Positions 1-32,295 of a DNA stretch of 32,295 nucleotides are shown here, piece by piece. The stretch spans positions 1 to 32,295 of the forward strand of contig DATMES010000018.1 in assembly GCA_035556555.1 (NCBI GenBank). The letters run 5' to 3'. The stretch comes from Frankiaceae bacterium. GTDB taxonomy: Bacteria > Actinomycetota > Actinomycetes > BP-191. Made by a program: the position numbers and the translations under genes. The first letter of the stretch is position 1; each line of letters starts with the position of its first letter. The notes below the pieces were generated by a model that saw only the letters and a program-made list of their open reading frames with translations, did no database searches and was not told the DNA's origin.

Positions 1-1
1 G

Positions 2-346
2 GTGATGACGTTCAGCGAGTTCGGGCGGCGCATCGGGGAGAACGCGTCGGGCACCGACCACGGCGCCGCCGCGCCGATGCTCCTCGTCGGGCCGCCTGCG
101 GCGACCACCGGCGAACGGCTGGTGCCTGGCCTGCACGGCGACCACCCGGACGTCGGGACGACGACGCTGCCCGCCGACAACCTCGGGCTGACGACGGACA
201 TGCGCTCGGTCTACCAGGCGGTGCTGACGCACTGGCTCAACGACCCCACGGGCCCGTCGCCGGACGAGGGCGACCCGCAGTTCGTCACGTCGGGCTCGAC
301 GCTGGACCCGGACGGGTCGCTGGGCGGGCTGTTCGCCTCGGCCTGA
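2..346 (+). CDS. DUF1501 family protein, C-terminal part (5' end outside window)
   Basis: The reading frame is open from the left edge, so this is only the last ~114 residues of a longer protein. The stretch TFSEFGRRIGENASGTDHG followed by APMLLVG matches the C-terminal part of DUF1501 proteins, which are usually Tat-exported, sulfatase-like proteins of unknown reaction. The frame then runs through a region with DGDP/DPDG-type turns and stops with LFASA at TGA 344-346. The true start lies upstream. The ATG near position 5 is an internal Met, because the conserved family core begins immediately. In bacteria DUF1501 genes often sit beside DUF1800 genes; that neighbour would be expected left of the window. 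Family call is confident; function is not known. Confidence 0.8.
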   Translation: MMTFSEFGRRIGENASGTDHGAAAPMLLVGPPAATTGERLVPGLHGDHPDVGTTTLPADNLGLTTDMRSVYQAVLTHWLNDPTGPSPDEGDPQFVTSGSTLDPDGSLGGLFASA

Positions 347-359
347 CGGACCTCTATGG

Positions 360-389
360 CTCTAACACATAGAATTATTTGTGTTAGAG
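360..389. promoter_or_regulatory. Perfect 10+10 bp palindrome around a -10-like box upstream of the DUF2935 gene
   Basis: Arms CTCTAACACA (360-369) and TGTGTTAGAG (380-389) are exact reverse complements separated by 10 bases. The loop begins with TAGAAT (370-375), a good actinobacterial -10 hexamer. The element is an AT-rich island in very GC-rich DNA, 49 bases before the DUF2935 start at 438. This suggests a repressor operator overlapping the promoter. It could instead fold as a hairpin after the DUF1501 gene, but there is no U tract and the stem is AT-rich, so I favour an operator. Confidence 0.55.
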
Positions 390-437
390 AGGGTAGGTTG
401 GTGGTGAACCACAGCCCACCCAGAGGAGTGAGTGCAG

Positions 438-1304
438 ATGGTCACGTCGCAGACGTTCCACACGTACACCCGCAGCGGGGGACCGGACCTGGAGAGCCCG
501 TTCGAGAAGCCGGTCGTCGTCCCCGCGGAGGGCGACGACACCCTCGCCCATCACGCCTGGGCGGACGCGAGGTTCGCCACGGACATCATGAGCGAACACG
601 CGTTCTTCTTCGCTCTGCTCATGCCGGTCGAGCTCGCCGCGGTCCAGCGGGAGGAGGCCCTGCGGTTCCACCGCGAGTTCGGCGCGCTGCACGACCGCAT
701 CGTCGGCAGTGGCCCGCCGGCGCCCGGTGACACCGCGGCGTTCTGCGCCGAGGTGGTCGAGGCGATCAAGCCGTTCGCCGAGTACAAGGCCACGCTCGGC
801 GTCGCCCAGCGCGACGGCACCCTGCGCAGCCTGGTGTGGCCGCTGTTCTTCGACCACACCAGGCACGAGGCCGAACGCTGGTCGCGGCGGCTGGAGCAGG
901 TCGGCAGCGGCTACAGCGAGTTCGACCGCCGTGAGGTCGTGCCGTTCTGGTCGGAGATCATGGACGAGCACTGCCGGTTCGTCGCGCACCTGCTCGACCC
1001 CGACGAGTTCAAGCTCATCGAGCAGGCGATGGCGGCGAGCGCGGTGTTCGAGACGTTCACCGGGGGAGCGGGGGACGCCGCGCGAGCGCTCGTGACCGAG
1101 CCCGCCGCGGTGACCAAGGCGCTGGTGCACCACCCGGAGCTCGACGCGGTCCTCAGCGCCGCCCGCGAGCTGCTCGACTTCAAGACGAGCGCGGCCCGCG
1201 ACATCGAGGCCGGCCGGATCATGAGCATCATCGACCCGCGCCTCGCCGACCACGTACGCCGGGAGGCGCTGAAGTTCGTCGACGAGCTGAAGCGCAGCGC
1301 GTAG
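438..1304 (+). CDS. DUF2935 family metalloprotein (double four-helix bundle)
   Basis: A 288-residue soluble, all-helical protein without signal peptide. It reads as two similar bundles. The first carries SEHAFFFALL near residue 50 and a RFHREFGALHDRI helix near 75; the second carries IMDEHCRFVAHLLDPDE near residue 180. These acidic/His helices match DUF2935, a family known mainly from Bacillus proteins with metal-binding ferritin-like bundles; its reaction is unknown. I chose ATG 438 because GAGGAG (423-428) lies 9 bases before it; a GTG at 432 would add two residues. The gene follows a strong palindrome (360-389), so it is probably individually regulated. It is unusual to see this mostly Firmicute family in a high-GC genome. 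Family call good, role unknown. Confidence 0.8.
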   Translation: MVTSQTFHTYTRSGGPDLESPFEKPVVVPAEGDDTLAHHAWADARFATDIMSEHAFFFALLMPVELAAVQREEALRFHREFGALHDRIVGSGPPAPGDTAAFCAEVVEAIKPFAEYKATLGVAQRDGTLRSLVWPLFFDHTRHEAERWSRRLEQVGSGYSEFDRREVVPFWSEIMDEHCRFVAHLLDPDEFKLIEQAMAASAVFETFTGGAGDAARALVTEPAAVTKALVHHPELDAVLSAARELLDFKTSAARDIEAGRIMSIIDPRLADHVRREALKFVDELKRSA

Positions 1305-1308
1305 GCGC

Positions 1309-1752
1309 TCAGTTGACGTCGAACTCGTTGCCCTCGGGGTCCCTCATCGCGACGGCGTAGTGGTCGAGACCCTCGGAGTCGAGGGGGCCGACGAGCGTCG
1401 CGCCGAGGGCGACGAGGCGGGCGGCCTCGGCGTCGACGCGCTGCCTGCGGGTCGCGATCGGGTCCGCCCTGCCGCCGCTGGCGGCGATGTCGATGTGCAG
1501 CCGGTTCTTCACCGACTTGCGGTCCGGTACGACCTGGAACCAGATCCGCGGCCCGCGCCCGTCGGGGTCGACGATGCTGTCGGCGCCGCCGCCGAGCTCG
1601 CTCTCCGGCAGGCCCATGTCGAGCCAGTACGCGTCCCACGTGGCGAAGCCCTCGGGTGGCGGCTCGAGCTCGTAGCGCAGCGCCGCCGCCCAGAAGCGCG
1701 CGAGCGGCTCCGGGTCGGCGCAGTCGATCACCAGCTGGAAGCGCGCGGCCAT
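1309..1752 (-). CDS. VOC (glyoxalase-like) family protein
   Basis: A 147-residue cytoplasmic protein with two beta-alpha-beta-beta-beta halves typical of the vicinal oxygen chelate fold. The N-terminal FQLVIDCADPEPLARFWAA and C-terminal YAVAMRDPEGNEFDVN strands are the hallmark ends of Glyoxalase_6-type proteins, and RLHIDIAA marks the start of the second half. GGAGGAG lies just upstream of the ATG at 1752. VOC proteins include glyoxalases, dioxygenases and antibiotic-binding proteins; the sequence does not tell which. It converges with the DUF2935 gene, with 4 bases between stops, and is divergent from the RiPP precursor pair. I do not infer a role in RiPP processing from that position alone. 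Confidence 0.85.
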   Translation of the reverse strand: MAARFQLVIDCADPEPLARFWAAALRYELEPPPEGFATWDAYWLDMGLPESELGGGADSIVDPDGRGPRIWFQVVPDRKSVKNRLHIDIAASGGRADPIATRRQRVDAEAARLVALGATLVGPLDSEGLDHYAVAMRDPEGNEFDVN

Positions 1753-1829
1753 CGGGTCTCCTCCGGCGGTCGGGTCATGTCGGGGCGAACGCGACTATCC
1801 TCGCGTCACCCCTCGAGAAGGAGCCCTAC

Positions 1830-2012
1830 GTGAAGCGCACGCTCTCCCTCAGGCGCGAGGTACTCACGGAGCTGTCCCCCGGCGAGCTGCTCGCCGTCGC
1901 CGGCGCGGCCGCGCCGCCGACCAGCCCGGTCGACTACTGCGTGAACACCCAGGTTGTCTGCTACACCCGCGCGGCCGGCTACTCCCGCTGCCTCTGCCCG
2001 ACGGAGGCGTGA
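1830..2012 (+). CDS. Putative RiPP (class I lanthipeptide-like) precursor peptide 1
   Basis: A 60-residue peptide starting at GTG 1830, behind a clear AAGGAG (1818-1823) with 6-base spacing. The N-terminal half KRTLSLRREVLTELSPGEL followed by LAVAGA follows the LxLxRExLxxLxxxELxxVxG leader pattern of many ribosomally made, modified peptides (lanthipeptide-type leaders with a GG/GA cleavage site). The C-terminal ~34 residues are the presumed core: Pro/Ala-rich, then DYCVNTQVVC and SRCLCPTEA, with four Cys plus Ser/Thr. The next gene has the same leader and overlaps this stop by one base (TGATG). No LanB/LanC, radical SAM, YcaO or peptidase/ABC exporter gene lies beside it, so the chemistry of the product cannot be told. 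A plain Cys-rich peptide is the alternative. Confidence 0.7.
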   Translation: MKRTLSLRREVLTELSPGELLAVAGAAAPPTSPVDYCVNTQVVCYTRAAGYSRCLCPTEA

Positions 2013-2185
2013 TGCGCCGCTCCCTCTCCCTGAAGCGCGAGACGCTGGCCGAGCTCACGGCGACCGAGCTCGTCGGGGTCGCCGGCGGGGCGCAGCTCAG
2101 CGGCCCGACCTGCCCGGCGCTCGAGTGCGTGAGCAACGCGCACCTCTGCGACATCACGTTCCAGCCGCGCTGCTTCGCCCCCTGA
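2012..2185 (+). CDS. Putative RiPP (class I lanthipeptide-like) precursor peptide 2
   Basis: A 57-residue peptide starting at ATG 2012, which shares its A with the TGA of the first precursor; GGAGG at 2003-2007 inside that gene is its ribosome site. The leader RRSLSLKRETLAELTATEL plus VGVAGG aligns without gaps to peptide 1 and ends in a canonical double glycine. The core then differs: PTCPALECVSNAHLC and FQPRCFAP, four Cys with scattered Ser/Thr. Both cores share CV-x5-C followed by a later RC pair, so they look like diverged duplicates whose leader is kept and whose core varies, as expected for substrates of one shared enzyme set. That enzyme set is not in the window. Too short for most gene callers. 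Confidence 0.7.
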   Translation: MRRSLSLKRETLAELTATELVGVAGGAQLSGPTCPALECVSNAHLCDITFQPRCFAP

Positions 2186-2186
2186 G

Positions 2187-2465
2187 CTACCCGCGCCGAA
2201 CGGTGAAGGTCGTCCGCGATCCGTTCGTCGCCGGCTCGTCGACGTCGTACCCGAGGCTTCGTGCTGCCTGCATGGCGTCGTCGGCGACCGGCCCGAACAC
2301 TGTGACCGCGGCGTGATCGCGCCCGGCGAGCACCTGCTCCCAGAACTCCGGGCGGACCAACCGCCGCCTCAGACCCGCGCGCGTGAACGGTGCCGCGTGC
2401 CATGCCCACCCCGCCGCGGCGGCCAAGATCGCAACAACCGCGGCGAGGAGCAGGACACGCGTCAC
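2187..2465 (-). CDS. Small membrane-anchored protein of unknown function
   Basis: A 92-residue protein beginning with one hydrophobic helix (VLLLAAVVAILAAAAGWAW, about residues 4-22), then a basic, soluble tail with RPEFWEQVLAGRDHAAVTV and a terminal TTFTVRRG. The GTG start at 2465 overlaps the stop of the secreted-protein gene (2462-2980) by four bases (GTGA), which decides the start and implies translational coupling. I do not recognise the family. The tail reads like a small alpha/beta domain that could sit on the cytoplasmic or outer face. Its stop at 2187-2189 lies 1 base beyond the stop of the RiPP precursor pair on the other strand. The gene is supported mainly by the overlap and coding character. 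Confidence 0.55.
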   Translation of the reverse strand: MTRVLLLAAVVAILAAAAGWAWHAAPFTRAGLRRRLVRPEFWEQVLAGRDHAAVTVFGPVADDAMQAARSLGYDVDEPATNGSRTTFTVRRG

Positions 2466-2980
2466 GACCAGACGCGAGTCTCTGGCTCGCTCTCGACCCA
2501 GAATGTGTTGTTGGACAGGCAGCTGCCGACCGTTGTCGTGACGTTCACGCTCCAACCGTACGAGTGAGCGATCGTCTGTGCACCACAGTGGAGCGAAGGA
2601 TCGATGATGCCTCCGACGCCATAAGTGAACTGCGGCACGGATCCGGCAGCCATCTTGTTCACGAAGCAGATGTCGACGGGGTAATCGCACTCGACGATCA
2701 TCTGGCCCCAGTATTCCTTGGCGATGAACGCAAAGCTCTTCCGGTCGGCCCAGGAGTTCCCCCAGCACTTCGCCGGCTCGCCGTCTGCCACGACGTCGCT
2801 GCCGCTGATCCCGGCTTCTGCGGCGCGCCGACGGATCTCCGCGCACGCTTCCAGTTGTTCGGCGGTGCGCGCGTCGGCGCATGGGATCCAGAGCCGCGTG
2901 CCCGTGTCTGTGGCGTGTGCAGGCGGCGCGAGACCAAGGGTGAGAGTAATGGCGGCCACAGCAGTTCCGAATCGGTTCAT
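2462..2980 (-). CDS. Secreted Cys-containing protein of unknown function
   Basis: A 172-residue exported protein. Starting at ATG 2980, behind GGGGGAG, gives an ideal signal peptide (MNRFGTAVAAITLTLGLAPP then AHA, cleavage near residue 23). A longer frame from 3022 would put charged residues ahead of it, so I reject that start. The mature part has IPCADARTAEQLEACAEIR, a CWGNSW motif, ECDYPVDICFVNK, a LHCGAQ motif and SCLSNNTFW, i.e. seven Cys, suggesting disulfides. I know no family for it. Base composition is less GC-extreme than in its neighbours (many AT-ending codons), compatible with later acquisition. It is coupled by GTGA to the small membrane protein downstream. Confidence 0.6.
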   Translation of the reverse strand: MNRFGTAVAAITLTLGLAPPAHATDTGTRLWIPCADARTAEQLEACAEIRRRAAEAGISGSDVVADGEPAKCWGNSWADRKSFAFIAKEYWGQMIVECDYPVDICFVNKMAAGSVPQFTYGVGGIIDPSLHCGAQTIAHSYGWSVNVTTTVGSCLSNNTFWVESEPETRVWS

Positions 2981-3169
2981 GAATTGCTCCCCCAAGCGGA
3001 ATTGTCCCTCGTGAGGCGACATTGTGACGACCGAACCTCCTCGTGCCCAGGCAGGTTGCGAATGGCCGTAGGCGTGGCGGCGCTACTGGTCGAGGACCAC
3101 GCAGCCGACCGGCGTACGCGGGACGCGCAATCACCCCAACGGGTGACAAGCCGTTCGGCGGCCGGCCGA

Positions 3170-3199
3170 AGGTCAGAAGGGACTAGTCATCTCTGACCT
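3170..3199. promoter_or_regulatory. Inverted repeat upstream of the secreted peptidase gene
   Basis: AGGTCAGA (3170-3177) and TCTGACCT (3192-3199) are exact reverse complements, with the palindrome GACTAGTC (3181-3188) between them. The element ends 26 bases before the ATG at 3226, where no clear Shine-Dalgarno sequence is visible. An operator or a 5'-UTR hairpin are both possible. The rest of the 245-base gap (2981-3225) shows no gene that I can support. Confidence 0.35.
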
Positions 3200-3225
3200 C
3201 TTGCCGCCTGCCGATCGGGTTACTC

Positions 3226-5133
3226 ATGTTGCGCCGCTTCGCCACGCTCACCGCCCTCGTCACCGCCGCGCTCGTCGCCCTCACGGGCGTCGTGCACGCG
3301 GCCCCGACGCCGCCGCGGTCGTACCCCTCCGCCATCGAGGCGTACGCCTCGTACGCCCCGCAGACGACGTGCAGCCCGACCGCCAAGCCGGGCGTGGTGT
3401 CCTTCCGCGACCAGCTGCTGCGCACGTACTCGTGGACGCGCAGCCTCGGCATCGTCCGCGCGTGCAACGTCGGCGGACGCAGCGAGCACAAGGAGGGGCG
3501 CGCGCTCGACTGGGGCGTGAACGCGAGCAGCTCGCGTGACGTCGCCGCGGTCAACGACCTGTTCAAGTGGCTGTTCGCGACGGACAGGTACGGCAACCGG
3601 CACGCGATGGCGCGCCGCCTCGGCATCCAGTACGTCATCTGGAACCGCAGGATCTGGGGCTCGTACGCCGTCTCCGAGGGCTGGCGCGCGTACACCGGCG
3701 CCAGCCCGCACACCGACCACGTGCACTTCTCGTTCTCGTGGCCCGGCGCGCGCAAGACGACGTCGTACTGGACCGGCAAGGTCGGCTCCACGACCGCGCC
3801 GCCGGACACCGGCGGTGGCTCGGACGGCTCGACGCCGATGCCGGACGACGACGCGTACGCCGAGCCGCTGCCGCCGTCGCGCCTGCTGAGCGGGCCCGCG
3901 CTCGCGACGGGCGAACGCCTCTACCTCACCGCCCGCAGGCCGGGCGGCGTGACGACCGTCAATGCGCTGCAGGTGGGCCAGCCGTACCTCGTCGAAGTCA
4001 CCGGCACGTACGTCTACAAGGCCGGCGCGCGCGCCGACGCCGAGTGCTCCAACTCGGCGAGCGCCCCCAACACGTGGGTCGCGCAGCGCAGCCTGACGCG
4101 CAACCCGTACGCCGACAACCTCGACGTCTACCTCAACGGCGTCGACGGCCGTTTCGACGGCAACGACGGTGAGCGCTGCGACCCGAAGAACCACACGTAC
4201 CGGTGGACGTACGTCCCCGAGCGGACCGGCCGCGCGAACTTCCGCCTCTGGGACACGAAGTTCTCCGACAACTCCGGCGGCCTGCTGGTGAAGGTCTACA
4301 AGCTCGCGACCGACGACTCGGACCGCTCGTTCAACCTGGCCGCGACGGCGCCGGCCGGCGCGACCCCCAAGGTCCTCTACAAGGCAGGCAGGCGGTACGT
4401 CGTCCAGGTCTCCGGCACGTGGATGCCGAACGCCACCCGCACGGCCGATGCAGAGTGCGTCGCCACGACGGCGGGCTGGGTCCGCCGCTACCCGAACGGC
4501 ATCGACTACGACGGCGTCCTCCTCAACGCGCGCGACGAGTGGGGCCGTGAGCTCGTCGACACCGGCAACGACTGCGACAAGCAGACGCACACGTACCGCT
4601 TCGAGTGGACGCCGCGCGACGACACGACGCTCACGGCGAAGGTCCCCGACGCGCGTTACACCGACAACGCGGGGACGCTGAAGGTGCGAGTCGTCCGCGC
4701 CGACCTCGCGTCGCGGCTGCCAGGCCCGCCGCCGCCTCCGCCGGAGGTCCTCACGGTCGATACGAGCGACCACGACGGCGTGTGGACGGCACGCTCGTAC
4801 GCCGACCACGCCAGCTACGAGGTCGTGGTGCGCGGCACGTACGACGCCGGCAACGGCGTCACTGCCGACGCCGAGTGCTCGGCGACGACGACGGACGGCA
4901 CGTGGCGCGAGCGCAGGGAGAGCAGCCTCTCGCGGCGGACGCTGTGGGACCTCATGGTCGACGGCGACACGCACGACTGGCAGCCGCTCTCGGGCGGCGG
5001 CGACTGCTCACCTGCGCACGAGTACCGGACCGTGCTCTCGCCGCACGACGACGGACGGCTGTGGCTCGGGGTGCGCGACGTGACGTTCGGCGACAACGCC
5101 GGCTCGCTGACGGTGACGATCCGCAAGGTCTGA
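3226..5133 (+). CDS. Secreted M15-like zinc peptidase-type domain protein with three C-terminal repeats
   Basis: A 635-residue exported protein. Residues 1-26 are a signal peptide ending VVHAA. Residues ~30-185 form a domain of the kind annotated as ARB_07466-like, related in its metal site to D-Ala-D-Ala peptidases: SEHKEGRALDWG (His88, Asp95) and SPHTDHVHFSF (His162 to His167) supply the expected zinc ligands. A Gly/Pro/Asp linker (~187-220) leads to three copies of a ~130-residue beta domain (about 225-357, 358-495, 505-635). Each has an ADAEC element, a Y-R-x-x-x-x-P strand and a final DNxGxLxVxV strand. The catalytic domain probably acts on cell-wall peptides or sugars; the repeats probably bind the surface. 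The repeat family is unknown to me. Cys pairs in each repeat suggest disulfides. The gene stands alone on the plus strand. Confidence 0.75.
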   Translation: MLRRFATLTALVTAALVALTGVVHAAPTPPRSYPSAIEAYASYAPQTTCSPTAKPGVVSFRDQLLRTYSWTRSLGIVRACNVGGRSEHKEGRALDWGVNASSSRDVAAVNDLFKWLFATDRYGNRHAMARRLGIQYVIWNRRIWGSYAVSEGWRAYTGASPHTDHVHFSFSWPGARKTTSYWTGKVGSTTAPPDTGGGSDGSTPMPDDDAYAEPLPPSRLLSGPALATGERLYLTARRPGGVTTVNALQVGQPYLVEVTGTYVYKAGARADAECSNSASAPNTWVAQRSLTRNPYADNLDVYLNGVDGRFDGNDGERCDPKNHTYRWTYVPERTGRANFRLWDTKFSDNSGGLLVKVYKLATDDSDRSFNLAATAPAGATPKVLYKAGRRYVVQVSGTWMPNATRTADAECVATTAGWVRRYPNGIDYDGVLLNARDEWGRELVDTGNDCDKQTHTYRFEWTPRDDTTLTAKVPDARYTDNAGTLKVRVVRADLASRLPGPPPPPPEVLTVDTSDHDGVWTARSYADHASYEVVVRGTYDAGNGVTADAECSATTTDGTWRERRESSLSRRTLWDLMVDGDTHDWQPLSGGGDCSPAHEYRTVLSPHDDGRLWLGVRDVTFGDNAGSLTVTIRKV

Positions 5134-5166
5134 CGCGCGCTGTGGGGCTCGAGGTCGGCTCTCCGG

Positions 5167-5598
5167 CTAGCTGTCCGGCCACCCGTCGTCGTTGAGGATG
5201 CGGCCGCGGCCTTCGGGGTCGCCACCGCCGGTGCCCGTGACGAGGAGCAGGAAGTACTCGTCCGGCTCCTGCGCGGTGTCGCCGAGCACCTGGACCACAA
5301 CGGTGCGGGTCGACGTCTTCTTGTCGAACGTCAGCGTGCCCGTCTTCGGGACGTAGTCGCCCGAGTCGGCGTCGCCGTCGGCGGTGGCGTACGACACGGT
5401 TTGCGTCTTGCCGGTGAACTGGCCGATCCGCTGGACCTGGAACGACGCCAGCGTCGTCCCCGCGTCCCCCTCGTAGACGGTGGCGTCGCTGACCTCGAGG
5501 ACGAGTGACGACGGTCCCGCCTGCGCCTGCGCCGGCGGCGCGACCGCGATCCCGAGCAGCAGCACAGCAGCGGCGGTCGCTATCCGGGCAGTCCTCAT
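5167..5598 (-). CDS. Secreted Calx-beta domain protein
   Basis: A 143-residue exported protein: signal peptide at residues 1-26 (MRTARIATAAAVLLLGIAV, then APPAQA) and one Calx-beta domain filling the rest. The domain shows VYEGDAGTT, VSYATADGDADSGDYVPKTG, LTFDKKTSTRTVVVQVLGD, EPDEYFLLL and the final GRILNDD. These acidic loops bind calcium in this family. The ATG at 5598 overlaps the upstream stop by four bases (ATGA), which fixes the start; GGAGGG precedes it. It is the last gene of a three-gene surface operon (10621 to 5167). A single free Calx-beta domain suggests a small calcium-binding partner of the larger surface proteins, which is an inference. Confidence 0.85.
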   Translation of the reverse strand: MRTARIATAAAVLLLGIAVAPPAQAQAGPSSLVLEVSDATVYEGDAGTTLASFQVQRIGQFTGKTQTVSYATADGDADSGDYVPKTGTLTFDKKTSTRTVVVQVLGDTAQEPDEYFLLLVTGTGGGDPEGRGRILNDDGWPDS

Positions 5599-6320
5599 GA
5601 GGTCCCTCCGGGGGTCCGCCGGCGCCACCACAGGGCACCGGCCAGCAACGCCGCGACACCCGCGGCGACGAGCAGGACCGGCACGTACGGCCGGGTGGAA
5701 CGCTCCGCCGCCACGGGCGCTGCGCGCGAGGCGGGCGCGGACGAGGCCGGGGAACGGGACGCGTCGGCCGCCGCGCTCGCCGACGCCTCGATCTCCGCGA
5801 TCGCCGAGGCGAGCGGCACGCCGCGTGGCGCAGGGGTCGGCGCGGCGGTGTTGACGAGGTTGGTCACGGCGTCGCGGTTCTCCGCTTCCCGCTCGGCCGC
5901 CTCGCCCCTGCTGGGCGAGTAGACGAACGACGCCGACGCGCTGATCTCGTTGCCGTCGTCGAGGACCTGCGTCGCGACGACATCGTGCTCGCCGGGCGTG
6001 AGCCCGCCCGGCGCCTGCGTCCTGGTGCGGAACGCACCCGCGGCGTCCGGCCGCTGGTCCGTCGCGAACTGGCGGCCGGCGATCGTGACGCGGACGGCCG
6101 CGCAGCCCGCGCGGGCGCAGAACCCGCGGCCGCTCACGGTGACCGCGCTGCCCGGGCCGCCGGACTCCGGCGAGACGGTCACCGCGGGCGTCGACGCCTC
6201 CGCCACCCCGGCCTGGACCAGCACGCCGGCCAGCGCGGCCAGCGTGACGGTCACGAGCACGCCGCCCACCCGGCCCCGCCGCGCGGGCGGGGCCGGACGG
6301 GCGGCGGTGGGGGACGTCAC
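5595..6320 (-). CDS. Exported Ig-like (IPT/TIG-type) protein with C-terminal membrane anchor
   Basis: A 241-residue protein. A basic N-terminus and hydrophobic helix (~18-36, ending VAEAS) act as signal. Residues ~40-130 form an Ig-like domain opening with VTVSPESGGPGSAVTVSGRGF, typical of IPT/TIG-like folds, with a possible disulfide in FCARAGCAAV. A long Ala/Ser/Pro-rich stalk follows, then a transmembrane helix (VPVLLVAAGVAALLAGALWW) and a WWRRR stop-transfer tail, so it is a type I membrane protein facing outwards. No LPxTG sorting motif is present. GTG 6320 overlaps the upstream stop by four bases (GTGA). Position between the giant DUF11 protein and the Calx-beta protein suggests it anchors or presents one of them, which is an inference. 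Confidence 0.75.
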   Translation of the reverse strand: MTSPTAARPAPPARRGRVGGVLVTVTLAALAGVLVQAGVAEASTPAVTVSPESGGPGSAVTVSGRGFCARAGCAAVRVTIAGRQFATDQRPDAAGAFRTRTQAPGGLTPGEHDVVATQVLDDGNEISASASFVYSPSRGEAAEREAENRDAVTNLVNTAAPTPAPRGVPLASAIAEIEASASAAADASRSPASSAPASRAAPVAAERSTRPYVPVLLVAAGVAALLAGALWWRRRTPGGTS

Positions 6321-9300
6321 TTGCGGGTCACGGTCCTCGTCTGCGCGTTGTTCGCGGTGTTCGGGTCGGGCGTCGCGCTGGTGACGGACGCGGTCGCCTG
6401 GATTGTGCCCTTCGACCCTTGGACGAAGAACTTCACGAGAACGATCCGCGTCGTGCCCCCGGGCATCGTGACCCCCGGGCAGGTCAGCGTCTGCCCGGAG
6501 ATCTGGCAGCCGCCGTCGTTGCTGACGTAGCTGCCGTACTTGGCGGGCGGCAGCACGTCCTTGATGACGACGTTGACGGCGTCGGATGGTCCGTCGTTGG
6601 TGACCGTGATCGTGTAGTGGATGGTCGTCGACGGCTTGTAGACGAGCGCGTCCGACGTGTGCGTCAGCCGCAGGTCGGCCTTCGTCGTGACGGTGGACGT
6701 CGCCTGCGCGGTGTTGTTGCCGGGCGCGGCGTCCGGCGTCGTGGACGACACCGTCACGTTGTTGACGAGGTTGACGCCGCTCGGCGCCGCGGACTTCACG
6801 GTTCCGGCGATGATCACGTCCACGTAGTCGCCGGCGGCGAGGTCGCCGAGCTGGCAGCGCACCTCGTTCGGGTTCCCGACGACGTACGTGCACGTCCCGC
6901 TGCCGTGCTGGATGGTCGCGCTGCCGAACATCACGTACCCGGGCAGCGCGTCGACGATCGCCACATTGCGCGCGACGGACGGGCCGGCGTTGCTGACCCG
7001 GATCGCGTACGCGATCGCCGTGCCCGCCACGACCGGGTCGGGCGAGTCGGTCTTCGTCACGCCGAGGTTCGCGCTCGTGAGCACCTCGGTCTCGGTGTGC
7101 GCGAGGTTGTCGGCGGTGTCCGGGTCGAACGTGTCACTGGTCGCCCTGGCGTCGTTGTGCAGCACCCCGAGCGTGCCGGGGTTGACCCGCACGTGGATCG
7201 TCATGGTCCGCTGCTGGCCCGACGCGAGCGTGCCGTACGAGCACGTCGTCGGCTGCGCCGGGTTGCCCGGCACGCCGGCGGCGCACGTCGCGCCGCCGCT
7301 GCCGGAGACCGTGAGGATCGTCACGCCGGCCGGCACGTCGTCCGCGAGGCGGACGTTCTCCGCCGCCGAGGGGCCGTCGTTGCGCACGGTCAGCGTGTAG
7401 TCGAACTCGGTGCCCGCCACGGCGGTCGCCGGTGCCGTCTTCAGCACCGACACGTCGGCCACCGCGGAGACGACGATCGTCGTGTCGACGATGTTGTTGG
7501 TGTCGTCGGGGTCGGGCGTGTCACTGCGGGCGCGCGCCTTGTTGTCGATCTCCTGCGCGTCGTTCGCGGTGATGTCGTACGTCAGCGTCCGCCGGCCGGC
7601 CTCGGTCGTGGACTCGGCGGGGATGGTGCCGACGTTGCACTCGACGCGCTTCCCGCCGGGGACTGCGGTGACCGCGGTGCAGACCGCACCGGGGCCCGCG
7701 TCGATGTTGGTGACGGTGAACGAGCCGTCGGAGAGCATGGTGTCGGAGATGACGACACCGCGCGCGTCCGAGGGTCCGTGGTTGTCGACGAACACGGTGC
7801 AGTGCGCGGTCTGGCCGGCCCGCAGCGTCGCCGGGTCGCAGATCTTGGTGACCTCCAGGTCCGCGCTGTCGTTGACGACGGTCGTCGTCGTCGCGGTGTT
7901 GTCGGCCTCGTCGTAGTCGACGGTGAGGCCGCTGGCGACGGTCGCCGTGTTCGTGATGGTGAGCGGCTCGCCATGGTCGGACACGGCGTCGGCGTTGACG
8001 TGCACGGTCAGCGTGAACGTCACGCTGTCGCCGCTGTCGATGTCGGGCAGCTCGCAGGTCACGCGGTCGTGCCCGGCCACCGTCGCCTCGGTGCACGGGA
8101 TGCTGCTCGTGACGAACTCGACCTGCGGGGGCAGGTCGTCGGTCACGACGACGTCGCCCGCGGTGTCCGGTCCGTCGTTGGACACGGTGATCGTGTACTT
8201 GAGCTGCTCGCCGGCGATCACCGGGTCGGGGCTGTCGGACTTCGTGATCGACAGGTCGCTCTCCGGCAGGTCGATCTGCCAGAGGCCGCGGCCGCGCGAG
8301 CCGACGAACGCCGTCTGCCGTACGTTGTCGAACAGGAAGTCCAGCGACAGCGTGATGGTCTTCGAGCCCGGCACGGTGATCCACGAGTCGCCGTTGTCGA
8401 CCGACGCGAAGATGCCGTTGTAGCGCGTGCCGACGAGGATCGTGTCGCTGTACGGGTCGAACGCCACCGCCGTCGCCATCGGGCCGACGCTGGAGTTCCA
8501 CTTGTACGCGCCGTTGGCCGTGACCAGCGACGTGATCTCCGGGTCGGCGGCCCAGCTGGCTCCGCCGTTGATCGAGCGCATCAGCGACTGCGTGCCGTCG
8601 CGCGACACGGCGTAGAGCCGGTTGGGGTCGGTCGGGTCGACGTCCCACGCGCGGACGTTGGTGAGGCCGGTGCTGACCTGCGTCAGCGTGGCGGCGTTGG
8701 TGGCCTGGCTCGGGTCGAGCACGCCGCCGTTGAGGCGGTACAGCACGCCGCCGAGGTTCAGGTAGAACACCGGGCTGGCGGCCGTTCCCGACACCTTGAT
8801 CTGGCCGTGCGAGCCGGGGCCGGAGCCCGCGCCCGGCGTGGGGCCGGCCGGCAGGTTGTTGCCCAGGCGGGTCCAGTTGGCGCCGGCGTCCACGGTGTAG
8901 AGCACGGACCAGTTCGGGGCGGGCTCGGCCGGGGGGACGCCGTTGTCGGGCGGGGCGTCGCGGGCGATGACGGCGTAGCTCAACGGCGCCCACTGGTTGC
9001 CCGCGAACGTCGATCCCCAGTCGGAGTTCCACGGGGCAGGTGGCGGGTTGAACGCGATGTTGCCGACGCCGCCGGGTGCCTGCCGGAACACGCTGCACCC
9101 GAAGCAGTCGCGGCGCAGCACGGACGCGTTCGGCCCGCCCTGGAGGTCGGCGATGAGGTTGTACGTGTCGGGGCCGTTGTTGATGTACGTCGCGCCGCCG
9201 TCGGCCGTGTAGAACGTGCCGTTGTCCTGCGTGCCGAAGTACAGGTCGGTGTGCGTCGGCCAGACCGTGCCGGCCATCTGGCTGCTGTCGAAGGCGTGCA

Positions 9301-10621
9301 GGCCGGTGTTGGCGTGCGCGATCGTCGGCGTCGCGCCGCACCCGCTGCTCGTCATGCGGAACACGCCGCCGTCACCGGACAGGAACAGCGGGCAGCCGTT
9401 CGGCTGCGCCGGGTCGAACGCGATGCTGGTCGGGTCGGTGTGCGGCGTGTTGGCGTCCCAGCGCGGCCACGCCGCGGCGCCGGTGGCGCACGACGGGGCG
9501 TTGTCGGAGTCGCAGGTCTGGCGCAGCGTGCGGACCGACGTGCCGAAGTACACGTGGTACGTCGTCGCGTCGCCGTCGGGGTTGTCCTGCACCTGCACGA
9601 ACGGGTCACGGCAGTTGGAGTCGGTGACGTCGGCGCCCATCTGCGTCCAGGTGACGCCGCCGTCGGTGCTCTCGAGGAGCTGGCCGGCGCAGAAGCCGGA
9701 GGCCGTGCCGCCCTCGAAGTTCGAGAGGTAGACCGTGTTGGGGTCGTTGGGCGCGACGTCGACGTTGCACACGCCGAACGCGCCGCCCTGGATCCCGGGC
9801 GAGGTCGCGGGCCGGAACGTCGGCGAGGCCGCGTCCGCGGCGGACCAGGTCGCGCCGGAGTCGTTGGAACGGAAGAAGCCCTGCTGGCCGCACACGTCCA
9901 CCTGGAGCAGGCTGCCGGTGCCAGGGCGGACCTCGACGTCCTCGATCTGGTGCGTCTGGCCGAGGCCGTTGTCGAACGCGCCGTCCGGGTCGAGGCGGGT
10001 CCAGCTGTTGTCCGCCGCGCTGGTCGTGCTGCGCGTGAGGCCGCAGCTGTCGCCGACGTAGACCGGCAGGCTGCCAGGCACGCCGGCACCGATCGCGACG
10101 GTGAGGGCGCTGCTCTCCGTGGTGCAGCCCGCGGGCGGGTCGGAGCCGGCCGACTTGGCCCACGTCACGCCACCGTCGGTGCTGCGCCACACGCCGCCCT
10201 GGCTGGTCTGGCTGCCCTCGTAGTTGCCGACGGCGATGACGAGGCTCGGGTCCGACGCGGCGATCTTCACGTCCTGCACGACGGCCATCGGGACCGCGTC
10301 GACGTGCGCCCAGGAGGCGCCGCCGTCGAGGGTGCGCCACAGGCCGCCGAGCTCGGTCGCCGCGAACAGCTTCTGCGTGTTGACCGGGTCGATGGCCAGC
10401 CGCTCGACGCGGCCGCCGAAGAGCGCGGTGGGCATGGCGTTCGGGTTGATGTCGGTGACCGCGGGGGGCACGAGCGCGTTCGAGGTGCCGGTCAGCGGCG
10501 GCAGCGCGACGATCGCGCCCGTGGCTCCGACAAGCGTCACCACCGACGCGAACGATCGCCGAGCGCGTACCCGCTTCGCGCGGTGACGTCCACGGGACGA
10601 GGAGATTCCGAGCGCCGTCAC
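6317..10621 (-). CDS. Large surface protein: Asp-box beta-propeller plus five DUF11 repeats
   Basis: A 1434-residue exported protein. I chose GTG 10621 because GGGAGGGG lies just before it and it leaves a proper basic N-region plus hydrophobic signal (FASVVTLVGATGAIVALPPL). Residues ~50-780 carry repeated Asp-box/BNR motifs (WRTLDGGASW, WRSTDGGVTW, FRSNDSGATW, LESTDGGVTW, MRSINGGASW, SVDNGDSW), as in sortilin/sialidase-type propellers. Residues ~787-1434 hold five DUF11 (bacterial Ig-like) repeats, each opening like ADLxVTKxxxP and containing YTITVSNDGPS-type strands. No C-terminal anchor is visible, but the next gene, overlapping by GTGA, encodes a membrane-anchored Ig-like protein. Likely role is structure or adhesion at the cell surface. 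Catalytic sialidase residues are not evident, so I do not call it an enzyme. Confidence 0.85.
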   Translation of the reverse strand: MTALGISSSRGRHRAKRVRARRSFASVVTLVGATGAIVALPPLTGTSNALVPPAVTDINPNAMPTALFGGRVERLAIDPVNTQKLFAATELGGLWRTLDGGASWAHVDAVPMAVVQDVKIAASDPSLVIAVGNYEGSQTSQGGVWRSTDGGVTWAKSAGSDPPAGCTTESSALTVAIGAGVPGSLPVYVGDSCGLTRSTTSAADNSWTRLDPDGAFDNGLGQTHQIEDVEVRPGTGSLLQVDVCGQQGFFRSNDSGATWSAADAASPTFRPATSPGIQGGAFGVCNVDVAPNDPNTVYLSNFEGGTASGFCAGQLLESTDGGVTWTQMGADVTDSNCRDPFVQVQDNPDGDATTYHVYFGTSVRTLRQTCDSDNAPSCATGAAAWPRWDANTPHTDPTSIAFDPAQPNGCPLFLSGDGGVFRMTSSGCGATPTIAHANTGLHAFDSSQMAGTVWPTHTDLYFGTQDNGTFYTADGGATYINNGPDTYNLIADLQGGPNASVLRRDCFGCSVFRQAPGGVGNIAFNPPPAPWNSDWGSTFAGNQWAPLSYAVIARDAPPDNGVPPAEPAPNWSVLYTVDAGANWTRLGNNLPAGPTPGAGSGPGSHGQIKVSGTAASPVFYLNLGGVLYRLNGGVLDPSQATNAATLTQVSTGLTNVRAWDVDPTDPNRLYAVSRDGTQSLMRSINGGASWAADPEITSLVTANGAYKWNSSVGPMATAVAFDPYSDTILVGTRYNGIFASVDNGDSWITVPGSKTITLSLDFLFDNVRQTAFVGSRGRGLWQIDLPESDLSITKSDSPDPVIAGEQLKYTITVSNDGPDTAGDVVVTDDLPPQVEFVTSSIPCTEATVAGHDRVTCELPDIDSGDSVTFTLTVHVNADAVSDHGEPLTITNTATVASGLTVDYDEADNTATTTTVVNDSADLEVTKICDPATLRAGQTAHCTVFVDNHGPSDARGVVISDTMLSDGSFTVTNIDAGPGAVCTAVTAVPGGKRVECNVGTIPAESTTEAGRRTLTYDITANDAQEIDNKARARSDTPDPDDTNNIVDTTIVVSAVADVSVLKTAPATAVAGTEFDYTLTVRNDGPSAAENVRLADDVPAGVTILTVSGSGGATCAAGVPGNPAQPTTCSYGTLASGQQRTMTIHVRVNPGTLGVLHNDARATSDTFDPDTADNLAHTETEVLTSANLGVTKTDSPDPVVAGTAIAYAIRVSNAGPSVARNVAIVDALPGYVMFGSATIQHGSGTCTYVVGNPNEVRCQLGDLAAGDYVDVIIAGTVKSAAPSGVNLVNNVTVSSTTPDAAPGNNTAQATSTVTTKADLRLTHTSDALVYKPSTTIHYTITVTNDGPSDAVNVVIKDVLPPAKYGSYVSNDGGCQISGQTLTCPGVTMPGGTTRIVLVKFFVQGSKGTIQATASVTSATPDPNTANNAQTRTVTRK

Positions 10622-10771
10622 GAGAGCCCCTCCCTTGAGCCGCGCACGGCTCGGTCGCCGAGATCCATGACTGGGGTGAGGACTCGCTGGGTCGCACCCG
10701 CCCCGGTCTCGTGCAGGGCGAACCATTCTCCGGACGGGTGCCGATGGCAAGGGGTCCAACGACCCGACTAC

Positions 10772-10820
10772 TGTCCGTTTACTGACACTTGCCCCCCGTG
10801 GTTTGGGGCGATAACGGACA
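10772..10820. promoter_or_regulatory. Inverted repeat upstream of the large surface-protein operon (gap 10622-10927)
   Basis: TGTCCGTT (10772-10779) and AACGGACA (10813-10820) are exact reverse complements 33 bases apart, with a shorter CCCC/GGGG stem between them. The element lies about 150 bases ahead of the GTG at 10621 and is the only marked structure in the ~306-base stretch 10622-10927, where I see no supported gene. It may be an operator or promoter-proximal hairpin for the minus-strand operon, or a terminator for the decayed gene to its right. Confidence 0.35.
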
Positions 10821-10927
10821 CGCGGCGCGACCGTCGGGTCGGTGACCAGCCGTCGCGGACAGCCCGCGGTGGTGGCGCGACGGGCTCCGAAGGGGCCGGC
10901 TGTGGCTCGGCGGACCCGCCCCGCCGG

Positions 10928-11155
10928 CTACTCGCCGAACTCGAGGAACCTCGCTGAGGAACGACTTCTTCTTCTTGCGGTAGCCGGCGTCGTGGTGCTG
11001 CGGCTTGTCGTCGCGGCGATCGTCGTCGCGGCGCGGCGGCTCCGGGACGTCCTCGGCCGCGCGTTCGAGCAGCTTGTCCAGCTCGCCGCGGTCGAGCCAG
11101 ACACCGCGGCACTGCGGGCAGTAGTCGATCTCGACGCCGCGTCGCGTGCCGACCG
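10928..11155 (-). pseudogene. Broken zinc-ribbon (zf-TFIIB type) gene
   Basis: In one minus-strand frame the DNA reads GVEIDYCPQCRGVWLDRGEL followed by DKLLERAAED, an acidic/basic linker and GYRKKKKSFLSE. This is the unmistakable second half of the small zf-TFIIB-type zinc-ribbon proteins. Two lesions are seen. The first CxxC half with its start codon is missing: upstream of VEIDYC there is only the 3' end of the cupredoxin gene and no in-frame start. Near 10949-10950 one extra G shifts the frame: reading past it restores FLEFGE and a TAG at 10928-10930, which is how intact homologues end. So the gene looks decayed, unless a sequencing error explains the shift. It was probably the last gene of the cupredoxin operon. 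Confidence 0.6.
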
Positions 11156-11166
11156 GGCGCCTTACG

Positions 11167-11514
11167 TCAGCCGACGACGACGCTGCCCCGCATCTGCTGC
11201 GGGTGGATGGAGCACTGGTAGCGGAACGTCCCCGCGTCGGCGAACGTGATCGTCGCCGACCTGCCGATCGACAGCGCGTGCTTCTCCTTGGACCCGTCGA
11301 GCAGCGTGACGTCGTGGGGGAAGTCGTCGTCGTTGGTCCACGTGACGGTCGTGCCGGGAGAGACCGCGATCTCCGCGGGGGAGAACGTGTAGCTCTTCGC
11401 CGCCGTGACGCGGTCGGTGCGGACGGGTCCTTCGGCGCTCTCCGTGCCGCCGTCCCCTCCGCACGCCGTGACGGCGAGCAGGGCGACGGCGGCGAACGAG
11501 CCGATGCGGCTCAT
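11167..11514 (-). CDS. Cupredoxin (plastocyanin-like) lipoprotein
   Basis: A 115-residue protein. The signal peptide ends in a lipobox, LLAVTACGG, so Cys18 is lipidated and the protein sits on the outer face of the membrane. The mature domain is a small blue-copper fold with all four type-1 copper ligands in order: His67 in FPHDV, then Cys101, His104 and Met108 in QCSIHPQQM. The C-terminal GSVVVG strand is intact. Such proteins carry single electrons between membrane complexes or buffer copper. ATG 11514 overlaps the stop of the preceding membrane-protein gene by four bases. With the two membrane proteins ahead of it and the divergent Cys-rich regulator, it forms a likely redox unit. Confidence 0.85.
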   Translation of the reverse strand: MSRIGSFAAVALLAVTACGGDGGTESAEGPVRTDRVTAAKSYTFSPAEIAVSPGTTVTWTNDDDFPHDVTLLDGSKEKHALSIGRSATITFADAGTFRYQCSIHPQQMRGSVVVG

Positions 11515-11873
11515 CGCAGCGCGCCCTGCTCGCGGCGGACCTCCCGCGCCGGCGCGACGCGGCCGAGTCCGGTCTTGGCGGCCCAGAGGAAGAGCAGCAC
11601 GAACGCCGCGCCGTCGAGCACCTCGGAGATGGTGTGCGCGAAGAGGAACGTCGTGGCGTTGACGTGGTAGGTCATGTACGAGACCTCGGCGACGGCGAAG
11701 AGAGCGAAACCGCTGCCCGCCAGCGTCTGCGCGCCGTCGAACGCGCGCCACGCGAAGTACGCGCCGAGTGAGAACAGCGCGATGTGGACGACGAGGAAGA
11801 AGCCCCACGGCAGGCTGTTCACGAGGAAGTCGATGGGGTTGTCGAGCAGCTGCGGCGCTTCGGCGAGGGTCAT
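11511..11873 (-). CDS. Small membrane protein with conserved-looking His residues
   Basis: A 120-residue integral membrane protein with about three helices: LPWGFFLVVHIALFSLGAYF (residues ~20-39), SGFALFAVAEVSYMTYHV (~53-70) and HTISEVLDGAAFVLLFLWAA (~79-98), then a basic cytoplasmic tail. Histidines lie in or near helices (VVHIAL, YHVNATTFLFAH), which could hold heme or metal. I do not recognise a named family. It overlaps both neighbours by four bases (ATGA at 11870-11873 and at 11511-11514), so it is made in step with the 67-residue membrane protein and the cupredoxin lipoprotein. It could be the membrane partner that exchanges electrons with the cupredoxin; that is inference from context only. 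Confidence 0.7.
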   Translation of the reverse strand: MTLAEAPQLLDNPIDFLVNSLPWGFFLVVHIALFSLGAYFAWRAFDGAQTLAGSGFALFAVAEVSYMTYHVNATTFLFAHTISEVLDGAAFVLLFLWAAKTGLGRVAPAREVRREQGALR

Positions 11874-12073
11874 GGGGTGCTCCGGTCGGTGGGGCGGTGC
11901 GCGCGCACCGCGGTGGTGAGGAGGCCCGCCAGGACGACGAGCATCCCGATCAGCGAGAGGACGTGGCCGGACAGCTCGGCCCAGGGACCACCGGCGCCGG
12001 CGCCGTGGTGGACGACGTCGATCGCCAGCCCCGCGGCGACGATCGCGAACCCGATCCTGAGCAGCAGGGGCAT
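11870..12073 (-). CDS. Very small two-helix membrane protein
   Basis: A 67-residue protein with two hydrophobic helices: LLLRIGFAIVAAGLAIDVV (residues ~3-21) and GHVLSLIGMLVVLAGLLTTA (~36-55), linked by a His/Gly loop (HHGAGAGG), with a short basic tail. A good AAGGAGG lies before ATG 12073. First gene of the cupredoxin operon; its stop overlaps the next start by four bases. The D-x-x-HH pair at the end of helix one and GH at the start of helix two place histidines on the same side of the membrane, a possible metal site. No named family recognised. Confidence 0.7.
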   Translation of the reverse strand: MPLLLRIGFAIVAAGLAIDVVHHGAGAGGPWAELSGHVLSLIGMLVVLAGLLTTAVRAHRPTDRSTP

Positions 12074-12092
12074 GGCGTCCTCCTTCTAAAAC

Positions 12093-12149
12093 CAATGATC
12101 GTTGTACTCCGGTCGGATACTGCACGTCAACCTGTGTTGTCGTTAGAAT
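12093..12149. promoter_or_regulatory. Back-to-back promoters and operator-like palindrome between cupredoxin operon and regulator
   Basis: For the minus-strand operon, TTGACG (12125-12130, minus) and TACAAC (12101-12106, minus) form a -35/-10 pair with 18-base spacing. CAATGATCGTTG (12093-12104) is a near-palindrome (10 of 12 positions symmetric) overlapping that -10 and the likely start site. For the plus-strand regulator, TAGAAT (12144-12149) lies exactly 6 bases before its ATG, implying a leaderless transcript. One bound regulator could therefore control both directions. Confidence 0.5.
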
Positions 12150-12155
12150 CCGCGC

Positions 12156-12842
12156 ATGGCGAGCATCGAACGCCTCGGGCGGGTCTTCGGCGTCTTCGAC
12201 GACGCGACGCGGCGGCGCGTGTACGACGCCGTCGTCTCGCGGCGCGGTCCGACCAGCCGCGACCAGGTCGCCGAGGACGTGGGGATCTCGCGCACGCTGG
12301 CGGCGTTCCACCTCGACAAGCTCTCCGACCGCGGGCTGCTGACGGTGTCGTACGCGCGGCTGACCGGCAGGCAGGGGCCTGGCGCTGGGCGGCCGGCGAA
12401 GCTGTACGAGCGCTCCGACCTCGAGATCGACGCGTCGCTGCCCGAGCGCCGGTACGACCTCGCGGGGCAGATCCTCGCGGCGGCTGTCGCGGCGACGCCG
12501 CGCGGTGGCTCGGCCAAGGACGCGGCCATGCGGATCGCGCACGAGCGCGGCGTCGAGGCGGGCGCGGCGCACGAGGGCAGGAAGCCGCGCGGCGCGCGCG
12601 GGACGCTGACCGCGGCGTGCGAGGTGGCCGCCGGGCTCGGGTACGAGCCCGAGGCGACGGCCGACGAGGTGACGCTCCTGAACTGCCCGTTCCACGCGGT
12701 CATGACGACCGCGCCGGACCTCGTCTGCGCGATGAACACCGCGCTGCTCGACGGTGTCGTCGCGGGGGTGCGCGGCAGCGGCGTCGTGGCCGAGCTCGAC
12801 CCGGCGGAGGGGCGCTGCTGCGTCGTCCTCCGCCGGGCCTGA
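12156..12842 (+). CDS. SufR-like/ArsR-type winged-helix regulator with C-terminal cysteines
   Basis: A 228-residue protein. Residues ~8-68 are a winged helix-turn-helix (VFDDATRRRVYDAV; ISRTLAAFHLDKLSDRGLL). The C-terminal part resembles the sensory domain of SufR-like regulators: NCPFHAVM (Cys177, His180), DLVCAMN (Cys191) and EGRCCVVL (Cys221, Cys222), spacing suited to an Fe-S cluster or metal. The likely signal is therefore redox state, iron-sulfur status or a metal. Its start lies 6 bases after TAGAAT, so it is probably translated leaderless. It is divergent from the cupredoxin operon and is its most probable regulator (inference). It converges with the flavoenzyme gene, with 4 bases between stops. 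It has no suf genes beside it, so its target differs from classical SufR. Confidence 0.75.
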   Translation: MASIERLGRVFGVFDDATRRRVYDAVVSRRGPTSRDQVAEDVGISRTLAAFHLDKLSDRGLLTVSYARLTGRQGPGAGRPAKLYERSDLEIDASLPERRYDLAGQILAAAVAATPRGGSAKDAAMRIAHERGVEAGAAHEGRKPRGARGTLTAACEVAAGLGYEPEATADEVTLLNCPFHAVMTTAPDLVCAMNTALLDGVVAGVRGSGVVAELDPAEGRCCVVLRRA

Positions 12843-12846
12843 CGCG

Positions 12847-14064
12847 CTACCGCCTGCCGACGTCGCTCAGCGGCACGGCCGGATCGAGCAGCCCAGGCGC
12901 GTCGGTGCGGACGCGGTCGGTGACGATCCGCTTCAGGTCGTCGACGACGTCGTGGACGTTGACGGTGAGCGCCGCGTCGACGATGCCCTCGCGGGCGTAG
13001 AACGCCACGAACTCCCGCTCCGCGAGGCTGCCGCGGATGGTGACGTCGTCGCGCGCGTCGGCAACGCCGAGGTACTCGAGGCTGAGGTCGTACTGGTCGG
13101 AGTAGAAGTACGGCAGCCGCAGGTACGCCTCGTGCGAGCCGACGGCGTTGCGGCCCGCGGTCGCGCCCTGGTTGAGCGCGTTCGCCCAGTGCTCGACGCG
13201 GACGTGCCTGCCGTAGTGCGGGTGCCAGGCGTTCGCGACGTCGCCGGCGGCGTACACGCCGGGGGCGGAGTGCAGGTGCTCGTCGACGACGATGCCGTCG
13301 CGGACGTGCAGCCCCGCGGCCTCGGCCAGCTCGGTGCACGGCTCGACGCCGATACCGACGACGACCACGTCCGCGGCCTCCGTACGGCCGTCGCTGAGCA
13401 CGACCTTGTCGACCGAACGCCCGCCATGCAGCTCGGCGATCCCGACCCCGAGGCGCAACGCGACGCCGTTGTCGGCGTGCAGGCTCCGGAACACCGTGCC
13501 CACCTCGGTGCCGAGGACGCGCTGCAACGGCACCGGCGCCGGGTCGACGACGCAGACGTCCGCGCCCATCGCGCGCGCCGACGACGCGACCTCGGAGCCG
13601 ATCCAGCCCGCCCCGACGACGACGACGCGCGCGCCGGTGCCGATGGCCGCGCGCAGCCGCGCCGCGTCGTCGAGGGTGCGCAGGTAGTGGACGCCGTCGA
13701 GGTCGGCGCCGGGAACGTCGAGGCGCCTCGGCCGCGCGCCGGTGGCCAGGACGACGCTGTCGTACGCGATCGACCCGCCGTCGGCGAGGACCGCGCGGCG
13801 GCCCGCGACGTCGAGCTCGCGGACCTCGGTGGCGGTGACGAGCTCGACGTCGTTGGCGGCGTAGAACCCCTCCTCGTGCACGTGCGCCGACTCGGGCTCG
13901 GCCTTGCCGCGGAGGACGTCCTTGGACAGCGGCGGGCGCTCGTACGGCCTTCTGGTCTCGGCGCCCACGAGGACGACGCGGCCGGTGAAGCCGCGTTCGC
14001 GCGCGGCCGCCGCGGCCTTCGCCCCGGCGAGGCCGGCGCCGATCACGAGCAGGGTGCTGTCCAT
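12847..14064 (-). CDS. FAD/NAD(P)-dependent ferredoxin reductase-type oxidoreductase
   Basis: A 405-residue cytoplasmic flavoprotein of the ferredoxin/rubredoxin reductase class that serves cytochrome P450 and dioxygenase systems. The FAD-binding fingerprint VIGAGLAGAKAA opens the protein and is followed by PYERPPLSKDVL, the signature of this class. A second Rossmann motif, VVVVGAGWIGSEVA (~residue 147), binds NAD(P)H, and GVYAAGDVAN (~residue 268) closes over FAD. The C-terminal ~80 residues form the usual reductase C-terminal domain (YFYSDQYDLSLEYLG). AAGGAG precedes ATG 14064. Its first 22 bases overlap the end of the patatin gene, so the two are coupled. No ferredoxin or P450 gene is nearby; the electron acceptor is unknown. 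Confidence 0.88.
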   Translation of the reverse strand: MDSTLLVIGAGLAGAKAAAAARERGFTGRVVLVGAETRRPYERPPLSKDVLRGKAEPESAHVHEEGFYAANDVELVTATEVRELDVAGRRAVLADGGSIAYDSVVLATGARPRRLDVPGADLDGVHYLRTLDDAARLRAAIGTGARVVVVGAGWIGSEVASSARAMGADVCVVDPAPVPLQRVLGTEVGTVFRSLHADNGVALRLGVGIAELHGGRSVDKVVLSDGRTEAADVVVVGIGVEPCTELAEAAGLHVRDGIVVDEHLHSAPGVYAAGDVANAWHPHYGRHVRVEHWANALNQGATAGRNAVGSHEAYLRLPYFYSDQYDLSLEYLGVADARDDVTIRGSLAEREFVAFYAREGIVDAALTVNVHDVVDDLKRIVTDRVRTDAPGLLDPAVPLSDVGRR

Positions 14065-14951
14065 GGCGTTCTCCTTGGGGTGGCGTGGCCGTGCATCGAG
14101 AGGAACCGTTCCTGGTGCGGGAGGCTGGGGCCGCCGGCGTCGAGCCAGCGCTTGGTCGACGTACGCGCCCGCGTGATGAGCGCCCCCGCGTGCCGGAAGT
14201 CGGCGGAAGAGACGGCGAGCGGGCACAGCGGCGGGAGCACGCGGACGTCGGCGCGGTCGGCGAAGTGGCTGACGTCGCGGACGAGCCGCTGTTCGACCAG
14301 CAGCGCCATCGACTGGACCGCGCTGCCGAGCGCCGTCCGCGGCGCGTGCTCGAGCGCGCAGGCGTAGCCGCTGGGGAGGACGTAGACGCACTCGGCGCCG
14401 AGCGCGACGGCCTGCGAGACGGCGGCGTTGTTGGCGATGCCGCCGTCGACGAGGTCGCGGCCGTCGATCGTCACCGACGGGAAGATGCCCGGGATCGCGG
14501 CGCTCGCCAGCACGGCGTCGCACGCGTCGCCGGACGAGAGGATCACCTCCTCGCCGCTGCGGATGTCGGTGGCGACGAGGTGCACGGGGACGCGCGCGTC
14601 CTCGAGGTCGCGGAACGCGAGATGCGCCGAGACGAGCCTGCGCAGCGCGGCGGGGGAGCAGAGCGACGGCGCGCGCATCGTCACCGCGGCGACCGCGCGC
14701 AGCGGGTCGAGGGGGAACACGTCGCGGCGGCGCAGCCCGCGCCAGACCGCTTCGAGCCGGCTGAGCGAGGTCTCGGAGTCGCCGTGGCCGGCGACGTACG
14801 CGGCGTTGAGCGCGCCGGCGGACGTACCCAGCAGCAGGTCGGGGCGGACGCCGCGTGCGGAGAGCTCCTGGAGCATCCCGACCTGGACCGCGCCGAGGCT
14901 GCCGCCCCCGGAGAGGACGAACGCGGTGACGGGAGAGGGCACGGCGGTCAT
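14043..14951 (-). CDS. Patatin-like phospholipase (RssA/NTE type)
   Basis: A 302-residue cytoplasmic serine hydrolase expected to release fatty acids from lipids. All three catalytic elements are visible: oxyanion loop SGGGSLG (residues 14-20), nucleophile elbow GTSAG with Ser44, and catalytic Asp169 in LVDGGIANN. The start at ATG 14951 follows a segment without Shine-Dalgarno sequence, suggesting an almost leaderless message; a longer frame from 15014 would cross the regulatory repeats. It overlaps the downstream flavoenzyme by 22 bases and is divergent from the GTP cyclohydrolase gene across a 65-base AT-rich region. The C-terminal ~30 residues, beyond the overlap, are family-variable. Confidence 0.88.
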   Translation of the reverse strand: MTAVPSPVTAFVLSGGGSLGAVQVGMLQELSARGVRPDLLLGTSAGALNAAYVAGHGDSETSLSRLEAVWRGLRRRDVFPLDPLRAVAAVTMRAPSLCSPAALRRLVSAHLAFRDLEDARVPVHLVATDIRSGEEVILSSGDACDAVLASAAIPGIFPSVTIDGRDLVDGGIANNAAVSQAVALGAECVYVLPSGYACALEHAPRTALGSAVQSMALLVEQRLVRDVSHFADRADVRVLPPLCPLAVSSADFRHAGALITRARTSTKRWLDAGGPSLPHQERFLSMHGHATPRRTPWTAPCS

Positions 14952-14952
14952 T

Positions 14953-14978
14953 GTAACGACAAGATACGTTACTGATAC
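14953..14978. promoter_or_regulatory. Operator-like repeats in the patatin / GTP cyclohydrolase divergent region
   Basis: GTAACG (14953-14958) and CGTTAC (14967-14972) form a perfect inverted repeat with an 8-base spacer. GATAC occurs twice in direct orientation (14963-14967 and 14974-14978), 11 bases apart, i.e. one helical turn. The stretch is an AT-rich island directly beside the patatin start (14951) and 39 bases before the folE start (15017), so a bound regulator could act on both. Confidence 0.45.
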
Positions 14979-15016
14979 AGTATTCCTCGTCAGCCGGTCC
15001 GCGAGAGGGAGCATCG

Positions 15017-15628
15017 ATGAGCGAGGCAGCAGCGTTCGACCCGGTCGCCGACGACGAGTCGCTCGGCGGACCCGCGTGGTGCGAGCTCAAGCAGGCGAGG
15101 GTGCAGCACGCGGCGGAGGCGCTGCTGACGGCGCTCGACATCGACGTCACCGACCCCGCGCTGCGCGAGACGCCGCGCCGCGTCGCGGAGATGTACCGCG
15201 AGCTGCTGACGCCCGCGCCGTTCACGGCGACGACGTTCGCCAACGAGGCCGGCTACGACGAGCTGGTGCTCGCCCGGTCGGTGCCCTTCACGTCGCTCTG
15301 CGCGCACCACCTGCTGCCGTTCCGCGGCGTCGCGCACGTCGGCTACCTCCCCGGCGACCGGCTGCTCGGGCTGTCGAAGCTGGCGCGGCTCGTGCAGTTC
15401 TACGCGCGCGGCCCGCAGGTGCAGGAGCGCCTCACGAAGCAGGTCGCCGACTGGCTGCGGGAGCACCTCGGCCCGCGCGGCGTCGGCGTCGTGCTCGAGG
15501 CCGAGCACCAGTGCATGACGATCCGCGGCGTGCAGGCGGCGGGCGCGACGACGTTCACCTCGACGATGTACGGCCTGCTGCGCGACAACCCGCCGACCCG
15601 CGCGGAGTTCCTCGCGTTGGTGGGCTAG
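15017..15628 (+). CDS. folE: GTP cyclohydrolase I
   Basis: A 203-residue enzyme that converts GTP to 7,8-dihydroneopterin triphosphate, the first step of folate and tetrahydropterin synthesis, in the cytoplasm. The zinc and active-site residues are all present: FTSLCAHHLLPF (Cys95, His97, His98) and AEHQCMTIRG (Cys166), plus GLSKLARLV, KQVADWL and TTFTSTMYG typical of the family. Length matches bacterial FolE. GAGAGGGAG lies before the ATG. It stands alone rather than in a fol operon and is divergent from a patatin/flavoenzyme pair, so it may be a second, conditionally expressed copy. Its TAG stop shares the CTAG at 15625-15628 with the stop of the convergent membrane-protein gene. Confidence 0.93.
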   Translation: MSEAAAFDPVADDESLGGPAWCELKQARVQHAAEALLTALDIDVTDPALRETPRRVAEMYRELLTPAPFTATTFANEAGYDELVLARSVPFTSLCAHHLLPFRGVAHVGYLPGDRLLGLSKLARLVQFYARGPQVQERLTKQVADWLREHLGPRGVGVVLEAEHQCMTIRGVQAAGATTFTSTMYGLLRDNPPTRAEFLALVG

Positions 15629-16167
15629 ACGCGCGCGAGCGCCGCGATACCGGCGGTCGCGAGCGGGAGCGGCGCGACCAGCACCAGCAGGAACTTGCCC
15701 CGCGCGCAGAACGCCGCCAGCCGTGTCAGCGCCGCCGCCGGGCGGTCCGCGCGCAGGACCGCGAGGAGCGCGGCGTTCTCGACGACGTCGAGCGCACCGG
15801 CCGCCACCATGGCCCACCCCGAGAAGATGGCGGTCCCGGTCCACCCGCTCCACCCGCGGGGTCGCATCACCGCGGCGGAGGCACCGGCGACGACGACGGG
15901 CACGACGACGTACGCCGCGACGAACGCGAAGTCGGCGAGCAGCGAGCGCCGGGCCGCGGCGCGGCCGCCGGGGCCCCACGCCGCCTTGATCGCGGCCGCG
16001 CGCGCGGGTGTGCCGGCCAGCTCGATCGCCACGATGCCGGCGCCACCCGACGCCTTCATCGCACGGCCCGCACGGGCCATCGCGACGCAGCTCGCGACAC
16101 CGGCGCCGGCCCCGCAGACGACGGTGGCCCAGCGCAGCGCGACGGGCCACGTCTCCGTCGGCAGCAT
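15625..16167 (-). CDS. Integral membrane protein, unknown function
   Basis: A 180-residue protein with about four hydrophobic segments: ALRWATVVCGAGAGVASCVA near residues 10-29, FVAAYVVVPVVVAGASAAV near 82-100, AIFSGWAMVAAGALDVVENAA near 113-133, and FLLVLVAPLPLATAGIAAL near 160-178. The DVVEN motif in the third segment and ARGKF before the last recur in small membrane proteins of unknown role. ATG 16167 shares one base with the stop of the large patatin (TGATG), so it is translated together with that phospholipase and may be its membrane partner (inference). No family assigned. Confidence 0.7.
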   Translation of the reverse strand: MLPTETWPVALRWATVVCGAGAGVASCVAMARAGRAMKASGGAGIVAIELAGTPARAAAIKAAWGPGGRAAARRSLLADFAFVAAYVVVPVVVAGASAAVMRPRGWSGWTGTAIFSGWAMVAAGALDVVENAALLAVLRADRPAAALTRLAAFCARGKFLLVLVAPLPLATAGIAALARV

Positions 16168-17984
16168 CAGTACTTCGCCACGATTCGCAGCTCGGCCGGG
16201 TGCTTCGAGGCGCCGACGGTGAAGTCGGGTCGCGGCCGCTCGTACGGCCACGTGGGCGGCGTGACGCGCCCGGCGAACGACAGCAGCGCGTCCACCCGCG
16301 CGACCCCCGTGGGCTTGTCGCTGTGGAGGAAGTCGCGGTACGACGGGTCGCCCGACGGCAGCGGTCGGTCGTAGAACCTGCCCATCGCCGCCGTCGTCCG
16401 CTGCAGCTCGGCCAGCACCGTGTCGTAGCGGACCCGCCGGTGATGCACGAAGTCGAAAGCGCCCAGCGCCACGGCGGCGTCCCTGCCGCGGACCGCGAGG
16501 CCGGCGATGGTGCGGGCGTCCATGTCGATGTTCATGCCGCCCTCGTGCGGCAGCTGGCGTACCTCGACGATGCGGTCGCGGTAGCCGGCGAGCATGCTCT
16601 GGCCGTTGTCCGACCAGTTCTGCAGCGTGTCGAGGATGCCGCCGCCGAACTGCCCGACGGTGCCGGCGGGACGGACCGGGAGCTGCGGGGCCGTGGACGC
16701 CTTGCGGTAGTGGACGAACTGGTCCGGGTACTTCGCCTGGTACGGCCCGAGGCTGATCGCGAAGGTAGGCCGCGACGGCAGCATCGTGTCGAAGAAGTGG
16801 ATCGGGAAGTTGCTGCTGATCCCGCCGTCGGAGAACCAGCAGCGCGCCACGGGCTGGTCCGGGTCTGCCTGGTCGACGGTCCACAACGGCACCGCGCTGA
16901 TGAGGCCGGGGAAGCTCAACGTCATCCGCACCGCCATCACGACGGGGAACCGCGCCGCCTCCGGCAGCTTGCGCAGCGCCACCGTCGGATGCTCCGGGCA
17001 GCACCGGGGTCCGTCGCCGGTGGTCGCCTCGGCGCCGTTGCCGACGAGGTGGGCGAGGACGTCCGGCGGGAACCACCGGGCCAGCTCGCGCGGGCAGAAC
17101 ATGTACTTGTCGTTCGTGAACGGCAGCCGCATGGGCAGCCGCTGCGAGACGTTCGTCGTCATCATCTCGAGCCGGACGCTCGGGTCGCCGGGGTCGCCGC
17201 CCCACAGGTCGCCGAACGTCAGGACGCCAGGCGTCGCCGCCACGGTCTGCAGCGCGTCGTGCATCCAGTCGGTGAACGGCGCCACGCCCTCGCCGGCCTC
17301 GCCGCCGCGGGAGCCGATGCACAGCCCGTGCCCGTTCAGCGGCAGCTGCCGGAACGCCTCGCGGATCGTCCCCGCCGCCGCGCCGAGGACGGCGGCGACG
17401 AAGACCACCGGGGCGAGCGGGAGCAGCCGCAGCGCGATGCCGCCCCAGTCGCCCAGGTCGTGCGGAGCGCCGGCGCCGAGCATGACCGCCCAGACGCCGA
17501 GGACGACGACGACCGCGGCGGCGGCCGCCGCGGCGAGCCGCTGCCCGGCGAGCAGCGCGCGCAGCAGCCTGGCGAGGCGCGAGGGGAGCGCGTGCCGCTT
17601 GTCCTGCACGGCGCGGAAAAGCTCGAACAGCGGGCGGGTACCGCGGCTCGGCTGGAACAGCTCAGGCAGGTCGTTGCCGAGGCCGAGGGGGAGGGCCGCG
17701 AGACGCTGGAAGCCCTGCCTGTCACGCGCGTGCTCGGCCGCCGCGGCCAGCGCCGCGGCGATGCCGCCCGCGGAGGAGCCGCCGACGTTGCGGAAGCGGT
17801 AGGTCTTCGCCAGCTCGCAGACCGCGAGCGGGTAGACCACCCCGCTGGTGATGCCGCCCTTCATGACGAGGTCGGCCTCGAGGGCGGGCTTCTCCGGATA
17901 CGGGAAGTCCACCAGGGTCTTGATCTCCGCGAGATTGCGCTCGTGCTGGCCGGCCATGGTCGAGCCCCCGTTCGTCGTCGCCAT
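16167..17984 (-). CDS. Patatin-like phospholipase with two inserted membrane helices
   Basis: A 605-residue protein. Patatin elements: oxyanion loop MKGGITSGVVYP (near residue 41), nucleophile elbow GGSSAGG (near residue 69) and catalytic Asp in FSDGGISSNFP (near residue 380). Between nucleophile and aspartate lie two hydrophobic helices (LAAAAAAAVVVVLGVWAVML, about residues 149-168, and LRLLPLAPVVFVAAVLGAAA), so the catalytic domain is split by a membrane hairpin. I chose ATG 17984, behind GGAAGGG; an ATG 11 codons upstream lacks a ribosome site. A His/Asn-rich C-terminal region (~430-605) is unassigned. It heads a two-gene unit with the membrane protein at 15625-16167. Probable role: lipid hydrolysis at the membrane; substrate unknown. 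Confidence 0.82.
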   Translation of the reverse strand: MATTNGGSTMAGQHERNLAEIKTLVDFPYPEKPALEADLVMKGGITSGVVYPLAVCELAKTYRFRNVGGSSAGGIAAALAAAAEHARDRQGFQRLAALPLGLGNDLPELFQPSRGTRPLFELFRAVQDKRHALPSRLARLLRALLAGQRLAAAAAAAVVVVLGVWAVMLGAGAPHDLGDWGGIALRLLPLAPVVFVAAVLGAAAGTIREAFRQLPLNGHGLCIGSRGGEAGEGVAPFTDWMHDALQTVAATPGVLTFGDLWGGDPGDPSVRLEMMTTNVSQRLPMRLPFTNDKYMFCPRELARWFPPDVLAHLVGNGAEATTGDGPRCCPEHPTVALRKLPEAARFPVVMAVRMTLSFPGLISAVPLWTVDQADPDQPVARCWFSDGGISSNFPIHFFDTMLPSRPTFAISLGPYQAKYPDQFVHYRKASTAPQLPVRPAGTVGQFGGGILDTLQNWSDNGQSMLAGYRDRIVEVRQLPHEGGMNIDMDARTIAGLAVRGRDAAVALGAFDFVHHRRVRYDTVLAELQRTTAAMGRFYDRPLPSGDPSYRDFLHSDKPTGVARVDALLSFAGRVTPPTWPYERPRPDFTVGASKHPAELRIVAKY

Positions 17985-18103
17985 CGTGGCCCTTCCGGCG
18001 CCGTCGCGGAAGGCCATCGCAGCGGCGCGTCGTAACTGGACGCAACGGCCGGCCGTCGCCCCGCGCCGCCTCCCTACTCCGGCGACGGGAGGGAGGTGAC
18101 CCC

Positions 18104-18286
18104 ATGACGAAGCGCATGATCACCCTCGCGCTCGCCGCCGGCGCCGCCGCGGCGTTCGCCCTGCCCACGACCGCCTCGGCGATCCCCCGCTGCACAGACC
18201 GTCCGGTCGAGGACTGCGTGAAGGAGATCGTCGGCCCGATCTCGACCACGTGCATCCCCAGCGGCGACCTCGAGCGCCCCTGCTGA
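18104..18286 (+). CDS. Small secreted Cys peptide
   Basis: A 60-residue protein. GGGAGGTG lies right before ATG 18104. Residues 1-26 are a typical signal peptide (MTKRMITLALAAGAAAAFAL, then PTTASA). The mature part is only ~34 residues, with four Cys: IPRCTDRPVEDCVKEIV, STTCIPSG and the final ERPC, enough for two disulfides. I know no family. It is divergent from the large patatin gene and followed by a strong stem-loop (18294-18369). The role could be a secreted signal, inhibitor or toxin-like peptide, but nothing in the sequence decides this. Confidence 0.6.
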   Translation: MTKRMITLALAAGAAAAFALPTTASAIPRCTDRPVEDCVKEIVGPISTTCIPSGDLERPC

Positions 18287-18293
18287 CCTCCCG

Positions 18294-18369
18294 CCGCCTC
18301 CCCGCGTCGTACGGCGCCCCGCCGGCCTCGGCACCGGCGCGCCGTCTTCGGCAGGCGCGGGGACGGCGG
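18294..18369 (+). terminator. GC-rich stem-loop after the small secreted peptide gene
   Basis: CCGCCTCCCCGCG (18294-18306) pairs with CGCGGGGACGGCGG (18356-18369) with a single bulged G. It begins 8 bases after the peptide stop and has no U tract, which is usual for actinobacterial terminators. The long ~49-base loop also holds shorter GGCG/CGCC pairings. Confidence 0.5.
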
Positions 18370-18420
18370 CGCCCCGAACCCCAGGCAACCGTCGGCGGGC
18401 CTCCCGGACTCTGTACGGGT

Positions 18421-18531
18421 GTGACGACCGACGAGCGGGCGGAGTTCGCGGAGTTCGCGGCGGCGCGGCTGACCGCGCTGACCCGGCTCGCGTACCTCCT
18501 CACCGCGCACGCCGCCGACGCCGAGGACCTC
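18421..18531 (+). pseudogene. Truncated ECF sigma factor (SigE-type) 5' fragment
   Basis: From GTG 18421 the frame reads 37 residues with EFAEFAAARLTALTRLAYLL and then AEDL. This is the N-terminal start of sigma region 2 in SigE-type ECF sigma factors, which normally continues DLVQ and runs ~170 residues. Here the similarity stops abruptly after AEDL, exactly where the hairpin at 18532-18550 begins; beyond it the frame is only the antisense of the fructosamine kinase gene. AACC (about 18387) and CTCT (about 18409) upstream resemble the -35/-10 of an ECF-type promoter. It looks like the remnant of a sigma gene cut by a deletion or rearrangement; a short expressed peptide is possible but unlikely. 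Confidence 0.55.
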
Positions 18532-18550
18532 GCGGCGTCCGGGACGCCGC
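18532..18550 (-). terminator. Perfect hairpin after the fructosamine kinase gene
   Basis: GCGGCGTC (18532-18539) and GACGCCGC (18543-18550) are exact reverse complements around a 3-base loop. It starts 10 bases beyond the minus-strand kinase stop (18560-18562), the right place for an intrinsic-type terminator without U tract. It also marks the break point of the sigma factor fragment. Confidence 0.55.
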
Positions 18551-18559
18551 TCGCGACGA

Positions 18560-19405
18560 TCACGGGACGTGAGACACGCCATCGCCGCGAGCGAGCGCGG
18601 CACGCGCGGCGGCGCCGACATGCGCGCGGTACCCGCCGCCGAACAGCGCCGCGTGCACGAGCAGCGGGAACAGCTGGTGCAGCGCGACCCGCTCCCGCCA
18701 GCCGTCGGCGAGCGGGTATGCCTCGTCGTACGCCGGCACGATGCGGTCGAGGTGCGCCACGCCGAACAGCGCCAGCATCGCGAGATCGGTCTCGCGGTGG
18801 CCGCCGTGCGCGGCGGGGTCGACGACGTACGCCGGACCTGCGGCCGACCACAGGACGTTGCCGCTCCACAGGTCGCCGTGCAGCCTGCTCGGCGGCTCGG
18901 GCGGGCCTGCCAGCGCGCCGACCGACTCCACCACGGACTCCACGGCCGACCTGTCGGCGGGGGCGAGCGCGGCGCGGTCGAGGTACGGCAGCAGGCGGTG
19001 CGCGGCGTACCACCCGGGCCAGTCGGTGCCCGGGTCGTTGGCGAGGGGTAGGGAGCCGATCCAGCCGGGGGACGTACCGCCGAACGTCTCCGCACCCGCT
19101 CGGTGCGTCGCCGCGAGCGCGACGCCGAACGCCTCGGCAGCCGACTCGGATGGCGTGCCGGGCGCGATCCAGGACAGCACGAGCTCGCTCTCGGAGACGG
19201 CCAGGACCTCGGGCACGGGTACGCCGCCCGCCTCGCCCAGCCACGTCAGCCCCGCGGCCTCGGCGGCGAAGAAGCCCGGCGGTGCGCCGTCGCGGGTCTT
19301 CACGAAGACGACGCGGCCGTCGGCGAGGGCGACGCGGGAGGCAGCACAGATGTCGCCGCCGGCCACGCGCGAGGAGGCGACGACCTCGCTGCCGAGCAGC
19401 GTCAC
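18560..19405 (-). CDS. Fructosamine kinase family protein
   Basis: A 281-residue cytoplasmic kinase-fold protein. Family members phosphorylate sugars attached to protein amines (Amadori products) so that the adduct falls off, a protein-repair function. Visible elements: VFVKTRDGAPPGFFAAEAAG (Lys of the ATP site), the catalytic loop RLHGDLWSGNVLW, the metal-binding VVDPAAHGGHRETDLAML (Asp-Pro-Ala in place of DFG) and FGVAHLDRI near the C-terminus. GTG 19405 overlaps the stop of the phosphatase gene by four bases (GTGA), which fixes the start. In many bacteria a low-molecular-weight phosphatase accompanies fructosamine kinase, so the pair is probably functional: kinase then phosphatase in deglycation (the second step is inference). 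Confidence 0.9.
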   Translation of the reverse strand: MTLLGSEVVASSRVAGGDICAASRVALADGRVVFVKTRDGAPPGFFAAEAAGLTWLGEAGGVPVPEVLAVSESELVLSWIAPGTPSESAAEAFGVALAATHRAGAETFGGTSPGWIGSLPLANDPGTDWPGWYAAHRLLPYLDRAALAPADRSAVESVVESVGALAGPPEPPSRLHGDLWSGNVLWSAAGPAYVVDPAAHGGHRETDLAMLALFGVAHLDRIVPAYDEAYPLADGWRERVALHQLFPLLVHAALFGGGYRAHVGAAARAALARGDGVSHVP

Positions 19406-19851
19406 GGCGCGACCTCCGCGAGCAGCTCGCGGCAGGCGTTCTCGACGAGGTCGAGGACGTGCTCGAAGCCGTCGGCGCCGCCGTAGTACGGGTCGGGCAC
19501 GTCGTCGTCCGCGAGCAGCAGCCGGATCTTCGCGGCGTCCTCGGGGGAGCCGGCGAGCGAGCGGAGGTGGCGCTCGTTGTCGCGGTCGAGGGCGACGACG
19601 AGGTCGTACGCCGCGAAGTCCCCGCGCGTGAACTGTCGCGCCCTGTGCGCGCTGCCGTCGTAGCCGCGCGCACGGAGGGCAGACACCGCGCGTCGGTCGG
19701 CGCCGTCGCCGGCGTGCCAGCCGCCGGTCCCCGCGCTGGCGGTCGACACGGCGTCGGAGAGTCCGGCCTCGGCGACGAGCGCGCGGAACACCACCTCGGC
19801 CATCGGCGAACGGCAGATGTTGCCCATGCACACGAAGCAGACGCGGACCAC
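19402..19851 (-). CDS. Low-molecular-weight protein-tyrosine phosphatase
   Basis: A 149-residue cytoplasmic phosphatase. The P-loop VCMGNICRS opens the protein, with nucleophile Cys8 and Arg14; the general acid Asp120 lies in VPDPYYGG, the DPYY motif of the family. Length is normal. The GTG at 19851 begins right at the conserved first strand, so a later start is excluded. A TAnnnT box (TAGTGT, minus strand, 19859-19864) lies 7 bases before it, implying a leaderless transcript. It overlaps the fructosamine kinase by four bases. The substrate may be a phosphotyrosine protein or, given the partner gene, a phosphosugar adduct. Confidence 0.92.
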   Translation of the reverse strand: MVRVCFVCMGNICRSPMAEVVFRALVAEAGLSDAVSTASAGTGGWHAGDGADRRAVSALRARGYDGSAHRARQFTRGDFAAYDLVVALDRDNERHLRSLAGSPEDAAKIRLLLADDDVPDPYYGGADGFEHVLDLVENACRELLAEVAP

Positions 19852-19874
19852 GGGCTAGACACTAGGGTCCCGGC
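19852..19874. promoter_or_regulatory. 23-base divergent promoter between the phosphatase gene and purT
   Basis: Only 23 bases separate GTG 19851 (minus) and ATG 19875 (plus). TAGGGT (19863-19868) ends 6 bases before the purT ATG, and TAGTGT on the minus strand (19859-19864) ends 7 bases before the phosphatase GTG. Both fit leaderless -10 boxes, and they overlap by two bases. Each promoter must use -35 sequence inside the opposite gene. Confidence 0.5.
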
Positions 19875-21059
19875 ATGGTCATCGGGACACCGGGCAGCCC
19901 GCGCGCCGTACGCCTGCTTCTCCTCGGCGCCGGCGAGCTCGGCCGCGAGGTCGCGATCGAGGCGATGCGCCTCGGTGTCGAGGTCGTCGCGGTGGACCGC
20001 TACGCGGGCGCGCCGGCGATGCAGGTCGCGCACCGCCGGCACGTCGTGGACATGCTCGACGCGGCGGCGCTGCGCGCGGTGGTCGAGGCCGAGAGGCCGG
20101 ACCTCGTCGTGCCCGAGCTCGAGGCGATCGCGACCGCCGAGCTGGTCGCGCTGGAGGCTGAGGGGCAGCGCGTCGTCCCGACCGCGCGCGCGGCACGGCT
20201 GACGATGGACCGCGAGGGCATCCGGCGGCTCGCGGCGGAGGAGCTGGGGCTGCCGTGCTCGCCGTACCGGTTCGCGGCGGACGAGGCGGAGTACGCCGCC
20301 GCCGTCGCGGAGATCGGCACGCCGTGCGTCGTGAAGCCGGTCATGAGCTCGTCCGGCAAGGGCCAGTCGACGGTGCGCGCGGGCGACGACCCGATGGACG
20401 CGTGGCGGTACGCGCAGCGGGGCGGGCGCGTCGCGGGCCAGCCGGTGATCGTGGAGGGGTTCGTCGAGTTCGACTACGAGATCACGCTGCTCACGGTGCG
20501 GCACGCGGCGGGGGTGACGTTCTGCCCGCCGATCGGGCACCGGCAGGAGGCCGGCGACTACCGCGAGAGCTGGCAGCCGCAGCCGATGACCGACGCGGCG
20601 CTGGCGAACGCGAGGCACGTCGCCGCGACCGTGACCGAGGCGCTCGGTGGCTGGGGGATCTTCGGGGTCGAGCTGTTCGTGCGCGGCGACGAGGTGCTGT
20701 TCTCGGAGGTGTCGCCGCGGCCGCACGACACCGGCATGGTGACGATGGCGACGCAGCCGCTGTCGGAGTTCGCGCTGCACGTCCGCGCGATCCTCGGCAT
20801 GCCCGTGGACGACCTCGACGTCGCGCTCGACTCGCCGGGCGCCTCGGCTGTGATCCTCGCGGACGCCGAGGCGACGGCACCGGCGTACGACGGCGTCGAC
20901 GCCGCGCTCGCGGTCCCGACCGCGCAGGTACGCCTCTTCGCCAAGCCCGACTGCAAGCCGGGACGCCGCCTGGGGGTCGCGCTGGCCCGCGGCCGCGACA
21001 TCGACGAGGCGCGTGCCAGGGCTCGCGCCGCCGCGGGATCCGTACGGGTGGTCCCCTAA
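19875..21059 (+). CDS. purT: Formate-dependent phosphoribosylglycinamide formyltransferase
   Basis: A 394-residue ATP-grasp enzyme of purine synthesis: it makes formyl-GAR from GAR, formate and ATP, an alternative to folate-dependent PurN. Visible: N-terminal Rossmann-like [22 protein letters not shown]-grasp strand [51 protein letters not shown], and the metal-binding [16 protein letters not shown]. Length and ends match E. coli PurT, which supports the ATG at 19875 despite the lack of a Shine-Dalgarno sequence; a TAGGGT -10 box lies 6 bases ahead. Its TAA overlaps the TAG of the convergent downstream gene. It stands alone, away from other pur genes. Confidence 0.95.
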
Positions 21060-21763
21060 GGAGTGCGCGTCACGCCGGGCCGCCGGACCGGCGTCGCCTC
21101 GTCGGGCTCCAGCGACTTGGCCACCGAGAAGACGACCATCGCGAGCCCGCAAGCCGCCAGCACCAACCTGGCCCACAGTGGCAGCTGGGCGGTCCAGGGC
21201 CCCGGCCATCGCACGGGCGCCACGGGACGCGGCGCACCCCAGGTGTACGGCGCGTCGGGAATCGGCGCCGGCGCCGGCTCGCTGCCGTCGGCGCGGCGGA
21301 ACCGCGCCGCGTCGAGGTCGTGCTCGTCCGGGGCGCCGAGGCCGAGGAGCGCAAGCAGGCGGCGTACGTCCGCGCGGGTCACCTCCCCGGCTGATGGCAG
21401 CCCGGCGAGGACGGCGGGCAGCGCGTTTCCGCCGGTCGTCCAGACGCCGCCGGCGTGCTCGCGGGGCGGCTGGTCCGCGTCGCCCGCGATGACCGCGACG
21501 GCAGGGATCACGCCGACGTCCAGGTCGTTCTCGGCGCAGAAGCGGCGCAGCCGCTGAACCCGCGCGCGCGTCTCGCCGGCGAGGTCGCTCGTGGGGCGCG
21601 GCGGATCGTGCACGGTGATGGTGACGGCGCGGCGCGGCGTCAGCACCAGCGCGTCGATCTCGTCGCCGTCCGGGCCCGGCACGCGGACGCCGGCGAACGC
21701 GAGGCCCTCGGGGATGCCGGACAGCAGACCGGCGACCCGCTCGGCCTCGCCGCGGATCAGCAT
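21056..21763 (-). CDS. Unknown protein with C-terminal membrane anchor
   Basis: A 235-residue protein. The N-terminal ~110 residues form an alpha/beta domain: [39 protein letters not shown], then [13 protein letters not shown] and [12 protein letters not shown]. The [15 protein letters not shown] strand pair vaguely resembles the core of nuclease-related (NERD) domains, but I do not see enough to assign it. A Pro-rich linker (~155-195) leads to one transmembrane helix near the end ([19 protein letters not shown]), so the soluble domain probably faces the cytoplasm. GGGGGTG lies before ATG 21763. It converges on purT with overlapping stop codons and is divergent from the Bax-inhibitor gene. 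Confidence 0.7.
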
Positions 21764-21881
21764 CCCGTCACCCCCTCACTACGCGCGGAACGTACCCGAA
21801 CGCCCCGGGATCACGGGGCGAACGTCGTACGTTGTACGCAGAGCACGCCGCCGAACGCGCGGCGAGGCGGAGGAGTTCACG

Positions 21882-22619
21882 GTGCGCAGCCACAACCCGG
21901 TCCTGGCCCGGCGAGACACGTTCGCCCAGCCCAGCGTCGCGACGCTGGAGGAGATGTACGCCGCCCCGCGGCGCATGACGGTCGACGACGTCGTCGGCAA
22001 GACGGCGCTGCTGCTCGGCATCCTCGCGGTCACCGCGGCCGCGTCGTGGGCGCTGGAGCTGTACGCGCTCGCCATCCCCGCGATGCTCGTCGGCCTCGTG
22101 CTCGGCCTCGTCGTGACGTTCAAGAAGGAGCCGTCGCCGGGGCTGTCCATTGCGTACGCCGCCGTCGAGGGCGTGTTCCTCGGCGCGATCAGCAGGCTCT
22201 TCGACGAGGCGTACCCCGGCATCGCCGTGCAGGCGATCGGCGGCACGATGCTCTGCTTCGGCGGCGTGCTGATGGCGTACAAGTCGGGCCGGCTGCGCGC
22301 GACGCCGCGCTTCCGCAAGGTCATCGTCAGCGCGATGATGGGCATCTTCGCCCTCTACGCGATCAACCTCGTCATGAGCCTGTTCGGCTCCGGCGGGCTG
22401 CCGGTCATCAACGACTCCACGCCGCTCGGCATCCTCTTCTCGGTCGCCGTCGTCACGGTCGCGGCGCTGTCGTTCGTGCTCGACTTCGAGCTCATCGAGG
22501 AGGCGGAGCGCCAGGGCGCTCCCGAGCGCTTCGCGTGGAAGGCGGCGTTCGGCCTCGTCGTCGGCCTGGTCTGGCTGTACATCGAGATGCTGCGCCTGCT
22601 CGCCAAGCTCCGCGACTGA
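21882..22619 (+). CDS. Bax inhibitor-1/YccA-family membrane protein
   Basis: A 245-residue protein with about seven membrane helices. A soluble N-terminus (NPVLARRDTF, TLEEMYAAPRRMTVDDVVGK) matches actinobacterial members of the family. Typical elements are the central PGLSIAYAAVEGVFLGAISR segment, GGTMLCFGGVLMAYKSG, and the acidic FVLDFELIEEAERQGAPERF loop before the last helices (AAFGLVVGLVWLYIEMLRLL). In other bacteria such proteins act as pH-sensitive calcium leak channels or modulators of membrane proteases; which applies here is unknown. GTG 21882 follows GGAGGAG, so I reject the longer frame from 21591. Downstream lie strong hairpins shared with the convergent gene. Confidence 0.88.
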   Translation: MRSHNPVLARRDTFAQPSVATLEEMYAAPRRMTVDDVVGKTALLLGILAVTAAASWALELYALAIPAMLVGLVLGLVVTFKKEPSPGLSIAYAAVEGVFLGAISRLFDEAYPGIAVQAIGGTMLCFGGVLMAYKSGRLRATPRFRKVIVSAMMGIFALYAINLVMSLFGSGGLPVINDSTPLGILFSVAVVTVAALSFVLDFELIEEAERQGAPERFAWKAAFGLVVGLVWLYIEMLRLLAKLRD

Positions 22620-22626
22620 CGGACCC

Positions 22627-22693
22627 GGGGCGGCGCTCCGCCGTCCCCCCGCCGGTCTCGTTCTGTGGAGATCACCACGCTCGAGACCGGCGG
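22627..22693 (+). terminator. Two successive hairpins after the Bax-inhibitor gene
   Basis: GGGGCGGC/GCCGTCCCC (about 22627-22648) is followed by CCGCCGGTCTCG (22649-22660) pairing perfectly with CGAGACCGGCGG (22682-22693), with a partial GTGG/CCAC stem inside the loop. They begin 8 bases after the gene's stop, consistent with termination of the plus-strand transcript. Confidence 0.6.
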
Positions 22694-22732
22694 CTGGACC
22701 GCACGGTTGAGGGGAACGAGACCCCGGAACGT

Positions 22733-22771
22733 CGAACGGCCCGCGGGACCTAGGTCTCCGCGGGCCGTTCG
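22733..22771. terminator. 14-bp perfect hairpin between convergent genes
   Basis: CGAACGGCCCGCGG (22733-22746) and CCGCGGGCCGTTCG (22758-22771) are exact reverse complements. The 11-base loop itself contains the 10-base palindrome GACCTAGGTC (22747-22756). It lies 22 bases beyond the stop of the minus-strand Asp-box gene, and most likely terminates that gene and backs up the plus-strand terminator. Confidence 0.7.
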
Positions 22772-22792
22772 GCATGTGGGTGGTGCGAGGGG

Positions 22793-24028
22793 CTACGAGG
22801 CCTGCTTCACGAAGCGGACCTCGGTGTTGAAGTTGCCGTCGATGGAGCGGACGTACGAGATGTTCGCCTGAGCGTTGTTGTCGAGCACGACCATCTGGAA
22901 GTCGCCGAGCTCACGGTCGGAACCGCAGTTCAGGCCGTCGGTGCAGATCGGGCCGGTCTTGACCGCCGTGGCGTCCGCGGTGGTCAGCGCCGAGAACGTC
23001 GCGCCGCCGTCGAGGCTCTCCAGGTACTTGAGGTGCCACTGGGCGGAGCCGGAGACGTTGCTCGGGTTGCCGGTCGCGGTCGTGTGGTACAGCGAGACGC
23101 CGACCTTGGAGCCGCGCGCGTCGATCCACGGGAACACCGACGTACCGGTGGTCACGATGGTCTTCGGCGTGCTCCACGTGCTGCCCCAGTTGGCCGACGT
23201 CGCGAACCACACCTTGCTGTTGCTGTTGTTGACCTCGAGCCACGCCGCGACGAGCTTGCCGCCGCCGGCGTTCGCCACGACGGGGAACGACTCGAGGGTC
23301 GAGCCGCCGCCGGTCGGGTCGATGACCCGGCGCGTCCACGTGAGGCCGCCGTTGGTCGAGTACGACCACGCGACGCCGGTAGAGGTGGTGTACGCCACGC
23401 CGACCTTGTCGTCGGTGCCGCCCACGGAGACGCCGGCCTCGGCCACGAGGTAGCCGGACGGGCAAATGCAGTTGCCCTGGTCGAGGGTCGACGCGGCGAG
23501 CGTCTGGACCGGGTAGGTCAGGCCGCCGTCGACCGACTTGCTGACGACGAGGCCGGCCGCGAGCTGGTGGGTGACGTGGTACGTGATGTCGCGGTTGGTG
23601 GTCTGGACCCACTGGCGGTCCTGGACCATCGTGCCCTGGACCTGGTTGGTGACCCAGGTGTTGCCCTTGTCGCTGGAGACGCCGACGCTCGACGAGCCGA
23701 GCCACAGGTCGGTGAACGCCAGCTTGCCGTTGGCCTGGATGGCCATGTCGATGTCGCCGCCGCCGAGGCCGGTGCGGGTCAGGCCGGGCGTGAACAGCCA
23801 GTTGGCGCCGCCGTTGTCGGAACGCCAGATCGAGCTCCACAGCGGAACGCCCGTGGGTCCGTGCACGTAGAGGGTGCCGTCGGGCGCGACCTCGATGCCG
23901 GGCTCGCTGACGTCGTTGGGGCTGACGACGACGGGGGCGTTGAAGGTGGCGGCGCTGGCCGAATTGTTGGGGATGAGCAGGGCCCCCACAGCGACCGCGG
24001 CGAGCGCGGCCTTGATGCTGCGATGCAT
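22793..24028 (-). CDS. Secreted Asp-box (BNR/sialidase-like) repeat protein
   Basis: A 411-residue exported protein. GGAGAAA precedes ATG 24028, and residues 1-27 are a signal peptide (MHRSIKAALAAVAVGALLIP, then NNSASA). The mature protein is a beta-propeller with repeated Asp-box motifs: IWRSDNGGANW, VSSDKGNTW, SKSVDGGLTY, SYSTNGGLTW, ATSANWGSTW and LESLDGGATF. Two Cys pairs (NCICP; ICTDGLNC) probably form disulfides. The family includes sialidases, but I see neither the FRIP motif nor the catalytic Glu/Arg set, so sugar binding or another hydrolase is possible. Very long frames running upstream to 27007 are artefacts that cross several genes. Monocistronic, ending in a strong terminator. 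Confidence 0.8.
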   Translation of the reverse strand: MHRSIKAALAAVAVGALLIPNNSASAATFNAPVVVSPNDVSEPGIEVAPDGTLYVHGPTGVPLWSSIWRSDNGGANWLFTPGLTRTGLGGGDIDMAIQANGKLAFTDLWLGSSSVGVSSDKGNTWVTNQVQGTMVQDRQWVQTTNRDITYHVTHQLAAGLVVSKSVDGGLTYPVQTLAASTLDQGNCICPSGYLVAEAGVSVGGTDDKVGVAYTTSTGVAWSYSTNGGLTWTRRVIDPTGGGSTLESFPVVANAGGGKLVAAWLEVNNSNSKVWFATSANWGSTWSTPKTIVTTGTSVFPWIDARGSKVGVSLYHTTATGNPSNVSGSAQWHLKYLESLDGGATFSALTTADATAVKTGPICTDGLNCGSDRELGDFQMVVLDNNAQANISYVRSIDGNFNTEVRFVKQAS

Positions 24029-24087
24029 CGATTTCTCCAGGTCATAAGGGGTGCGGAAGGGTGCACGATAGCCACAAAAGGGGTGAT

Positions 24088-24130
24088 ATGGAATCCCTAC
24101 CCGGCCCGTCTCGGATAAACGAGATTCCAT
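24088..24130. promoter_or_regulatory. Nested inverted repeats upstream of the Asp-box gene
   Basis: ATGGAATC (24088-24095) pairs with GATTCCAT (24123-24130), and inside it TCTCG (24109-24113) pairs with CGAGA (24120-24124). The stretch is markedly AT-rich for this genome and lies between the CocE-type stop (24151) and the Asp-box start (24028). It could be a terminator for the former or an operator/5'-UTR structure for the latter. Confidence 0.4.
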
Positions 24131-24150
24131 CCTTGTAGTTCGGAACTTTC

Positions 24151-25896
24151 TCAGCCCCGGCAGGGCTGGTTGACGAGCGTGTCGCAAGGCGGGTACGCCG
24201 CCACGACGCCGGTCGCGGGGACGGTGCCGACCACGAGCCGCGACGGCGTCGTACCGCCGGTGTGGACGGTGTCGACCGCCGGGTACGGCACCACCTCGAA
24301 CGCCCGCAGGCCCGTCACCGACAGCGGCGCCTCGACGGTGAGCCGCAGCCTGCTGCCCGCGCGGAACACGTGCCCCGAGGGGAACACCTCGGCCCGCAGC
24401 AGCGCCGGCACACCCGGCGTGAGCGGCACCTGGGTGGCAGCGGTGTGCGGGTGGTACGGCAGCAAGGCCGTCGAGCGCGAGGCGTCCAGCGCCCGGTGCG
24501 ACGCGCGCAGCCAGCCGCGCTGCACGAACGTCTCCTGGCCGTCGGGACGTACCTCCGACAGCGTCACCTGGAGGTCGGTGTCGGTCGCGGTCGACGACAC
24601 CCATAGGTCGGCCGACGCGGAGCCGAGCACCTCGACGTCGCTCGCGAACGGGTCGGTCGTGAACGACACGCCGAACCCCGGCGCCTTGTACGCCATCGTC
24701 TCGGTGTCGCTCCCGCCCGACGCCGCCGAGGAGGCGGGCGCGGGGTAGAGGTACGGCACGCGACCCGCGGCGAGCGGCGCGGCGGGGGTGAGCCTGCCGT
24801 CGGCGGTGAGGTGGTACGTCGTCGCCGCCGGCGTCGGCCACGTCGCGTGCCCCGTGACCCACCGCGGGACGTACGACGGCGTCTGCAGCTCGTGCCAGAC
24901 CTGGACGTGCGGGGTCGTCGTCTCGAAGCCGTTCGCGACGCCGCCGACGTAGCGGTCGAAGAAGTCCTCCTGCAGGTCGGCGAACGCCGGCGCGACGACG
25001 CTGACGCCGTGGTTGCCGTTGGTCAGCACGTGGAACGACGTCGCCGGGTCGAGCGCGCGCAGCGCGGAGGAGATGCGGCCGCTGACCTGCTCGTCCTGCC
25101 ACGCGGTCTGTGACAGCACGGCGGCGTCGACGTCGGCGATCCGGTCGCCGAGAGAGCGCGCCCAGAACGCGTCGTCGTACGGGTGCTGCGCTGCCTGCGC
25201 GGCGACGACCTTGTCCGGCGCGGTGTGCCCCGCCGTGTTCGCGACGCACCTGGCGTCGCCGTCCTCGGCGACGACCAGCGGGTTGTCCTGGTAGCTCGTG
25301 CCCTTCTGCAGCGCCGTCCACGCCGTGGGGAACGTCGCGTTGTAGATCCCGCCCGGGTACGCCACGTCGCGGTACAGGTCGGTCAGCGCGGCGGCCGGCG
25401 CGATCGCGGCGAGGTGCGGCGGGTCGAGCGCGGCGACGTACAGCGACATGATCGCCGGCATCGAGACGCCGAACATGCCGACGCTGCCGTTGGACCACGG
25501 CTGCCGCGCCGCCCACTCGACGACCTCGTAGCCGTCGAGCGCCCACTGGTGCGAGAAGACGTCGAAAGTCCCCTCCGAGCAGCCGGAGCCGCGGACGTTG
25601 ACGCCGAGGATCGCGTAGCCCTTCGCGCGCATCCTGGGGCCGAACAGGTCCTGGCCGTTCTCGTACGGGTTGGTGCCGGCGGCGTACCCGTCGTACTGCA
25701 GCAGCACCGGCCACGGTCCTGGCCCGCTGTCGGGGAGGAACACCGTGTACCGCAGGTCCGTGCCGTCGGGCATGGTGACGTAGCCGGCGTCGTACGGCCA
25801 CGACGTCAGCGGCGGCGGCTCGCCCGCGCCGGCGGGCGTGAGAAGCGCCGCGAGCAGCGCGAGGACGAGCAGGACGGTGCCGCGGGCACGGGACAT
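24151..25896 (-). CDS. Secreted CocE/NonD-family alpha/beta hydrolase
   Basis: A 581-residue exported hydrolase of the X-Pro dipeptidyl-peptidase/cocaine esterase family. A signal peptide (residues 1-24, LLVLALLAALLTPAGAG) is followed by PDGTDLRYTVFLP and NVRGSGCSEGTF near the oxyanion region. The nucleophile strand GSVGMFGVSMPAIMSLYV has Ser but lacks the usual glycine after it. PYLYPAPA and SADLWVSSTATDTDLQVTL belong to the C-terminal jelly-roll domain that ends near residue 560. A candidate catalytic His lies in LTNGNHGVS. GGAG lies 7 bases before ATG 25896; ten further upstream residues have no ribosome site. It probably cleaves peptides or esters outside the cell. Single gene, divergent from the DUF2207 gene. 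Confidence 0.85.
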   Translation of the reverse strand: MSRARGTVLLVLALLAALLTPAGAGEPPPLTSWPYDAGYVTMPDGTDLRYTVFLPDSGPGPWPVLLQYDGYAAGTNPYENGQDLFGPRMRAKGYAILGVNVRGSGCSEGTFDVFSHQWALDGYEVVEWAARQPWSNGSVGMFGVSMPAIMSLYVAALDPPHLAAIAPAAALTDLYRDVAYPGGIYNATFPTAWTALQKGTSYQDNPLVVAEDGDARCVANTAGHTAPDKVVAAQAAQHPYDDAFWARSLGDRIADVDAAVLSQTAWQDEQVSGRISSALRALDPATSFHVLTNGNHGVSVVAPAFADLQEDFFDRYVGGVANGFETTTPHVQVWHELQTPSYVPRWVTGHATWPTPAATTYHLTADGRLTPAAPLAAGRVPYLYPAPASSAASGGSDTETMAYKAPGFGVSFTTDPFASDVEVLGSASADLWVSSTATDTDLQVTLSEVRPDGQETFVQRGWLRASHRALDASRSTALLPYHPHTAATQVPLTPGVPALLRAEVFPSGHVFRAGSRLRLTVEAPLSVTGLRAFEVVPYPAVDTVHTGGTTPSRLVVGTVPATGVVAAYPPCDTLVNQPCRG

Positions 25897-25981
25897 CGCT
25901 GGGCTCCATGACGGTAGGGGTCGCACAGGAGAGACGCGTGAGGTGCGAAAGGTTCGCGCGCGGATGTGCGACAGTCGCCGC

Positions 25982-27799
25982 GTGACCAGGGTCCTGCGCG
26001 CCCTCGCGGCGCTCGCGGTGGCGGCGGCGTCGATGGCGCCGGGGAGCGCGTCGGCCCAGCTGGAGGGGTTCGAGCGGATACGGCGCTACGACGTCCGGCT
26101 CGACCTCGCGCGCAGCGGCCGCCTGCGCGTCGTGGAGACGATCGACTACTCGTTCGGCGTCGCGCCCAAGCGCGGCATCTTCCGCACCATCCCCGTGCGC
26201 TTCCGCTACGACGAGACGCACGACCGGATCTACCCGCTCGGCGGGCTGCGCGTCACCAGCCCGACCGGCGCGCCCACGGAGACCCAGGTCACCGACGAGG
26301 GCGGCTCGAAGAAGATCCGCATCGGCGACCCCGACCGGACGATCACCGGCGACCACACGTACGTCATCGCGTACGACGTCGACGGCGCGGTCAACAGGTT
26401 CGAGGGCCACGACGAGCTGTTCTGGAACGCCATCGGGCACGAGTGGTTCGTCCTCGTCGAACGCGTGTCTGTCACCCTGCGGACCGAGGGCGGCACGGTC
26501 AGCGCGGTCGCCTGCTACGCCGGCCCGCAGGGCAGCCTCACGCCGTGCCGGACGTCCCGCGCCACCGGCACCTCGGCGACGTACGGCCACGGTCTCCTCA
26601 GCCCGACGAACGGCGTGAGCGTCGTCGCCGCGCTGCCCCACGGGTACGCCGCCGCGCCCGGCCCGGTGCTGAAGGAGCGGTGGACGTTCAGGAAGGCGTT
26701 CTCGACGGAAGCCGGGCCTCTCGGCCTCGCCGTCGCCGTCCTGGTCGCGAGCCTCGGCACGCTGGTCGTCCTGGTCTCCCGGCGGGGGCGCGACCGCTAC
26801 TACTCGGGCCTGACGCCGGGGCTGGAGCCGGCGGCGGGGGAGACGTTCCCCGAGGAGCCGCTGCCACTGACCGGGCGCGGCGAGGTGTCCGTCGACTTCA
26901 CGCCGGGCGCCGACATGCGGCCCGCCCTGATGGGCGTGCTCGTGGACGAGCGCGCGGACCCGCTCGACGTCACGGCGACGATCGTCGACCTCGCCGTACG
27001 CCGCCACCTCACCATCGAGGAGCTGCCGCGGCAGGGCCTGTTCGGCCGGCGGGACTGGCGGCTGACGCGCCTCGACGGGCCAGACGAGCGCCTGCGCCCG
27101 TGGGAGAGCGGGCTCATCATGGCGCTGTTCCGCACCGGCGACGTGGTGCTCATGTCCGACCTGAAGAACGAGTTCGCCGACGACCTGCGCACGATCCAGG
27201 GCCAGCTCTACGACGAGGTCGTCGCGCGGGGCTGGTTCACCCGCCGCCCTGACGAGGTGCGTGGCAAGTGGGGCGGCATCGCCAAGGCGTTGGTCGTCGT
27301 CGCGGGTATCGCGACGTACGCGCTCGCGCGCTTCACGACGTTCGGCCTCACCGGCGTCGCGCTGGTGCTCGCCGCGCTGGCGCTGCTGGTGCTGAGCCCG
27401 CGGCTGCCGTTCCGGACGGGGCGCGGCACCGCGGCGCTCGACCGCGCGCGGGCGTTCCGCCGCTACCTCGTCACCGCCGAGGTGGAGCAGCTGCGTGCCG
27501 AGGAGCGGGCCGGGATCTTCGCGCGCTACCTGCCGTACGCCGTCGTCATGGGCGAGGCCGAGCGCTGGGCGAAGGCGTTCGCCGACCTGGGTGCGCAGCA
27601 GCAGGACCTGTACTGGTACAGCGGCCCGGCGGGCTGGTCACCGATGCACATCGGCGACTCGATCACGTCGTTCTCGTCCACGACCGCGGGCACCATCGCG
27701 TCCACCCCCGGCGGCGTCGGCGGGTCGAGCGGCTTCTCCGGCGGCGGAGGCGGCGGCTCGGGCGGGGGCGGCGGCGGAGGTGGCGGCGGCTCCTGGTGA
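25982..27799 (+). CDS. DUF2207 membrane protein with glycine-rich tail
   Basis: A 605-residue membrane protein. A signal peptide (~1-25) is followed by an extracytoplasmic DUF2207 domain (~26-235; RYDVRLDLARSGRLRVVETI, FGVAPKRGIFRTIPVRF, NAIGHEWFV). A transmembrane helix (~247-265) leads into a cytoplasmic stretch, then a pair of helices (~434-475), AVVMGEAERWAKAFADLG, and a tail of almost pure glycine ending GSW. This architecture is widespread in actinobacteria; the function is unknown. Start is uncertain: GTG 25982 lies 6 bases after GACAGT, fitting a leaderless start, while ATG 25964 would add six residues. It ends 4 bases before the convergent lipoprotein gene stop. Confidence 0.82.
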   Translation: MTRVLRALAALAVAAASMAPGSASAQLEGFERIRRYDVRLDLARSGRLRVVETIDYSFGVAPKRGIFRTIPVRFRYDETHDRIYPLGGLRVTSPTGAPTETQVTDEGGSKKIRIGDPDRTITGDHTYVIAYDVDGAVNRFEGHDELFWNAIGHEWFVLVERVSVTLRTEGGTVSAVACYAGPQGSLTPCRTSRATGTSATYGHGLLSPTNGVSVVAALPHGYAAAPGPVLKERWTFRKAFSTEAGPLGLAVAVLVASLGTLVVLVSRRGRDRYYSGLTPGLEPAAGETFPEEPLPLTGRGEVSVDFTPGADMRPALMGVLVDERADPLDVTATIVDLAVRRHLTIEELPRQGLFGRRDWRLTRLDGPDERLRPWESGLIMALFRTGDVVLMSDLKNEFADDLRTIQGQLYDEVVARGWFTRRPDEVRGKWGGIAKALVVVAGIATYALARFTTFGLTGVALVLAALALLVLSPRLPFRTGRGTAALDRARAFRRYLVTAEVEQLRAEERAGIFARYLPYAVVMGEAERWAKAFADLGAQQQDLYWYSGPAGWSPMHIGDSITSFSSTTAGTIASTPGGVGGSSGFSGGGGGGSGGGGGGGGGGSW

Positions 27800-27803
27800 G
27801 CCG

Positions 27804-28589
27804 CTAGGACGCGATCGTCGCCGAGCGCACAGAGAAGTTCATGACGTTGACGGTCGTCTTGCCGTCGTCGCTGCGGACGTACGCGCCCGCGTAGCCCTTC
27901 GTCAGCGGCGACTCGGCATCGGTCGTACGGCCGATCTCGGTGTCGTTGACCTTGAGGATCAGGTGCGCGGGGCCGCCGTCCTGGCCGCCCGCGCAGGTCG
28001 CCGCCACCCGGAACGCCGACCCGCCCGGCGCAGGCGACGTGCCCTCGGCGAGGACCCGCGCGCCGTCGGGGCCGTGCTCGGAGATCCGCCACGGGATCTG
28101 CCCGGTGCGGCGCAGGTCGTAGCCGATGGCGAAGCTGTAGCGCTGGTCGTCGAGGTCGCGGCAGGTCAGCCCGAACAGGTCCGTGTGGCCGGTCGCGAGC
28201 GTCGTCTGCAGCAGCGCGCTGACCTCGTAGCTCTCCAGCTGCTCCGGCTTGACGCCGCGGAACTCCGGGTGCGGGAACACGTGCAGGCTCGGCGCCTTGA
28301 CGTTGATCGTGTACAGCGGCGAGGCGTAGTCGTCGTGTACGACGTACTGCACCTGGTCGGTGTCCTTCTGCGTCCACCCCTTCGACTTGTCGGAGAAGTC
28401 GTCGGAGTAGAACGGCGCGCCGTACGTGATCGACGCCTCCGTCGCGGTCGGCGTCGGGGACGCGCTCGGGCTCTCGCTCACCGGGGGAGCCGACGAGGAC
28501 GTCGGCGACGCCTTCGGCTTCGACTCACCTCCGCAGGCCACGCCCCCGAGGAGGCACACCGCCGCCAGGACCACCGTCGTACGTCGCAC
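27804..28589 (-). CDS. Lipoprotein with lectin-like (concanavalin-type) domain
   Basis: A 261-residue exported lipoprotein. The signal peptide ends LLGGVACGG, so Cys19 is lipidated; a Ser/Pro/Thr-rich spacer (~25-55) follows. The body starts YSDDFSDKSKGWTQ and continues with YTINVKAPSLHVFPHPEF, TDLFGLTCRDLDDQRYSFAI, HLILKVNDTEIGR and GYAGAYVRSDDG. This matches bacterial lipoproteins with a jelly-roll fold related to DUF1080/laminin-G-like domains, which probably bind carbohydrate or wall polymer. GTG 28589 has GGAGG 10 bases before it; longer frames upstream lack signal features. The 222 bases before it (28590-28811) hold only GC-rich sequence and no supported gene. Confidence 0.75.
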   Translation of the reverse strand: MRRTTVVLAAVCLLGGVACGGESKPKASPTSSSAPPVSESPSASPTPTATEASITYGAPFYSDDFSDKSKGWTQKDTDQVQYVVHDDYASPLYTINVKAPSLHVFPHPEFRGVKPEQLESYEVSALLQTTLATGHTDLFGLTCRDLDDQRYSFAIGYDLRRTGQIPWRISEHGPDGARVLAEGTSPAPGGSAFRVAATCAGGQDGGPAHLILKVNDTEIGRTTDAESPLTKGYAGAYVRSDDGKTTVNVMNFSVRSATIAS

Positions 28590-28811
28590 TGTGCGCAGAC
28601 CTCCGCCACTCGTTCCACCCGGACCCCCGCCCCTCGATCGTGCCCGGCGGAGGGGCGGGCGCGTGGCGAAACGGGCGAAGTCGTTACCCGGCCGAGTCCC
28701 GTGACGTGGTGCCCCGCGCCCGGTTACTGGTGAGTAGCGACGCGCGCCGAGCACGAACTGGTGACCGGCGACGTCGCCACTCACCGGTACCGGCGGCGGG
28801 GCCGATCCGGG

Positions 28812-29387
28812 TCAGCCGGCGGACTCCGACGGGACCGGCGGGCGGTGGTCGCGGCGCAGGCGCTCGTGCGCGCGCTCGATCTCGGTGATGTTCCCGATGC
28901 TGAACGCGCGCGCGGTGCCGCCCTCCACGACGGCGACGACGTGCACCTCGTCGCCGGCCTTGACGTCGGCGCCATCCCCGAACGCGCCGCGGACGAGCGT
29001 GTCGTCGTCGATGGCGTACGTCCGCGTGAACCCGTCCTCGCTCCTGACGGTGATGGAGCTGGCGCTGACGGCGGTCGCCTCGCCGTTCTGCGTCGCCATC
29101 GTGCGGTAGCCGCCCTCGGGGGCGCGGGTGACGTACTCACCGTGCAGCACGCCCTTGCCGAGCTTCATGCCGCCGCGGTGGTGACCGAACGGCCCGCGCG
29201 GGCCGCGGTGCAGGCGCTCCGCCTTGGGGGAACGGTCCGGGGCCGGGCTCGGGTCGCCGGACTGGGCGCTCGCGACGCCGAGGCCGGCGAGCACGAGGCC
29301 GCCGACGAGGCCGGCGGCGACGAGCCCGGTCGCGCGCAGGCGGCGCGGACGGGGCGCGGGCTGGGGGACTTCGACGGTGTCGTCCAT
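28812..29387 (-). CDS. DUF5666-like exported protein, paralogue A
   Basis: A 191-residue protein with an N-terminal membrane helix/signal (RATGLVAAGLVGGLVLAGLG, ~20-39, then VASAQ), a His/Gly/Arg-rich stretch (PFGHHRGGMKLGKG) and a small beta-barrel of DUF5666 type: ATQNGEATAVSASSITVRSE, DGFTRTYAIDDDTLV, AGDEVHVVAVVEGG. It closely resembles the next gene (29493-30047), so the two are tandem duplicates. ATG 29387 is preceded at 6 bases by GAGAAT, a leaderless-type -10, whereas paralogue B has a Shine-Dalgarno sequence. The function is unknown. The His-rich segment might bind metal (inference). Confidence 0.78.
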   Translation of the reverse strand: MDDTVEVPQPAPRPRRLRATGLVAAGLVGGLVLAGLGVASAQSGDPSPAPDRSPKAERLHRGPRGPFGHHRGGMKLGKGVLHGEYVTRAPEGGYRTMATQNGEATAVSASSITVRSEDGFTRTYAIDDDTLVRGAFGDGADVKAGDEVHVVAVVEGGTARAFSIGNITEIERAHERLRRDHRPPVPSESAG

Positions 29388-29448
29388 GACCGCATTCTCG
29401 CGCGCCAACCTGAACGCCGGCTGAGAGCAGCCTGTCAGTTCCGCGCCT

Positions 29449-29479
29449 GGGACCCGGCCGCAGGGCACGGCCGGGTCCC
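29449..29479 (-). terminator. 12-bp perfect hairpin after DUF5666 paralogue B
   Basis: GGGACCCGGCCG (29449-29460) and CGGCCGGGTCCC (29468-29479) are exact reverse complements around a 7-base loop, 14 bases beyond the minus-strand stop at 29493. It separates the two paralogues, so paralogue A very likely has its own promoter (29388-29448). Confidence 0.7.
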
Positions 29480-29492
29480 TGGGACGCACGCG

Positions 29493-30047
29493 CTACGTCG
29501 CCGAGGACGCGGTCGCCTCCGCCTCCGGCGCCGGCGGGCGGGGCGCCCAGCGCTCGCGCAGGCGCCGCACCTGCGTGCCGTCGTTGACGCTGACGGCACT
29601 GGCCTTGCCGTCCACGACGAGCGCCTTCACGTGGACGTCGTCGCCATCCTCGACGTCGGCGATGCCCTCGTTGCCGGCGTTGACGAGCGTGTTGTCGTCG
29701 ACGGCGTACGTCCGCGAGAAGCCGTCCTCGCTCCGTACGGTGATCGACGTCGCGCTGACCGCCGTCACCTCGCCCTGCTGCGTGGCGATGGTCTGGTAGC
29801 CGCCGTCCGGCGCGGCCGTGACGAACTCGCCGTGGATGCCCATGCCGTGCCCGCGCGGGCCGTGGTGGCCGCGCTTGCCGCCGGGCGCCAGCGGGGCGCT
29901 CTGCTCGGTGTCGTCGCCGGGGGTCGACGGGGCCGGGGTCTGGGCGCTCGCGGTGGCGAAGCCGGCGAGCACGAACCCGCCGACGAGGCCGGCGCCGATC
30001 AGCGCGACGGTACGGCCGCGGCGCGGCGCCGGTGTGGTCTCGTCCAT
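29493..30047 (-). CDS. DUF5666-like exported protein, paralogue B
   Basis: A 184-residue protein with the same plan as the gene at 28812-29387: cytoplasmic basic start, membrane helix/signal (TVALIGAGLVGGFVLAGFAT then ASAQ), a His/Gly-rich segment (KRGHHGPRGHGMGIHGEF) and the DUF5666 barrel (ATQQGEVTAVSATSITVRSE, DGFSRTYAVDDNTLV, DGDDVHVKALVVDG). The ATG at 30047 has AAGGAG with 7-base spacing. The C-terminal tail (RWAPRPPAPEAEATASSAT) is unique. The barrel is roughly two-thirds identical to paralogue A by eye, the tails are not similar. It lies downstream of the ABC transporter genes and may be co-transcribed with them. Confidence 0.78.
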   Translation of the reverse strand: MDETTPAPRRGRTVALIGAGLVGGFVLAGFATASAQTPAPSTPGDDTEQSAPLAPGGKRGHHGPRGHGMGIHGEFVTAAPDGGYQTIATQQGEVTAVSATSITVRSEDGFSRTYAVDDNTLVNAGNEGIADVEDGDDVHVKALVVDGKASAVSVNDGTQVRRLRERWAPRPPAPEAEATASSAT

Positions 30048-30149
30048 GAGTGGCTCCTTGGCGGTGATGAGCCCGCCTGCCGGGCTCGCTGGAGACCACG
30101 ATCGGCGGCGTACCTGGGATGTCCCTGGGAGCGCCGTACGGGGTTGCTG

Positions 30150-30659
30150 TCAGCTCCGCGCCGGGTCGCGGGTGGCGACGACGAGCCAGCCCGCGGCGAC
30201 CACGACGACCGTCCACCACTCGCGCCCTGCCACGCCCCAGTCGTACGGCGGCAGCTGCGTCGCGGCCCAGACCACGACCGCGGCGGGGCCGCCGTACGCC
30301 GCGCCCCACGTGATGCCCGACGCCAGTGCCGCCGCGAGCAGCGCGGCGAGGACGACGGTGCCGTACGGCGGCGCGCTGCCGGCGTACGCCACCGCCGCGG
30401 CCCACCCGCCGAACGCCACGGCGACCGCCAGCGCGCACCGGACGGCGAGCTGCGGGCGCCGCCCCCAGCGCGCGCTCGCCGTGAGTGTCGCCGCGGCGTC
30501 GTCCACGAGCCAGACGACGCCGAACGGGATCGCCACGACAAGCGCTCCCACCGCCTCGGCAGGGTCGTCCACGAGTCCCAGCAGGACAGCGACGGAGCCG
30601 AACGTCAGCGCGACCGGCGCCCAGCGGCCGGCGCGCAGCAGCGTCAGGAGACCTGCCAT
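30150..30659 (-). CDS. Membrane protein, second gene after the ABC ATPase
   Basis: A 169-residue protein with about five hydrophobic helices (APVALTFGSVAVLLGLV, AVGALVVAIPFGVVWLVDD, CALAVAVAFGGWAAAVAYAG, TVVLAALLAAALASGITWG, WWTVVVVAAGWLVVAT). ATG 30659 overlaps the last 16 bases of the preceding permease gene, so it is coupled to it. It probably belongs to the transporter complex as a second membrane subunit, but no family signature is visible. The last residues RDPARS end at TGA 30150-30152. Confidence 0.7.
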   Translation of the reverse strand: MAGLLTLLRAGRWAPVALTFGSVAVLLGLVDDPAEAVGALVVAIPFGVVWLVDDAAATLTASARWGRRPQLAVRCALAVAVAFGGWAAAVAYAGSAPPYGTVVLAALLAAALASGITWGAAYGGPAAVVVWAATQLPPYDWGVAGREWWTVVVVAAGWLVVATRDPARS

Positions 30660-31552
30660 GCGCCCATCGCCGCCGTCCAGAGCACCGCCGCCGCGCCGAG
30701 GCCCCACCAGAGCGCCGTACGCCGGTGCCGCAGCACCGCGCCGACGACCGCCATCGCGTCGAGGCCGAGGAGGTAGAGCGCGTGCGCGGCGGGGACGTGC
30801 AGCGGCAGTGCGACGCGCGTGCCCTCCTCCGAGCCGACGAAGTCGACGAACGGCACGAACAGCGGCCCAATGTCGTCGGGGCCGTCGGCGGCGAGCGCGA
30901 TCGACACGCCCACGAGCAGAACGAGGACCGGCGGCCCGACGCCCCGCCACGGCAGCCAGCGTCCGATCATCGTGCCGAGCGTGGCCGCGCCGAGCACCGA
31001 CAGCGGCAGGGGCAGCAGCTCGAACGGCCCGGGCCGGCGGATCATGTCCGTGCCGGTCGCGCCGAAGTAGGCGTACGCGACGAGGACCCCGGCGAGCACC
31101 GCGCCCGCCGCGACGACGCCCGCGAAGCACGCGGCGAGCGTCCGGTCGACCTGCCCTGGCGGGGCCGCGCCGAGCAGGTCCTCGGCTCCGGCTCGGCGGG
31201 CGCGGGTGACGTTGAGGTGCGCGGCGAGGAACACCATCAGCGGCAGGTACAGACCCGCCGCCCCGGCGCCGGTGAGCTCGGAGTACGCCTGCGTGCCGTC
31301 GATGCCGGTGCTGAACCCGACCGCGAGCAGCGCGAGCACCACGCCGCACGCCGCGACGGGGTGCTTGGCGAGCTTGCGGGCCTCGACGAGTCCGAGCGTA
31401 CGGACGACACGCCAGCGCGACGGGTCGCGTGTCACCGACGTGGGCGTCCACGGCAGCGCGGGCGCGGGCGTCCCTACGGTGCCCGCCAGCGAACGCTGCC
31501 GGAGCGTGACGACGAGCGCCACGAGCATGACGGCGAGCGGGATGACCATCAT
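30644..31552 (-). CDS. ABC transporter permease
   Basis: A 302-residue integral membrane protein. An N-terminal helix (MVIPLAVMLVALVVTL), a cytoplasmic stretch with LVEARKLAKHPVAACGVVLA, and further helices (YLPLMVFLAAHLNVT, CFAGVVAAGAVLAGVLVAYA, PLPLSVLGAATLGTMIG, VGPPVLVLLVGVSIALA, ALYLLGLDAMAVVGAVL) give the six-helix plan of ABC-2-type exporter permeases. The RRAGAEDLLGAAPPGQVDRT segment is a typical cytoplasmic coupling loop. Its ATG overlaps the ATPase stop by four bases (ATGA). Substrate is unknown; ABC-2 systems of this size commonly export drugs, peptides or lipids. Confidence 0.8.
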   Translation of the reverse strand: MMVIPLAVMLVALVVTLRQRSLAGTVGTPAPALPWTPTSVTRDPSRWRVVRTLGLVEARKLAKHPVAACGVVLALLAVGFSTGIDGTQAYSELTGAGAAGLYLPLMVFLAAHLNVTRARRAGAEDLLGAAPPGQVDRTLAACFAGVVAAGAVLAGVLVAYAYFGATGTDMIRRPGPFELLPLPLSVLGAATLGTMIGRWLPWRGVGPPVLVLLVGVSIALAADGPDDIGPLFVPFVDFVGSEEGTRVALPLHVPAAHALYLLGLDAMAVVGAVLRHRRTALWWGLGAAAVLWTAAMGAWQVS

Positions 31553-32295
31553 GCGGCGACCTCCGCCCGGTCACCGAGCAGCAGCAGGTACCCGTCCTCC
31601 AGCGTCGGCGCGACGAGGTCGGCGCCGGCGGGTGCCGGGCCGAGGTTGCGGTAGACGCCCTCGCCCGTGCGCCACGCGGCCATTGCCGCGGCGTCCCGCT
31701 CGGCCGACGTCCAGACCCGGCCGGCTGCCACAGCGGCGAGCTCGGCCGGCGTACCCGACCAGGCCGCGCGCCCTGCGTCCATGACGACGACGTGTCGGCA
31801 CAGCGCGCCGACGTCCTCCGTCTGGTGCGTCGAGAGCACGACGGTGCGGCGTTCGGCCACGGTCGAGACGAGGTCGCGGAACCGCAGCCGCTGCTCGGGG
31901 TCCAGCCCCGCGGTGGGCTCGTCGAGGACGACCAGCTCGGGGTCGCCGAGCAGCGCCTGCGCCAGCGCCAGCCTGCGCCGCATGCCGCCGGACAGCGCGC
32001 GGATCCTCGTGCCCGACTGCGACTGGAGGCCGGTCAGGCCGAGCACCCGGCGCACCTCGTCGTGCCGCGACGCGCGGTCGGTCATCTCCTTGAGGATCGC
32101 GACGTAGTCGACGAACTCGAAGACCGTGAACCCGCGGTGGAAGCCGGCCTCCTGCGGCAGGTAGCCGAGGCGTCGGCGGACGCGGGTACGGTCCTCGGGA
32201 CGCGACGGGTCGCGGCCGAGCAGCGTCACCGCGCCGCGGTCCGGCGCCAGCACGGTCGCGATCATGCGCAGCAGCGTGGTCTTCCCGGCGCCGTT
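31549..32295 (-). CDS. ABC transporter ATP-binding protein (5' end outside window)
   Basis: The right edge cuts this minus-strand gene inside Walker A: the last bases read NGAGKTTLLR, so about 30-40 N-terminal residues lie beyond the window. Visible: Q-loop YLPQEAGFHRGFT, ABC signature LSGGMRRRLALAQAL, Walker B ELVVLDEPTAGLDP and the switch His in STHQTED. A C-terminal domain of ~75 residues (RVWTSAERDAAAMAAWRTGE onward) is typical of ABC-2/CcmA-like ATPases. It powers the permease genes 30644-31552 and 30150-30659 and overlaps the former by ATGA. Substrate unknown. Confidence 0.92.
   Translation of the reverse strand, partial: NGAGKTTLLRMIATVLAPDRGAVTLLGRDPSRPEDRTRVRRRLGYLPQEAGFHRGFTVFEFVDYVAILKEMTDRASRHDEVRRVLGLTGLQSQSGTRIRALSGGMRRRLALAQALLGDPELVVLDEPTAGLDPEQRLRFRDLVSTVAERRTVVLSTHQTEDVGALCRHVVVMDAGRAAWSGTPAELAAVAAGRVWTSAERDAAAMAAWRTGEGVYRNLGPAPAGADLVAPTLEDGYLLLLGDRAEVAA

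Follow-up and report, generated by a model that had tools for sequence, protein, structure and literature searches.

The closest described counterparts of the genes reported here are the prochlorosins and synechococsins of marine picocyanobacteria, where one class II synthetase (ProcM or SyncM) serves dozens of dispersed substrates. ProcM has 29 precursors and SyncM 79, with a conserved double-Gly leader and diverse cores, and the genes lie isolated or in tandem genome-wide (PMC10783134). Many-substrate lanthipeptide synthetases (10–80 precursors) have been described as class II, and are in use for peptide library work (PMC11667668). Our literature search turned up no class I system in which many precursors are dispersed; it was limited to open-access papers and is no proof of absence. 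For nisin there is only one precursor, with an FNLD box, and the protease LanP is a separate protein. Roseocin represents a single two-peptide system, produced with a class II-type enzyme. Its two precursors share a conserved leader and differ in their cores (PMC10027976).

The stretch of DNA analysed here (the window) has 32,295 bases and is an entire contig of a Frankiaceae bacterium. Near its left end lie two small genes, A and B, which we regard as very probably class I lanthipeptide precursors. They are part of a dispersed repertoire of 27–60 substrates per genome, specific to the genus, which one LanB/LanC and one LanT would mature. The features of the pair are:

1796..1801, + strand: -10-like box TATCCT upstream of A, from the TANNNT enrichment in the precursor family
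1809..1814, + strand: CCCCTC element upstream of A, common to the upstream regions of the precursor family
1818..1823, + strand: ribosome binding site of A, AAGGAG, from the sequence
1830..2012, + strand: precursor gene A, GTG start, 60 aa, TGA stop, from the ORF listing; family-profile E 3.6e-16 in its own genome
1830..1907, + strand: leader of A, MKRTLSLRREVLTELSPGELLAVAGA, ending in GA, a double-glycine-type cleavage site, from the alignment of 51 precursors
1908..2009, + strand: core of A, AAPPTSPVDYCVNTQVVCYTRAAGYSRCLCPTEA, with 4 Cys and 6 Ser/Thr, every Cys having a Ser/Thr 2–6 residues upstream
2003..2007, + strand: ribosome binding site of B, GGAGG, within the 3' end of A, from the sequence
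2012..2185, + strand: precursor gene B, ATG start, 57 aa, TGA stop, from the ORF listing
2012..2089, + strand: leader of B, MRRSLSLKRETLAELTATELVGVAGG, from the NF038153 match and the alignment of 51 precursors
2090..2182, + strand: core of B, AQLSGPTCPALECVSNAHLCDITFQPRCFAP, with exactly 4 Cys and 4 Ser/Thr

The border between leader and core was inferred from the GG/GA motif. An initial annotation of this DNA had described two overlapping ORFs joined by TGATG, with good ribosome sites, a common leader and divergent Cys-rich cores. The ORFs and their joint are exactly as claimed, the TGA of A (2010–2012) overlapping the ATG of B (2012–2014), and the ribosome sites are present. The leaders align without gaps over the first 26 residues, and the divergent cores have four Cys apiece. 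The same annotation took A and B for RiPP substrates with their maturation machinery elsewhere, which is supported by a full-length LanB elsewhere in the genome. Its statement that no modifying enzyme or exporter lies within ~9 kb held for the window genes tested, none of which looks like RiPP machinery, but the left side could be checked for 1.8 kb only, because the window is the whole contig. An ABC ATPase gene at the right end of the window (31549–32265) is nearly 30 kb away from A and B. What that annotation could not see is how many substrates there are, about 60 in dispersed positions with A and B as two of them, and that they are of the class I lanthipeptide type.

The own genome has 3.98 Mb in 71 contigs and is 99.9% complete. 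Searching it with the sequence of B, we obtained matches at 58 places, and a profile of 51 members gave 60 matches there at E ≤ 1e-7. Among 60 relatives, only two, both further species of this genus, carried the family (27 and 54 copies, versus 60 in the own genome). The 391 remaining genomes of the class had no profile match, so that 3 of 394 were positive, all from this genus. The likeness of A and B is thus not due to chance. Intact precursor ORFs numbered 59 in the own genome and 140 over the three species, and a Shine-Dalgarno core was found upstream of 115 of the 140, compared with 17% of random ATGs. Mean pairwise identity of the 140 precursors was 54% for the leaders and 25% for the cores. 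No Pfam model matched the precursors. When the leader was searched against RiPP precursor models, as had been proposed, most family members matched the class I lanthipeptide leader NF038153 (L1a): 39 of the 51 aligned members did so at E ≤ 0.1, the best with E 1.4e-6. B reached E 2.7e-4 and 21.1 bits, just under the curated cut-off of 22; A, with 11.5 bits, stayed well under it.

The precursors of the own genome form ~31 islands, of which 20 are single genes and the largest has 7 genes. Island neighbours include gyrA, tig/clpP (trigger factor and clpP), metH (methionine synthase) and argS (arginyl-tRNA synthetase). The gyrA gene near one single precursor gene carries an intein with a LAGLIDADG domain (L017:10684-14424).

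Absence from close relatives would have refuted the RiPP assignment; relatives were found in the sister species of the genus, and the core of B is conserved, its ortholog in sister species G002 keeping all Cys and Ser/Thr positions. The homologues of A and B in G002 are adjacent and in the same order (L081:1420-1599 and 1630-1797), and the genes around them differ, so that the two genes may travel or be retained together. The glyoxalase-like gene flanking A and B in the window is on a different contig in the sister species, so the neighbourhood is not conserved. The description of the substrates as paired fits A and B, adjacent in two species, but not the other islands, which have 1 to 11 genes.

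The first genes of islands had CCCCT[AC] just upstream of the ribosome site in 48% of cases, versus 1% of neighbouring genes. A TANNNT box was enriched about 25–40 bases upstream of first precursor genes; near -30 from the start, 10 of 73 fell in one five-base bin, versus 0.7 expected. The A/B pair has both elements, TATCCT and CCCCTC (window:1796-1814). Their common occurrence suggests that many dispersed units have promoters of their own, similar to each other, and points toward a shared regulation, for which we have only a computed pattern.

With respect to maturation enzymes, we found exactly one LanB in the own genome (G000:C2). It is full length, with PF04738 (526 bits) and PF14028 (195 bits) both above cut-off. 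The LanB family carries a leader-binding domain, and the lack of any such RiPP enzyme, the other outcome that would have refuted the initial annotation, was therefore not met. The operon has the order lanC, lanB, a gene for a 143-aa single-TM protein (mfp) and lanT, flanked by two and three precursors. This lanC-lanB-mfp-lanT order is kept in all three species, each time with precursors at its sides, and LanB is 67–68% identical to its sister-species counterparts. Aligned to MibB and NisB, LanB retains the glutamylation and elimination residues. The equivalents of NisB R83, R87, T89, D121, D299, R464, R784, R786, E823, R826 and H961 are invariant in the genus; the roles assigned to these residues are those of NisB. 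An AlphaFold prediction of LanB with a three-row alignment had a mean pLDDT of 41 and was discarded. Aligned to NisC, the operon LanC keeps the Cys-Cys-His zinc ligands, with the motifs WCYG and CHG. LanT is a C39 peptidase-ABC exporter with the expected Cys, His and Asp motifs of C39, and is closest to ABC transporters for bacteriocin export that carry a C39 domain. Of the enzymes suggested for the genome search, LanB and LanC were thus present, but no YcaO and no SPASM radical SAM protein was found in the 99.9% complete genome. Within the class, LanB has a wider distribution than the precursor family.

The 143-aa single-TM protein (L026:11715-12146) had no convincing family match and is perhaps a short membrane fusion protein. 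Sister genome G001 has a second lanB-mfp-lanT locus with five precursors, cut by a contig end (L065, G001:C9). It represents either a second system or a contaminating strain, the contamination of the G001 assembly being 7%. In the own genome, a second, stand-alone LanC (L032:1823-3426) is 44% identical to the operon LanC and keeps the zinc ligands. A divergent precursor with VSDGSCVC repeats in its core lies at a distance of about 130 bases, and this LanC is possibly a dedicated cyclase. A class III LanKC (NF038151, 804 bits) with ABC transporter genes (L033:2019-10165) is apparently separate from the LanB system. LanC matches at G000:C1:77-79 kb were rejected as components of the LanB system, since they belong to the class III LanKC locus.

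In the precursors of the three species, 549 of 569 core Cys (96.5%) had a Ser/Thr at -2 to -6. Several hundred shuffles, with Cys fixed and the other residues shuffled, gave a mean of 410 and a maximum of 441. The excess held for each species and in 37 non-redundant cores (141/144, shuffle maximum 116). In a comparison set of proteins flanking the islands, 238 of 471 Cys had a Ser/Thr at these positions. Relative to core Cys, Ser/Thr were overrepresented at -4 to -6; at -2, -7 to -9 and +1 they were underrepresented. In ten cross-species core pairs, 91% of Cys, 81% of Ser/Thr and 44% of other residues were conserved. Judged from sequence, this geometry is the one expected of (methyl)lanthionine rings and not of disulfide peptides. 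For core B, the predicted rings are S4-C8, T7-C13, S15-C20 and T23-C28. The dN/dS of orthologous cores could not be interpreted, with third positions nearly fixed for G/C.

We propose that the single LanB (G000:C2) would bind the shared leader and dehydrate core Ser/Thr via glutamylation and elimination. The LanC of the same operon would then close thioether rings with the core Cys, and LanT would export the product after cleaving it behind GG/GA. The outcome would be about 60 different secreted polycyclic peptides, a combinatorial set made by one enzyme set. The ORFs, the family with its confinement to the genus, the single LanB, the conserved operon, the intact motifs and the core geometry are observed; that this LanB, LanC and LanT handle all members, the exact ring pattern and the secretion are inferences. 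The assignment of about 60 substrates to one LanB is inferred from its being the only one in the genome. Against the proposal speak the NF038153 scores of A and B below the cut-off, the stand-alone LanC (L032) and the class III LanKC (L033) of the own genome, the second LanB of G001, truncated at a contig end, and the fact that the nearest named relative is known only as a MAG, with no isolate known to us; no product, transcript or enzyme assay stands behind the proposal. For the role of the peptides, interaction with other microbes is our best guess, held with low confidence; it is the weakest step, with no bioactivity data.

Compared with ProcM and SyncM, the likeness lies in the architecture. 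One LanB with 60 precursors in about 31 islands meets the prochlorosin-like pattern; that all are modified is an inference. The prochlorosins have a class II LanM with CCG and a Nif11-type leader, whereas here we found LanB and LanC with CHG, a 26-aa L1a leader and an actinobacterial host. With class I enzymes, another leader type and CHG instead of CCG, this system is thus not a member of the prochlorosin family. The LanB and LanC chemistry and the catalytic residues are like those of nisin (NisB/NisC/NisT/NisP), but the leader here is of the GG/GA type and the C39 peptidase is inside the exporter. Like the two roseocin precursors, A and B combine a conserved leader with cores that differ; in contrast to roseocin, the enzymes here are class I and the members about 60. 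The LanBs of Blastococcus, Mycobacterium, myxobacteria and Bacteroidota are 28–46% identical, and the leader motif there, LxLxKETLxxLxxxELxxVxGG, is the same as here. In 18 genomes with related LanBs, we counted 0–8 leader-family precursors, mostly beside LanB, whereas here there are 54–60, dispersed; copies in distant phyla may be undercounted in this comparison. We consider it likely that a class I LanB/LanC synthetase naturally serves about 60 chromosomally dispersed substrates, in one actinobacterial genus only; this would be a diversity-generating lanthipeptide system of a class for which our search of the literature gave no example.

Double-glycine leaders are also common to unmodified bacteriocins. 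The family could consist of class II-type bacteriocins without modifications, or of secreted peptides rich in disulfides, that leave through a C39 exporter, with LanB serving only the adjoining precursors, as would fit the weak matches of a few members to bacteriocin models and the fact that just 5 of about 60 precursors flank the LanB operon. Disulfides, however, require no Ser/Thr donors 2–6 residues upstream, such as 96.5% of the Cys have, and the Ser/Thr positions are kept almost as well as the Cys. Moreover, the dispersed and the LanB-adjacent leaders are one family, mostly matching the class I lanthipeptide model. The Ser/Thr-Cys geometry, together with a LanB/LanC operon having the same leaders, does not meet the criteria for unmodified double-glycine bacteriocins, and we hold this explanation to be quite improbable. 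Another RiPP chemistry (azoles, sactionine/ranthionine, graspetide) has in its favor only weak matches of eight members to the rSAM-target leader model TIGR04149. It is hard to sustain in a 99.9% complete genome where YcaO and SPASM proteins were not found and a full-length LanB has its elimination domain, and it appears very improbable.

A and B could also be a two-peptide lantibiotic of their own, to which the other family members have no relevance; this is compatible with their being class I lanthipeptide precursors. The two are translationally coupled, and the homologous pair in G002 has stayed adjacent and in order despite different surrounding genes. Sixty siblings with the same leader, in islands of 1 to 11 genes and with no further sign of pairing, make this unlikely as an account of the pair; a two-peptide function for A and B remains possible and is not required. 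Finally, the dispersal could result from a chimeric metagenome assembly, or the copies could be decaying remnants. The own genome is split into 71 contigs, and a MAG is its nearest named relative. Nevertheless, three genomes have the same pattern (60, 27 and 54 copies), and the ORFs are intact, with ribosome sites. The precursor contigs match the window in GC content and tetranucleotide signature, and have housekeeping genes among their neighbours, so the dispersal is real and not due to contamination; we give this alternative almost no credence.

If a single LanB/LanC does mature the whole class I repertoire, this naturally tolerant pair would be a new enzyme scaffold for libraries, with 140 natural substrates from three species. 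It would also provide an independent system in which to study the reasons for which bacteria retain dozens of thioether peptides, and the way in which a single enzyme handles them. Orphan precursors distant from any enzyme can be assigned through their leader; most of such a repertoire would be missed by gene-cluster-centred mining.

Elsewhere in the window, we annotated on the - strand a large protein in which BNR/sortilin-like repeats precede five DUF11 domains (window:6317-10759). A GTP cyclohydrolase I gene lies between two patatin-like phospholipase genes (window:14043-18017). Toward the right end, two adjacent genes on the - strand encode similar small proteins, one weakly matching DUF5666 (window:28812-30047).
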